In this document: in pieces, positions 1-40,613 of the stretch
Layout: the number at the start of each line of letters is the position of its first letter
How positions within the stretch are numbered: position 1 is the first letter of the stretch
Source: a virus
IMG/VR virus record: IMGVR_UViG_3300032246_000338
Span: 1-40,613 of that record
Length of the DNA: 40,613 nt
Direction: 5' to 3' (one strand)
Position numbers and translations under genes: made by a program
Notes under the pieces: generated by a model
Databases searched by the model: none
Told to the model about the DNA's origin: nothing
Seen by the model: only the letters and a program-made list of their open reading frames with translations

Positions 1-123
1 ATTCATGCAACGCAGCGCCAACTACAGGGAGCAGGCACCCTAGCCCCCCTGTCGATTACCGATACCACTACAGGCACAATGCCTCCGCTCTCCTCGATTC
101 CGCCCCAGGCGCAAACTCCATTC
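1..123. repeat. Terminal direct repeat, left copy
   Basis: Bases 1-123 are identical to 40491-40613. The coding frame of a zinc-binding protein runs through both copies without interruption, so this is most simply the overlap of a circular assembly or of a terminally redundant or circularly permuted genome. The length is in the range of an assembler k-mer overlap, so it should not be read as a biological terminal repeat without other evidence. Confidence 0.95.
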
Positions 124-279
124 GCTTCGGCTCCGACAACCCCACAACAGGGTGGACCAACATGCCAACATGGGGCGCGAAAGTACAAGTCGGGAATCTC
201 CAGCAAGACGGGAAATCCTTACGCGATGTGGGTCTGTCCGATGCCTCAGGGCGCGGACCAATGCAAGCCAGTCAACTAA
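1..279 (+). CDS. Zinc-binding early protein, C-terminal part (continues from 40365)
   Basis: This is the 3' part of a gene that starts at 40365 and crosses the circular join; the joined product is about 134 aa. The frame enters at base 1 (IHATQRQLQGAG...) and ends at TAA 277-279. The C-terminal third has a Cys/His pattern (CQHG, then about 25 residues later VCPMPQGADQC) that looks like a zinc ribbon, set after a Pro/Thr/Gln-rich linker. It lies between the Cas4/RecB-like nuclease genes and the helicase-like ATPase, so a DNA-binding accessory role in replication or recombination is plausible but inferred. The ATG at 79 is internal and not the start. Confidence 0.8.
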   Translation: MHATQRQLQGAGTLAPLSITDTTTGTMPPLSSIPPQAQTPFASAPTTPQQGGPTCQHGARKYKSGISSKTGNPYAMWVCPMPQGADQCKPVN

Positions 280-322
280 TAGACCAGCAATTTCCATTTT
301 AAATAACTAGGAAGGGTGCAGA

Positions 323-1105
323 ATGAGAACTCTAGTACGTTCAGTAGGACGAGCCTCAATCGGCGGAGAACCCCTTCCTAGTTCATTTAAGGCGTTTGAA
401 CAGAACAAGATTATTATACGGCGTTCAGAAGTTTCTATGTTTGCAGGCGCACCAGGGGCAGGAAAATCAACACTTGCTTTAGCCTTGGCTCTCAAGACCA
501 ATGTACCAACATTGTATATCTCAGCAGATACCAATGCTCATACAATGGCGATGAGACTAGCATCTATGATTTCGGGGAAAAGTCAGTCGGATGTCGAACA
601 GAAACTTAATACTGATGTTGGTTGGACAAGGGCAGTCCTCCAAAAGGGAAGTCACATAGTCTGGTCGTTTGAATCGTCACCAACCTTAGAAGACATTGAT
701 GAGGAAGTCCAAGCATTTGAAGAGTTGTGGGGCACTAGCCCATCTCTTATTGTCTTGGACAACCTCATGGATGTTGCAACAGATGGAGGCGAAGAGTTCG
801 CATCTATGCGTGCAATTATGAAGGAGTTGAAGTACCTTGCGAGAGCGACTAACGCTGCAATTGTGGTTTTACATCACACTTCGGAAGCAGTTCCTGGAAA
901 TCCTTGTCAACCAAGAAGCGCCATCCAAGGCAAAGTATCCCAACTCCCTGCTCTCATTTGCACGCTCGGCACAGTTGGCACATCAATGGGCGTGGCATCA
1001 GTCAAAAATCGCTACGGAAGAGCAGATGCAAACGGAACGCTCATGACATGGCTAGCATTTAATCCAGAGTACATGTACATCGACGATATTCCAGAGAACG
1101 TATGA
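323..1105 (+). CDS. RecA/DnaB-fold ATPase, probable replicative helicase
   Basis: A 260-aa P-loop ATPase. Walker A is GAPGAGKST at residues 42-50, Walker B is SLIVLDN at about 141-147, and the VVLHHTSEA strand resembles the RecA/DnaB sensor segment. The protein lacks a long N-terminal domain, so it is an ATPase core of the AAA_25/RepA/DnaB type rather than full-length DnaB. A good Shine-Dalgarno AGGAAGGG lies just before ATG 323. It sits upstream of the resolvase and split primase, which supports a role as replication helicase or loader. A RadA/Sak4-like recombinase is the main alternative. The stop overlaps the next gene by four bases (ATGA). Confidence 0.75.
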   Translation: MRTLVRSVGRASIGGEPLPSSFKAFEQNKIIIRRSEVSMFAGAPGAGKSTLALALALKTNVPTLYISADTNAHTMAMRLASMISGKSQSDVEQKLNTDVGWTRAVLQKGSHIVWSFESSPTLEDIDEEVQAFEELWGTSPSLIVLDNLMDVATDGGEEFASMRAIMKELKYLARATNAAIVVLHHTSEAVPGNPCQPRSAIQGKVSQLPALICTLGTVGTSMGVASVKNRYGRADANGTLMTWLAFNPEYMYIDDIPENV

Positions 1106-1476
1106 CAACTAGAAAAAGCCATAAGGCTAGAGGAGCAACATATGAAACAGACATCAAAAATTACTTTAGAAATCTTGGATACGATGCTGAGCGACTTGCT
1201 CGACGAGGTTCTAAAGATGAAGGCGATGTTGTCGTTAGAGCGGATTTCCTTGGAGCAAACATTGGAATCCTTGAATGCAAAGCGCCAGGAGCAGGAAACG
1301 CAATTTCCCTCTCTGGGTGGAGTAAAGAAGCCCAAGTTGAGGCAGCCAATTATGCCGAAGGACGAGGCATCGAGATGGACAAAATTCTCCCAGCCGTTGT
1401 CATTAAAGCGCGAGGGAAATCAATAGCGGATTCCTATTTGGTATTAAGGTTGGGCGATGTATTCGGTGACAAGTAA
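1102..1476 (+). CDS. Holliday junction resolvase-like PD-(D/E)XK nuclease
   Basis: A 124-aa protein with the archaeal-Hjc/VRR-like nuclease pattern: RGATYE near residue 15, then RRGSKDEGDVVV with the metal-binding Asp at about 42, then ILECKA with Glu58 and Lys60, a classical D...ExK site. The small size and basic N-terminus fit a structure-selective DNase that resolves branched replication or recombination intermediates before packaging. Translation is coupled to the upstream ATPase through an ATGA overlap, and its 3' end overlaps the primase zinc-finger gene. Restriction-type or RusA-like alternatives are less likely because the order of motifs matches Hjc. Confidence 0.75.
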   Translation: MTTRKSHKARGATYETDIKNYFRNLGYDAERLARRGSKDEGDVVVRADFLGANIGILECKAPGAGNAISLSGWSKEAQVEAANYAEGRGIEMDKILPAVVIKARGKSIADSYLVLRLGDVFGDK

Positions 1477-1840
1477 CGATGACCTACCCGATATTGTGGA
1501 GGTGCTCAAGTACTACGGTGCTAGCATCAACCGCACTAGCGGTCAGGTAAATGTCAAGTGTCCATTCCACAATGACTTGCATGCAAGTGCTAGTTTTAAT
1601 ACAAGGCAGAACATTTTTAATTGTTTTGCCTGTGGTATGAACGGCAACAGTATACAGATTATTGCAAGGAAGGAAGGGTGCGACATACGTGAAGCAAAGT
1701 CAATCGCAGAAGGAATTGTTGGGCAGAGCAACAGCCAAGTACGCGGAAAATATTCATCTGGCGGAAGATTACCTAGCAAGTCGGGGAATCACAAGGGAAG
1801 TAGCACGTCAGGCGCGATTAGGCGTAGTAGAAGTGCCTGA
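1457..1840 (+). CDS. DNA primase, N-terminal zinc-finger (CHC2) protein
   Basis: 127 aa. Residues from about 10 carry the DnaG-type zinc-binding domain: VKCPFHNDLHASASF followed by NIFNCFACGMNGNSIQII, giving Cys-x2-His and Cys-x2-Cys, the module that recognises template and regulates primer synthesis. It lacks a catalytic TOPRIM domain, which lies in the overlapping gene (1689-2315) in another frame. The last 45 residues are basic and Ser/Gly/Arg-rich and overprint the start of that gene. Start is ATG 1457; GTG 1466 is an alternative. It overlaps the 3' end of the resolvase gene. Confidence 0.8.
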   Translation: MYSVTSNDDLPDIVEVLKYYGASINRTSGQVNVKCPFHNDLHASASFNTRQNIFNCFACGMNGNSIQIIARKEGCDIREAKSIAEGIVGQSNSQVRGKYSSGGRLPSKSGNHKGSSTSGAIRRSRSA

Positions 1841-2315
1841 GACAGGCCATGAGGCATATACAGGCCGTTTGTCGATACCTTATATGACAAAGACGGGTGT
1901 TGTAGACCTTCGCTTTCGCTCACTTAATCCAGCAGTTGAGCCTAAATATATGGGTATGACTGGTGCAGAAACCAAAATGTATAATGTTATAGATGTAGAG
2001 AGAGCAGGAGACTGGATTGGAGTATGCGAAGGTGAACTTGATACAATCACACTCAGTGGATGCGTCGGTATCCCTTGCGTTGGAGTTCCAGGTGCGAATT
2101 CATGGAAAAAGCACTACACACGATTACTCGCAGATTTTGAAAGAGTATTTGTATTCGCTGACGGAGACCAACCTGGCAAAGAGTTTGCAGCAGGATTGGC
2201 CCGTGAACTACCAGTTACTATCGTCAGTATGCCAGACGGGGAAGATGTCAATTCTATCTACGTCAAGCACGGGGCCGATTACATCAGAGATAAGATAGGG
2301 TTGAACAGTGATTGA
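1689..2315 (+). CDS. DNA primase, TOPRIM catalytic protein
   Basis: 208 aa from GTG 1689, which is preceded by AAGGAAGGG about 11 bases upstream; TTG 1662 also opens the frame. The start region has the typical primase linker (AEDYLASRGITREVARQ), then a TOPRIM domain: VCEGELDTITL (catalytic Glu), VGVPGANSWKKH, VFVFADGDQPGKEFA (DxD-like) and MPDGEDVN. It should synthesise primers at the fork together with the zinc-finger protein encoded upstream in another frame (+1). The arrangement could be a natural split with internal initiation, a frameshift-produced fusion, or, less likely, an assembly indel. Confidence 0.8.
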   Translation: MKQSQSQKELLGRATAKYAENIHLAEDYLASRGITREVARQARLGVVEVPETGHEAYTGRLSIPYMTKTGVVDLRFRSLNPAVEPKYMGMTGAETKMYNVIDVERAGDWIGVCEGELDTITLSGCVGIPCVGVPGANSWKKHYTRLLADFERVFVFADGDQPGKEFAAGLARELPVTIVSMPDGEDVNSIYVKHGADYIRDKIGLNSD

Positions 2316-2661
2316 TATACCACAGTGCGGCGTATGCGGTACTAACTTTGACAACATCTTTGATGCTATTAATCATCTCATTGAGGATGATGAAGATATC
2401 TTTGAACCAGTATATCAACTACCAAGTGGATACGCTTTGATGCTCGGCTCTTTGCTAGAGGAATTATATCATCATGCAGATGAACCAGATACCATTAGGA
2501 ACATAGCAGAAACTACCTACGCTACACTGTATGCAGCACAGACAGATGTGGTGCATATGAAAGCCTTGGTACATGAGGCAATCATCAACCAGCACATGTC
2601 ATCTATTGACAAAGAATTAGAAGAACTACTAGAGGAGGATATAGATGGGCACAATGATTGA
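2308..2661 (+). CDS. Acidic hypothetical protein with N-terminal zinc-finger-like motif
   Basis: 117 aa starting at GTG 2308, overlapping the primase stop. The N-terminus (CGVCGTNFDNIFDAINHL) has a Cys-x2-Cys with a downstream His, resembling half of a C2H2 finger. The rest is helical and strongly acidic, ending in a Glu/Asp-rich run. I do not recognise a named family. Its place inside the replication operon suggests an accessory or regulatory partner, but no function can be assigned. Translation is coupled on both sides, with the next ATG at 2645 inside its 3' end. Confidence 0.7.
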   Translation: MIDIPQCGVCGTNFDNIFDAINHLIEDDEDIFEPVYQLPSGYALMLGSLLEELYHHADEPDTIRNIAETTYATLYAAQTDVVHMKALVHEAIINQHMSSIDKELEELLEEDIDGHND

Positions 2662-2995
2662 CAGGAATATGGGACAATACATTACACCAACCTTGGTTCG
2701 TGAAGTCCATCTTGAGACCCACATGGCAGCAACAATCAAAGAACTTGGCGACTTATTGCTTAGCAAGCATCGGGACTATGGTCCCAAGAATATTTCATTG
2801 GCCCCAGGTGGTGCAGTCAATGGACTTAGAGTGCGTATGCACGACAAGTTAGCACGCATTAACAATTTAGTTGATAGCGGTGCAGACCCACAGCATGAGT
2901 CATTAGAAGATTCATTTAAGGATATGGCTAACTATGCAATCATCGGATTGCTAGTATTGAGAGGACAATGGGATGAAGATATTCGGACCGTATAA
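2645..2995 (+). CDS. DUF1599-like (nucleotide modification associated domain) protein
   Basis: 116 aa, ATG 2645 behind a strong GAGGAGGA site. The core KHRDYGPKNIS..., RVRMHDKLARINNL and the late DMANYAIIGLLVLRG segment match the DUF1599/Nmad1 family found in many phages and thought to act in nucleotide or modified-base metabolism, possibly related to MazG-like all-alpha NTP hydrolases. The acidic/His residues needed for metal binding cannot be verified by eye. It sits among early replication genes, in line with a nucleotide-pool role. Confidence 0.7.
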   Translation: MGTMIDRNMGQYITPTLVREVHLETHMAATIKELGDLLLSKHRDYGPKNISLAPGGAVNGLRVRMHDKLARINNLVDSGADPQHESLEDSFKDMANYAIIGLLVLRGQWDEDIRTV

Positions 2996-3293
2996 AGGAA
3001 GTAAACAAAATGGTGGTCGTCCAATCTATGTGTTCAAGCGCAAGAAGAAAGACGGAACGACTGTTACGACATCTAGCAATAAGGCTCGCATTGATTACGA
3101 AAAGAACACAGGCAAGACGCTACCTAAAACCACTGACGTGGACCATAAAGATAATGGTGGTCGCGCTGGTCGTGATGGCGCTAGCAATCTCCAAGCAATG
3201 AGCCATTCAAAGAACGTTGCTAAAGAAAACAAACGCAGAGCCACAGTTAAGAAGGCTACACCTAAAAAGAAAGTGGTTAAAAAGAAGCCATGA
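2973..3293 (+). CDS. HNH-type endonuclease-like protein with lysine-rich tail
   Basis: 106 aa starting at ATG 2973 inside the previous gene. The motif TTDVDHKDNGGRAGRDGASNL followed by QAMSHSKNVAKEN is the compact HNH core (DH...N...N) seen in phage HNH and homing endonucleases. The final 25 residues are almost entirely Lys, Arg, Ala and Pro and probably bind DNA non-specifically. It could be a free-standing homing nuclease or a packaging- or recombination-linked nickase; the normal operon spacing and overlaps argue that it is an integrated gene rather than a recent intruder. Confidence 0.7.
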   Translation: MKIFGPYKGSKQNGGRPIYVFKRKKKDGTTVTTSSNKARIDYEKNTGKTLPKTTDVDHKDNGGRAGRDGASNLQAMSHSKNVAKENKRRATVKKATPKKKVVKKKP

Positions 3294-4030
3294 AAAAAAT
3301 CGTAATCATTTCAGACCTGCAAGTGCCTTACCATGACGTAGAAGCAGTCAATGCTATAGCGAAGTTCATCAAGGCATACCAACCAGATACCGTTGTATCT
3401 TGTGGGGATGAGATGGATATGCAGACCATCAGTAAGTGGAGCAAAGGTACAGAATTAGAGTACGAACGCACCATTGGTCGTGATAGGGATATGACACGTC
3501 AAGTGCTATATGATTTAACTATCGAGCATATGGTACGAAGCAACCACACAGACAGATTGTTTAACACCGTTGCAATGAGAGTACCAGGATTACTTGGTTT
3601 ACCAGAGTTACAACTTGAGAACTTCCTTGGTCTCAAAGAACTAGAGATTGAGTACCATGCTGACCCGTATGAACTAGCCCCAGGATGGCTACTCATGCAT
3701 GGTGATGAGGGCAACGTACAGCCTACAGCAGGGGCTACAGCCCTTGGTCTGGCCAAGCGTAGCGGAATGTCCGTAGCCTGTGGTCACACGCACCGTATGG
3801 GCCTTACACACCACACACAGACCTATCGTGGCGGTAAGCCTAAGACTGTATGGGGACTTGAATTGGGAAACCTCATGGATTACAAGAATGCTAAGTATAT
3901 CAAGGCTGGGTTATTTACATGGCAACAAGGATTTGGTATCTTACACGTTGATGGCAACACAGTCGTACCACAAATCGTACCGATTATCAATAGTTCATTC
4001 ACCGTGGAAGGCAAAACCTGGAAGTGGTAA
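3290..4030 (+). CDS. Calcineurin-like metallophosphoesterase
   Basis: 246 aa with all five phosphoesterase motifs in order: SDLQVPYH (8-15), GDEMD (39-43), SNHTDR (84-89, the GNH[D/E]-like block), MHGDEG (136-141) and GHTH (165-168). These coordinate two metal ions in enzymes that hydrolyse phosphomonoesters, phosphodiesters or nucleic acid ends. In phages such genes often sit with replication or DNA-repair genes, as here, and the substrate may be a nucleotide or DNA end. ATG 3290 overlaps the previous stop (ATGA). Confidence 0.85.
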   Translation: MKKIVIISDLQVPYHDVEAVNAIAKFIKAYQPDTVVSCGDEMDMQTISKWSKGTELEYERTIGRDRDMTRQVLYDLTIEHMVRSNHTDRLFNTVAMRVPGLLGLPELQLENFLGLKELEIEYHADPYELAPGWLLMHGDEGNVQPTAGATALGLAKRSGMSVACGHTHRMGLTHHTQTYRGGKPKTVWGLELGNLMDYKNAKYIKAGLFTWQQGFGILHVDGNTVVPQIVPIINSSFTVEGKTWKW

Positions 4031-4713
4031 TGAACTGGGACCGCATACAGCCGTGGGATTACATCGTATCTCATGTGGCAGATGAGTATCATAAGAAGTT
4101 CAACATGGTTGACCGCGAGGATATCCGTCAATCGTTATATGAATGGTTTGTGTTGCATCCACTTAAGTTAACGGAGTGGGAAGCGTTCAGCAAGAAGTCT
4201 GCGCAGAACTTATTGTATCGTTCGCTTCGCAATCAAGCCTTAGATTACTGTCAGTTCTGGAAAGCCAAGACACTTGGCTATGAAATGTCAGATGTATTTT
4301 TTTATGATGCTGCCGTTGTTGAGGCTATCCTGCCATCAGTATTGCGTGGTGATGTAACTGAGGCGCCTAAGTTAGACCTTGGTATGCCAGGAAGGCCATC
4401 TGCTCCAGCCGAAGGCGGTAATTTAATGGCTATGATGGCTGAGGTTAAGGCTGGGTTTGTAAAGTTAAGTGATGAGGATAGAAACATTCTCTATCAGAAG
4501 CATGCTAACTCGCTGACATATGGAGGAATAGCAGAGGTGCTTGAATTACCTAGTGATGATGCTGCTAGAATGCGCCATAAGCGTGCAATCAAGAGGCTGA
4601 TTACACGCCTTGGCGGATTCCGCCCTTGGCTAGATAAAGACGAAGCACAAGAGGTTGGGCAAGATGAACCCAACGAAAGTAAAGATGAAACCCAAGATGA
4701 GCAAACCGATTAG
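4024..4713 (+). CDS. Sigma-factor-like helix-turn-helix protein
   Basis: The preferred start is ATG 4030, overlapping the upstream stop (TAATG), giving 227 aa; GTG 4024 also opens the frame. The N-terminal half (VDREDIRQSLYEWFV... AQNLLYRSLRNQALDYCQFWKAKTLG) resembles sigma70 region 2 helices. The segment LSDEDRNILYQKHANSLTYGGIAEVL plus DDAARMRHKRAIKRLITRLGG resembles region 4. The C-terminus is an acidic tail. It is a good candidate for the phage regulator that redirects host RNA polymerase, or for a replication-linked HTH protein. It is the last early rightward gene; its stop lies only seven bases from the convergent leftward gene. Confidence 0.65.
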   Translation: MVMNWDRIQPWDYIVSHVADEYHKKFNMVDREDIRQSLYEWFVLHPLKLTEWEAFSKKSAQNLLYRSLRNQALDYCQFWKAKTLGYEMSDVFFYDAAVVEAILPSVLRGDVTEAPKLDLGMPGRPSAPAEGGNLMAMMAEVKAGFVKLSDEDRNILYQKHANSLTYGGIAEVLELPSDDAARMRHKRAIKRLITRLGGFRPWLDKDEAQEVGQDEPNESKDETQDEQTD

Positions 4714-4720
4714 TGTTTCT

Positions 4721-5146
4721 CTACCCATAGGTCTCGTTTAAGAAGTTCTGATGTTGTTCCTTTACCTCGAAGTTATGTGCCTCTCTAGCATACTCTAGTA
4801 AGGCTCCTGGTGTTATCAGGTAGCCCCTAGAGGGGTTAGGTGGTATGTTGCAGTTGATAGGCTTGCCTCGCTCCCACAGTACCTCTCTAAGCCTGTAGGT
4901 TGGCACTATGATTACGCAATCCTCTAGGACATAAGCCCAATGCGTAGCCTTCGTAGTTCGTAGACCAGATGCTTCCCAAGACTGGCTTGTCTGTATCCAG
5001 CATTCTGTCTCTATGTATATATTACCTGTCTCATGCCAACGCCTATCTGTCTTTACCTCAAGGGTGTCAAGAGAGAGCAGGTCAGCGACTTTACTCTCCC
5101 CTGCTAGCCCAGCCCTAAGGTCTAGGTCCCAGTTACTATCTTTCAT
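4721..5146 (-). CDS. PD-(D/E)XK-like nuclease, hypothetical
   Basis: 141 aa from the ATG at 5146, which follows GGAGGA; an upstream in-frame ATG at 5182 is less likely because it lies inside the preceding small gene. The pattern GLAGESKVADLL, then DTLEVKTD, then GNIYIETE fits a restriction-endonuclease-like fold (E...D/ExK...). No target can be deduced. It may act on host or phage DNA as a packaging, repair or takeover nuclease. It is the last gene of the leftward operon and nearly abuts the convergent sigma-like gene, with no visible terminator between them. Confidence 0.55.
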   Translation of the reverse strand: MKDSNWDLDLRAGLAGESKVADLLSLDTLEVKTDRRWHETGNIYIETECWIQTSQSWEASGLRTTKATHWAYVLEDCVIIVPTYRLREVLWERGKPINCNIPPNPSRGYLITPGALLEYAREAHNFEVKEQHQNFLNETYG

Positions 5147-5256
5147 TGCTCCTCCATATATTTCATGAATGCTTTGTCCCAATCGTAGTTGTCAAAGTAC
5201 TCCGCTATTCCTTCGCATATACTATCGCGTAAGCCCTGCATCTCATCTTCTGTCAT
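5143..5256 (-). CDS. Small acidic protein, 37 aa
   Basis: Reads MTEDEMQGLRDSICEGIAEY and continues FDNYDWDKAFMKYMEEQ, then TGA. It starts by TAATG overlap with the FmdB-like gene upstream, with AGGAGGAT as ribosome binding site, and its TGA overlaps the next ATG (ATGA). The tight coupling on both sides and good ribosome sites support it as a real gene. Function is not recognised; the charge and length are typical of phage host-interacting peptides. Confidence 0.65.
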   Translation of the reverse strand: MTEDEMQGLRDSICEGIAEYFDNYDWDKAFMKYMEEQ

Positions 5257-5432
5257 TATCCTCCTGTTGAATAGAAGCCAGTTCCATTGAACTTCACCGC
5301 AGTAGGCAAGATAATCCTACGCATGATTCGTAAACAATGCTGACAAGTTGGACACTCATCTCGTTGCTCTATGTCGCGCCAATGCTCTTCTTGCGTATCG
5401 CAATCATCACACCTGTAGTCATAGTTCGGCAT
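5256..5432 (-). CDS. FmdB-family zinc ribbon protein
   Basis: 58 aa beginning MPNYDYRCDDCDTQEEHW, with CDDC and CPTC pairs that form the FmdB/CxxC-CxxC zinc ribbon, and the family-typical end GTGFYSTGG. ATG 5432 overlaps the stop of the lysozyme-fold gene (TAATG). Such ribbons are small regulators or nucleic-acid-binding accessories in bacteria and phages. The longer frame from 5474 lies within the upstream gene and is not preferred. Confidence 0.8.
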   Translation of the reverse strand: MPNYDYRCDDCDTQEEHWRDIEQRDECPTCQHCLRIMRRIILPTAVKFNGTGFYSTGG

Positions 5433-5818
5433 TAGTACCAACCCTTTCTCTTGTGAAACTTCCATGCTGTGCATGGTGTCCCGTATCGGTGCATGATGTA
5501 GGCAAATCCCCTGTCAATTTGCAAGGGTGGCAATGTTTGTGTTGACATTCCCAATATTTGCGGGATACCGCCAGCGTTCTTGCCCATCACCTTGCGTTTA
5601 TTGTATGCCTCAGGTCTCCAATGGGATTCCTTGTTCCATAACTTCTCTAGACATAGGTATTGATTGTCGGCCCATGCTTGAACAGTATCCCTAGCATAAG
5701 CCTTGCTATCTGCGACTTTCCATTCTCGTACTGGTGCTTTGTCTATCCGTTTAAACGGATGAGATATTACGCCCACCGCTACAAGTATAACCAGCAATAG
5801 AGCCAACTTCTTTACCAT
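5432..5818 (-). CDS. Membrane-anchored lysozyme/transglycosylase-fold protein
   Basis: 128 aa. Residues 1-20 are a Lys-Lys start plus a hydrophobic segment (signal or anchor). From about 58 the sequence LWNKESHWRPEAYN, GKNAGGIPQILGM, QIDRGFAYIMHRYGTPCTAWKF and a final GWY match the SLT/Rpf-like lysozyme fold; Glu64 is the likely catalytic acid. It would cut peptidoglycan glycan strands from outside the membrane, for entry, superinfection control or lysis support. It is separate from the CHAP endolysin on the other strand. A palindrome copy (5744-5760) falls inside codons for HPFKRI. Confidence 0.75.
   Translation of the reverse strand: MVKKLALLLVILVAVGVISHPFKRIDKAPVREWKVADSKAYARDTVQAWADNQYLCLEKLWNKESHWRPEAYNKRKVMGKNAGGIPQILGMSTQTLPPLQIDRGFAYIMHRYGTPCTAWKFHKRKGWY
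5744..5760. repeat. Palindrome copy 1 (TATCCGTTTAAACGGAT)
   Basis: Perfect inner palindrome TCCGTTTAAACGGA, located inside the 5' coding part of the lysozyme-fold gene. One of nine copies restricted to 5.7-11.5 kb. Likely a protein-binding DNA site. Confidence 0.85.
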
Positions 5819-5819
5819 A

Positions 5820-6182
5820 TTACCCCCTGACCAGCGGAGATAGCACCCTGTAACTGATGAGTGCTCTACCTTGGTCGCTTAGTTTAGTATAGGTCTTGCC
5901 ACTTAGTATGACACGCTCACCTGCAAGCATACCACCCCAAATGCCAAAGCCCAAGTTTTCATGCTTCATACCTTCTTCAAGGCACTCGGCTTTCTTTGGG
6001 CATAAGTTACACAGGGTCAAAGCCCTGCGTGTCTCTGCCACTAGTTTGGCTGTGTTCCTCTCGGAACGCGCACCTTGTGGTACATCAGGGAACCAAGCAT
6101 CAGGATTAGAATCCCCATGACAGTTGCCTAGTATCTGCTCAGTCTTCAAACTGCGCATCATGCCATTGGTCTGGGTCTCCAT
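5820..6182 (-). CDS. whiB: WhiB-family iron-sulfur transcription regulator
   Basis: 120 aa from ATG 6182 behind GGAGG; ATG 6200 is an alternative. It has the four WhiB cysteines (Cys21, Cys58, Cys61, Cys67, i.e. NCHGD... and CNLCPKKAEC) that hold a [4Fe-4S] cluster, and the diagnostic GFGIWGGM turn at 79-85. WhiB proteins are restricted to actinobacteria and their phages and act with the host principal sigma factor, so this gene marks the host phylum. It may turn host or phage promoters on or off. The gene overlaps the small acidic gene 6139-6246. Confidence 0.92.
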   Translation of the reverse strand: METQTNGMMRSLKTEQILGNCHGDSNPDAWFPDVPQGARSERNTAKLVAETRRALTLCNLCPKKAECLEEGMKHENLGFGIWGGMLAGERVILSGKTYTKLSDQGRALISYRVLSPLVRG

Positions 6183-6246
6183 CGTCCTCCTCTTCCTCAT
6201 AGTCCTTGCCTAGTGCTATGTCATCTTCTTCCCTTGGTTCACTCAT
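6139..6246 (-). CDS. Small acidic protein, 35 aa
   Basis: Begins MSEPREEDDIALGKDYEEEE and ends WHDAQFED. AGGAGG stands 6 bases before ATG 6246. It overlaps both the preceding 45-aa zinc-finger gene (its TGA is at 6239-6241) and the start of WhiB. More than a third of the residues are acidic. The function is unknown; translational coupling with WhiB suggests a linked role. Confidence 0.65.
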   Translation of the reverse strand: MSEPREEDDIALGKDYEEEEDDGDPDQWHDAQFED

Positions 6247-6376
6247 CTTTTTCCTCCTCATGATTCATACATATTGTATGAAAGTCATTTGTCCAGTATG
6301 AATGTACTACATCGCCACAGTTATCACAGGTTATACTATCTTCATCATCTTCTATGAAAGTATATACACTACTCAT
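6239..6376 (-). CDS. Small zinc-finger-like protein, 45 aa
   Basis: Reads MSSVYTFIEDDEDSITCDNC and continues GDVVHSYWTNDFHTICMNHEEEKDE. Cys17-x2-Cys20 followed by a His and a further Cys/His pair could bind one zinc ion. The start overlaps the upstream stop (TGATG) and the stop overlaps the next start. It is one of several Cys-rich mini-proteins in the leftward operon; the role is unknown. Confidence 0.65.
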   Translation of the reverse strand: MSSVYTFIEDDEDSITCDNCGDVVHSYWTNDFHTICMNHEEEKDE

Positions 6377-6675
6377 CACGCACCATCCATTCCTGCATCG
6401 GATAGGTCTCCATACTGTGGCACTTGGCTGTCATTGGTAATGCAATCTAGGACATACTCGAACTCAGGTCGGTGCGCTATCTCAGGTACATCCGTATCCC
6501 AAATCACATTATAACCATAGTTCTCATCCCAAGTTAATCGTCCAGCAAAGAACTCTTTACGATAGCCATTGCTAAGTTCAAAGTCCTTCACCCATGCCGT
6601 TTCTCTACGGCGTTGCTGTCTAACTGTAAACAATTCTTTCATCTCTTGAATTGTTACTTGGTCTATTCCGTTCAT
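6376..6675 (-). CDS. Hypothetical protein, 99 aa
   Basis: Starts with TAATG overlap at 6675 and has an Arg-rich helical N-terminus (MNGIDQVTIQEMKELFTVRQ, then QRRRETAW) and an acidic, aromatic C-terminal half. No family recognised. Both ends are translationally coupled to neighbours, so it is a genuine member of the leftward operon. Confidence 0.7.
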   Translation of the reverse strand: MNGIDQVTIQEMKELFTVRQQRRRETAWVKDFELSNGYRKEFFAGRLTWDENYGYNVIWDTDVPEIAHRPEFEYVLDCITNDSQVPQYGDLSDAGMDGA

Positions 6676-6875
6676 TACGCTTCCTCCTCTTCTTCATCTT
6701 GCTCAACCATATCTACTACCACATTTTGGATTTCCCCATGATAGAGATTATCCTGCCACTCGTAGGTGGCGAGGTCACTTGCTTGCATGTCATCATCTGC
6801 CTCAAGAGTGAAGTAGAACTTGACTGTTACTTCTGCCTCGTACTGTACCGCATCATCTGATGGTTGTGGTCTCAT
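6675..6875 (-). CDS. Hypothetical acidic protein, 66 aa
   Basis: ATG 6875 overlaps the stop of the upstream 43-aa gene (TAATG). It has a beta-rich core (VQYEAEVTVKFYFTLEADDD) and a poly-acidic tail ending EQDEEEEEA. The tail may mimic nucleic acid, but this is conjecture. No family recognised. Confidence 0.65.
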   Translation of the reverse strand: MRPQPSDDAVQYEAEVTVKFYFTLEADDDMQASDLATYEWQDNLYHGEIQNVVVDMVEQDEEEEEA

Positions 6876-7006
6876 TATATTACCTCTCGTAGTAGTAATC
6901 GGACTTGTGCTATCTTGCTATCGAGCCTTGCATCTGTCTGCTGTGTAAGCAACTGTAGGTAGTCGATAAGGACTTCCCGTAATTGCTCGCGTTGTTGCGC
7001 TGTCAT
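6875..7006 (-). CDS. Small helical protein, 43 aa
   Basis: Reads MTAQQREQLREVLIDYLQLL and continues TQQTDARLDSKIAQVRLLLREVI, an uninterrupted amphipathic helix with Leu/Ile spacing of coiled-coil type. GGATAGGAG lies just upstream of ATG 7006. Its TAA overlaps the next ATG. It may be an oligomerising adaptor or inhibitor; no homologue recognised. Confidence 0.65.
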   Translation of the reverse strand: MTAQQREQLREVLIDYLQLLTQQTDARLDSKIAQVRLLLREVI

Positions 7007-7013
7007 GTTGCTC

Positions 7014-7274
7014 CTATCCTCTGTTGAATGACGGGGCATAGACTGGTTCTATGCTCGCGTTGACTAGATTCCTAGCCCATTCTACGGCTTTCTCCATAGT
7101 ATCAAATGGACCATAGATTACTGTGCTATCCATATCTATTTGAGTTATGGTAATCCAACTGTTCACCATTTGCCCTGATAAGGGCTCGATGATGGTTATG
7201 GATTTGTTTGTGTCGGAATTTTTCTGTCCGTTTAAACGGATGGTATTATTTGCCGAAGTCGAAGTGCTTGTCAT
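7014..7274 (-). CDS. Hypothetical protein downstream of the amidotransferase, 86 aa
   Basis: The preferred start is ATG 7274, inside the end of the amidotransferase gene, preceded by AAAGGA. The upstream part of the open frame reaching 7427 only shadows the amidotransferase. The N-terminus is low-complexity and includes NTIRLNGQK, the residues encoded by a palindrome copy. The C-terminal part (YGPFDTMEKAVEWARNLV) looks like a small alpha/beta domain. It may be a third component of the amidoligase/amidotransferase set, from position only. Confidence 0.5.
   Translation of the reverse strand: MTSTSTSANNTIRLNGQKNSDTNKSITIIEPLSGQMVNSWITITQIDMDSTVIYGPFDTMEKAVEWARNLVNASIEPVYAPSFNRG
7226..7240. repeat. 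Palindrome copy 2 (TCCGTTTAAACGGA core)
   Basis: Palindrome core within the first codons of the 86-aa gene, flanked by TTTCTG as in copy 3. Translated on the minus strand it reads RLNG followed by QK. Confidence 0.85.
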
Positions 7275-8097
7275 AGTACCATGATTCCTTTCGTTGAGCC
7301 ATCTTAGCCTTGTCATGTGATGGTGTCCAGCATAGGCAGTCATCTTCGTATGCACCATAGCAGTCATAGCATGTGTAGCACATCTCGCAGTAGTAAGGAT
7401 TGGAATCCTCATATGCGATAACGCCACATCTACTACACTCGTTGGTGTCTATCAACCCTGCTGAGCATCCTTCTTTATCCTTGGCTGGTGTAGACCAGTA
7501 GGTACTAGATGCCCATGTAGTTGCTGTAGGCACATAAGGCTTGTAGCCATCGTTAGACCACCACATGCCCTCATTGTCCCAATGACCAGCACTCTCGTTG
7601 ATGATATAACATTGCTCCTTGGCGTTAGGGTCTAGGGTGAACACTACAATCTTGCTACCTAGTGACCACTTGCTGACCATAGTCCATACATGGTCATCAT
7701 CTAAGGCGGTAACACCACCCATGGAAGGCAAGGTATCCTCTGCAAAGATGCGCGTATCGCTACGCTTATCGCTAGGTGCTATCTTGATATCTAAGATACC
7801 ATTGTGAGCAAGGTAAGTATCTACATTGCTAGGCACCTTGAATGGGTGACAGTTGTCATCATTCTTGACACCATGCGTAGCATAGCGAGCATGGAACATA
7901 GCATAACTAGACGGGTACTGCTTGCGTACTTCTAGGAACTGTTTGATGATTTTCTTGGATGACATGCCACGACCTGTGACAATGCCATTAGGTGTAATAA
8001 CTGCAAAGCCAAAGCCATGCGGATTATTACAGGATGCACACTCAAGGTCTTTCTTCTTGGGTGTTGAGTTAGGTGATGCTACGACGAGTAGACACAT
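7246..8097 (-). CDS. Class II glutamine amidotransferase-like Ntn hydrolase with zinc-ribbon tail
   Basis: 283 aa if started at ATG 8097, which places the nucleophile Cys at residue 2 (MCLLVVA), as class II amidotransferases need; ATG 8106 is the other option. The family-like blocks HGFGFAV, FHARYATHG (68-76) and AHNG (97-100) fit glutamine binding and the oxyanion hole. Residues 221-256 are a Cys-rich array (CSRCG...CEMCYTCYDC...CLC), probably two or more zinc ribbons. It should release ammonia from glutamine for a partner ligase. It follows the amidoligase by one base, so the two probably work as one enzyme. Confidence 0.75.
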   Translation of the reverse strand: MCLLVVASPNSTPKKKDLECASCNNPHGFGFAVITPNGIVTGRGMSSKKIIKQFLEVRKQYPSSYAMFHARYATHGVKNDDNCHPFKVPSNVDTYLAHNGILDIKIAPSDKRSDTRIFAEDTLPSMGGVTALDDDHVWTMVSKWSLGSKIVVFTLDPNAKEQCYIINESAGHWDNEGMWWSNDGYKPYVPTATTWASSTYWSTPAKDKEGCSAGLIDTNECSRCGVIAYEDSNPYYCEMCYTCYDCYGAYEDDCLCWTPSHDKAKMAQRKESWYYDKHFDFGK

Positions 8098-8098
8098 G

Positions 8099-9331
8099 TT
8101 ATGCACTTACTTTCTGTCCGTTTAAACGGACACTAGGTTCAATGAGTCGCGCCATGCGCTCATTCAGTTCAGGGTACAAGTCTGCATGAGACTCGATATA
8201 GGTCATGAAGGAGTCGGTGCTTAGCCCACCTTCTTTGACTTGATTGACGGACATTACTCGGGTGAACTCAACGCTGGCATGCGCCAAGTCTATATGGGAT
8301 TTGATGGTATCAACCTTGGTAGTACCGCGGAAGATGCGCATCTCTAGGGTTGCTTGGTTCTGTGTATTGACCGCAGAGTATCGGTCACTACGGGTGCCAT
8401 GCTGAATCTTCTCGCGGAAACTACGCCATGTCTTGTAGTTGCGAGAGCCATTCTCATCACGCTCACCATTCCACGCTGATTGCATGACATCGTCGAACTT
8501 AGCCCAACGGCTAGATGAGCGACCAGCGAGAGTCTCGTAGAACACTTGATTGCTATAGACAAGGTTCAAGAATCGGTGCATGTGAGCACCGCCATTGAAT
8601 CCTGTGCGTGAGATGTGGATGTGAACACCGCATGTACCCGTACCCCACGACCTTACTTGATAGGTTTCTCGAAGACCATTCAACACTCTGAATAAATCTT
8701 CTGCTTGATTCTTGTAGAAGTCATGCGACATTGGATGCGTAACCAACTCGAACCCATGATTGAGTGAGCCGTCATGCTTGAGGTACGCCAAGTCCATGCC
8801 CTCCAGTTGGTAAGCATACTCGGATGCCTCACCATAATTCCTACTGCCAGCCTCTACCTCTACCTCAATGCCAAAGAACAAGCGTTCATTCTTATCGGTA
8901 CTGTGGAAGATAGGGTCAGGTCGGTAAGAGTAATCGTGGATAACTCTACTTGAATTACATGACTCGCAACCACTCTCGAAATATTGGTCACATTCATCAC
9001 AGAAGATAGCATTGTTGTCAGCGCAGATATTGCACCAGTAACAGCCCCTATCTTCGATATAGTATGTGCCTTCTGTGCCCCATTCCTCACAGGAATCACA
9101 CCAGTTAGCAGCACGCTCTGTACATGACAGGCACCAACGCGAGCATTGGTCTACCATGCACCAATCGTCATTCTCTGTGCCTATGTCATCACAGCGTTCA
9201 CATATGTAAGCGCAGTCATCACACACCCTATCGTTACTATATGAAACTGTACATGAATTGTCAGAGTTAATGCCAGTTGAACATACCACGCATGTGAACT
9301 CTGAATCATCTTCTGTTTCTATCATAACCAT
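8099..9331 (-). CDS. Amidoligase (glutamate-cysteine-ligase fold) with N-terminal zinc-ribbon array
   Basis: 410 aa (ATG 9331; ATG 9325 is also possible). Residues 14-125 contain 20 cysteines, mostly CxxC pairs, suggesting four or five tandem zinc ribbons. From about 152 the catalytic domain shows FFGIEVEVE, LKHDGSLNHGFELVTHP, TCGVHIHIS and TQNQATLEMRIFRGT, the order of the Amidoligase_2/GCS-fold ligases that form amide bonds using ATP. With the adjoining amidotransferase it should amidate or conjugate a carboxylate, perhaps on peptide, wall or protein substrates. A palindrome lies in its leader and another in its last codons (RLNGQKVSA). Confidence 0.8.
   Translation of the reverse strand: MVMIETEDDSEFTCVVCSTGINSDNSCTVSYSNDRVCDDCAYICERCDDIGTENDDWCMVDQCSRWCLSCTERAANWCDSCEEWGTEGTYYIEDRGCYWCNICADNNAIFCDECDQYFESGCESCNSSRVIHDYSYRPDPIFHSTDKNERLFFGIEVEVEAGSRNYGEASEYAYQLEGMDLAYLKHDGSLNHGFELVTHPMSHDFYKNQAEDLFRVLNGLRETYQVRSWGTGTCGVHIHISRTGFNGGAHMHRFLNLVYSNQVFYETLAGRSSSRWAKFDDVMQSAWNGERDENGSRNYKTWRSFREKIQHGTRSDRYSAVNTQNQATLEMRIFRGTTKVDTIKSHIDLAHASVEFTRVMSVNQVKEGGLSTDSFMTYIESHADLYPELNERMARLIEPSVRLNGQKVSA
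8116..8131. repeat. Palindrome copy 3 (GTCCGTTTAAACGGAC)
   Basis: Perfect 16-bp palindrome at the 3' end of the amidoligase gene, encoding RLNG; 19 bases before the amidotransferase start. Confidence 0.88.
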
Positions 9332-9338
9332 TCCAATC

Positions 9339-9356
9339 TATCCGTTTAAACGGATA
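9339..9356. repeat. Palindrome copy 4 (TATCCGTTTAAACGGATA)
   Basis: Perfect 18-bp palindrome between the promoter at 9391-9419 and the amidoligase start, i.e. just downstream of the expected transcript start. Best placed copy for an operator or roadblock. Confidence 0.9.
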
Positions 9357-9390
9357 ACTACATGAACGCACCATGCGCTCAAGTGGTACT

Positions 9391-9419
9391 AGTCTAAGCC
9401 CTAGCCAAGTTATTGTCAA
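9391..9419 (-). promoter_or_regulatory. Sigma70-type promoter for the amidoligase operon
   Basis: On the minus strand: TTGACA, 17-bp spacer, TAGACT, followed by AG. The TAG of the -10 box is the stop codon of the upstream 59-aa gene. The same TTGACN-17-TAGACT design occurs at 10178 and 10539. Confidence 0.75.
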
Positions 9420-9573
9420 GTAGGGCATCACTTATCTTGCCCCGTAATTGTGACACTTCGATAACTAGGATAGAGAACCCGTTCTTCTTATGGTTCTCCT
9501 CATTAGCCCTAAGTGCCATGCGGATGACCTCAACCTCTCTAGGTGTTAGGTCTAGTAGTAGGTTCTCGTTCAT
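9394..9573 (-). CDS. Small protein with sigma-region-4-like helix, 59 aa
   Basis: Reads MNENLLLDLTPREVEVIRMA, then a Lys/Glu-rich helix and ...GKISDALLDNNLARA. The LTPREVEVIRMAL stretch resembles the first helix of sigma70 region 4 or LuxR-type HTH domains, but the rest of the domain is not evident. ATG 9573 overlaps the stop of the preceding gene (ATGA). It probably binds another protein rather than DNA alone; function unknown. Confidence 0.6.
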   Translation of the reverse strand: MNENLLLDLTPREVEVIRMALRANEENHKKNGFSILVIEVSQLRGKISDALLDNNLARA

Positions 9574-9758
9574 CGCTGGAACTCCATGACTGTCTCAAAG
9601 ACAATATCGTCAAGTTTCTCGGTGAGTTCTCGCCACTCCGCAACGCTAAGGTTATGCCCAAGAATCTCTTGGACAAGTTCATAGTCGAGTTGCGACTGCC
9701 ATGAATTGTTTGTGTCGGAAAAATTCCTCACCAATTCGTCTGATGATTGGTATGTCAT
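9570..9758 (-). CDS. Hypothetical protein, 62 aa
   Basis: Starts at ATG 9758 by TAATG overlap with the small membrane-protein gene. Helical, with LSVAEWRELTEKLDDIVFETV near the end. Its 5' half includes a 15-bp sequence (9706-9720) also present at 7204-7218. No family recognised. Confidence 0.65.
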   Translation of the reverse strand: MTYQSSDELVRNFSDTNNSWQSQLDYELVQEILGHNLSVAEWRELTEKLDDIVFETVMEFQR

Positions 9759-9928
9759 TATTGGAGACCCCAAATTCCATCATCGGTCACTAGGTTGTAC
9801 TGTCTGCGCCAATAATCACGCGACTTGGTGAGCCTGTAATTGGCAATCGCTGTGGTGATGATGACGATAATTGACGAAGTTAGCGCAATCGTTAACGCAA
9901 CCAAGTCACATGCTGACAATGTAATCAT
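9758..9928 (-). CDS. Small single-span membrane protein, 56 aa
   Basis: Reads MITLSACDLVALTIALTSSI and then IVIITTAIANYRLTKSRDYW. Residues 8-30 form one clear transmembrane segment, followed by a positively charged stretch that should stay in the cytoplasm. AAAGGA precedes ATG 9928, and palindrome copy 5 lies immediately upstream in its leader. It may be a superinfection-exclusion or holin-type peptide; unproven. Confidence 0.7.
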   Translation of the reverse strand: MITLSACDLVALTIALTSSIIVIITTAIANYRLTKSRDYWRRQYNLVTDDGIWGLQ

Positions 9929-9944
9929 TTTATATCCTTTGAAC

Positions 9945-9961
9945 TATCCGTTTAAACGGAT
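9945..9961. repeat. Palindrome copy 5 (TATCCGTTTAAACGGAT)
   Basis: Lies between the structured leader (9964-10165) and the start of the small membrane-protein gene. Perfect 14-bp core. Confidence 0.88.
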
Positions 9962-9963
9962 GA

Positions 9964-10171
9964 GGTAACAATCTGTTACCCCGTAGGTGAATGTATCGGT
10001 ATCCGCTATGGTATCGCAAGCGTAGGCGCGTACAACATCATTTCAGGTTGCCCTGCTGATTGACTATACATACCGATACATTCGCGCTCACCGCAGGACT
10101 CGCACCTGCGTAACTACCTTTCGTGAGCCACCAGCCAGCACCGCCCAATTCGGTGCATGGCTATCGCCAAT
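9964..10171 (-). ncRNA. Candidate structured RNA or long folded leader
   Basis: A gene-free stretch directly behind the minus-strand promoter 10178-10206. In order of transcription it contains an 11-bp hairpin with one bulge (10133-10162); a tRNA-like two-helix fold, with a 6-bp closing stem GCTCAC/GTGAGC (10086-10091 with 10123-10128) around a 6-bp stem and 7-base loop TGCGAGT (10092-10110); a 14-bp perfect long-range pairing (9989-10002 with 10070-10083); and a 7-bp hairpin (9964-9980). The loop matches a tRNA T-loop except at one position. It has no anticodon or D arm, so it is not a tRNA. It could be a riboregulator, a decoy, or a leader controlling the membrane-protein gene. Confidence 0.5.
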
Positions 10172-10177
10172 AAGACT

Positions 10178-10206
10178 AGTCTACCATTGGGCTAAGTTCT
10201 AGTCAA
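10178..10206 (-). promoter_or_regulatory. Sigma70-type promoter driving the structured leader
   Basis: Minus strand TTGACT, 17-bp spacer, TAGACT then AG. The -35 hexamer overlaps the stop codon of the 43-aa zinc-finger gene. Predicted transcript start is about 10171, at the edge of the first hairpin. Confidence 0.72.
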
Positions 10207-10330
10207 GCACCCTTTGGGCGTTGGCATGGTCATAGCATATCTTCTCGGTGGGTACACCTAACAAGAACGCATCTGTACCGCTATAGACTAACTCCGTAGA
10301 GTTGCAACCTTCTACCATACATTCTCTCAT
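10199..10330 (-). CDS. Small zinc-finger-like protein, 43 aa
   Basis: Reads MRECMVEGCNSTELVYSGTD, then AFLLGVPTEKICYDHANAQR. Cys4 and Cys9 plus Cys32 and His35 may form one zinc site. ATG 10330 overlaps the upstream stop (ATGA), and AAGGAG lies just before it. Function unknown. Confidence 0.65.
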   Translation of the reverse strand: MRECMVEGCNSTELVYSGTDAFLLGVPTEKICYDHANAQRVLD

Positions 10331-10461
10331 TGTGACTCCTTGTTGGATGACTCGCGCAAAGCGATTACTCCGCGCTCATATCGTTCACGCTCTGCCTTCT
10401 GCTCGTTCAGGATATTAGTCTGAACCTGAAGGTGAGCACTTAACTCATCTAGGTTAATCAT
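10327..10461 (-). CDS. Small helical protein, 44 aa
   Basis: Reads MINLDELSAHLQVQTNILNE and continues with a Glu/Arg-rich helix of coiled-coil type. GGAG stands before ATG 10461 and palindrome copy 6 lies 16 bases upstream, in the leader of promoter 10539-10567. It is translationally coupled to the following zinc-finger gene. Confidence 0.65.
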   Translation of the reverse strand: MINLDELSAHLQVQTNILNEQKAERERYERGVIALRESSNKESQ

Positions 10462-10476
10462 TTCGTACTCCGTTCC

Positions 10477-10492
10477 ATCCGTTTAAGCGGAT
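10477..10492. repeat. Palindrome copy 6 (ATCCGTTTAAGCGGAT)
   Basis: Variant with TTTAAG in place of TTTAAA, so one dyad position is mismatched. Lies in the leader of the 44-aa gene. Confidence 0.85.
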
Positions 10493-10538
10493 GAGATAGT
10501 TGGGCATCAGTAAGAGTAGAACCCTTGCTGATGACTCT

Positions 10539-10567
10539 AGTCTACCCTATAAAGAAGTTTCGGTCAA
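10539..10567 (-). promoter_or_regulatory. Sigma70-type promoter upstream of the 44-aa gene
   Basis: Minus strand TTGACC, 17-bp spacer, TAGACT then AG. Palindrome copy 7 sits 20 bp upstream of the -35 box and copy 6 about 45 bp downstream of the -10 box, so the promoter is bracketed. Confidence 0.72.
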
Positions 10568-10586
10568 GCACCCCTAATGCTTCGTG

Positions 10587-10600
10587 TCCGTTTAAGCGGA
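10587..10600. repeat. Palindrome copy 7 (TCCGTTTAAGCGGA)
   Basis: TTTAAG variant, located just upstream of the promoter at 10539-10567. Confidence 0.85.
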
Positions 10601-10646
10601 TAGGGCGGTGTCATTCGTCAGCCGTTCTTCGGGGTTATCGCCATTC

Positions 10647-10699
10647 GTCGCTCGGTTTGTGTTGGTGGTAGGCGCGTGCCGTCACTCGGTTTGTGTTGG
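10647..10699. repeat. Two-copy direct repeat, 34-bp period
   Basis: GTCRCTCGGTTTGTGTTGG occurs at 10647-10665 and again at 10681-10699, with one difference. The region 10462-10767 (306 bases without a gene) otherwise holds palindromes 6-8, the promoter at 10539 and the terminator at 10716-10747. The GTTTGTGTNGG core also recurs at 7204-7218 and 9706-9720. Confidence 0.75.
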
Positions 10700-10715
10700 C
10701 CGAGAAAAAATAGGC

Positions 10716-10747
10716 AAAAAAATAACCCCACCCCCGAAGGGGTGAGG
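10716..10747 (-). terminator. Rho-independent terminator after the 197-aa gene
   Basis: Read on the minus strand, CCTCACCCC, loop TTCG, then GGGGTGGGG (one mismatch), followed by TTATTTTTTT. The stem is strong and the U-tract long, so the 11361 transcript should mostly stop here. Confidence 0.85.
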
Positions 10748-10760
10748 CTATTCTTTCGGC

Positions 10761-10778
10761 TATCCGTTTAAGCGGATA
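10761..10778. repeat. Palindrome copy 8 (TATCCGTTTAAGCGGATA)
   Basis: TTTAAG variant overlapping the stop codon of the 197-aa gene and lying 13 bases before its terminator. Confidence 0.87.
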
Positions 10779-11361
10779 CCATTGCGTTCTCGATTACAGC
10801 GTGGATTTCCGCTACTGTATCTTTCTGCTCCTCTGTGAGCGTGTTGATGTCTAGCGCGGTGAAGTAAGCGAGGATGTCTCCGAGAGTATCCTTGCTTCCC
10901 TTTGATGCGCTTGCGCTTGCCTTAGCCTTTGGGGCTTGCTTTGCTTTGCGCACAGTTGCAATCTCTTTGGTAAGAGATTCGAGAGACTTCTGTTGCTCAC
11001 CCTTTCCAACCCCGAGGATGTCATAAGATGCCATCGCGGTGCTGAGTTGCTTTGCAACGGGTAGGGCGCTGAAACCCTTGTGAACTTTGCGGAAGTTAAT
11101 CCATGTTGGAATTGCAGGGACATGGGATGCCTTGATGAATGATGACACCTTGCCACTATCCTCTAAGCCTTTGATGAACTTCTTTTTATCTGCAACCGAT
11201 AAGCGAGATTCGAGAGTGAGAACATTGTGAAGATTCACAATGGATTCGACTATCTGAGCCTCAGACTTATTCGATACTTCACACACATTGTTCCATGCGC
11301 TAGTAATCTTTGGAGCCTTAACGATAACTACCTGCTTTGGTGCTTTCTTTGATGCGGTCAT
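10768..11361 (-). CDS. Hypothetical basic protein, 197 aa, first gene of the leftward region
   Basis: Lys/Ala-rich at both the N-terminus (MTASKKAPKQVVIVKAPK) and a linker near residue 140 (KAKQAPKAKASASASKG), with a helical middle domain (SEAQIVESIVNLHNVLTLES; SVADKKKFIKGLEDSGKVSSF). It has its own promoter (11406-11434) and terminator and is therefore expressed as a single gene, probably strongly. The charge suggests nucleic-acid binding. It is a candidate for the factor that acts on the palindromes that flank it, but nothing in the sequence proves this. Confidence 0.75.
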   Translation of the reverse strand: MTASKKAPKQVVIVKAPKITSAWNNVCEVSNKSEAQIVESIVNLHNVLTLESRLSVADKKKFIKGLEDSGKVSSFIKASHVPAIPTWINFRKVHKGFSALPVAKQLSTAMASYDILGVGKGEQQKSLESLTKEIATVRKAKQAPKAKASASASKGSKDTLGDILAYFTALDINTLTEEQKDTVAEIHAVIENAMVSA

Positions 11362-11405
11362 GATGAACTACTTTCTGTTGGGTATGGCGTTGTTGCCATG
11401 CCCTA

Positions 11406-11434
11406 ACTATAGCATCCAACCTATCTATTCGCAA
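11406..11434 (-). promoter_or_regulatory. Sigma70-type promoter for the 197-aa gene
   Basis: Minus strand TTGCGA, 17-bp spacer, TATAGT. Predicted leader of about 38 nt to ATG 11361. Palindrome copy 9 lies 44 bp upstream. Confidence 0.65.
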
Positions 11435-11477
11435 GGGTGCATGAAGTAGGCGTAATACACTTACTTTAGCCCTATGT

Positions 11478-11494
11478 TATCCGTTTAAACGGAT
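11478..11494. repeat. Palindrome copy 9 (TATCCGTTTAAACGGAT)
   Basis: Outermost copy, in the divergent control region between the leftward operon and the late operon. Confidence 0.88.
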
Positions 11495-11654
11495 GATGTA
11501 TGCGGGGGCATGAGCGTAGGTAGATAGTTTACTCTCACATATACGCTCAGAATAACAATCAGCGCATCTTTTGACCCGAGATTTATTAAATCGAGGCGCA
11601 CATATGTATATATACTCCCATAATTATTTTCTGTTATATTTAATACCCCCCTCA

Positions 11655-11671
11655 GAGTACTAAAAGTACTC
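11655..11671. other. Perfect hairpin in the control region
   Basis: GAGTACT-AAA-AGTACTC. Part of the gene-free region 11362-11982, which holds a promoter, palindrome 9, this hairpin, a GlxR-like site, three larger hairpins and the terminase leader. AT-rich runs separate them. No credible gene was seen in it. Confidence 0.6.
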
Positions 11672-11680
11672 CTCGGAGAG

Positions 11681-11696
11681 TGTGACTTACGTCACA
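11681..11696. promoter_or_regulatory. GlxR/Crp-type operator TGTGACTTACGTCACA
   Basis: Matches TGTGANNTANNTCACA, the binding pattern of actinobacterial cAMP-receptor-type regulators (GlxR, Crp), at every defined position. It lies about 290 bp upstream of the terminase gene, in the control region. A host regulator may therefore sense host state to time late or divergent transcription. Confidence 0.6.
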
Positions 11697-11715
11697 TCGT
11701 ACGCTTAAGATATAA

Positions 11716-11742
11716 GGGTTCGGGGAAATACTTCCCCAACCC
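11716..11742. other. Strong inverted repeat
   Basis: GGGTT, a bulged C, GGGGAA, loop ATAC, TTCCCCAACCC: eleven pairs. No U-tract follows on either strand, so it is a structural or attenuator element rather than a classical terminator. Confidence 0.6.
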
Positions 11743-11750
11743 ACTCGGAA

Positions 11751-11772
11751 AAGACCCGTTTGAACGGGTCTT
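11751..11772. terminator. Hairpin AAGACCCG/CGGGTCTT with degenerate palindrome core
   Basis: Eight-pair stem enclosing TTTGAA; the centre CCGTTTGAACGG differs from the nine-copy palindrome core at one position. It may be a bidirectional terminator between the divergent units, or a decayed copy of the operator. Confidence 0.45.
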
Positions 11773-11902
11773 CTATAGTATATATATTCATACGGAGTCG
11801 CTCCGTTTAAGACTCCGCTCCTCCTATATATATATTAAAATTTTTTCAAAATGCCCCCCTTATGCCGTTTATAGGGTACGTTAAATCGGCGTTTAGTACA
11901 GA

Positions 11903-11960
11903 CCCAGAGACTGCTGCAGAAAAGCCTGGGTACCCCACCCTCTGCTTTAGCAAGGTGGGG
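11903..11960 (+). promoter_or_regulatory. Double hairpin in the terminase leader
   Basis: CCCAG/CTGGG (11903-11907 with 11926-11930) followed by CCCCACC/GGTGGGG (11933-11939 with 11954-11960) with a further TGCT/AGCA pairing in the second loop. It ends 22 bases before the terminase ATG. It may be a translational control element or part of a packaging site; no sequence proof for either. Confidence 0.5.
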
Positions 11961-11982
11961 ATTATCTTTATGATAGGATGCT

Positions 11983-13848
11983 ATGGGACGCAAGGCTGGA
12001 AAACAGACTTATACTAAGGAAGATGCTCAGGCTAAGGTATTAGCCCTTCTGGAGCAAGGTGCCACCGTCACAGCCGCTATGGCTGCCGTTGACCGTCAGG
12101 ACACCGCCTTCCGCCAATGGACAATGCAGAACGCCGACTTCAAAGAGGCTTCAGATAAAGCACGCCTGGCGGGTAAAGGTATTAAGGCTGACCTAGCCGA
12201 GATGAAGGATATGCCCTTTGCGGAGTTCTCTGAGACCTTCCTGGGTTCTAAACTGTTTAACCATCAATTGGACTGGATTGACCTCATGGAGGGCAACACT
12301 CCTAGATGGCTACCTGCTGGTATGATTTATGAACCAGGCGACCCTGCCCGTGTGCTTATCAATGTGCCACCTGAGCACGCCAAGTCAACCACAATCACAA
12401 CTAACTATGTGACCTACAAGATTGTGACCAATCCCAACACTAGAGTAATCATTGTCTCTAAGACTCAGGGTATGGCTCGTAAGTTTTTGGGTGCTATCAA
12501 AACCCGACTTTCCCACCCTGGATATGTTAAACTCCAGACGGCTTTTGGCCCTAATGGTGGGTATAAGGCAGATGCTACACAATGGTCTGCTGATATGATT
12601 TATCTAGGTACAGGTCGCGACTCTGGCGAAAAAGACCCTACGGTACAAGCACTGGGTTTTGGGTCCCAGATATACGGAGCACGTGCCGACCTGATTATCC
12701 TAGATGACGTGGTGATGGGTTCCAATGCTCATGAGTGGGAAAAGCAAATTGAGTGGCTTCAGAAAGAAGTTATCACTCGCTTAGGCCGTCATGGTAAACT
12801 TGTCATAGTAGGGACGCGTGTTTCATCTGTAGACCTCTACAAGATGATTAGAGATGGTTCACAATGGACTGGTGGCAAAAGCCCCTTTACTTATTGTGCC
12901 ATGCCAGCAGTTCTCCAATTTGATGATAAGCCAAAAAACTGGAAGACACTCTGGCCAGAAACAGACCAACAAGAAAATGATTTGGACGATGTACTCGAAA
13001 ATGGATTATACCCCAAGTGGGATGGACCCTCGCTCTTTAAGCGTCGCTCTGAGGTCGCTCCGTCTGTATGGGCTATGGTCTACCAGCAAGAAGATGTCCA
13101 AGAAGACTCAATCTTCTCACCTACCTGTATTGCAGGTTCAGTCAACGGAATGCGAAAGCGCGGACCGCTAAAGGCTGGTACCCCTGGGCATCCCCAGTAT
13201 GTAGAAGGTTATACTATCATTGGTCTTGACCCTGCTATGGCAGGTGCTACGGGTGCTGTGGTATGTACCTACAATAGAGCAGATGGACGCATCTATGTCC
13301 TAGACTGTATCAACATGACCGACCCAAGTCCTGCAAAGATTCAATCTTTGATAGAGGAGTGGGTCGAGAAGTACCGCCCGCAAGAACTACGTATTGAAAT
13401 TAACGCACACCAAAAGGCTTACGCCCTAGATGATGACTTGAGAGCCTATCTAGCATCCTATGGGTGCCAGTTGAACTCACACTTCACAGGCAAGAACAAG
13501 TGGGACACATCATTTGGTGTAGCGTCAATGTCTATGTTGTTTGGCAATACCCGTGATGGGCGTTTTCAAGACAACAACATTATCGAACTACCCAGCAACG
13601 AAGGTTCTGAAGGACTCAAAACCCTAGTGCAAGAACTTATTACCTGGAAACCAGATACTAAGAACCCAACAGACTGTGTTATGGCCCTATGGTTTGCTAT
13701 TATCCGTATACGCGAGATGATGCAGCAAAGCAGTAACGCATCTAAGTGGATGCAAAACCGATGGACAACACAAGCACAAGCATCAAGACGACAAGCAGTT
13801 AACTTAGACGAGGCCTTTGCAGAGCAATGGTCCACTACATACGGATAG
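11983..13848 (+). CDS. terL: Terminase large subunit with N-terminal HTH extension
   Basis: 621 aa. The ATPase shows INVPPEHAKSTT (variant Walker A, about 126-137) and DLIILDDVV (Walker B, about 236-244). The RNase-H-like nuclease shows YTIIGLDPAMAG (Asp416), LRIEINAHQK and TDCVMALWFAI. This motor translocates DNA into the prohead through the portal and cuts the concatemer. The first 65 residues (QAKVLALLEQGATVTAAMAAVDRQ, split by a turn) resemble a small-terminase HTH, and no separate small subunit gene is visible, so the two functions may be fused. GATAGGAT precedes the ATG. Confidence 0.93.
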   Translation: MGRKAGKQTYTKEDAQAKVLALLEQGATVTAAMAAVDRQDTAFRQWTMQNADFKEASDKARLAGKGIKADLAEMKDMPFAEFSETFLGSKLFNHQLDWIDLMEGNTPRWLPAGMIYEPGDPARVLINVPPEHAKSTTITTNYVTYKIVTNPNTRVIIVSKTQGMARKFLGAIKTRLSHPGYVKLQTAFGPNGGYKADATQWSADMIYLGTGRDSGEKDPTVQALGFGSQIYGARADLIILDDVVMGSNAHEWEKQIEWLQKEVITRLGRHGKLVIVGTRVSSVDLYKMIRDGSQWTGGKSPFTYCAMPAVLQFDDKPKNWKTLWPETDQQENDLDDVLENGLYPKWDGPSLFKRRSEVAPSVWAMVYQQEDVQEDSIFSPTCIAGSVNGMRKRGPLKAGTPGHPQYVEGYTIIGLDPAMAGATGAVVCTYNRADGRIYVLDCINMTDPSPAKIQSLIEEWVEKYRPQELRIEINAHQKAYALDDDLRAYLASYGCQLNSHFTGKNKWDTSFGVASMSMLFGNTRDGRFQDNNIIELPSNEGSEGLKTLVQELITWKPDTKNPTDCVMALWFAIIRIREMMQQSSNASKWMQNRWTTQAQASRRQAVNLDEAFAEQWSTTYG

Positions 13849-13856
13849 GAAATAAA

Positions 13857-14309
13857 ATGGCAACATCAGGAAACATGAAACCAATGAGACGTGATAGCAA
13901 CGGTAAAGAAACACTCAAGCCAGCACGTGGGGTTGCACGAAAAGGAACAACATCAACAGTAAAACCTATGAAAAAATACCCATTAGATTCTATTGCCAAT
14001 GCAAAGAAGCCTAACAAAATGGAAAAAATTATTCAGGATGTAACAAACCGTTACCGCGTAACAGCACGTGAAGCACGTGACATTGTTACAGCAGCAGGAA
14101 CAGCATTTCAGGCTGACCAAGGTGCAGCAATCAAGGCCCACGGCGGCCAAGGCGTTGCTAGCGGTCCAGCAGGAAAGAACTTTGTTAAGCAGGTTAAAGA
14201 AACTGCAATTGCAGCAGCAACTGGTAAAAAAGGAACAACATCTGATTATGTTCCACAATACAAAAATCAAGTAGTTGGAATGTACAGAAAAGGTACAAAG
14301 CGTAAGTAA
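13857..14309 (+). CDS. Basic hypothetical protein between terminase and portal, 150 aa
   Basis: ATG 13857 follows AGGAAA; the upstream frame from 13827 lies inside terminase. Lys/Arg-rich at both ends with a central helical part (MEKIIQDVTNRYRVTAREAR) and a Gly/Ala-rich linker. It could be a packaging accessory or a minor virion protein. A gap of 68 bases with AGGA follows before portal. Confidence 0.65.
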   Translation: MATSGNMKPMRRDSNGKETLKPARGVARKGTTSTVKPMKKYPLDSIANAKKPNKMEKIIQDVTNRYRVTAREARDIVTAAGTAFQADQGAAIKAHGGQGVASGPAGKNFVKQVKETAIAAATGKKGTTSDYVPQYKNQVVGMYRKGTKRK

Positions 14310-14377
14310 TAGCGCTATCGCACCAAGTTGAATGAGCAAAACAAAAGAAGTAATTAACTTTAATCGTTAGGACAATA

Positions 14378-16144
14378 ATGGCATTATCAATGGAACAAGT
14401 AGCAGCACGCGTTGAAGCGTTGCGCTACCGCAACCACGAACGAGATGCTCGTAACCTTAACGTACTTGCAGTCCGTAAGGGCCAGATTGCCTCAGTTTAC
14501 CCTGAGTTCTTCCCAGAGGGCGTAGATGCCAACGTAGTAGCAAACTTTATTGATGTGGTTGCACGCGACCTTTCTGAGGTCATGGCTCCACTCCCAGCAA
14601 TCAACTGCTCTGCTGCTAACTCTGTTAGCGATAAGGCTCGTACCTTTGCTGACAAGCGTACCCGTATTGCCTCTAACTACTTTGTCCACTCTGACCTATC
14701 GGTGCAGATGTACTCAGGTGCGGATTGGTATCTCACATATGGTTTTGTTCCGTTCATGATTGAACTGGACGAAGAAAGCAAGTTGCCGCGTATCCGCGTA
14801 GAAAATCCAATTGGGGCTTACCCAGAATTTGACCGCTACGGACGTTGTGTGGCATTTGCAAAACGCTATATGATGACCCTTGGAGAACTTGTTTCACAGT
14901 TTCCAGAGTATGAAACTCAAATCCTTGGCCGTGATGGATATAAGCAAGACCTGCATGCGCAGGTTGAAATGGTTCGTTATTACGACAAGGACCAGTCTGT
15001 AATTTATTTACCTAGAAAAGGTAATTTAGTTTTATCTAGCGCATTGAATCCAATGGGCAAGATGATGGTTGTCGTAGCGCGTAAGCCGTCTATTGATGGC
15101 GAGATGCGTGGACAATTCGACGACGTATTAGGTATTCAACTTCTCCGCAACCGTTTCGCCCTATTGGCAATGGAAGCAGCAGAGAAAAGTGTTCAGGCAC
15201 CAATCGTACTACCACAAGACGTTCAAGAACTCCAGTTGGGTGGAGATGCGGTTATTCGTACCTCCAACCCAGCGGGCGTTCGTCGTGTCGAATTAAACAT
15301 TCCACAAGGCGCGTTCACAGAAGCACAACTCCTTAACCAGGAACTTCGCTCAGGTACTCGTTATCCAGAAGGACGTTCTGGTAACATTGATGCAAGCATC
15401 GTTACAGGTCAAGGTGTACAGGCACTTATGGGTGCCTTTGATACACAGGTCAAATCAGCACAGGCAATCTTTGCTGCTGCTCTACGCGATGTTGTTTCTC
15501 TCTGCTTTGAAGTAGATGAGAAGATTTTTCCAATGGAAAAGACAATCCGTGGTGTTGACTCTGGTAGCCCATACGAGATTACATACAAGCCAATCAAGGA
15601 CATCAAGGGTGACTACTCTGCAGATGTCCGCTATGGCATGCTTGCTGGTCTTAACCCAGCACAAGGACTTATTTTTATGCTTCAGGCTCTTGGTGGTGGA
15701 CTCATCTCCAAAGATATGGCAATGCGTGAACTTCCATTCACCGTTAACGTAACTCAAGAACTTGAAAAGATTGAAATCGAAAACATGCGTTCATCACTGC
15801 TTAGTGGTATTACCGCAATGGCTCAGGGTATTCCGCAGATGGCCACACAAGGTGGAGACCCAGCATCTATCGTAACTAAGATTGCGGGAGTAATTTCTGC
15901 ACGTCAAAAGGGTCAAACCCTTGAAGAGGCTATTGCCAACGTGTTTGCTCCTCAGCAACCAGTTCCTCCTGCTGGTGCTGCAACTTCTCCTGTTGAGCAG
16001 CCGTCCCCTGTTCCAGGCGCGGCTCCAGTGGGAGGTTCTCCTCAAGGTTTAGCAGCACCTACACCTCCACCAGATTTACAAACAATTTTATCCACACTCA
16101 GTGGTAATGGCAAGGCTTCGGGACGAGTAACACTTAAGGGATAA
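14378..16144 (+). CDS. Portal protein
   Basis: 588 aa. Size, location directly after terminase, and segments such as NPIGAYPEFDRYGR, a hydrophobic stem region, and NQELRSGTRYPEGRSGNID with VTGQGVQALMGAFDTQ match actinophage/podophage portal proteins. It forms the dodecameric ring at one capsid vertex for DNA passage and tail attachment. The C-terminal 70 residues are Pro/Gln/Ala-rich and probably disordered inside the capsid. Confidence 0.88.
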   Translation: MALSMEQVAARVEALRYRNHERDARNLNVLAVRKGQIASVYPEFFPEGVDANVVANFIDVVARDLSEVMAPLPAINCSAANSVSDKARTFADKRTRIASNYFVHSDLSVQMYSGADWYLTYGFVPFMIELDEESKLPRIRVENPIGAYPEFDRYGRCVAFAKRYMMTLGELVSQFPEYETQILGRDGYKQDLHAQVEMVRYYDKDQSVIYLPRKGNLVLSSALNPMGKMMVVVARKPSIDGEMRGQFDDVLGIQLLRNRFALLAMEAAEKSVQAPIVLPQDVQELQLGGDAVIRTSNPAGVRRVELNIPQGAFTEAQLLNQELRSGTRYPEGRSGNIDASIVTGQGVQALMGAFDTQVKSAQAIFAAALRDVVSLCFEVDEKIFPMEKTIRGVDSGSPYEITYKPIKDIKGDYSADVRYGMLAGLNPAQGLIFMLQALGGGLISKDMAMRELPFTVNVTQELEKIEIENMRSSLLSGITAMAQGIPQMATQGGDPASIVTKIAGVISARQKGQTLEEAIANVFAPQQPVPPAGAATSPVEQPSPVPGAAPVGGSPQGLAAPTPPPDLQTILSTLSGNGKASGRVTLKG

Positions 16145-16146
16145 CA

Positions 16147-16713
16147 ATGACAACGCTAGTAGCAATCCAGGGTGACGGATGGTCGGTACTAGGATGCGAT
16201 TCAAGACTCAGTGATGAGCATGGTCGTTTTCAAATTGCAAAGACACCAAAAATAGTAGATAATAACGGTGTATTAATTGCGGGATGCGGCTCATCACGGG
16301 CCAGCAATATCTTGCATTATGGCTATGTACAACCTAAGCCAACAGTTAGAGAAGATTTAAACATTTACATGACAATGAAGTTTATACCGCAAATGCGTAA
16401 AAACTTTGTAGATGCTGGCATAGACATGAAAGAGGACGGCGATGTCGCACTTATTGATGGCGGATTCCTCATATCCGTCAAAGGGCAAGTTTTTTCGGTT
16501 TCTGAAGATTATTCGTGGGATACTGATATTCGTAACGTGTATGTCATGGGCAGTGGTGGCGATGTTGCCCTCGGTGCGTTGGCAGCGTTGGGTGTGGAAA
16601 AAGTAAAGACTATTAATCAAGCAGAGAACATTGTTCGTAAGGCAATTGCTATTGCAATCCAATATGACAATATGTGCTCTGAACCAATTCATATATTTAA
16701 ACAATACGCATAG
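16147..16713 (+). CDS. Proteasome beta/HslV-like Ntn hydrolase, candidate prohead protease
   Basis: 188 aa. After removal of Met it starts TTLVAIQGDGWSVLGCDSR, placing Thr at position 1 and Asp at 17, with Lys at 31 and 34 near the family position 33; GSGGDVALGALAAL resembles the helix after the proteasome substrate channel. These are the catalytic features of the N-terminal threonine hydrolases. It lies directly after portal where head-maturation proteases usually sit, and three bases separate the genes. It may cleave scaffold or capsid proteins, or act on host targets. Other Ntn amidases are possible. Confidence 0.78.
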   Translation: MTTLVAIQGDGWSVLGCDSRLSDEHGRFQIAKTPKIVDNNGVLIAGCGSSRASNILHYGYVQPKPTVREDLNIYMTMKFIPQMRKNFVDAGIDMKEDGDVALIDGGFLISVKGQVFSVSEDYSWDTDIRNVYVMGSGGDVALGALAALGVEKVKTINQAENIVRKAIAIAIQYDNMCSEPIHIFKQYA

Positions 16714-16721
16714 GAGTAAAC

Positions 16722-17207
16722 ATGGGTGGAAAAGGAAGCGGTGGCGCTAACGGCGGACCACAGTACAATCCAGCAAATGTTTCTGGTACTGGCGGAGCAG
16801 GACAAAGTGGTAACTATACTGGCTTTGGCTACGGCAAGAATCAAGAAGTAAATAACCAGCGTATACAGGGGAATCAAGCAATGGCATCTGCTCAAGCAGC
16901 AACACCATCTGCACCAGCAGAACCTTACGCAGGCGTTAACATGCCAAAACTAAACACACTCTTTGACCCAACTACACGCCCTAATGAACCAATCACAGCA
17001 GGTGTAGACTTTGGCCCTGGCCCAGGAAGTGAAGCACTCCCACAGGGATTGATGAACAATACTCGCATTGACGAGAATGCAAAGATTGCTGCGCAGTATC
17101 TACCAGATTTGGCAATGGCTGCTAGGTCTGCAGATGCTCCAGATTCATTTAAGAACTTTGTAAATTACCTCATCCAGAACAGTCAGAGTGCAGCACAGAA
17201 TGGTTGA
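16722..17207 (+). CDS. Gly/Ala/Asn-rich virion-region protein, 161 aa
   Basis: The N-terminal 60 residues are Gly/Asn-rich and disordered (MGGKGSGGANGGPQYNPANV). The C-terminus is helical (DENAKIAAQYLPDLAMAARS). Ribosome site AGGAG precedes the ATG. Probably a minor structural or assembly factor from its position; no family recognised. Confidence 0.65.
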   Translation: MGGKGSGGANGGPQYNPANVSGTGGAGQSGNYTGFGYGKNQEVNNQRIQGNQAMASAQAATPSAPAEPYAGVNMPKLNTLFDPTTRPNEPITAGVDFGPGPGSEALPQGLMNNTRIDENAKIAAQYLPDLAMAARSADAPDSFKNFVNYLIQNSQSAAQNG

Positions 17208-17409
17208 TTCTACTTGGATGCCTGGTAGCCTCTTTGACAACATTGACAAGTTTGCTAATTCGCTTGGGTATCAGAACTCAGCAATTGCAATTGAACTTGC
17301 TATGATGTCTTGGAAGTCACCAGATGAGCGAGACGCTTTCATCACTAGTATTACTGGTGAAGACCCAAAGGGCGGCACTGAAAAAAATTATATTAAACAA
17401 AACTTCTAG
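17200..17409 (+). CDS. Hypothetical protein, 69 aa
   Basis: ATG 17200 overlaps the end of the preceding gene; GTG 17188 is an alternative start. Reads MVDSTWMPGSLFDNIDKFAN and contains a helix SAIAIELAMMSW. Virion-region protein of unknown function. Confidence 0.6.
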   Translation: MVDSTWMPGSLFDNIDKFANSLGYQNSAIAIELAMMSWKSPDERDAFITSITGEDPKGGTEKNYIKQNF

Positions 17410-17418
17410 GGGGTAGGC

Positions 17419-20400
17419 ATGGCAGTATTTAATTCATTCCTATCTACACTGGGTACGGGACTAAAGACCATTACAGGTGGCGGAGACTACCTTAGTGAAG
17501 AAGAAAGAAAAAAGCAAGAGGCACTTAATGCAACCATTAAAGATGCTATTGCAACTACTGATAAGATAACTTCTAATATACCTGGAAACAAAATTGCAAA
17601 GGCTGCTACTAAAGTTAGTGCAGATTTTCTTTTACGTGCTGCAAAGAAATTTAATGACAATATTTACTCACCTTTAATTTCTAAACCAATTTCTACTCTT
17701 GGCCTTTTGACAGATAAGAGTTCACCTCTTTACAAAAAAGGTCAATACGAAGAAGGTTTTCAATTTTCTGATATCAAAGCAGCGTATGACCGTTCTGCTA
17801 AAGTATCAGCAATGCAGGCTCTTACTAAGTCTAGCCTAGTACCATTAGTACCACAAGCAGTCCTTTCTTATGGCAAAATTGACCTTAACGATGTAAACCT
17901 GTGGAATGATGAAAGCATCAAAAAGAATTTTGTTGATAACGCTGTTGGTCGCTGGTTTACTGGTATAGGCGACCTTGTTGTTGGCTCAAAAGGTATTACA
18001 GCATTTGGCAAGATTGCCAAGGTTGCTGCAGTTACTACAATAGCCAAACCACTTGGTTTATACACCAAAGGCAAGACAGTTGAACAACTTGCAGCGGACA
18101 TGGAAACTGGCATTCTACACGGTGCTACTAATGGCGCTCAGGGAACTCAAACAGTTTCTGGCAGCCATGCTCTCTTGCTTGCTGGCACAAAAGACTGGGG
18201 AGTAATTGAGGACCTAGTTTCCAAGTACAGTACCAATGAAAGATTGATTCCAATCATTCATGATGCAACTGATGCCAATGTAGTAAAAGATTTAATTCTT
18301 GCCGATAAAGGCAACTCTGCAGCACTAGAACGCCTTGCTGCAACAGCAAGTGATAAATTATTTGATATGAGCAATGTTAAGGCTCAAATTAAAAATAAAG
18401 TTATCCAAGACGGAATAGTGCCAATGCCAACTGGTCCTAGTGCCCTGCGCTTGCAAAAAGCATTTGATGATGCTATTGCTAGCAACCCACAATTCAAAAG
18501 AATCAAAGATGCATTTTTTGATGATAGTTATAATCCACTTGTTGGCGGTAAAGAATTTTTCCCTATAGAACCAACCATTGGCAAAGAACTCTTTATCAAG
18601 GGTGAAGGAAAACTTCGCAGTGCAAAGTCTGCAATCCGTAACCGCGAGTATGATGCTTTTACTCCTAAACCAGGAACCGCAAGAGCGGCATTTGCAGAAA
18701 CCACAATTGGCGAGACCCTTGGTGGTCTTGTGATGAAAGGTGTTCGCCTTGCTGGCCGTGGCACAGAAGCACTACCAACTGGATTTGTATCTTTCTCTGG
18801 TATGCGTCCACTACAAGCACGCGTTGAACTTAAAGGCTTTCTTGACAACCTAGAATTGCTCAGAGATGGTAATGCAAAAATTGTAACAGGTTTTGCCAAT
18901 GGACAAAAAGTTGAAGAAAAAGTTTCAATTGTCCGACAGCGCATGGAAGCACAATACCTTGCCACTCTTGGACAAGAATCTATTATTCAGGTCAACGCCC
19001 TTAAGGCAATTGACACTCAAATTGGTAACATGCTTGCGTTCAAGGCTGGCAAGTATAACCTAAAAGAAATTGATTCTTACGTATCTAGATTTCAAATGAA
19101 TACAAGCAAAGGCATTCAGTCTGCAAAGACCAATGGATTTGGTATTGGACACGACGGCAACGTTTCATTGATTGACCCACAGACAGTCCGTCAACTTGCT
19201 GATTCCTATCGCTTTACTCCTTGGGACGATATTGAGCGCCAACTAAACATTGAGACTGCCAAAGGAATAAAAAGCACAGGTCGTAAAGCGCAACGTCTTC
19301 GTCGAGATGTATTTCAGGAACTAAACAGCCTTTGGTCATATGACGTACTTGCACGCCCATCATATGCTTTTAAACAATCTCTGTTTGAACCTATTATTAG
19401 TGCTGGGCTTTCACAAGGTATTCACTTTGTTTACAATGACATCATTCGTGGTGGCTTAAGCATGACAGCAAAAAACACTTATAACTTTGCTAATGATTTT
19501 TTAAAACGAAAAATAACTAATCGTTCTGAATACAAGGCTGTTGCCAGCAATGTAACTGATAAGTCTAAGGCGCTTGAACTCGCAATTCGCATTAAGGCAA
19601 CTGCCCAGGCATCGGTAGAAGAACTGCTAACAACTGCTTCTCCAGCAACTAAGGCTCAACATCTTACTGCTGCTCAAAAAGAATTAAAGACTGCATCAAA
19701 GATTGTTGATGGCATTGAACTAGATTTGCGCGATGCAATGGTTCCTTATGGTGGCCTTGAAGCAGTACCTAGCATGGCAACCCTTGAACGCAGATTAGCA
19801 TACCTTGAGACCCAACCTAGTGCTGCTGCTAAGATTTCAGATATAGCAGATGCTAAGGCTGCAATAAAAAACTATAAAGATGTTATTGCAAAGTTAGCAA
19901 CCAACAAGCAAGTTATCATGGATGCTGACAAGGCTGTTGAAGATGCATACATTAAGATTGATGCTGCCGTCAAAGAACTTGGCGAAGCAAGAGTAAAGCA
20001 GGCAGATGTATTTGGTAAGAGCGCAAAATTTAAAGAACGCTATTATTCAAAAGAAAAGCATACTTTTATTATTAAGGGACAACAAGTATCTGTTGATTCA
20101 TTCGTGCAGGAGCAATCCTCAGGAGGAGTTAATAACTTTACCTCTGCTATCCGTGAAGAGACAAAAAACGGCCGCACTAATACACTTACCTTCTTGGGCG
20201 AGATAGCAACTGGGCAGACAGCGTCGCTAATAAAGCGTAAAGCACCACTTGCAAAAATTAGTATTACTGACCCAGCATATTTTGAAGAACTTGCCCATAT
20301 TGCAAATCGTCAATATCGTGGCGATAAACTTATGGATTTAATTTTTGCCGAAACTTCAATGGATGACATTCTTGCTTGGTCTAAGACCGATGCTGGTAAG

Positions 20401-22476
20401 GGATATCTAAAGAATCCAGCATTTAATATTCATGATGCTAAAGAAATACCAGCATACCTTGCAGATAAGGTTGCCCTAGTACAGCGCATGTTCCCTTCAT
20501 TTGAGGCACGTGCAGCAATCCTCAAGGGTGAGGTAACATCACAGAAATTAGAGAAATTACTGGCACCATATTCTGATAGACTCTTTGATATTATACCATC
20601 AAACTTTCATTATGAGATTAATACATTTGGTCAAAGTGGGTTTGCTCAGGCAAGCCAAGGCTTTAATAAATTTACATCAAAAACTTTTAACTTTTTAGCA
20701 TCTGTTGAAAACCCTATTCGTGCTATGCTATTCGACAAGATGGCAACTGAAAATGTTGCTAAGAGAATATCATATTTAACAGACCAAGGGTTTAATATCA
20801 CAACAGATACCTTTAACAGTGTGCGTCAAGCCGCTGGACGTGAGGCGCTACAGGAGATGGAAAAGACTCTTTACACAGTCAATAATCCTAATCGTTTTAT
20901 CTCATCATTGCGTGGAATCATAGCATTCCCTGGTGCAAACGTCAACGCATTTATGCGATATGGTCGTCTTGCTGCTAAGAACCCAGTTCGAGCAACTGGC
21001 ATTCTATCTAACTATGGCAGAGCATACACTACATTTGGTGTGGATGAGAATGGCAATCCAACGGATGACATTAACAAGATTACTCACCTAATCGTACCAG
21101 GCAGCAAGGAAATTAATGCTGCTTTTGGTGGAAGTGGACAAGGGGTAAAACTTAGTACCCAGTCACTTGGATTCCTTCTTAACCGTCCAGGACCATCGTT
21201 TATTACAAGCCTTACAATAGGTGAAGTAATGAAAGAATTTCCAAAGACTGAATCTGAAATTGAACAGTTTTCTACTATCGGTGGAATAAATTGGTACAAG
21301 GTATTCTATCCATATGGAGCACCAACTTCTGTTACAGATACATTCCGACCACCTTGGCTTAAGAATGCCATCAACGGGTTTATCGGACCAGAAGGACAAA
21401 AAGATTACCTTAGTTCTTGGAAGTCTATCTACAACTATCATGCAATGTTAGTTGAAATGGGCATTGAAGAAGACATGCCATCTGATAAAGATATTAGAAG
21501 TGAAGTAATGGGCCTCTGGAAGGTAAAGTTTTTCTCTACCTTTATGTCTCCCTATGCTGGTATCCCATACAAGGTCGACACAAACCCTATGGGATTAGCA
21601 TCTACACTATACTACAAGTTACAAGATAAGTACCATGCCCAAGGAATGACCAACCAAGAAGCACGTGATGCTGCTGGTGAGGAAATGCTTTCTCTTATGG
21701 GTCCTGGTTTTATGCTTGATAGAGTGTCTTTTACTGGTTCAACAAAAAATATTAATATTCCAGCAACATATGAATCATATGCTAGGGTGTTTGAAAACAA
21801 TGATGACCTAGTTGGCAGACTTGCTAACATTGATTCTGGTGATATTGGTTTAGTTGGCTTACTTACAGCAGACCTTAACTATAATCCAACAGAACAATCC
21901 AATAACATCCTTTCATTGCTTGCTGACCCAAAGAAAACACTTCCTGGGACAAGCAAGAACCTCAATGACCTCAAGATGAATCCTAAAGAGATTGAGATTG
22001 AGCGCCTTAAGCAGCGCACATGGGACCAGTATATGACAGTAAAACAGGCCTTAGAGGCCAAGATTACTGATGGTAAGACTCTGCGCGCTCACCCAGAACT
22101 AAAGGCTGTTCTTGATAATCTAGCAGTTACAGCATTCAAGGACCAAAGCCAAGCATGGTATGACCAGTACCAATTAGCACAAAGTGGCGATAGTTCTTAC
22201 AAATATGCTCGAGGTTTGCAAGAGATTGTAAACGATAAGAACTTTATGGCTAAGAGTGGCAAGAGCCAGTTCTGGCAGGATACAAAAACGTTCTTAGAGT
22301 CTCGCGCTATTTTTACTCAAGTATACCAGGCTTTGCCTGACTATGACCCACGTAAGGGACAACTTAAAGATGCCTATAATGCTTGGGTTACAACGAATGC
22401 TAACCAATGGGATGGCAACTTGAAAACAATTCTTACACGATACTTTGACAATGACTCACTAAAGGCGGTTAACTAA
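17419..22476 (+). CDS. Very large internal virion protein, 1685 aa
   Basis: One eighth of the genome. It has an alpha-helical, Ala/Lys/Asp-rich composition with long predicted coiled coils (for example around residues 740-880) and no signal peptide or catalytic motif that I can recognise. It is too globular-helical and its segments too varied for a fibre, and it lies in the internal core/ejection protein position of podophages between portal and capsid genes. A role in the inner core or in DNA ejection across the cell envelope fits. A tape measure is the other option if the tail is longer than inferred. Confidence 0.7.
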   Translation: MAVFNSFLSTLGTGLKTITGGGDYLSEEERKKQEALNATIKDAIATTDKITSNIPGNKIAKAATKVSADFLLRAAKKFNDNIYSPLISKPISTLGLLTDKSSPLYKKGQYEEGFQFSDIKAAYDRSAKVSAMQALTKSSLVPLVPQAVLSYGKIDLNDVNLWNDESIKKNFVDNAVGRWFTGIGDLVVGSKGITAFGKIAKVAAVTTIAKPLGLYTKGKTVEQLAADMETGILHGATNGAQGTQTVSGSHALLLAGTKDWGVIEDLVSKYSTNERLIPIIHDATDANVVKDLILADKGNSAALERLAATASDKLFDMSNVKAQIKNKVIQDGIVPMPTGPSALRLQKAFDDAIASNPQFKRIKDAFFDDSYNPLVGGKEFFPIEPTIGKELFIKGEGKLRSAKSAIRNREYDAFTPKPGTARAAFAETTIGETLGGLVMKGVRLAGRGTEALPTGFVSFSGMRPLQARVELKGFLDNLELLRDGNAKIVTGFANGQKVEEKVSIVRQRMEAQYLATLGQESIIQVNALKAIDTQIGNMLAFKAGKYNLKEIDSYVSRFQMNTSKGIQSAKTNGFGIGHDGNVSLIDPQTVRQLADSYRFTPWDDIERQLNIETAKGIKSTGRKAQRLRRDVFQELNSLWSYDVLARPSYAFKQSLFEPIISAGLSQGIHFVYNDIIRGGLSMTAKNTYNFANDFLKRKITNRSEYKAVASNVTDKSKALELAIRIKATAQASVEELLTTASPATKAQHLTAAQKELKTASKIVDGIELDLRDAMVPYGGLEAVPSMATLERRLAYLETQPSAAAKISDIADAKAAIKNYKDVIAKLATNKQVIMDADKAVEDAYIKIDAAVKELGEARVKQADVFGKSAKFKERYYSKEKHTFIIKGQQVSVDSFVQEQSSGGVNNFTSAIREETKNGRTNTLTFLGEIATGQTASLIKRKAPLAKISITDPAYFEELAHIANRQYRGDKLMDLIFAETSMDDILAWSKTDAGKGYLKNPAFNIHDAKEIPAYLADKVALVQRMFPSFEARAAILKGEVTSQKLEKLLAPYSDRLFDIIPSNFHYEINTFGQSGFAQASQGFNKFTSKTFNFLASVENPIRAMLFDKMATENVAKRISYLTDQGFNITTDTFNSVRQAAGREALQEMEKTLYTVNNPNRFISSLRGIIAFPGANVNAFMRYGRLAAKNPVRATGILSNYGRAYTTFGVDENGNPTDDINKITHLIVPGSKEINAAFGGSGQGVKLSTQSLGFLLNRPGPSFITSLTIGEVMKEFPKTESEIEQFSTIGGINWYKVFYPYGAPTSVTDTFRPPWLKNAINGFIGPEGQKDYLSSWKSIYNYHAMLVEMGIEEDMPSDKDIRSEVMGLWKVKFFSTFMSPYAGIPYKVDTNPMGLASTLYYKLQDKYHAQGMTNQEARDAAGEEMLSLMGPGFMLDRVSFTGSTKNINIPATYESYARVFENNDDLVGRLANIDSGDIGLVGLLTADLNYNPTEQSNNILSLLADPKKTLPGTSKNLNDLKMNPKEIEIERLKQRTWDQYMTVKQALEAKITDGKTLRAHPELKAVLDNLAVTAFKDQSQAWYDQYQLAQSGDSSYKYARGLQEIVNDKNFMAKSGKSQFWQDTKTFLESRAIFTQVYQALPDYDPRKGQLKDAYNAWVTTNANQWDGNLKTILTRYFDNDSLKAVN

Positions 22477-22477
22477 C

Positions 22478-23422
22478 ATGGCTCTTACACCAGAGCAAGT
22501 ACCTTTTGATGAGAACAAGGATGGCAAATTAACTGGCGCAGAAATGTCCAACTATACTGCCGCAACCATTGCTAATGCTTTCTCAAGCGACACCTCAGGC
22601 AATCCAAAGTCTGGCACATCGGTTGATACATCTGTAACCAAGTTAACTAAAGAATCTGCACGTGCCCTCATGGAGAAAGCGGCAGAGGCTGCAGACTACA
22701 TGGGAACATTCTCAAGTGCAGACGTTACACAGTTCATGAATGAATTTGATGCAGAACAAGCACGCAATGTTGCTAAAGTTATTACAAAAACAGCATCAAA
22801 AACAACTAAAGGTGGAACAACCGCTGCAGCAGTTGACACTACTGCTGATAGCACAGCAAAGACAGAGTACCCATCAGCCTTCAAGCCCGAACAATTTGCA
22901 TCTGATTGGGTATGGTCAAAGATTAACTTTAAGGATGAAAAGACCCTTGGAACTAAATCTGTTACAGCACTGTCACAGGTGCGTGGAGTTATTGACTCAT
23001 TCCAACTACTTGGAGTATCTGATGCAGAAGCAAAAATTGCTGCAAAGCAGATTGCTATGGGCAAGAAAACTATTGCTGAGTACACTACAGATTTACAGCA
23101 AATTGCTATCAGAGAATACCCACAGTTTGCGGATAGATTTAAACTAGACCCAACCCTTACAACATATGATATTGCTTCTCCTGTTATCAATATGGTTGCT
23201 AAGACTCTAGAAATTGACCCAAAGACTGTCAAGATGGACAATCCAATCGTATTGGCATACACGCGTTATGCTGGTGCAGATGGCAAGGGTACTCCTCCAT
23301 CATACTATGATTTACTTCTTAAGACAAAGCAGTTACCAGAATATCAGAAGACTCAACAGGCAAATAACGAAGCCCGTGACTCAGCGTCATCACTTGCTAA
23401 AGCACTAGGATATGGACTTTAA
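22478..23422 (+). CDS. Internal virion protein with N-terminal EF-hand-like loop, 314 aa
   Basis: Residues 10-21, DENKDGKLTGAE, match the EF-hand calcium loop (D-x-N-x-D-G, Glu at position 12). The remainder is helical, with a Thr/Ala-rich linker (KTTKGGTTAAAVDTTADS) at 105-130 and a C-terminal domain with RYAGADGKGTPPSYYDLL. It ends by TAATG overlap with the next gene. It is probably packed with the 1685-aa protein; calcium may matter for assembly or ejection. Confidence 0.65.
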   Translation: MALTPEQVPFDENKDGKLTGAEMSNYTAATIANAFSSDTSGNPKSGTSVDTSVTKLTKESARALMEKAAEAADYMGTFSSADVTQFMNEFDAEQARNVAKVITKTASKTTKGGTTAAAVDTTADSTAKTEYPSAFKPEQFASDWVWSKINFKDEKTLGTKSVTALSQVRGVIDSFQLLGVSDAEAKIAAKQIAMGKKTIAEYTTDLQQIAIREYPQFADRFKLDPTLTTYDIASPVINMVAKTLEIDPKTVKMDNPIVLAYTRYAGADGKGTPPSYYDLLLKTKQLPEYQKTQQANNEARDSASSLAKALGYGL

Positions 23423-24789
23423 TGAAGGCCCCAATAGAATCAGATGGCACAAGTAACCTTACGCCAGAACAAGTAAAAGCAGAGGCAGCATCAGTAGCAG
23501 CCAAGGCTGCATTAACAACTGCTGGCAATAAGGCTAAGGCTAACCCAACCCCAGCAAATATTGCTGCTATGAAAGATGCATTTGCTGCATCACAAGCAGC
23601 ACCAAGTATTGCTTCAACAGCAGCAGCCACAATTAAAGATATTACTAATAGCATCCCTGCAATTCAAACAAATATTGCAACAGCAACTGCAGATACAAAG
23701 GCAGCAACAGCATCAGCAGATGCAGCAGCCAAAGAAGCAGCAGCAGTTGGTACCAATGGAGTAACATTTCCAAAGGCTGGAACTTTATTGCGCTACAAGG
23801 CTGGCAAGGCAACTGGGTCACGCATCGCGGTATACGCTGATGGCAATGGCGGAGAATTTGATGGGGAAGAAACTAACAACCCAGTCAATCCAAGTAGCAC
23901 AGGATTTACAGATACAGGAGTAATTACTCTTGCTTCCAATACATTTGCCAATACTATTGGGCTCCTTATGGGAGAACTCGAAGCAAGTCAGCCATGGGTT
24001 GAAGAATTACGTACAATTGCACAAGGATTTATAAATACTGGTTCATCAGTTGACGAATCAATCAACCTAGCCCTACGTGATGCCAAAGCACAAGGCAAGG
24101 CTAGTAAGTTTGTACAGCGTTTTTCAGCAATTTTTAAATTACAAGATAGACTCAACTCTGGTGAGACCGTGCAGGTTCCAACCATTGCTGAATATGTTAA
24201 CTCAGAACAGGCACTTGGTGATGTATTTCGCTCTGTTGGACTAGGCGATTTGGCCAATCAAGAGACAGCAGCAAAGATTCTTGGTGATGCTAATAAGTCT
24301 GTTTCAGAGGCAACATCAATTATTGTAGATGTTTTTAATACAATTGATAATGCACCAGAGACACTTAAGGCTGATTTGCAGCAACTTGCTCCAGGGCTAG
24401 ACAGAACATCTCTTGCTAAGGCGCTATTGCTTGGTAAGGAAGGCGCTGCCGAACTCACTAAAAAGGTTGCTAGTATCTCACAGATATCTGCTGCTAAATC
24501 ACAGGGTGTAGCAATTGACTCAGCAATGGGTTCAGACCTAGCAGCAGGAGGAGCAACTTATGGTTCTTCTCTTGGTAAGTTTGCAACAGTCAAGCAACTA
24601 GAACGTGGACAGTCACTCGGACAGATGAGTGGTATTGACTTTACTCAGAATGATGCTATTGCATCAACATTTAACTCTAGTGCTGCTGCAGATGAGAAGA
24701 TTCGCAGAATCAACGAAGAAGAGCAGAATAGATTTGCTGCTAGAGGCGGGAGACTGGCCTCACAAGATAGAGCACTTAACCAATACTAA
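23422..24789 (+). CDS. Internal virion protein with Ala-rich coiled coil, 455 aa
   Basis: Residues 15-110 are an Ala/Lys/Thr-rich coil (EQVKAEAASVAAKAALTTAG and similar repeats). A small beta-type section (LRYKAGKATGSRIAVYADGNGGEF) follows, then helical domains. Composition and place suggest a minor structural or ejection protein. No family recognised with confidence. Confidence 0.65.
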   Translation: MKAPIESDGTSNLTPEQVKAEAASVAAKAALTTAGNKAKANPTPANIAAMKDAFAASQAAPSIASTAAATIKDITNSIPAIQTNIATATADTKAATASADAAAKEAAAVGTNGVTFPKAGTLLRYKAGKATGSRIAVYADGNGGEFDGEETNNPVNPSSTGFTDTGVITLASNTFANTIGLLMGELEASQPWVEELRTIAQGFINTGSSVDESINLALRDAKAQGKASKFVQRFSAIFKLQDRLNSGETVQVPTIAEYVNSEQALGDVFRSVGLGDLANQETAAKILGDANKSVSEATSIIVDVFNTIDNAPETLKADLQQLAPGLDRTSLAKALLLGKEGAAELTKKVASISQISAAKSQGVAIDSAMGSDLAAGGATYGSSLGKFATVKQLERGQSLGQMSGIDFTQNDAIASTFNSSAAADEKIRRINEEEQNRFAARGGRLASQDRALNQY

Positions 24790-24909
24790 AATAGAATCCT
24801 GCATGGACCCATCGGCCCCATCAGCGTATTAGACCGATAGCAAGAGCCAACCTGGTTCCCCGACCAGCAATTGAGGCTTGCGACTACAACGAATAGAAGG
24901 GTGGTTGCT

Positions 24910-25398
24910 ATGAGCAACAACTACTGGGATGAAGAAGACGAAGACCTAGATACCGAAACAGAAACACCAATGGACGGAAGCGACCTCTTAAAGAAGTTGC
25001 GTAAAGCCAAGCGTGCAGATGAAAAGCGTATCAAAGACCTCACTGAGCAACTTGAGACATTATCCAAGGGGCAGCGTGAGCGTATCGTCAAGGAAACCCT
25101 AGAAAAGAAGGGTGTGAATCCAAAAGCAATACGTTTAGTCCTAAAGGACTTGGATGATGTTAACGAAGAGTCAGTGAGTAACTGGCTCGATGATAATGCA
25201 GACTTGTTTGGGCTAGAAGTACGCCAGGATGCGCCTGAAACGAATAACCAAAACCGCGCTGCATTACGTCAGCAGGACATGGTTACTCAGGGTGCAATAA
25301 CACCTGACAGAGCCGAAGATATGTCAATGAGGATTGATAATGCTAATTCAGCAGAAGAAATCATCAATTTGATTTATGGCTCACAAAACCAATCATAG
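24910..25398 (+). CDS. Scaffolding protein
   Basis: 162 aa from ATG 24910 (AAGGG upstream); the frame from 24871 is out of place. Very acidic N-terminus (DEEDEDLDTETETP), long helix KKLRKAKRADEKRIKDLTEQ that should form a coiled coil, helical C-terminus; directly before the capsid gene. All are typical of phage scaffold proteins that shape the prohead and then leave or are cleaved, possibly by the proteasome-like enzyme. The 120 bases upstream (24790-24909) hold no gene and show a weak ATCGG/CCGAT pairing. Confidence 0.8.
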   Translation: MSNNYWDEEDEDLDTETETPMDGSDLLKKLRKAKRADEKRIKDLTEQLETLSKGQRERIVKETLEKKGVNPKAIRLVLKDLDDVNEESVSNWLDDNADLFGLEVRQDAPETNNQNRAALRQQDMVTQGAITPDRAEDMSMRIDNANSAEEIINLIYGSQNQS

Positions 25399-25427
25399 TT
25401 TCTAACTACAAAAAGGAAATAACCTAA

Positions 25428-26384
25428 ATGGCTAACGCATACGTATCCACAGACTCCGCCTCTCTCGGCGGAACCGCTGGTGGTGCTGGTTTAGTACAGA
25501 AGGCTTATGACCGACTTCTCGAGTTCGCGCTCCGTTCAGAGCCACTCATTCGTTCAGTCGCAGATAAGCGTCCTGCTAAGCAAGCAATTCCAGGTTCAAC
25601 AGTTGTTCTACAACGCTACGTTGACCTATCAGCAGCAACAACTGCTCTTTCAGAAGCAACAGACCCAGATGCAGTAGCAATGTCTACACCAACATCAGTT
25701 ACAATTACTCTTGCTGAGTATGGTAACTCTGTTCTTGTAACACGTGCTTTGGAACTCTTCAGCCTTGCTGATGTAGACCCAGCAATTGCTAACATTATTG
25801 CATTCAACCTTGCAGATTCAATTGATGCAGTCGCAATGGCAACATTGCGTGCTGGAACAAACGTAATCTACGCAGGCTCAACTGCAACATCAACAGCAAC
25901 AGTTACTGCTGCTGCAACACTCTCTTCTGCTAACATCCGCAAGGCTGTTGCTAAGTTGCGTGCTGGTAAGTCAGTCGCTCGTAAGGGCTCACTTTACTGG
26001 GCTGGTATCCACCCAGAAGTTTCACACGACCTTCGTGCAGAAACAGGTTCAGCAGGATGGCTCCTTCCAAATCAGTACGGTTCTGCACAGGACCGCATCT
26101 GGGCGGGAGAAATTGGTACATACGAAGGTGCATACTTCGTAGAGTCACCACGTTTGTACAATGCTACAGACGGAGCATCATCTGCTCGTAACTACCGCAC
26201 AATCATCGCTGGACAGCAAGCAATGGCAGAAGCCGTTGCTGAAGAGCCACATGTAGTCATCGGACCAGTCGTTGACAAGTTGATGCGTCACCGCCCAATG
26301 GGTTGGTACGGCGTACTCGGCTTTGCTCGCTACCGCGAAGAAGCACTATACCGAATCGAATCAGGTTCATCAATCGCATCATAG
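25428..26384 (+). CDS. Major capsid protein (N4-gp56 family)
   Basis: 318 aa. The family pattern is visible: early GGAGLVQKAYDRLLEFALRS, central ITLAEYGNSVLVTRALELFS, NLADSIDAVAMATLRAGT, then KGSLYWAGIHPEVSHDLRAE and GEIGTYEGAYFVESPRL. The fold should be HK97-like. Codon use is strongly biased and repetitive, as expected for the most abundant virion protein, with AAGGAAA as ribosome site. A GAAA-tetraloop hairpin follows it. Confidence 0.9.
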   Translation: MANAYVSTDSASLGGTAGGAGLVQKAYDRLLEFALRSEPLIRSVADKRPAKQAIPGSTVVLQRYVDLSAATTALSEATDPDAVAMSTPTSVTITLAEYGNSVLVTRALELFSLADVDPAIANIIAFNLADSIDAVAMATLRAGTNVIYAGSTATSTATVTAAATLSSANIRKAVAKLRAGKSVARKGSLYWAGIHPEVSHDLRAETGSAGWLLPNQYGSAQDRIWAGEIGTYEGAYFVESPRLYNATDGASSARNYRTIIAGQQAMAEAVAEEPHVVIGPVVDKLMRHRPMGWYGVLGFARYREEALYRIESGSSIAS

Positions 26385-26397
26385 TTGATTGACGGGT

Positions 26398-26419
26398 GGG
26401 GCTAGGGAAACCTAGCCTC
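26398..26419 (+). promoter_or_regulatory. GAAA tetraloop hairpin after the capsid gene
   Basis: Nine-pair stem closed by GAAA (GGGGCTAGG and CCTAGCCTC, one G-U pair). No U-tract follows, so it may protect the capsid mRNA 3' end or give partial termination that reduces expression downstream. Confidence 0.6.
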
Positions 26420-26445
26420 ATCAGTAAGTTCACTAAGGAGAACTA

Positions 26446-26715
26446 ATGGCAAATTGGACGTTTGAAACACCGTATGTGCTAGAAGGCCCATCTGGGGGAC
26501 ACAGGTTATTCTACTTTGCCAATTTACGCAAAGGGATTACAATTGTTAAGACTGATGGTGAATATTATCAGACTCGCTATCCAGTAGAAGAAGACTTGCT
26601 CACATACGATGAAGTCTATCGTGGTGGGTATAAGCATACAGTTAACGATGCTACCAAGGCAGCACTCATTGCTGGTGGCGTAGATGTAGTAGAGGCTAAT
26701 TTTACAGCACAATAA
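26446..26715 (+). CDS. Hypothetical virion-region protein, 89 aa
   Basis: Behind AAGGAG. Beta-rich first part (FETPYVLEGPSGGHRLFYFA) with a C-terminal helix. Position after capsid suggests a small head-completion or decoration protein. No family recognised. Confidence 0.65.
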   Translation: MANWTFETPYVLEGPSGGHRLFYFANLRKGITIVKTDGEYYQTRYPVEEDLLTYDEVYRGGYKHTVNDATKAALIAGGVDVVEANFTAQ

Positions 26716-26723
26716 GGGACGCA

Positions 26724-27038
26724 ATGAATTTACATCGAATACAGGCACATCCAGAGTATGTTGAAGGTTGCTTCGGTTGTAAGATAGGAACTCTTGAACT
26801 AGGGACTGGCGATGCAGCCAGAGATATTCCTGACAAAAAGTGGAACTCAGAACTGCAGGCATACAGAGATGCTAAGGCTCAGGGAATCCAACCAGGTGGT
26901 ACAACTAGAGCACATATAGAGGCAGCACACACAGCATCAGAAACACTGGGCAAACCGTACAACTCGGAAACAATGCCTAAGGCACATCAGATTACCAAAA
27001 AAACCGCTGAAGTTATGAAAGAGATTGGGCAAGCATAA
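26724..27038 (+). CDS. Conserved actinophage-type hypothetical protein, 104 aa
   Basis: Contains CFGCKIGTLEL and the segment KKWNSELQAYRDAKAQGIQP followed by GGTT, a pattern I associate with small proteins common in actinobacteriophage head regions. Function unknown. Stop TAA overlaps the next ATG (TAATG). Confidence 0.65.
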   Translation: MNLHRIQAHPEYVEGCFGCKIGTLELGTGDAARDIPDKKWNSELQAYRDAKAQGIQPGGTTRAHIEAAHTASETLGKPYNSETMPKAHQITKKTAEVMKEIGQA

Positions 27039-28540
27039 TGGCACTTACACAGAAGCAAAAGGCTGCAATTGCAGACCAGGCAAGAAAGAATATTGCTAAA
27101 CGTGCCGCTACGCAGCGCACTAAAATTAGCGCATCTGAAGCCCGTACTGTAAGCAGCAAGATGAACAAACGACCTGGTGCCATGAAGGGCTTTACCCTTA
27201 AGGACAGTTCCCTACTCAGCAAGAATGAGAAGAACATCCTTGGTGCCACATCTAAGGCTAATGCTGCTAAGGAAAAATTTCTTCAAAAGAATCGCAACTT
27301 TGCTAAAGGAACTGGCAAGTTACCTACCAAGCAGCGTGTTGGTACCAAGTCTGAATACAAGCAACTAGGTAAAGATATTGAAATGCGTAAGCAACTGATT
27401 GCTCGTAGCAAGGTTGCCCGTGCATCACAGGCTGCCCGCACAGCAAATCCAGCACCAGCAAAGGCAACAACATTAACAAAAGCGGTAACACCAGTGGCAA
27501 CAAAAAAGACAACTGCTACTTCCAAGGTTAAGGCTTCTACTGCGGCAATTAAGAAGAGAACATCACCAAACACAAACAAACCTAAAATTGTAACAAAAAA
27601 TGATGCATTAAGTTTTTCTGCCAAAGGAAAAACTCAAACACCTCAGGCACGAAAATTAAAAAGCGCTCAAGATAAAGTTACAAAGACAAAGAAACTTCAG
27701 ACACTTGAGCAGGCTAAAGCATCTGCTCCAAAACCAATAAGCACACTTAAGAAACCAGCATCTATGGAATACATGTCCAAGACCCCTGCTAGCGCACTAT
27801 CAAAGCCAGCAGGCAAGATTGCCTCTAAGGTTTCTGATGTCAAGAAGGCTGCTAGTTCAACTAAGGTTGGCAATGTAGTCAAGGCAGCAGCAAAGACAAC
27901 TGCTGCTAAATCTGTAGCATCTAAAGCATCATCTGTTGCCGCTAAAGTTGGAAAGAGCAAGTTGGTCAAAGGTGCTGGTTTGGTTGCAAAAGTTGCTACT
28001 GCCGTAGGCGTTGTAAAAGAAGCCAATCAAATTAAAACTGGCCAAGCAGAAAAAGATTTCCGACGCATTCAAGCACTTGAGAATCGAGTTGCCGCAGCAA
28101 AAGGTCAAAAGCCTAAGTACACAAAGAGTGGCTCTAATCGCAATCTTGGTGAGTCACTTAAGGTTGATGCTGGAAATGCATTAAGTTTTGTTGGTCTTGG
28201 AAAGTCTCGCAAGGCTCGCCTAACAGAACTTAAGACTATGGCTGCTAAGGCAGAAAAGAAGAAGAGCCTAACTAAGCCAGCGGCTAAGCCTGCTGCAACT
28301 GCAAGCACACCTAAGACATCAACAGGTTCAAAGCCTGCAGCAACATCAGGAAACAAGTACCGCGTAAATGCTGGAGATACCCTATCAGGTATTGCCTCAC
28401 GCGCTGGAGTTTCACTTAAAGACCTACGTGCATCTAATCCACAAATTACAGACCCACGTAAGATTTATCGTAATACAGGAGTTGTAATACCTAAGGGTGG
28501 CAAAGTGCCAACAGGTGGATATACTAAGAAGGCGAAGTAA
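27038..28540 (+). CDS. Lys/Ala-rich virion protein with C-terminal LysM domain, 500 aa
   Basis: About 430 residues are Lys/Ala/Thr/Ser-rich and histone-like (many AAK, KAxA and KTT repeats), probably DNA-binding or condensing. Residues about 440-490, YRVNAGDTLSGIASRAGVSL then LRASNPQITDPRKI, are a single LysM peptidoglycan-binding domain. The combination suggests a protein injected with the genome that contacts both DNA and the cell wall. It is followed by a run of small basic genes. The very biased composition limits other inference. Confidence 0.75.
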   Translation: MALTQKQKAAIADQARKNIAKRAATQRTKISASEARTVSSKMNKRPGAMKGFTLKDSSLLSKNEKNILGATSKANAAKEKFLQKNRNFAKGTGKLPTKQRVGTKSEYKQLGKDIEMRKQLIARSKVARASQAARTANPAPAKATTLTKAVTPVATKKTTATSKVKASTAAIKKRTSPNTNKPKIVTKNDALSFSAKGKTQTPQARKLKSAQDKVTKTKKLQTLEQAKASAPKPISTLKKPASMEYMSKTPASALSKPAGKIASKVSDVKKAASSTKVGNVVKAAAKTTAAKSVASKASSVAAKVGKSKLVKGAGLVAKVATAVGVVKEANQIKTGQAEKDFRRIQALENRVAAAKGQKPKYTKSGSNRNLGESLKVDAGNALSFVGLGKSRKARLTELKTMAAKAEKKKSLTKPAAKPAATASTPKTSTGSKPAATSGNKYRVNAGDTLSGIASRAGVSLKDLRASNPQITDPRKIYRNTGVVIPKGGKVPTGGYTKKAK

Positions 28541-28542
28541 TC

Positions 28543-28758
28543 ATGGCTAAGATGACAGCAAAGCAGATGAAGGCATATAACATGTTTGAGAAGACTGAAC
28601 CTGCAAAGGTTAAGAAAGCCGAACTTGGTAAGAAGCCAGAGACTAAAGCCGAAAAGGCTAAAGAACTTAAAAAAGGAATGCACCTTATGAATGGCAAGAT
28701 GATGAAGAACTCTGCTATGAAAAAGGCTGCTCCTAAGAAGATGGGCAAGAAGAAGTAA
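28543..28758 (+). CDS. Small Lys-rich protein, 71 aa
   Basis: Begins MAKMTAKQMKAYNMFEKTEP and ends KKAAPKKMGKKK. More than a third is Lys. Probable DNA-binding virion component; next gene overlaps (TAATG). Confidence 0.65.
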   Translation: MAKMTAKQMKAYNMFEKTEPAKVKKAELGKKPETKAEKAKELKKGMHLMNGKMMKNSAMKKAAPKKMGKKK

Positions 28759-28928
28759 TGGCAACACGTATTTCTCCTATGGGAACACAAGCACGCACTG
28801 CGCAAGCAAAGGCTACAGCAAAGGCAACACCAAAGGTAATTAGCCCACGCAAGCGTATTGATGTGTCAAAGATGACACCTGCTCAAAAGAAAGCATACTA
28901 CGACCAAAAAGGGTATGACAATTACTAA
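28758..28928 (+). CDS. Small basic protein, 56 aa
   Basis: Reads MATRISPMGTQARTAQAKAT and continues to a Tyr-rich end (AYYDQKGYDNY). Starts and stops by TAATG overlaps with its neighbours, which supports it as a real gene despite its size. Confidence 0.6.
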   Translation: MATRISPMGTQARTAQAKATAKATPKVISPRKRIDVSKMTPAQKKAYYDQKGYDNY

Positions 28929-29107
28929 TGAAGAAGCATCCAGGATTCAAGGCAAGCCAAAAGAAAATTGCTGCAAAGCAAGGTGTCTCGATGGCAAGTG
29001 CGGGTGCAATTCTTGCTGCGGGTGCGAGGAAAGCATCGAAAGCAGCAGTTAAGGCTAACCCACGTTTAAAGAAAGTATCGGGCGTAATTAAGAAAAAGGT
29101 TAAGTAA
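28928..29107 (+). CDS. Small basic protein with Ala-rich hydrophobic stretch, 59 aa
   Basis: Reads MKKHPGFKASQKKIAAKQGV with a central SMASAGAILAAGARKASKAA. Lys/Ala-rich, amphipathic. Both ends use TAATG coupling. Function unknown. Confidence 0.6.
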   Translation: MKKHPGFKASQKKIAAKQGVSMASAGAILAAGARKASKAAVKANPRLKKVSGVIKKKVK

Positions 29108-29286
29108 TGCCTAAAGCAAAATCAAAAGTAAATGCTGCTGGTAACTATACCAAGCCTGGCATGAGGGCATCGCTATTCAAAAAGATTAAGGCTGGCTCAA
29201 AGGGTGGAGACCCTGGTGAATGGTCTGCTCGTAAAGCGCAGTTGCTTGCAGTTCAGTACAAGAAGGCAGGCGGGGGCTACAAGTAA
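29107..29286 (+). CDS. Small conserved phage protein with GEWSARKAQ motif, 59 aa
   Basis: Contains KPGMRASLFKKIKAGSKGGD then PGEWSARKAQLLAVQYKK and GGGYK. I associate this compact module with small proteins found in many environmental phages. Probably nucleic-acid binding. TAATG overlaps on both sides. Confidence 0.7.
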   Translation: MPKAKSKVNAAGNYTKPGMRASLFKKIKAGSKGGDPGEWSARKAQLLAVQYKKAGGGYK

Positions 29287-29528
29287 TGGCACTTGCTAAA
29301 TCACAGCAGTCACTCAAGAAGTGGACTGGCGAAAAGTGGAAGACTTCTGATGGTAAGCCATCCAAAGGTAAGAAAAGATATTTGCCTGAAGCGGCATGGA
29401 ATGCTTTATCTCCTAGTGAGAAAGCAGCGACCAATAAGGCTAAGGCTACTGGGAATGCCAAGGGTAAGCAATTTGTTAAACAACCTAAGAGCATAGCCAA
29501 GAAGACAGCAAGTTATAGGGGTAAATGA
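29286..29528 (+). CDS. Small conserved basic phage protein, 80 aa
   Basis: Contains SLKKWTGEKWKTSDGKPSKG and ends KQFVKQPKSIAKKTASYRGK, a pattern I associate with environmental phage genomes but whose function is not known to me. Its end overlaps the next gene (ATGATGA). Confidence 0.7.
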   Translation: MALAKSQQSLKKWTGEKWKTSDGKPSKGKKRYLPEAAWNALSPSEKAATNKAKATGNAKGKQFVKQPKSIAKKTASYRGK

Positions 29529-29818
29529 TGACAGCAGCATGGACACGCAAAGAAGGCAAAAACCCTGCTGGAGGGCTCAATGCCAAGGGCAGAGCATCGT
29601 ACAAGGGTGGGACCCTCAAGGCCCCTGTAAAGAGCGGTGACAACCCCCGCAGAGCCTCTTTCCTGGCACGTATGGGCGGTATGCCTGGGCCAGAACGCAA
29701 GCCAAATGGCGAACCAACAAGATTGCTCCTATCACTCAACGCGTGGGGTGCAAGTTCCAAGGCTGATGCTAAAAAGAAGGCAGCAGCAATATCTAAGAGA
29801 AACAAAGGAAAAAAATAA
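29525..29818 (+). CDS. Small conserved basic protein (DUF6321-like), 97 aa
   Basis: AWTRKEGKNPAGGLNAKGRA, GDNPRRASFLARMGGMPGPE and LSLNAWGASSKADAKKKAAA form a pattern I associate with a conserved phage domain, probably DUF6321. Role unknown, probably DNA-linked virion component. ATG 29525 or 29528. Confidence 0.65.
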   Translation: MMTAAWTRKEGKNPAGGLNAKGRASYKGGTLKAPVKSGDNPRRASFLARMGGMPGPERKPNGEPTRLLLSLNAWGASSKADAKKKAAAISKRNKGKK

Positions 29819-29964
29819 TGGCAAAGGTAACAATTACAGGACTTAAAGTACGCAAGATGGCAAAAGACCATAAGTCTGTTGCACCAATTCACAAGCCAGC
29901 AGGAAAGCCTAAAGTGCTTGCAGCAATTATGCGTCCACCACTAACACGTGGTCCAAAGAACTAA
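29818..29964 (+). CDS. Small basic protein, 48 aa
   Basis: Reads MAKVTITGLKVRKMAKDHKS with a Pro-rich end. TAATG start. Last of a run of seven small basic genes. Confidence 0.6.
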   Translation: MAKVTITGLKVRKMAKDHKSVAPIHKPAGKPKVLAAIMRPPLTRGPKN

Positions 29965-29986
29965 GTAACTAACAAAGGTGGGGACA

Positions 29987-30700
29987 ATGGCACAAGAAAC
30001 AGTATCAATTGCATGGTGTGACAACGGCAACGTTGATGGCAAATTTATGCATGGCGTAGCAAACGTACTCCTTGAATCAGGAGTTAAGTTTGAATCTACT
30101 ATCCGTAGTTGTGGTAATCAGATTGCCCGACAGCGTGAGTTTGTAATCCGTCACTGGTACGAGAAAAGCAAGGCAGATTGGCTACTTTGGGTTGACTCAG
30201 ATGTAGTAATTAGTTCAGAAAAGTTTCTTAAACTTTGGAACAAAAAAGATAAGGTCAAGCATCCAATCGTTACTGGTGTTTACTTTACAACAAAAAATCC
30301 AGAAGAACCTTTAATGGTTCCACTACCTACAATCTTTAACTTTTCGGAACGAGAAGATGGCACGGTTAATATCAAGCCAATTCATCCAATGCCAAAAGAT
30401 AAATTTATTAGAGTAGATGCCGCTGGCATGGGATTCGTCTTAATGCACCGCAGCGTGGTAGATAAGATTGTTGAAACAGTACCAGATACTGCTATGTTCT
30501 TGGAGGCTGGAAGCGAAAAAACTTTTATCGGAGAAGACATATACTTTTTTGCCCTATGTGGCAAAGCAGGAATTGAAGTATGGTGTGATACATCAGCAAC
30601 TGTTCAGCATATGAAACGATTCTCATTTGATGAGCATTACTACGGAGCCTTCTTTGGCGCAGTAGAACAGAAGTCAAATTTAATATTACCAAAACGTTAG
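29987..30700 (+). CDS. GT-A-fold glycosyltransferase
   Basis: 237 aa from ATG 29987 with AAAGGTGGGG upstream (GTG 29978 is less likely). Shows an early IAWCDNG strand, RQREFVIRHWYE and the DxD metal/nucleotide-sugar motif in LLWVDSDVV (70-72), then FIRVDAAGMGFVLMHRSVVD and GEDIYFFALC, typical of GT2-type enzymes. It would attach a sugar to virion proteins (fibres or capsid) or host surface glycans. Its place just before the adaptor and fibre genes favours virion glycosylation. Confidence 0.82.
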   Translation: MAQETVSIAWCDNGNVDGKFMHGVANVLLESGVKFESTIRSCGNQIARQREFVIRHWYEKSKADWLLWVDSDVVISSEKFLKLWNKKDKVKHPIVTGVYFTTKNPEEPLMVPLPTIFNFSEREDGTVNIKPIHPMPKDKFIRVDAAGMGFVLMHRSVVDKIVETVPDTAMFLEAGSEKTFIGEDIYFFALCGKAGIEVWCDTSATVQHMKRFSFDEHYYGAFFGAVEQKSNLILPKR

Positions 30701-30712
30701 GAAAGGTCAATA

Positions 30713-30967
30713 ATGGCACTAGGAAAAGCGGGCAGCACGCTTACAACAGAACTTAACAGGCTAGCAGGAACTACTGGGCTTGATAGCCAAGGCGCTGCTA
30801 ATGTGTATGCTGGTACCACTGGACTTGGTGTAGTAGGGGCTTTGAACATTAAAGCATCTTCTTCGCGCACAAGAGACAAATTTAAAGATATTGATGGAAT
30901 TTGTAATGAACTTGCTGGAACAACTGGGCTTGCGGCCCCTGCAGCGTTAAGGAGCATCAACGTCTAA
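30713..30967 (+). CDS. Small protein with triple AGTTGL motif, 84 aa
   Basis: AGTTGL occurs at residues 18-23, 33-38 and 68-73, indicating tandem structural repeats. I associate this pattern with small actinophage head-tail region genes. It overlaps the adaptor gene (TAATG). Function unknown, probably a connector component. Confidence 0.7.
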   Translation: MALGKAGSTLTTELNRLAGTTGLDSQGAANVYAGTTGLGVVGALNIKASSSRTRDKFKDIDGICNELAGTTGLAAPAALRSINV

Positions 30968-31902
30968 TGACAACTCTAACTAACATGATTGATGAAGTGC
31001 TTGTTAATCTTGCAGGATATACATTCCAGCAAGACCGAAGCACTTATCTCACAACTGCAGTAACGACAACCACATCAACTAGCGCTTCCCCTCTAGTTAT
31101 GTCACTTGGGTCAACTGACTCAGTGGGTAAGGGTATCCTAGAAGTTGATGAAGAACTACTATGGGTAGATTCATTTGACCGTGTTGCTAATACAGCAACC
31201 GTATCTCCTTATGGCCGTGGCTACCTTGGTACCACAGCAGCCACACACGCCGCTGACAGCAAGGTAACTATCTCGCCAACTTTCCCACGTTTTAACATTA
31301 AGCGTGCAATCAATGATACTATCCGCTCTCTTGGAGCAAACATATTTTCTGTTAAGTCAACTACCTTTACGTTCAATGCCGCTGTGTCCACCTATGCTCT
31401 TGCTAATTTAAACATTAAGAACATCATATCACTTAGTTGGCAGAGTATTGGACCATCAAAAGAATGGGTTCCAATCCGTCACTGGGATTTTGACTCTTCT
31501 GCAAACCCAGAAGCATTTGGGTATGTAACTGGAACAGACTCCGTACAGACAATTACACTAGGTGAGTCACCAATTCCTGGTCGTAAAGTAAAGGTAATAT
31601 ACGGGTCCAACCCAACACCATTTACAAGCAACTCAGATGTATACACTACAACAACAGGATTGCCAGAATCAACCCGTGACATAGTGGTTCTTGGCGCAGC
31701 ATATCGTTTGCTTTCATTCTTAGACCCAGCACGTGCTTCTCAGGTTAGCCCACAGGCTGATGAAACAGATAGTAAACGCCCATACGGCGCAAGTAGGGAC
31801 GCAACAAAACAACTGTATGCTCTTTATACACAACGCCTTAACGAAGAAACTAAGGCACAGCAACAGAATTATCCACCTAAAGTCCACTACTCCCGCCGAT
31901 AA
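30967..31902 (+). CDS. Head-tail adaptor (tail tubular A-like) protein
   Basis: 311 aa. N-terminal MTTLTNMIDEVLVNLAGYTF plus a beta insert (EELLWVDSFDRVANTATVSP), then helical segments FPRFNIKRAINDTIRSLGAN and a C-terminal helical bundle with DIVVLGAAYRLLSFLDPARA. The size and location match adaptor proteins that dock on portal in podophages. Confidence 0.7.
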   Translation: MTTLTNMIDEVLVNLAGYTFQQDRSTYLTTAVTTTTSTSASPLVMSLGSTDSVGKGILEVDEELLWVDSFDRVANTATVSPYGRGYLGTTAATHAADSKVTISPTFPRFNIKRAINDTIRSLGANIFSVKSTTFTFNAAVSTYALANLNIKNIISLSWQSIGPSKEWVPIRHWDFDSSANPEAFGYVTGTDSVQTITLGESPIPGRKVKVIYGSNPTPFTSNSDVYTTTTGLPESTRDIVVLGAAYRLLSFLDPARASQVSPQADETDSKRPYGASRDATKQLYALYTQRLNEETKAQQQNYPPKVHYSRR

Positions 31903-31911
31903 GGACCAGCA

Positions 31912-34119
31912 ATGACAACTAGAAAATATTCATCTCGCTCTCAGCAGACTACCCTGTCTGGTGCGCTTACCTCATCTGCCACATCTACTACTGTCGTATC
32001 AGGTACAGCACTCCTTGGTGGTGTAACCATATCCGCTGGAGAAACCTTTACAGTTGTTATTGACCCAGATACAGCCCTTGAAGAAATTGTAGATGTCACG
32101 GCGGTAAGTACTAATACACTTACCATTACCCGTGCCATTGATGGTTCATCAGGACAGGCTCACTCTGCAGGTGCAGTAGTACGCCATATGGCTGTAGGTA
32201 GAGATTACCGCGAAGCCAACACTCATATTGAGGCAACCACAGGACACGGTGCAACTGGTGCAGTAGTTGGTACAACTAACACACAGACCCTGACTAACAA
32301 GACTTTAACTAGCCCAACACTGACTGCTCCAATTTTAGGTACACCAGCATCTGGCGTGATGACAAATGTAACTGGATTACCACTTACAACGGGCGTAACT
32401 GGCACATTGCCAGTAGCCAATGGTGGTACTGGTATTACTTCATTAGGAACTGGCATTGCAACATTCCTTGGAACTCCATCGAGCGCGAATCTTGCAGCAG
32501 CACTAACAGACGAGACTGGAACTGGTGCAAATGTATTTGCTACTAGCCCTACTCTAGTAACTCCAACACTTGGTGTAGCAACAGCAACTACCATCAATGG
32601 TACAACTATTCCAACCAGTGCAACTTTGGTTAAGACTAGCGACACTGGTACAGTCACAAGCACAATGATTCTTGATGGCACAATTGTAGATGCTGATATT
32701 AATGCATCAGCAGCCATTGCTAAAACTAAATTAGCACTTACTGGAACTATTACATCAACCGATATTGCCAATGATACAATTGTGGATGCAGATATTAACA
32801 CTGCTGCAGCAATTACAAAAACTAAAATTGCTGGAACTGCTGTAACACTAGCAGATACAGGCACTGTAACAAGCACAATGATTGCTGATGGAACTATCGT
32901 CAATGCAGATATCAATGCTTCTGCCGCAATTGATTGGACTAAACTTGCTGTATCTTCAACTGTCTCATCAACTGAACTTGGTTATGTAGATGGCGTAACT
33001 TCTGCCATTCAAACTCAAATTGATTCTAAATTGGCTACAGCCACAGCATCAAGTACATACGCACCTCTGGCTTCACCCGCTTTAACGGGAACACCTACGG
33101 CTCCTACTGCTACTGCTGGTACAAATACTACTCAAGTAGCAACAACAGCCTTTGTCGGAACTGCAGTATCTAATCTTGTAGCATCAGCACCATCTACTCT
33201 TGATACTCTCAATGAGTTAGCCACAGCACTTGGTAATGATGCAGCGTTTTCTACAACAGTAACTAACTCTATTGCAACCAAGTTGCCATTGGCAGGCGGA
33301 ACAATGTCTGGCGCAATTGCAATGGGAACAAATAAGATTACGGGTCTTGGAACTCCTACAGTATCAACAGATGCTGCAACTAAGGCTTATGCAGATACTA
33401 TGCTTCCGCTTACTGGTGGAACCCTATCTGGTGCCCTTGCTATGGGAACCAATAAAATTACTGGCGTAGGAAATCCAACTAATGCTCAAGATGTAGTTAC
33501 TAAATACTATCTTGATAACACAGTACTTGCACCATCTAACCTTACTGGAGTTATTACATCATCTGGTGCTGCTACTTCTATTGCTTCCCAAACTGGTACT
33601 GGAACTAAATTTGTAGTAGATACAAGCCCAACTCTTATTACTCCTGTTCTTGGTGTTGCTACTGCTACATCTATCAATGGAACAACAATTCCATCAACTA
33701 AGACTTTGGTAGTGACTACAGATAAACTATCTACTCTTGCTGCCACAACATCTGCAGAACTTGCTGGTGTTATCTCTGATGAAACTGGCTCTGGTGCTTT
33801 GGTCTTTGCAACCAGCCCTACATTAGTAACCCCCGTGCTCGGTGCGGCTACTGCTACATCTATCAACGGAACAACTATTCCAACTAGCAAGACTCTTGTG
33901 GCTACAGACTCAACAGCATATGTTGTACCTAGCCAGACAAGCAACTCAGGCAAGTATCTAACTACAGATGGAACTACTTCTTCTTGGGGAACAGTAAATG
34001 CTCTACCAAGTCAGACAAGCAACGCAGGAAAATATTTAACCACAGACGGCACATCCGCTTCGTGGGCAACAGTAACTACCGACCCAACAGCCGACATCTT
34101 TATGATGATGGGCGCTTAA
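31912..34119 (+). CDS. Tail fibre / long repeat-rich structural protein, 735 aa
   Basis: Thr/Ala/Gly-rich with clear repeats: three copies of a [13 protein letters not shown]-type unit, three [19 protein letters not shown]-type units, and a pair of the tail-fibre motif [20 protein letters not shown]. It ends with paired [15 protein letters not shown]-type units. The N-terminus should attach to the tail and the rest form a trimeric beta-rich shaft. Host receptor contact is probably through the tip or the glycine-rich proteins that follow. Confidence 0.78.
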
Positions 34120-34143
34120 ACAACTACTAAGGAGAAATAACAA

Positions 34144-34464
34144 ATGGCAAAAAAAGTACTTGGGCAAGCAAACCCAGCGGCAGTAACAGCAGCAACTTTA
34201 TATACAGTACCGTCAGCAAAGAGTGCGGTAGTATCTACACTTGTAATTGCTAACCTTGCAGCGACTGCAGCAACCTATCGTGTTGCTATTCGTCCTGCTG
34301 GAGCAACTCTTGCTAATACACATTACATTGCTTATGACGTAGCATTATCTGCTAACGACTCAACAGCACTTACTCTTGGAATTACATTAGCAACTACAGA
34401 TGTTGTTACTGTTTATGCTTCATCTGCTAACGTAAACTTTACAGCATTTGGAGATGAGGCTTAA
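34144..34464 (+). CDS. Beta-sandwich-like virion protein, 106 aa
   Basis: MAKKVLGQANPAAVTAATLY and the following VVSTLVIANLAATAATYRVA predict a small beta-sandwich, similar to phage fibre-tip or decoration proteins. SD AAGGAG. Overlaps the first glycine-rich gene. Confidence 0.65.
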   Translation: MAKKVLGQANPAAVTAATLYTVPSAKSAVVSTLVIANLAATAATYRVAIRPAGATLANTHYIAYDVALSANDSTALTLGITLATTDVVTVYASSANVNFTAFGDEA

Positions 34465-35240
34465 TGTCAGTCTCAACTTTTACTGGTGCCAAAGCAATTG
34501 GCACGGCAATTGTTTCTTCAACTACTGGTTCTCCTACAGTAGACACTACAACACGTGCTGGTAAAACCATTTACAAATTTACTGGAAGCGGAAGCATTAC
34601 TATTGGTGTTGCTGGTATGTCTGAAATCTTGGTTATTGGTGGTGGCGGTGGAGCAGGTTGGGGAGGTGGAGGAGCAGGTGGTTATTATTACAACACATCT
34701 GGATATCTCCCTTCTGGAGCCTTGACTGTAACTGTCGGTGGTGGAGGTAGTGGTGCTGCTGGGACCAACGGTGTCGGACAAAATGGAAACTCATCTACAA
34801 TTGGTGGAGTTTTTATCGGCATTGGTGGCGGGGCTGGAGGCGCTGGTAGCGGAAATGGCTCACAAAGTTACTTTGGACTTAATGGTGGTTCAGGTGGTGG
34901 TAGTGCAAGAGTTTCATCCACAAGTTACGGTGCAGGAAGCGGTCAGTTATCACAAGGAAATAATGGTGGAACATCAATGACAGCCTATTCTTTTGGAGGA
35001 GGCGGCGGCGGCGGAGCGGGCGGTGCTGGTGGTTCTGGTAACAGTGTTGCTGGTACTGGTATTGCAAACTCTATTACAGGTACATCAGTAACTTACGCTG
35101 TTGGCGGTGGTGGTTCATCTAACGGTGTTGGCACAGGAACTGTTGGAACAGCAAACAGAGGCAATGGTGGCGAAGGCTACTCTGATGGTGGCGGTTCTGG
35201 CGGCAGTGGTGGCTCAGGATACGTAGTGGTGGTGGTCTAA
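34464..35240 (+). CDS. Glycine-rich receptor-binding-like protein 1, 258 aa
   Basis: N-terminal region (SPTVDTTTRAGKTIYKFTGS) and then runs of Gly (GGGGGAGWGGGGAGG and later blocks), ending in a short hydrophobic SGYVVVVV. Polyglycine helices of this type build the tips of T4-like gp38 adhesins and phage receptor-binding proteins. It is a paralogue of the next gene; both probably give host specificity. Confidence 0.75.
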   Translation: MSVSTFTGAKAIGTAIVSSTTGSPTVDTTTRAGKTIYKFTGSGSITIGVAGMSEILVIGGGGGAGWGGGGAGGYYYNTSGYLPSGALTVTVGGGGSGAAGTNGVGQNGNSSTIGGVFIGIGGGAGGAGSGNGSQSYFGLNGGSGGGSARVSSTSYGAGSGQLSQGNNGGTSMTAYSFGGGGGGGAGGAGGSGNSVAGTGIANSITGTSVTYAVGGGGSSNGVGTGTVGTANRGNGGEGYSDGGGSGGSGGSGYVVVVV

Positions 35241-35989
35241 TGACAATTTCTAAATTTACAACTTCTTTTAATTCATCTCAACCATTGAGTCCTGGTCTTG
35301 CAACTTATAGTGCAACTACTGGCTCACCAACTGTTGATACTTCTACTCGTGCTGGTAAGACAATTATTAAGTACACAGGTTCTGGAACTATTACTATTAG
35401 CAAGGGCGGCTTTGCCGAAATTCTTGTCATTGGTGGCGGTGGAAACGCAGGCGGCGGTATTGGTGGTGGAGGCGGTGGTGGCGCTGGTGGTTATAACTAC
35501 AATACTTCAGCATATCTTCCATCTGGAGCCTTGACTGTAACTGTCGGCGGTGGCGGTGGAAATGGTTCGCTTGTTGGTCCGCATATTGGACTTGGCGGCG
35601 GCAGAGGTGGTTTTTCATCAGGAGCAAATGGTGGTCAATATGCAGGAAATCCTGGTGGTTCTGGCGGCGGTGCTGGAGTTGGCGTTGCTGGGCAATCTGG
35701 TGGTTCGGGACAGTTATCTCAAGGAAACGCAGGTGGGGGAGCAGACACCAGCGGAAATGCAGGTGGAGGCGGAGGAGCAGGCGCCTCTGGAGCCTCTGGA
35801 GCCTCTGGAGGAAACGGCGGAGACGGAACACCAAACTCAATCACTGGCACATCTGTAACTTATGCAGGTGGTGGCGGTGGCACTGGCGGCTCTAATGGTA
35901 CAGGAAACGGCGCTGCAAACACTGGCGGTGGCGGGCTAGGAAACGGCGGCAGCGGTCAATCAGGTTACGTAGTTATAGTTCTAGGATAA
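35240..35989 (+). CDS. Glycine-rich receptor-binding-like protein 2, 249 aa
   Basis: Same architecture as the preceding gene, with near-identical N-terminal (SPTVDTSTRAGKTIIKYTGS) and first Gly blocks but different central loops. A 26-base identical stretch (34713-34738 and 35522-35547) marks a tandem duplication. The centres differ most, as expected for changing receptor contacts. Confidence 0.75.
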   Translation: MTISKFTTSFNSSQPLSPGLATYSATTGSPTVDTSTRAGKTIIKYTGSGTITISKGGFAEILVIGGGGNAGGGIGGGGGGGAGGYNYNTSAYLPSGALTVTVGGGGGNGSLVGPHIGLGGGRGGFSSGANGGQYAGNPGGSGGGAGVGVAGQSGGSGQLSQGNAGGGADTSGNAGGGGGAGASGASGASGGNGGDGTPNSITGTSVTYAGGGGGTGGSNGTGNGAANTGGGGLGNGGSGQSGYVVIVLG

Positions 35990-36002
35990 GGATAAAAATA
36001 TA

Positions 36003-36254
36003 ATGGCACATTTTGCAAGAATAGAAGACGGCATTGTCCGTGAAGTAATTGTAGTTAACAATGAAGTTCTCCACGATGAAAATGGTGCAGAACAAGAATC
36101 AATTGGTATTGCTTTCTGCAAGTCACTTTATGGTGACAATACTGATTGGGTTCAGACATCATACAACGCTACATTCCGTGGCAAGTATGCAGGTTCTGGC
36201 GATAAATGGGATGGTACTGACTTTGTTGTTCCATCAACTGACGCTACAGAATAA
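36003..36254 (+). CDS. Conserved small phage protein, fibre-linked, 83 aa
   Basis: MAHFARIEDGIVREVIVVNN, LHDENGAEQESIGIAFCKSL and NTDWVQTSYNATFRGKYAGS form a pattern I associate with environmental phages, usually near tail fibre genes. Probable fibre assembly or tip component; function not proven. Confidence 0.75.
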   Translation: MAHFARIEDGIVREVIVVNNEVLHDENGAEQESIGIAFCKSLYGDNTDWVQTSYNATFRGKYAGSGDKWDGTDFVVPSTDATE

Positions 36255-36320
36255 CAAATAATACAGCACCTGAGCACGTGTTCTAAACTGCCCAATTAAT
36301 TTTTCTATCTAAGGAGTAAC

Positions 36321-38255
36321 GTGGCTGGTCGCGACATAACCGAAGGTAGAGCCACGCGCTCTATCGCAGTTGACGTAGGTGTAGTTTCATCTACAGCAGT
36401 CTGGCAGAACACCGATATGTCTTATGACGTAGCAATAGGTGGACTCCCATTCTTCTATGCTATCAATGATGCACGACCATATACGCGACAGACTGCACCT
36501 TTTAAAAAAGACCAGTTTGACAACTCATCAGAACCTGGTGAACAATCACTCACTGGTTGGTGGGTTCGCTCACAGTCGTCATTCCATTCTGGCACAGGCA
36601 TTAAGTTCTATGAAACCTTCCGTTCTTTTTCTGCTGCAGATTCAAAGTATACTCGTTTTGCAGACAGCAGAAACGTAGATGTATTTGCAACAGAAGGACA
36701 AGTAACTCTTTTAAAGAACACAGATAACATGGCTGGTGTAACAACTGGCGTATATAAGTTGATATCTGGAGTATCTACAAGCACTGATGTAGTGGTGGGT
36801 TATATTCCTGGAACTACAACAATGAAATCTTTTCAGGCTGATGGTACAGTAGTTACCACTTACGCACCAACAGGTCTAGGCAATATCCTTGATGGTAGCG
36901 TAGTTACTGATGGAACACGTTTGTTTGCAGCAGACTCCGACCACATCTATCAAGGCCCGCTTAACGCTGCATCTGCTGGTTGGTCTGAATACTACCCAAC
37001 AGGTGGTCGCACCACGCTTGCTTGGGTTAAGCAACGCTTAGTTGCTGGTATTACTAACTCTATTTATGAACTTACTTCTGCTGCTGGTGTATACGCTACA
37101 CTTCCAACCCCAGTATATACACACCCTAATTCCTCTTGGACTTGGACATCTATCACGGAAGGTGGCTCCGCCATCTACGCTGCTGGTTATGCAGGAACAA
37201 CATCTGCAATTTATAAGTTTACTTTAACATCTAATGGCTCTATGCCAGTTTTAACATCAGGTGTAATTGCTCTACAAATGCCTATTGGTGAGTACATCAA
37301 GAAAATTGAATCTTATTTGGGCTACCTAATGATTGGTACTAACAAAGGTATTCGAGTTGCAAACATTTCAGATGTAACTGGCGACCTAACGTATGGGCCA
37401 TTGATTATTGAAGCAGATAATACTGGCGCTGATTTTGCATTTAGAGATACATACGTTTGGATTGCTGGAAGCATTGGTGGCTTCGCTGGTCTATACAGAC
37501 TTGATTTGGCTAATGAGATTGCTGATACTAGGTTTGCTTACGCAACAGATACATTCCTCGATGGCGTTGCTGGCTATGCCACAAGCGTTGATTTTATCGG
37601 CAACACAAACCAAGTCGCATTTACAACATCAGGTAGCAATGGCATTGCCGTACAGTCTACAACAACCTTAGCCCCTAGCGGATACCTAACTAGCGGTAAC
37701 ATCCGCTATGGAACACTAGAGCCTAAGAACTTTAAGCGTCTACTTGGACGTGGGGACTTTACTTACGGCTCAATGACATTGGAAACAGTAGATAAAAATG
37801 GTGTCGAGTATGACCACATCTCATACGATGCGACAGTGCCATCTATCGAGGTTGCTACATCTTCTCCTGCAACAGCACAAGAGTACGTAGCCTACAAGTT
37901 CATCCTTTATCGTGATGCAACAGATAATACTCAAGGGCCAATCTTTAAGGGCTACCAAGCCAAGGCTACTATTGCTACACCACGCCAGCGCATTATTCAA
38001 TTCCCTGTTTATTGCTACGACTTAGAAACAGATAGATACAATTCAATGATTGGCTACGAAGGCAAAGCCTTTGACAAGTTAACGGCACTTGAAGAAGTTG
38101 AACAAGGTGGAGATATCCTCACTTGGCAAGATTTAACTACTGGCGAAACACGTCAAGCAGTTATTGAAGAAATAACATTCACACGCATGACCCCACCAGA
38201 TAAGCGATTCAGCGGCTTTGGTGGCGTAGCAAACATAACTATCCGTACCGTATAA
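36321..38255 (+). CDS. Tail nozzle-like (tubular B-like) protein, 644 aa
   Basis: Starts at GTG 36321 with AAGGAG upstream. Beta-rich throughout, with an early WVRSQSSFHSGTGIKFYETF and many Ser/Thr/Gly/Tyr strands; no enzymatic motif seen. Size, position before lysis genes and beta-rich make-up fit the nozzle or tail hub of a podophage. A distal tail spike is the alternative. Confidence 0.65.
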   Translation: MAGRDITEGRATRSIAVDVGVVSSTAVWQNTDMSYDVAIGGLPFFYAINDARPYTRQTAPFKKDQFDNSSEPGEQSLTGWWVRSQSSFHSGTGIKFYETFRSFSAADSKYTRFADSRNVDVFATEGQVTLLKNTDNMAGVTTGVYKLISGVSTSTDVVVGYIPGTTTMKSFQADGTVVTTYAPTGLGNILDGSVVTDGTRLFAADSDHIYQGPLNAASAGWSEYYPTGGRTTLAWVKQRLVAGITNSIYELTSAAGVYATLPTPVYTHPNSSWTWTSITEGGSAIYAAGYAGTTSAIYKFTLTSNGSMPVLTSGVIALQMPIGEYIKKIESYLGYLMIGTNKGIRVANISDVTGDLTYGPLIIEADNTGADFAFRDTYVWIAGSIGGFAGLYRLDLANEIADTRFAYATDTFLDGVAGYATSVDFIGNTNQVAFTTSGSNGIAVQSTTTLAPSGYLTSGNIRYGTLEPKNFKRLLGRGDFTYGSMTLETVDKNGVEYDHISYDATVPSIEVATSSPATAQEYVAYKFILYRDATDNTQGPIFKGYQAKATIATPRQRIIQFPVYCYDLETDRYNSMIGYEGKAFDKLTALEEVEQGGDILTWQDLTTGETRQAVIEEITFTRMTPPDKRFSGFGGVANITIRTV

Positions 38256-38271
38256 CTCATTAGGAGTGCAA

Positions 38272-38478
38272 ATGACCCCCGCAAATTGGGCTGGCTTAAT
38301 CGTATCTATCATCGCTATCATAACCGCTTTTGCTGGCGCAATTAGGTGGATGGTTAAGCATTATCTTTATGAACTAAAACCCAACGGTGGCAGTAGCATG
38401 AAAGACTCGATAGCAAGACTGGAAAGTAAAGTAGAAATTTTACATAATTTAGTAATGGAGTTAGTGGGGAAAAAATGA
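38272..38478 (+). CDS. Holin, single transmembrane segment
   Basis: 68 aa from ATG 38272 (AGGAG upstream; an earlier GTG at 38266 is less likely). Residues about 6-28 (ANWAGLIVSIIAIITAFAGA) are hydrophobic, followed by a basic turn and a charged C-terminal coiled coil (DSIARLESKVEILHNLVMEL). It is translationally coupled to the endolysin (ATGA), which is the classical holin position. Confidence 0.82.
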   Translation: MTPANWAGLIVSIIAIITAFAGAIRWMVKHYLYELKPNGGSSMKDSIARLESKVEILHNLVMELVGKK

Positions 38479-38972
38479 CACAGGCGGACGACTTTGTACA
38501 AGTAGCAACAAAAGAAATTGGGACAGTTGAGACTGGCGATAATCATACTAAGTATGGTAAGTTCACGGGACATGATGGACAGCCTTGGTGCGGTTCATTC
38601 GTTATGTGGTGTGCCAACGAAGTCAAGGTCAAGATTCCCAATGTAGTCTATACTCCAGCAGGAGTCACTGGATTCCAATCATTAAAGAGATGGGCTGATA
38701 AAGCCACTTCTAATCCCAAGCCTGGAGACATAGTGTTCTTTGACTTTGTCAAAGGCGGGGCAGCGGTTGAACACGTTGGTATAGTAACAAAAGATAACGG
38801 TGATGGTACCGTAACTACCATCGAAGGAAATACTTCTCCAGAACATAAAGCCAAAGGTTCACAAGCCAATGGAGGAGAAGTAGCCCAGCGCATCCGCGCA
38901 TACAAAAATAATAACCCTAGAAAACTCGCTGTTTTTATAGTCGGTTTTGGTACACCAAAATGGAGCAAATAA
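38475..38972 (+). CDS. CHAP-domain endolysin
   Basis: 165 aa. CHAP catalytic Cys39 in PWCGSFVMWC, His100 in VEHVGIV and Glu117/Asn119 in TTIEGNTS form the peptidase or amidase site. It cleaves host peptidoglycan peptides for lysis. No separate binding domain is visible. It starts by ATGA overlap with the holin and ends just at the start of the second membrane protein (TAATG). Confidence 0.88.
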   Translation: MTQADDFVQVATKEIGTVETGDNHTKYGKFTGHDGQPWCGSFVMWCANEVKVKIPNVVYTPAGVTGFQSLKRWADKATSNPKPGDIVFFDFVKGGAAVEHVGIVTKDNGDGTVTTIEGNTSPEHKAKGSQANGGEVAQRIRAYKNNNPRKLAVFIVGFGTPKWSK

Positions 38973-39160
38973 TGAACAAAGATAAAGTTAAGGCAGTTGC
39001 ACTATCATACTTCCGTGCTGCATTCGCTGCAGCCCTAGCCCTATTCATGACTGGCAACGCTGACCCTAAGGCGCTAGCAATGGCAGCAGCAGCCGCTGTA
39101 GCCGCTCCTGTGCTCAAGGCACTAGACAAGTCTGCAAAGGACTTTGGCCTAGTTAAGTAA
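38972..39160 (+). CDS. Second lysis-cassette membrane protein
   Basis: 62 aa from ATG 38972. Residues 8-26 (AVALSYFRAAFAAALALFM) and 34-50 (ALAMAAAAAVAAPVLKA) give two possible membrane spans. It resembles small holin or antiholin-like proteins next to actinophage endolysins. The terminator follows 20 bases later. Confidence 0.75.
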   Translation: MNKDKVKAVALSYFRAAFAAALALFMTGNADPKALAMAAAAAVAAPVLKALDKSAKDFGLVK

Positions 39161-39179
39161 CACTTTTAAAAACAAGAAT

Positions 39180-39228
39180 CCCCCTCGCCCTAGTATCACT
39201 ACTATGGTAAGGGGGAATTTTGTTGTTT
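39180..39228 (+). terminator. Rho-independent terminator of the late operon
   Basis: CCCCCT/AGGGGG stem with an inner TAGTA/TACTA pairing and TCAC loop, followed by AATTTTGTTGTTT. It ends the late transcript and could limit read-through towards the small leftward gene. Confidence 0.85.
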
Positions 39229-39235
39229 CTAAGGG

Positions 39236-39391
39236 TTAAAAGGTGACGCTATCTTCCTCTAAATCATCGAGAAAGTTCTCATATCGCTTGCCAGCAAGAC
39301 GATACTTTGCCTCGTAGTACAAGCCTTCCAATAGGTAATATATGGCAATACCCGCTAGAGTTGCCAATACGGTTTCATAGAAATTTGACAC
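39236..39391 (-). CDS. Small leftward membrane protein with GTG start, 51 aa
   Basis: GTG 39391 preceded by AAGGAGTACT. Reads MSNFYETVLATLAGIAIYYL then LEGLYYEAKYRLAGKRYENF and an acidic end. One membrane span at about 6-22. It is the only leftward gene outside the accessory operon and has its own promoter (39482-39509). It might be a superinfection immunity or exclusion protein; inference only. Confidence 0.7.
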   Translation of the reverse strand: MSNFYETVLATLAGIAIYYLLEGLYYEAKYRLAGKRYENFLDDLEEDSVTF

Positions 39392-39437
39392 AGTACTCCT
39401 TCGTATGTATAATCTATTATATTATATATATTATAAT

Positions 39438-39452
39438 AGAGCCGAAGGCTCT
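39438..39452. other. Hairpin AGAGCC-GAA-GGCTCT in an AT-rich leader
   Basis: Six-pair GC stem flanked by long TATA-type repeats that can extend the pairing. In the leader of the leftward membrane-protein gene, so it could attenuate that transcript; its opposite side faces away from the early promoter. Confidence 0.5.
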
Positions 39453-39481
39453 TATATTATATATAAGTACTTACATAACTA

Positions 39482-39509
39482 AGTATACACGGCATTTCCC
39501 AATTGTCAA
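39482..39509 (-). promoter_or_regulatory. Leftward sigma70-type promoter (divergent pair)
   Basis: Minus strand TTGACA, 16-bp spacer, TATACT, directed at the 51-aa membrane-protein gene. Back-to-back with the early promoter, with 13 bp between the -35 boxes. Confidence 0.7.
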
Positions 39510-39522
39510 GTATTACCAACAA

Positions 39523-39552
39523 TTGACAAATTGCCCATTCTGGGCTTATACT
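39523..39552 (+). promoter_or_regulatory. Rightward early promoter, likely leaderless transcript
   Basis: TTGACA, 18-bp spacer, TATACT. The first codon ATG 39559 lies six bases after the -10 box, the usual distance to a transcript start, and no Shine-Dalgarno precedes it. The first early gene is therefore probably translated from a leaderless mRNA, common in actinobacteria. Confidence 0.8.
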
Positions 39553-39558
39553 ACCAAC

Positions 39559-39750
39559 ATGTCAATCGAACTAGAAGAATATACCCTACCAGAGCATATA
39601 TCCTACTCTGCGTTCACCACTTACCTCACCTGTGGCTACCAGTACTACCTTGGTAGACTACTCAACAAGCAGGAAGCCCCATCGGTTTGGTCCGTTGGAG
39701 GCTCTGCTTTTCACCTTGCCTGCGAAACCTATGACAAGGAGAACCTATGA
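39559..39750 (+). CDS. Cas4/RecB-like nuclease, N-terminal half (split gene)
   Basis: 63 aa. Reads MSIELEEYTLPEHISYSAFT then TYLTCGYQYYLGRL and WSVGGSAFHLACE, the N-terminal RecB/Cas4 pattern with one cluster-type Cys (Cys25) and the motif I His (GSAFH). It ends at TGA overlapping the next ATG (ATGA), and the core of the nuclease follows in the -1 frame with its own ribosome site AAGGAG. The two parts would have to associate to complete the active site. Confidence 0.78.
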   Translation: MSIELEEYTLPEHISYSAFTTYLTCGYQYYLGRLLNKQEAPSVWSVGGSAFHLACETYDKENL

Positions 39751-40364
39751 TAAACGATGTCCAAAATCTATGGACAGAATCATGGAATGTGTCTAAAGGA
39801 GACATTGACCTAACTGGAGCAAGAGTCGGTGGCAGAGCCACTAAGGCTAACCCCAACAAGGAAGATGAGAACTTTTGGCAAACTACTGGACCCAAGTGGG
39901 TCGAGGCATACATTGCATGGCGCAAGACTAATGCTAATTGGAAAATCTGGAAAGCACCAGATGGCAACCCAGGGATTGAACTTGCCCTGACACCAGTCAT
40001 CAAAGACGTGGCAGTCAAGATGATTATTGACCGTGTTTTTGAGGTCAATGGCGAGTTGGTAATCGTTGACCTCAAGACTTCACAGAGCACACCAACTAGC
40101 AACCTACAACTCGCTTTTTATCGATTAGGTATCCAAGAAACCTTTGGTATCGACGTCAAGTGGGGCACTTACTACATGTCACGCGGTAACAATATCTCGG
40201 AGATGGTAGACCTGTCTGAGTACACTAGGGAAAAGATGGAGTACCTCATCGAAACATTTGACAAAGCACGCAAGGCTGCTATATTCTTGCCCAACACAAA
40301 CAGTTGCCAGTACATGTGTGGACTCACAGAGTACTGTCAATTCTCTACTAAAAAGGATAAATAA
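39747..40364 (+). CDS. Cas4/RecB-like nuclease, catalytic half (split gene)
   Basis: 205 aa. MIIDRVFEVNGELVIVDLKT supplies the two Asp and Lys of the PD-(D/E)XK site, LQLAFYRLGIQE the motif downstream, and SCQYMCGLTEYC three cysteines near the C-terminus. With Cys25 of the upstream half these would form the four ligands of a Cas4/AddB-type [4Fe-4S] cluster. Start ATG 39747 is preceded by AAGGAG. A single actinophage nuclease of this type would be about 270 aa, equal to both halves together. Confidence 0.82.
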   Translation: MINDVQNLWTESWNVSKGDIDLTGARVGGRATKANPNKEDENFWQTTGPKWVEAYIAWRKTNANWKIWKAPDGNPGIELALTPVIKDVAVKMIIDRVFEVNGELVIVDLKTSQSTPTSNLQLAFYRLGIQETFGIDVKWGTYYMSRGNNISEMVDLSEYTREKMEYLIETFDKARKAAIFLPNTNSCQYMCGLTEYCQFSTKKDK

Positions 40365-40613
40365 ATGGCTGAAGACTGGAAACTACAAGTCAACTATAAG
40401 TTGGCAACAGGCGACCTTATCAACATTCGTGCTAACAGCGCAGATGAATTAAGCGTCCTACTTGAAGGCATTGGGGACTATGCCACACAGATTCATGCAA
40501 CGCAGCGCCAACTACAGGGAGCAGGCACCCTAGCCCCCCTGTCGATTACCGATACCACTACAGGCACAATGCCTCCGCTCTCCTCGATTCCGCCCCAGGC
40601 GCAAACTCCATTC
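40365..40613 (+). CDS. Zinc-binding early protein, N-terminal part (continues at 1)
   Basis: Starts at ATG 40365, one base after the nuclease stop, behind AAAAGGAT. The first 42 residues (MAEDWKLQVNYKLATGDLIN then an alpha/beta stretch) precede the repeated section and the C-terminal ribbon at 1-279. The window ends inside it; the full protein is recovered only when the circle is closed. Confidence 0.8.
   Translation, partial: MAEDWKLQVNYKLATGDLINIRANSADELSVLLEGIGDYATQIHATQRQLQGAGTLAPLSITDTTTGTMPPLSSIPPQAQTPF
40491..40613. repeat. Terminal direct repeat, right copy
   Basis: Same as 1-123. It lies in the coding sequence of the join-spanning gene. Confidence 0.95.

Follow-up and report, generated by a model that had tools for sequence, protein, structure and literature searches.

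An amidoligase–glutamine amidotransferase gene pair with candidate metal modules on both partners in a phage likely to infect actinobacteria

Two adjacent genes and their Cys-rich modules

The virus record analyzed here, 40,613 bases in length and referred to below as the window, carries two adjacent genes on its minus strand. The upstream gene (8099–9331) encodes a 410-aa protein of the Amidoligase_2 family (PF12224), a carboxylate-amine ligase of the GCS/GS fold, and the downstream one (7246–8097) a 283-aa class II (Ntn) glutamine amidotransferase (GATase) with Cys2 as its nucleophile. A single base lies between the ligase stop codon, which ends at 8099, and the GATase ATG at 8097, in agreement with the spacing given in an earlier note on this DNA; we placed the GATase start at this ATG, which gives Met-Cys, rather than at the GTG at 8106, a mechanical start lying upstream of it. 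In a profile search, which the note had proposed as a check, the ligase matched PF12224 with 36.3 bits (curated cutoff 22, E 7e-9), whereas the GATase stayed below the curated cutoffs of the class II Pfam models, with 21.0 bits against 23 for GATase_4 (E 1.8e-4) and 21.2 bits against 27 for GATase_6 (E 3.2e-4); phrog_25883, on the other hand, matched it at an E-value of 1.6e-38. Sequence searches of the PDB returned no credible match for the ligase and weak ones to PurF and GlmS for the GATase (E 0.008–0.13), and neither protein was matched by the PADLOC profiles of known anti-phage defence proteins. The predicted ligase structure (mean pLDDT 88) retrieved YbdK and glutamine synthetases from the PDB with Foldseek (E 2.6e-4 to 1e-3), as well as GmaS and Dop. 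For the GATase model, the top match was the glutaminase domain of GlmS (E 2.6e-6, probability 1.00), that is, an Ntn glutaminase fold, followed by EgtC (E 4.5e-4) and PurF. Global TM-scores to the PDB matches were low for both models (about 0.3–0.45), in part because of the extra modules.

An alignment of 46 relatives, 47–93% identical to the window ligase, contains a large set of invariant positions: E156, E158, D187–S189, G193, E195, P200, G235, H237, H239, R242, R271, Y318, N322, T328, E330, R332, and F334. These positions, among them E156, E158, E195, H237, H239, E330, and R332, were still invariant once sequences from five distant lineages (Marvin, MEP402, a gut contig, a C. difficile phage, and a Manatee Spring phage) had been added, and the ATP and metal residues of the GCS/GS fold (GxExE, E..V..P, HxH, and ExR), whose loss relative to active amidoligases the earlier note had named as grounds for giving up its proposal, are retained in the alignment. 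A ligase profile built from the diverse set aligned with E. coli YbdK in hhalign (E 7.5e-4, in one comparison only), with the blocks GIEVE/GIELE, CGVHIHIS/FGQHVHVG, and TLEMRIF/TVEVRVM in register; this mapping comes from the diverse alignment alone, the tight ligase alignment having given no match to YbdK (probability 0.2). In the GATases, Cys2, R71, T74, H75, G76, N99, G100, and D114 are invariant in 42 sequences, and the series HARYATHG...NCHPF...AHNG...RSDTR aligns with HTRWATHG...NAHPH...VHNG...SETDTE of GlmS. The Cys nucleophile at position 2, the Arg and Asp for glutamine, and the Asn-Gly of the oxyanion hole are all present. Since modelled fold and residues fit, the GATase is best described as a divergent member that probably works like a class II GATase, and, to judge from the alignments, neither protein looks inactivated. 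The identification of the two enzymes in the earlier note, whose quoted motifs are correct, is borne out by PF12224, phrog_25883, the structural match to GlmS, and the conserved residues.

Four Cys4 (Cys/His) metal modules occupy residues 14–125 of the ligase (8957–9292, minus strand). Residues 1–125 contain exactly 20 Cys, the number that the note had counted; 16 of these are conserved ligand positions making up four metal sites, each a CxxC...CxxC unit (C14/17/37/40, C44/47/67/70, C78/81/100/103, and C111/114/122/125), and C27, C58, C63, and C97 are incidental. Fourteen of the 16 ligand Cys are invariant in the 46 sequences, while at C81 and C125 the replacement is mostly His or a ligand in a shifted position (38 Cys, 7 His, and 1 Gly at position 81; 31 Cys, 5 His, and 10 other residues at position 125). 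Mean identity across the 46 ligases is 42% for the rest of the array, against 64% for the catalytic part. In the model, the array has a pLDDT mostly of 84–95, and its units consist of a CxxC, a hairpin, and a CxxC-helix. The "zinc-ribbon" label given earlier is therefore somewhat inexact, as the modelled fingers appear closer to treble-clef or LIM-like units than to plain zinc ribbons.

The C-terminal metal modules of the GATase span residues 221–256 (7330–7437, minus strand). The tail is indeed Cys-rich, although it holds nine Cys after residue 205 and not the "about ten" first reported; eight of them are invariant in 42 of 42 relatives and correspond to two sites, with the pattern CxxC-x12-CxxC-xx-CxxC-x7-CxC, which is also present in gp106 of Marvin. 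This tail is modelled at low confidence (pLDDT about 51–73). It aligns with the last module of the ligase in hhalign (probability 58–73%, E 3e-5 to 1e-4, from a single comparison), which is suggestive of a common origin rather than proof of it, because both are Cys-rich; the alignment lends some weight to the view that the two arrays serve docking together. Paired CxxC ligands are conserved over 16 ligase and eight GATase positions; Cys/His exchange at two of the ligase sites is what zinc binding would lead one to expect, and the metal in both arrays would be zinc. Fe-S clusters are less likely than zinc in the ligase array because of the Cys/His exchange at ligand positions 81 and 125; in the GATase tail, they may occur, owing to its C-x2-C-x2-C-x2-C run.

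Pairing across lineages and related systems

The earlier note had advised a survey of relatives, on the understanding that failure of the two genes to occur together would argue against a joint function. The pair recurs across relatives, in the same order. Among 63 loci fetched with the GATase only and having a recognizable GATase ORF, which come from one phage group and are thus not independent, the ligase lies immediately upstream in 61; each of the remaining two starts at a contig end that falls within the GATase. A GATase is present in 20 of the 24 loci fetched with the ligase, the remaining four ending in or just after the ligase gene. All sufficiently long loci of the freshwater actinophages have both genes, ligase first, with a gap of −32 to +37 nt between them. 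Independent support comes from separate lineages: the same order is found in Marvin (gp105/106), MEP402 (gp6/7), the Manatee Spring phage, LUZ24 (gp18/19), and phiEco32 (84/83), and again in 22 of 24 loci of Oscillospiraceae/Clostridia, where the other two are truncated. Other arrangements are an ATP-grasp gene and small ORFs separating ligase and GATase in a Rhizobium phage, a protein with a TIELR motif preceding the GATase in a Bifidobacterium phage, and a ligase without an adjacent GATase in Clostridioides phage AR1086-1, in which the ligase may be useful alone. A scan of the genome collection with the tight alignment gave no matches, whereas one that used a single protein, from the gut relative, did. 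Genes neighbouring the pair are conserved within the actinophages, but no small gene that might encode a substrate was conserved beside it in the distant lineages.

In mycobacteriophage Marvin (cluster S), as in the window, an amidoligase (gp105) adjoins a class II GATase (gp106), with identities of about 30% and 32%, the ligase N-terminus is Cys-rich, and the GATase has the same 8-Cys tail. Marvin differs in its shorter Cys array, a C-terminal extension on gp105, a wider spacing (79 nt), and a different genome type; GenBank labels gp105 as a glutamine amidotransferase, apparently wrongly. The Oscillospiraceae pairs likewise have a ligase with an N-terminal Cys array and a GATase directly after it, but, as in the other clostridial GATases and that of the Manatee Spring phage, the Cys tail is lacking; they also belong to another host phylum and element type, and adjoin resolvase, DUF3846-like, or recombination genes. 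The marine OM43 phages MEP401 and MEP402 carry the same pair in the same order (gp6/gp7; PMC10580990), with a long unrelated ligase N-terminus that has two CxxC only and a GATase without the Cys tail. Like the window, the phiEco32/LUZ24/RIO-1 cassettes have a PF12224 ligase followed by a class II GATase; unlike it, they add a second COOH-NH2 ligase, a RimK ATP-grasp protein, and a gamma-glutamyl cyclotransferase. Profiles for RimK (PF08443) and the cyclotransferase (GGACT, PF06094) matched nothing in the window, a record that may be a fragment. No CxxC array is found on the ligases of LUZ24 and phiEco32, nor on those of the Rhizobium and C. difficile phages. MurT/GatD follows the same two-gene logic of ligase plus glutaminase, with Mur-ligase and class I GATase folds that are unrelated in sequence to the window pair.

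As a kind, the pair is not new, being already documented in Marvin, the OM43 phages, LUZ24, and phiEco32. PMC5498523 describes a "peptidoglycan modification cassette" comprising an amidoligase and a GATase in podoviruses of the RIO-1 type, phiEco32 and LUZ24 among them, and modification of the cell wall or of peptides by phage cassettes has been predicted since 2009 (Iyer et al. 2009, as cited in PMC5498523 and PMC10580990). For the pair in Marvin and the OM43 phages, the suggested roles are superinfection exclusion and secondary metabolism (PMC10580990); the link to superinfection exclusion is also made in PMC5498523. What is new here is the minimal two-gene form, without RimK and without the cyclotransferase, together with the metal modules on both partners. 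In the literature surveyed, which left aside Iyer et al. 2009 itself, we found no description of metal modules on such pairs; nor did we find in the literature a biochemical test of any amidoligase–GATase cassette.

Host, genome context, and palindromes

The window phage shares genes for TerL (79%), portal (81%), helicase (81%), capsid, and other proteins with the Planktophila phages LanE43-AprE7 and AprF5 (E7 and F5 below), which infect "Ca. Nanopelagicales" (PMC10202952). Because of these shared genes and of a WhiB protein encoded by the window phage, its host is likely a freshwater actinobacterium of the Nanopelagicales type. E7 and F5, its cultured relatives, do not have the ligase–GATase pair, which is thus an accessory cassette; it sits in the leftward region, which is probably an early one. 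In the same interval between TerL and WhiB, E7 has a small acidic, ArdA-like ORF that we take to be the ardA homologue reported in that phage (PMC10202952), which hints, through location only, at a counter-defence island.

Palindromes are placed around the two genes. One copy of TCCGTTTAAACGGA stands just upstream of the ligase start (9341–9354), a second palindrome falls within the 3′-terminal part of the ligase ORF, a short way ahead of the GATase (8117–8130), and a third lies just after the GATase stop (7227–7240). Altogether, TCCGTTTAAACGGA or a one-mismatch form of it occurs in nine copies within 5746–11493, where 0.08 are expected. In relatives, the corresponding sites are also occupied by palindromes, but these differ in sequence, with one type per phage (GTCGGCTAGCCGAC, TTCGGTTAACCGAA, TCGGGCTAGCCCGA, and others), and because the types are scattered on the TerL and GATase trees, the palindrome sites appear to change in place. 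A 197-aa protein (10768–11361, minus strand), for which we found no Pfam or PHROG match, is encoded in 13 of 14 palindrome-bearing contigs and in none of seven palindrome-less ones; in the exception, contig G008, the first palindrome is at base 46 and the gene is probably off the contig edge. Versions of this protein share 68% identity within a palindrome type and 39% between types, whereas the corresponding values hardly differ for the ligase (66/60), the GATase (78/75), and TerL (92/89). Shared ancestry partly confounds the link between protein and palindromes because several palindrome-less phages branch together. A natural guess from these sequence patterns is that the protein may be a phage regulator with co-evolving operators; the closest precedent is provided by the extended start-associated sequences of cluster K, in which the inverted-repeat consensus also differs between phages (PMC3203893).

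Proposed function and alternatives

We propose, with a probability of about 0.6, that the pair forms a two-subunit, glutamine-dependent ATP amide ligase that acts early on a host carboxylate. Both genes would be expressed early in infection. The GATase would hydrolyse glutamine by means of Cys2, which becomes N-terminal once Met is removed, and release ammonia, which would pass between the subunits of the putative complex, and the ligase would use ATP and Mg2+ to convert the carboxylate into an acyl phosphate and then form the amide. The metal modules of both subunits may hold the two together, attach them to the substrate, or do both. This substrate would most likely be a carboxylate of a cytoplasmic host molecule, a side chain or C-terminus of a protein or peptide being slightly more probable than a peptidoglycan precursor, and its modification may help the phage to take over the host or protect it from rivals or defences. 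In a more specific form, which we regard as speculative and rather unlikely, the tandem fingers of both subunits would recruit a specific host protein, and an Asp/Glu side chain or C-terminal carboxylate of this protein would be amidated early.

A strong rival, if still a tentative one, is that the pair amidates a side chain of the wall-precursor peptide, or ligates an amine to it, so that competing phages are excluded, in a manner similar to MurT/GatD but with unrelated folds. Such a target has been put forward for the phiEco32/LUZ24/RIO-1 cassettes and is still the current proposal for them; they have the same gene order (PMC5498523, PMC10580990). MurT/GatD is a known two-gene system for wall amidation (PMC3267633), and a transglycosylase-like gene near the pair (5432–5818) also speaks for a wall target. 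However, the RimK and cyclotransferase components of those cassettes are absent from the window, and the transglycosylase-like gene is also found in E7 and F5 without the pair, so that this neighbourhood is not specific. In addition, Cys4 arrays are atypical of wall enzymes, even though MurT itself carries one. As a wall target would be a special case of our main explanation, with the same chemistry, our confidences in the two overlap. Alternatively, the two proteins might act sequentially, the ligase attaching an amino acid, such as glutamate, to a target from which the Ntn hydrolase would remove it. There is a model for this in ergothioneine synthesis, where EgtA, a GCS-fold ligase, works with a class II Ntn hydrolase; moreover, EgtC is among the structural matches of the GATase, and YbdK-type proteins are the best ones of the ligase. 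We nevertheless consider an EgtA/EgtC-like mode of action unlikely: by E-value, the Ntn enzyme resembles GlmS more than EgtC, if by a modest margin (2.6e-6 against 4.5e-4), it has the full set of GlmS motifs (HxRxATHG, N.HP, HNG, and SDT), and no third, EgtB-like enzyme was seen.

The two remaining explanations are less attractive. Nitrogen metabolism is the role suggested where a planctomycete phage encodes an amidoligase and a GATase (PMC10945688), and a small amide or gamma-glutamyl metabolite might similarly aid nucleotide or amino-acid supply here; this is improbable, given that enzymes acting on small molecules do not usually carry metal docking modules on both subunits and that biosynthetic neighbours are not conserved across lineages. 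Finally, the invariant Cys ligands and the sub-threshold Pfam scores of the GATase would fit an idle remnant, in which enzymatically inactive proteins now act as scaffolds that bind via their Cys arrays, but we give very little credit to this explanation, as the catalytic positions are all invariant at 47–93% identity and the catalytic domain is better conserved than the array.

Amidoligase–GATase cassettes span phages of several bacterial phyla and Clostridia contigs that resemble mobile elements. With a two-gene form in which each partner has an evident docking domain, reconstitution of the proposed amide ligase and a search for its substrate could settle a function that has been deduced only from gene neighbourhoods since 2009, and Marvin, which has the same architecture and grows on a standard M. 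smegmatis strain, offers a genetic model. If true, finger-guided amidation would be a new post-translational chemistry of host takeover or counter-defence.

Amidoligases and their partners in other elements

By sequence, gp105 of mycobacteriophage Marvin (L090, 5920-7281) is an amidoligase and gp106 a class II glutamine amidotransferase (GATase); the GenBank records of cluster S label gp105 a glutamine amidotransferase domain protein, at odds with its amidoligase sequence. In contigs from Oscillospiraceae and other Clostridia (L197-L220), an amidoligase with a Cys array is likewise followed by a class II GATase. These pairs often adjoin a resolvase, a DUF3846-like protein or YqaJ/DUF932-like recombination genes (names assigned by eye), which suggests that the contigs represent mobile elements. 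The amidoligase of Clostridioides phage AR1086-1 (L093, 4749-5861) has neither a Cys array nor an adjoining GATase, and the gene that follows it resembles a nucleotidyltransferase.

The catalytic part of the window GATase (7246-8097) contains the additional cysteines C20, C23, C83 and C163, which are invariant or nearly so among 42 relatives. The C20/C23 CxxC pair may have a redox- or metal-related role.

The cultured Planktophila phages

The Planktophila phages E7 (L266, OX376640) and F5 (L267, OX376641) share a structural and replication backbone with the window phage, but neither carries the amidoligase–GATase pair or the 197-aa protein, and both are free of the palindromes. Within the E7 interval that matches the place of the pair, an ORF (L266, 423-773) likely encodes an ArdA homolog.

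Palindromes and the 197-aa protein of the early region

Perfect 14-bp palindromes are dispersed over positions 5746-11493, near the starts of early genes. Around the early region lie minus-strand genes for an FmdB-like zinc protein (about 5256-5434, named by eye), a transglycosylase-like protein (5432-5818) and a WhiB (5820-6200), and plus-strand genes for a metallophosphoesterase (3290-4030) and a sigma-factor-like protein (4024-4713). Palindrome positions are syntenic across relatives (L003-L023, L115, L164, L192 and full contigs L226-L265), whereas the palindrome sequence differs from phage to phage, with copies alike inside one phage, and its types are scattered over both the TerL and GATase trees.

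The 197-aa protein (10768-11361, minus strand), which has no match in Pfam or PHROG, was found in 13 of 14 phages with palindromes and in none of seven without, and its identity follows palindrome type (68% within types, 39% between them). It is a candidate regulator that would bind the palindromes.

Follow-up and report, generated by a model that had tools for sequence, protein, structure and literature searches.

The virus record IMGVR_UViG_3300032246_000338 (positions 1 to 40,613, which we call the window) contains a gene-free stretch of DNA between 9,964 and 10,206. An earlier note, made from the letters alone, described it as a structured RNA of about 200 nt behind a promoter, with a fold resembling the acceptor and T arms of a tRNA. 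What kind of RNA is this, how far is it kept among related phages, and what could read it?

All parts described in the earlier note are present, and the RNA lies on the minus strand (Table 1). The order on this strand is promoter, hairpin 1, tRNA-like minihelix, 91-nt module, hairpin 4, palindrome, AAAGGA and the 56-aa ORF. The good promoter placed before the RNA corresponds to TTGACT-17-TAGACT with an extended -10 (10206-10178), and the RNA indeed ends beside a palindrome (9946-9961) and before a small membrane-protein gene (9758-9928). The product of this ORF had no match in Pfam or PHROGs. A general promoter scan found 10 sites in 4.1 kb where 7.3 were expected, which is not above chance. 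The window has three sites of the form TTGACN..TAGACT, with 0.09 expected from shuffles, all of them on the minus strand with a 17-nt spacer (9391-9419, 10178-10206 and 10539-10567). The claim of a structured gene-free RNA behind the promoter was borne out by folding, as the minus strand of 9930-10175 reached -94.7 kcal/mol (z = -4.55) and none of 200 shuffles was as good. A plus-strand reading was considered, since this strand folds nearly as well (z = -4.41), and rejected. With folding energy near-equal on both strands, the assignment to the minus strand is based on the promoter, the flanking genes and the pattern of G-U pairs given below.

Table 1. Features of the leader and its surroundings in the window
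Feature	Position	Strand	Basis or remark
Promoter-like TTGACT-17-TAGACT, TG before -10 (extended -10)	10178-10206	-	promoter scan
Predicted transcription start	near 10171	-	from promoter-like site
Hairpin 1, loop AATTGGG	10132-10163	-	fold and sequences of relatives
Minihelix covariance-model match (2 nt of 5' flank, helix, R73-C74-N)	10083-10130	-	73.1 bits, E 1.5e-17
tRNA-like minihelix	10086-10128	-	conserved RNA core
Acceptor-like 5' strand GCTCAC	10123-10128	-	G1-C72 invariant in 52/52 distinct sequences
Linker GAAAGGTAGTTA with GG, replacing D and anticodon arms	10111-10122	-	GG in 52/52
T arm: 6-bp stem CGCAGG/CCTGCG, 7-nt loop TGCGAGT (10098-10104)	10092-10110	-	covariation, loop conservation
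Acceptor-like 3' strand GTGAGC	10086-10091	-	followed by unpaired G73-C74-G, 10085-10083
91-nt module, structured: P2-P3 (GNRA loop) and P4 enclosed by the long stem P1	9991-10081	-	covariation, 20 sequences
Hairpin 4, before ribosome-binding site	9962-9982	-	stem present across distinct leaders
16-bp palindrome ATCCGTTTAAACGGAT	9946-9961	.	one of nine such window sites
AAAGGA, likely ribosome-binding site	9936-9941	-	sequence
ORF, 56 aa, one predicted membrane segment	9758-9928	-	hydropathy maximum 2.32
Amidoligase-like protein, downstream	8099-9331	-	Pfam PF12224, E 7e-9
Palindrome copies	5745, 7226, 8116, 9340, 9946, 10477, 10586, 10762, 11479		window

The minihelix consists of the stems GCTCAC/GTGAGC and CGCAGG/CCTGCG and the loop TGCGAGT, as had been written before. 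The earlier description of the D and anticodon arms as missing was half right: there are no such arms, but the D arm is replaced by a linker carrying GG, and these two bases would, by their place in the sequence, occupy the position of G18-G19 of a D loop. The linker measures 12 nt in the window and 11-18 nt among relatives. Under a strict definition the minihelix occurs once in the window, and 200 dinucleotide-shuffled versions of the window yielded 3 such sites.

In order to place the element among known families we used ARAGORN, as the earlier note had proposed, and it predicted no tRNA or tmRNA in the window, in 20 relatives or in L192 and L193, i.e. in the window and 22 relatives. A tRNA proper was rejected on this result and on the absence of a cloverleaf with D and anticodon arms and of a 3' CCA; a tmRNA, which combines a tRNA-like domain with a tag reading frame, was rejected on the ARAGORN result. 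Searching the whole window with Rfam 15 gave nothing at or above the gathering threshold; the three matches recorded were weak (E 0.18 to 8.4) and fell well short of it.

Relatives were collected through the downstream amidoligase-like gene (PF12224), which drew 24 viral loci. Using nhmmer, the core was found 5' of the amidoligase gene in 20 of these, and the other four (L008, L009, L011 and L020) have only 166-398 nt of record upstream. A T-arm pattern gave 37 stretches and a pattern for the long-stem module gave 17. Three of the 37 rows (L019 on the minus strand, L093 and L095) were judged spurious and left out, and a covariance model was built on the remaining 34 minihelices. An alignment of eight amidoligases led to 130 relatives, of which the best 80 were kept; with the window these loci make 81 sources. 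The model matches 70 of these 81 with E 4e-6 or better, and each of the 70 has a single match, ahead of the amidoligase gene and on its coding strand. The minihelix starts 388-946 nt upstream of the amidoligase match, and only L172 (388) is below 470. In the 11 misses the record extends 2-398 nt upstream of that match. Ten of them are strictly too short to show a minihelix because their upstream record is below the shortest distance seen, and L122 is a doubtful miss, as its 398 nt slightly exceed that distance. Every source long enough to show the minihelix clearly has it, which applies to this phage group only, since all sources were picked by one gene.

Outside the model matches, L192 (OX376640) has the minihelix intact at the corresponding position; its loop is TTCAAGA and its model score just 13.7 bits (E 0.45). 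In L193 (OX376641) we saw by eye an acceptor-like stem at the matching place (23020-23110) without a T loop, so the T loop can be lost. Immanuel3 (L194), a distant Streptomyces phage with 22 annotated tRNAs, showed no minihelix, just partial matches inside those tRNAs. A nucleotide search of annotated phages recovered no match, near or distant, and neither the module pattern nor the amidoligase alignment gave a match in host genome contigs. The window encodes a WhiB-family protein (5820-6200, minus strand, Pfam E 1.6e-9) and a terminase similar to those of Streptomyces phages, and these similarities suggest an actinobacterial host.

For conservation counts identical rows were counted once, which reduced the 70 sources (from the best 80 of 130 relatives) to 52 distinct sequences. 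In this alignment, which was fitted to the model and leans to its structure, all 624 pair cells are standard pairs. Double compensatory changes occur in 10 of the 12 minihelix pairs (120 cells; 35.8 in shuffles), and the pairing falls to 35-48 % when the partners are slid. Covariation over relatives, a check proposed in the earlier note, is strong. All 12 non-Watson-Crick cells are U-G or G-U on the minus strand and none is A-C, which fixes the RNA strand. MAFFT alignments made from sequence only gave 99.8 % pairing for the minihelix and 99.0 % for the module. The former figure refers to 408 cells in 34 rows, where 8 of the 12 pairs show double changes and one A-G pair occurs, in L073, a member outside the 70-source set.

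The bases kept in all 52 distinct sequences are largely those of a tRNA elbow and acceptor end. G1-C72 is invariant, and the tRNA hallmarks, the G53-C61 pair and the loop T54-N-C56-R57-A58, are found throughout; the whole loop reads T[T/G]C[G/A]A[G/T/C]T, with T54, C56, R57, A58 and T60 invariant. Position 55 is T in 24 sequences and G in 28. To our knowledge G at this position is found in no ordinary tRNA; a G-N-R-A sequence may replace the U-turn here. The GG of the linker is always kept and, with the T loop, provides the letters of a mascRNA-type elbow in 52 of 52. R73 and C74 are likewise constant in a triplet RCG, RCT or RCA, whose third base is never C; CCA is absent, as it is from many bacterial tRNA genes. 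N-1:N73 is unpairable in 50 of 52 sequences (pairable in L150 and L163) and N-2:N74 in all of them, so the stack ends sharply at 6+6 = 12 bp, and the acceptor/T stack of a tRNA is 12 bp as well. N-1 is G in most promoter-class members; RNase P prefers U there. In one clade (L184, L169, L142 and similar) the linker, viewed by eye, repeats part of the acceptor 3' strand, and pairing of the acceptor 5' strand with the linker is a possible alternative fold there.

A conserved, strand-specific RNA with tRNA-elbow signatures thus stands in a fixed cis position. A promoter-like match starts 74-87 nt before the minihelix match in 39 of the 70 sources (from the best 80 of 130), and with the pattern used none was found just upstream in the other 31, several of which have the element 9-11 nt after the stop codon of an upstream gene with an acidic end. 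Hairpin 1 has the loop AWTTGGG in most promoter-class relatives; the leader alignment that includes it (25 of 34 leaders) was shifted between clades, and this hairpin was kept outside the covariation counts. From the minihelix to the start codon there are 36-59 nt in most sources, and about 99-154 nt where the module lies between. A first ORF was found behind the minihelix in 69 of 70 sources (none in L182 by the rule used), and 60 of the 69 pass a hydropathy cut of 1.6. Six of the nine that fail do so narrowly and are homologous to the common small membrane protein; in the other three, L164, L165 and L166, the first ORF is non-membrane. The RNA is more constant than the adjoining protein, as the first ORFs are not all alike (MITLSAGDL.., MELFNLEV.., MYLQTSDV.. 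and MYIEITD.. types). Between minihelix and start codon all 57 distinct leaders have a hairpin of at least 7 bp, whose 5' arm comes in 33 versions; in 3 of the 57 the best stem is the palindrome hairpin, not hairpin 4, and hairpins of single leaders are only weakly above shuffles (median 5 of 100).

The reading that we favour, with about as much belief as doubt, is that of a cis-acting leader which copies the acceptor-plus-elbow half of a tRNA and which host RNase P would bind and cut 5' of G1. The coaxial stack of 12 bp would end in a T loop able to dock with the linker GG, creating a tRNA elbow that has neither D stem nor anticodon arm, and host RNase P would most likely bind it as a minimal pre-tRNA. 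The predicted cut, between 10129 and 10128, would remove the promoter-proximal hairpin 1 in the window and split off the upstream gene in operon-internal relatives. Whether the element follows a promoter or a stop codon, the predicted 5' end of the mRNA is identical, and the cut mRNA for the small membrane protein and the amidoligase would start with a compact structured end. We infer that linker and T loop touch in the elbow, that RNase P reads and cuts the element, and that this affects stability or translation.

An RNase P processing site is the best candidate mechanism because the invariant features are those that tRNA-processing enzymes read. The features of natural RNase P substrates are present (12-bp stack, T loop, G1-C72, unpaired N-1 and R73-C74), and by sequence the invariants amount to the RNase P recognition set minus C75 and the A of CCA. 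RNase P recognises the elbow through interdigitated T loops (PMC4810234), the elbow is read by both RNase P and RNase Z, which measure the distance to the cut (PMC11693755, PMC4810234), and the RCC at the 3' end base-pairs with G292-G293-U294 in the RNase P RNA of E. coli (PMC12710915). Substrates of RNase P include mRNAs, riboswitches and phage RNAs (PMC12710915), such as phage M3 RNA, phage C4 RNA and T4 gene 32 mRNA (PMC11143913). The points against this reading are the lack of CCA, G55 in 28 of 52 sequences, G at N-1 and the lack of a T loop in L193. If true, it would mean that DNA phages have a natural, conserved minimal tRNA mimic built into their mRNAs and employ a tRNA-processing enzyme of the host to express phage genes. 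The 52 natural variants define the tRNA parts needed by the reader and open the RNase P hypothesis to a direct test.

The main rival to RNase P processing is an uncut regulatory leader, which we regard as possible though doubtful. Here an elbow-reading partner (candidates are a phage protein, a ribosomal element or an RNA-modifying enzyme) would bind the fold in the 5'UTR and tune translation of the small membrane protein. The short fixed distance to the start codon, the hairpin just before the ribosome-binding site in 57 of 57 distinct leaders and the facultative module within the same leader are consistent with this, whereas R73-C74 and the sharp 12-bp boundary are not obviously required for mere binding. 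The riboregulator of the earlier note is possible if taken as a cis leader. Another explanation, which we hold unlikely, is a road-block or 5' shield, where the compact fold, cut or uncut, would protect the downstream mRNA from a 5'-to-3' exonuclease; in actinobacteria RNase J is such an enzyme. The element invariably precedes one and the same operon, whether behind a promoter or between genes, which would suit a shield, but shielding would not by itself demand the invariant T54, C56, R57, A58 and R73-C74.

The earlier note had also offered a tRNA decoy, i.e. a trans-acting RNA titrating host tRNA enzymes. The own promoter in the window and the tRNA-like core fit this idea. However, 70 of 81 sources (window and best 80 of 130; the other 11 are cut short) have a single copy fixed in cis, 31 of the 70 have no promoter-like match, the element can lie inside an operon and no terminator-like site lies directly behind the minihelix. 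A decoy is very unlikely, mainly because of the single copy and the fixed position before the same operon, and no stand-alone transcript is needed for the minihelix. Finally, T arms of tRNAs are typical attP cores, and the sequence could in principle act as DNA, as a tRNA-derived attachment site or another DNA signal. This we find hardly credible, given the compensatory changes on both arms, the deviations by G-U alone and a Pfam scan of 19 window ORFs that revealed no integrase.

The earlier suggestion of an unrecognised phage ncRNA family is borne out by the strong covariation, the lack of an Rfam match and the lack of a tRNA or tmRNA by ARAGORN. A family of tRNA-like phage leaders was not found in the openly accessible literature that was searched. 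Both mimics of tRNA and phage RNAs cut by RNase P have precedents, and the tRNA-like phage leader is a new variant among them. A close likeness is seen in mascRNA and menRNA, which have an acceptor and T arm, a reduced D region or loop and two conserved G that form the elbow; they recruit RNase P and RNase Z and are cut by them from MALAT1 and MEN-beta (PMC11693755). They are eukaryotic, derive from the 3' region of a long noncoding RNA and have an anticodon-like stem and CCA (PMC11693755), whereas the phage minihelix is a 5' or intergenic leader without either. M3 RNA, P1/P7 C4 RNA, T4 gene 32 and polycistronic operon mRNAs are cut by host RNase P (PMC11143913); the minihelix is a T-arm family kept over distant phages, and its cut is predicted. 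Substrates of the pATSer and EGS type follow the same minimal logic of acceptor stem and T stem-loop (PMC12710915, PMC11143913), but they are man-made, whereas the phage minihelix is natural, has a GG linker and lacks CCA. The 3' tRNA-like structure of TYMV is likewise a viral mimic of the tRNA elbow; it is at the 3' end, pseudoknotted and with CCA (PMC4810234), unlike the 5' or intergenic plain stem of a DNA phage. T-box and other riboswitch leaders are also structured mRNA leaders, but T-boxes bind a tRNA and the phage minihelix imitates one, and no Rfam riboswitch model matched the window.

The four helices of the earlier note, including its 14-bp long-range stem, are all in place, and the long stem is P1 of the 91-nt module (9991-10081). 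In 20 distinct sequences of this module, aligned with MAFFT from sequence only, pairing extends to 99.0 % of 600 cells, and double changes are seen in 10 of 30 pairs; the P3 loop is GAAA or GCAA. The module is present in 7 of the 81 sources (window and best 80 of 130 relatives), so that the minihelix is the constant core of the leader and the module is facultative. The closest relatives have no module, and their minihelix runs directly into hairpin 4. Among the 17 stretches found with the module pattern, 14 have a minihelix ahead and three do not. A broader pattern gave 33 new loci, four with the module (L083, L090, L103 and L108) and 29 chance matches, as judged by eye. The minihelix model gave no match in the seven module-only loci (these four and L068, L069 and L075), which represent another phage neighbourhood; in L068, L083 and L108 the module lies between a transglycosylase-like gene and other genes. 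It is a new RNA motif, the second at this locus and independent of the minihelix.

The module is a separate facultative RNA, which perhaps acts as a sensor. AUACC stands both in its P4 loop and in its P1 strand, which allows an exchange of pairing partners. One could imagine a composite switch, in which the slot would hold exchangeable RNAs that sense a ligand or a state and decide on RNase P cut or ribosome entry on the phage message, but we consider this rather unlikely. In the same slot, from the minihelix to the hairpin before the ribosome-binding site, different inserts were seen at L189:962-1120 and L191:2409-2515, and these are possibly further RNA motifs.

The palindrome behind hairpin 4 belongs to a set of nine 16-bp palindromes (ATCCGTTTAARCGGAT type), against 0.03 strand-matches expected in the window. 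Repeated palindromes of this kind are suggested to be co-evolving operators or RNA hairpins. Relatives have their own repeated versions, namely GTTCG..CGAAC, GTCGG..CCGAC and GGTCG..CGACC, some with unsymmetrical centres.

Follow-up and report, generated by a model that had tools for sequence, protein, structure and literature searches.

Proteasome-like proteins have already been described in tailed phages. The phage proteasome homologues PPH, AAH and CPH belong to the group I proteins and have neither a known function nor a known partner (Fuchs, Alva and Lupas 2021, PMC8665760), and such homologues are also represented by the profile family PHROG_1040. The 2021 survey reported no genomic context suggesting a function and found no Actinobacteria-specific phage carrying AAH (PMC8665760). 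Salmonella phage pSal-SNUABM-04 carries HslV genes without HslU and, differing in this from the locus described here, encodes separate prohead proteases (PMC7823757). Finally, the phages LanE43AprE7 and LanE43AprF5 (hereafter E7 and F5) were isolated on Ca. Planktophila, and passages in the main text of the corresponding paper mention genes for the breakdown of host proteins (PMC10202952).

Here, we analyzed a window of 40,613 nucleotides, i.e., the whole stretch of viral DNA under study (IMG/VR virus record IMGVR_UViG_3300032246_000338, positions 1 to 40,613), in which a proteasome-like hydrolase gene directly follows the portal gene. What is new at this locus is a fixed slot beside the portal, repeated swapping of alleles, and natural relatives lacking the gene. 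Phage proteasome homologues, whose function is not known, are thereby given a consistent context, namely, the late-region slot after the portal.

The hydrolase belongs to the proteasome superfamily

The ORF read-out gave the gene exactly the boundaries listed in Table 1, with a reading frame that opens with ATG ACA ACG (Met-Thr-Thr) and has no propeptide. Its product matched the Pfam Proteasome family (PF00227) over residues 2-182 with E=4.9e-6 and 26.7 bits, above the curated cut-off of 22.4 bits, and the PHROG_1040 "peptidase HslV family" with 1.8e-22. Comparison with proteasome and HslV had been suggested in a preliminary description of this DNA. While a search of PDB sequences with the single sequence was insufficient, giving insignificant matches only, a family profile built from 18 relatives matched the beta-proteobacterial proteasome homologue (BPH, 5ovu) best, at 1.2e-11 over nearly the whole length, followed by another BPH match (6e-11) and by HslV (2.4e-10). 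An AlphaFold model computed with 30 relatives as input (pLDDT 91.3, pTM 0.88) aligned with HslV in Foldseek (E about 1e-11) and with BPH 5ovu (TM 0.76), and VIA-align matched it over residues 2-188 to proteasome beta and to BPH (Z about 19-20), in agreement with a proteasome-type Ntn fold. Among viral models, the best match was a 37% identical protein (TM 0.88), and the second best was named HslV, from an uncultured Caudovirales phage. The Ntn-hydrolase first noticed at this position is thus a member of the proteasome superfamily, closest to the compact BPH/HslV group.

The protein also departs from each of these systems. Like the hydrolase, BPH (5ovs/5ovu, TM 0.73-0.76) has a compact subunit, a Thr1 and no known unfoldase; however, BPH is bacterial, and identity between the two is about 18%. 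With HslV (ClpQ), after which PHROG_1040 and annotated phage relatives are named, it shares the MTT start, the fold and the GSG..AlGA helix, but it scored far below the cut-offs of the NCBIfam HslV equivalogs (19.0 bits against 137 and 17.9 against 157.75). Moreover, no HslU-type AAA_2 unfoldase was found in the window or in 12 relatives by searches with positive controls, a partner from the host being possible. Unlike the bacterial 20S proteasome beta subunit, the hydrolase starts with MTT and has no propeptide; TIGR03690 was unmatched at E<=1, and a second relative of the gene, i.e., a candidate alpha subunit, was not found elsewhere in the record. PPH, at about 140 residues, lacks helix H2, whereas the 188-residue hydrolase has both helices, predicted at residues 50-59 and 71-89 of the AlphaFold model (PMC8665760 for PPH). 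Its closest annotated relative, the "ATP-dependent protease subunit HslV" of Actinomycetia phage DSL-LC01, is 34% identical, but its gene precedes the terminase by about 6 kb. A search of genome contigs for cellular relatives returned 12 pattern matches, none of which was confirmed.

Conservation of the active site and purifying selection both argue for a working enzyme. The N-terminal Thr, Asp17, Lys at about position 33 and helix segment singled out in the preliminary description are all present and are invariant, or nearly so, among 102 distinct homologues. Mature Thr1, Asp17, Ser18 and Lys34 occur in 102/102, Lys34 corresponding to proteasome Lys33 shifted by one because of a one-residue insertion, while the oxyanion Gly47 and the Gly-x-Gly of the GSGGD..ALGAL segment are each kept in 101/102. 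The GSGGDVALGALAAL segment of the hydrolase lies at residues 135-148. Within the window's own type, dN/dS values of 0.03-0.08 show that purifying selection acts on the gene and, together with the conserved active site, make it very probable that the hydrolase is active and useful. Since the protein starts with MTT and has no propeptide, the host methionine aminopeptidase should remove the Met and expose Thr1, with Asp17, the Lys33 equivalent and Gly47 completing what would be the catalytic site.

The gene occupies an exchangeable slot after the portal

The position between the portal and the virion/scaffold genes also stands as first described (Table 1): the portal stop is at 16144 and the hydrolase ATG at 16147, leaving a gap of 2 nt, and the scaffold (24871) and capsid (25428) genes sit 8-9 kb downstream. 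Given the Shine-Dalgarno-like motif within the last portal codons and this position, translational coupling of the hydrolase to the portal is likely. The order of the genes (terminase, portal, small genes, Gly-rich type ORF, giant protein, tail genes, scaffold-like gene, capsid) is like that of the Beephvirinae, and the portal shares 80% identity with its counterparts in two Planktophila phages and about 45% with those in Streptomyces Beephvirinae. The window also encodes WhiB, which fits an actinophage; as a query against genome contigs, WhiB returned one Acrocarpospora locus only. The source is a phage of freshwater actinobacteria.

Table 1. Features of the window discussed in the text, with their supporting matches
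Feature	Coordinates	Strand	Evidence
Amidoligase_2 and adjoining class-II glutamine amidotransferase-like ORF	8099-9331 and 7246-8106	- and -	PF12224, 7e-9
Portal protein, 588 aa, directly upstream of the hydrolase	14378..16144	+	PHROG_104, 3e-29
Shine-Dalgarno-like TTAAGGG, within the portal's last codons, just 5' of the hydrolase ATG	16134..16140	+	Read from sequence
Proteasome-like N-terminal threonine hydrolase, 188 aa	16147..16713	+	PF00227, PHROG_1040, AlphaFold/Foldseek/VIA, active-site conservation, dN/dS
Gly-rich ORF, 161 aa, after the exchangeable slot	16722..17207	+	PHROG_8200
Giant putative virion protein, 1685 aa	17419..22476	+	PHROG_10618
Putative scaffold protein	24871..25398	+	PHROG_7813, weak Gp46 scaffold match, homologues in hydrolase-minus relatives
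Major capsid protein (Phage_capsid_3), 318 aa	25428..26384	+	PF13252, 7e-13; PHROG_1357, 2e-79

The content of the slot was surveyed in 79 loci (77 retrieved by searching with the portal, and in addition E7 and F5), of which 75 extend far enough past the portal to be informative, and the hydrolase was scored as present when it lay within about 100 nt of the portal. It occupied the slot in 65/75 loci, with an ORF of 75-79 aa instead in the other 10/75 (about 13% without hydrolase). When the survey was widened to 153 distinct portals, 97 were accompanied by the gene and 56 were not, although sampling of this set is biased, partly since the hydrolase itself had served as bait for some of the loci. 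When mapped on a quick portal tree, hydrolase presence required six changes, at least five of them forced by supported branches. Five hydrolase types, mutually less than 50% identical, were found in the slot; E7 and F5 carry a divergent hydrolase that is 27% identical to the window's and lies in the same place after the portal. Furthermore, portals that are 88-90% identical can bear hydrolases just 29-40% identical and, given the slow evolution seen within types, such divergent hydrolases beside near-identical portals point to replacement by recombination.

In relatives lacking the hydrolase, the slot held small ORFs only and no other protease was found in it. The hydrolase was not found elsewhere in the hydrolase-minus records searched, including a 39.9-kb contig and two complete Streptomyces phages; many contigs are fragments, such that these records may be incomplete, though in every one of them the slot could be read directly. 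Both Streptomyces Beephvirinae checked were without the hydrolase, and a gene similar to the Gly-rich ORF comes after the slot in both hydrolase-bearing and hydrolase-minus relatives. Taken together, these data show that the hydrolase gene is exchangeable accessory cargo, whose gains, losses and swaps do not follow the head genes.

The 75-79 aa ORF (MATPRKRT..YSKLDQYSIELHEFYKSLRRAGFTVDNALYILSAK) stands in the hydrolase's place in relatives such as L150 (6501-6737).

Head maturation probably does not require the hydrolase

The preliminary description, having seen no serine-type head protease, had proposed that the hydrolase could be an unusual maturation protease or a phage version of a host degradation enzyme. 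Its observation was borne out: Pfam scans of most of the larger ORFs and whole-record S78 and ClpP profile searches revealed no serine head protease in the window, and no S78 or ClpP-type protease was recognisable in 13 genomes with or without the hydrolase, with positive controls (in a Peptidase_S77 search, the controls gave no signal). A head-maturation or virion-processing protease that trims the scaffold, capsid, portal or giant protein during assembly would agree with these negative searches, with the place of the hydrolase beside the portal in the late region, to which it is probably coupled, and with its strictly kept active site. However, relatives with scaffold and capsid proteins 71-82% identical to those of the window do without the hydrolase, and this reading was therefore dropped as the leading view. 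In one such relative, the capsid shares 77% identity with that of the window across residues 1-317; in another, the capsid is 81% identical (first 250 residues) and the scaffold 71%, with similar N-termini. The Streptomyces Beephvirinae checked, whose portal, scaffold and capsid are homologous to the window's, likewise lack the hydrolase. The type of giant protein does not track the hydrolase either (clusters are mostly lineage-specific, with two mixed clusters), and E7 and F5 combine 92% identical hydrolases with giant proteins that have no detectable similarity to each other. Elsewhere, Psychrobacter phage D'Alembert encodes a hydrolase homologue in addition to an annotated head protease beside the portal, homologues in other phages are found among early or metabolic genes (ThyX, MazG, RNR, tRNAs), and our literature search found no paper tying proteasome-like enzymes to phage head maturation. 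A role of the hydrolase in trimming head or other virion proteins is thus very unlikely.

Since homologous head genes occur without either the hydrolase or an S78/ClpP protease, heads of this type most likely mature with no dedicated protease that can be recognised. The hydrolase is probably not needed for head maturation, and finding the "protease position" empty does not show that an enzyme is missing. This corrects a tempting inference, as standing in the position of the head protease does not make the hydrolase a head protease. The earlier interpretation is therefore divided: a replacement maturation protease is opposed by homologous heads without the gene, by its swapping and by homologues located away from head genes, while the other option, the phage counterpart of a cellular degradation enzyme, agrees with a proteasome-superfamily protein that is closest to BPH/HslV and of a kind known in phages.

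Proposed role of the hydrolase

We regard as probable that the gene encodes an accessory, late-made, ring-type threonine hydrolase without an unfoldase of its own, carried in an exchangeable slot and not needed for head maturation. Coupling to the portal, as suggested by the position of the gene, indicates that the protein would be made late. It may then assemble into a ring peptidase and, since no AAA_2 unfoldase is encoded, such a ring would most likely act without one of its own, degrading unfolded proteins or peptides of the host or the phage at this late stage. Against the accessory view, the slot is part of the late head region, and in most cases it is filled again by a member of the same superfamily, which hints at a function linked to virion production. 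In a further reading, which we consider quite unlikely, actinobacterial phages would have adopted this hydrolase, of which at least five divergent forms can replace one another, for virion production, using it as an optional protease for processing or carrying it in the virion; if true, no earlier case is known of a proteasome-like enzyme acting in tailed-phage particles. Packaging in the virion and injection, after which the enzyme would act at an early stage on proteins of the host, for example those of defence or stress, would suit a late-region position beside the portal and putative internal virion proteins, and the repeated swapping of divergent types might be taken to resemble host-adaptation cargo. 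Nevertheless, PADLOC gave no match to known defence models, and we consider this scenario unlikely.

Amidoligase/glutamine-amidotransferase pairs are known in other phages, where a role in cell-wall modification has been suggested, and the window carries such genes (Table 1). An amidoligase was present in 17/22 long records with the hydrolase and in 0/10 without, which could suggest a specific processing enzyme or a connectase-like protein ligase, perhaps tied to this pair, but the counts include only two phylogenetically independent pairs. Connectase does show that a proteasome-type fold can ligate (PMC8665760). However, isolates E7 and F5 break the association by carrying the hydrolase without the amidoligase, and in the predicted secondary structure, strands S3 and S4 are not separated by a helical insertion of the connectase type. 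The link to the amidoligase was thus set aside, and a ligase or specific processing activity appears highly improbable. For the favored late-made degradative hydrolase as for the alternatives, the isolates E7 and F5, along with natural relatives with and without the gene, make the function open to test.

Other variation in the late region

Several further differences were observed among the relatives. The giant protein after the slot belongs to several unrelated types among close relatives (e.g., the window, L086:8727-14021 and L087:18270-23405). The capsid protein occurs in forms of 318 aa and of about 400 aa with an insert near residue 250 (window, L292, L307 and L308), and these forms are mixed among close relatives independently of the hydrolase. 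In one relative (L130:3834-4274), the hydrolase has an in-frame internal deletion that leaves 146 aa, without the central strands or the region of the GSGGD helix, representing either a decaying copy or an assembly artefact. The late region of the window also contains a glycosyltransferase-like ORF at 29978-30700 (PHROG_34859, 1e-75).
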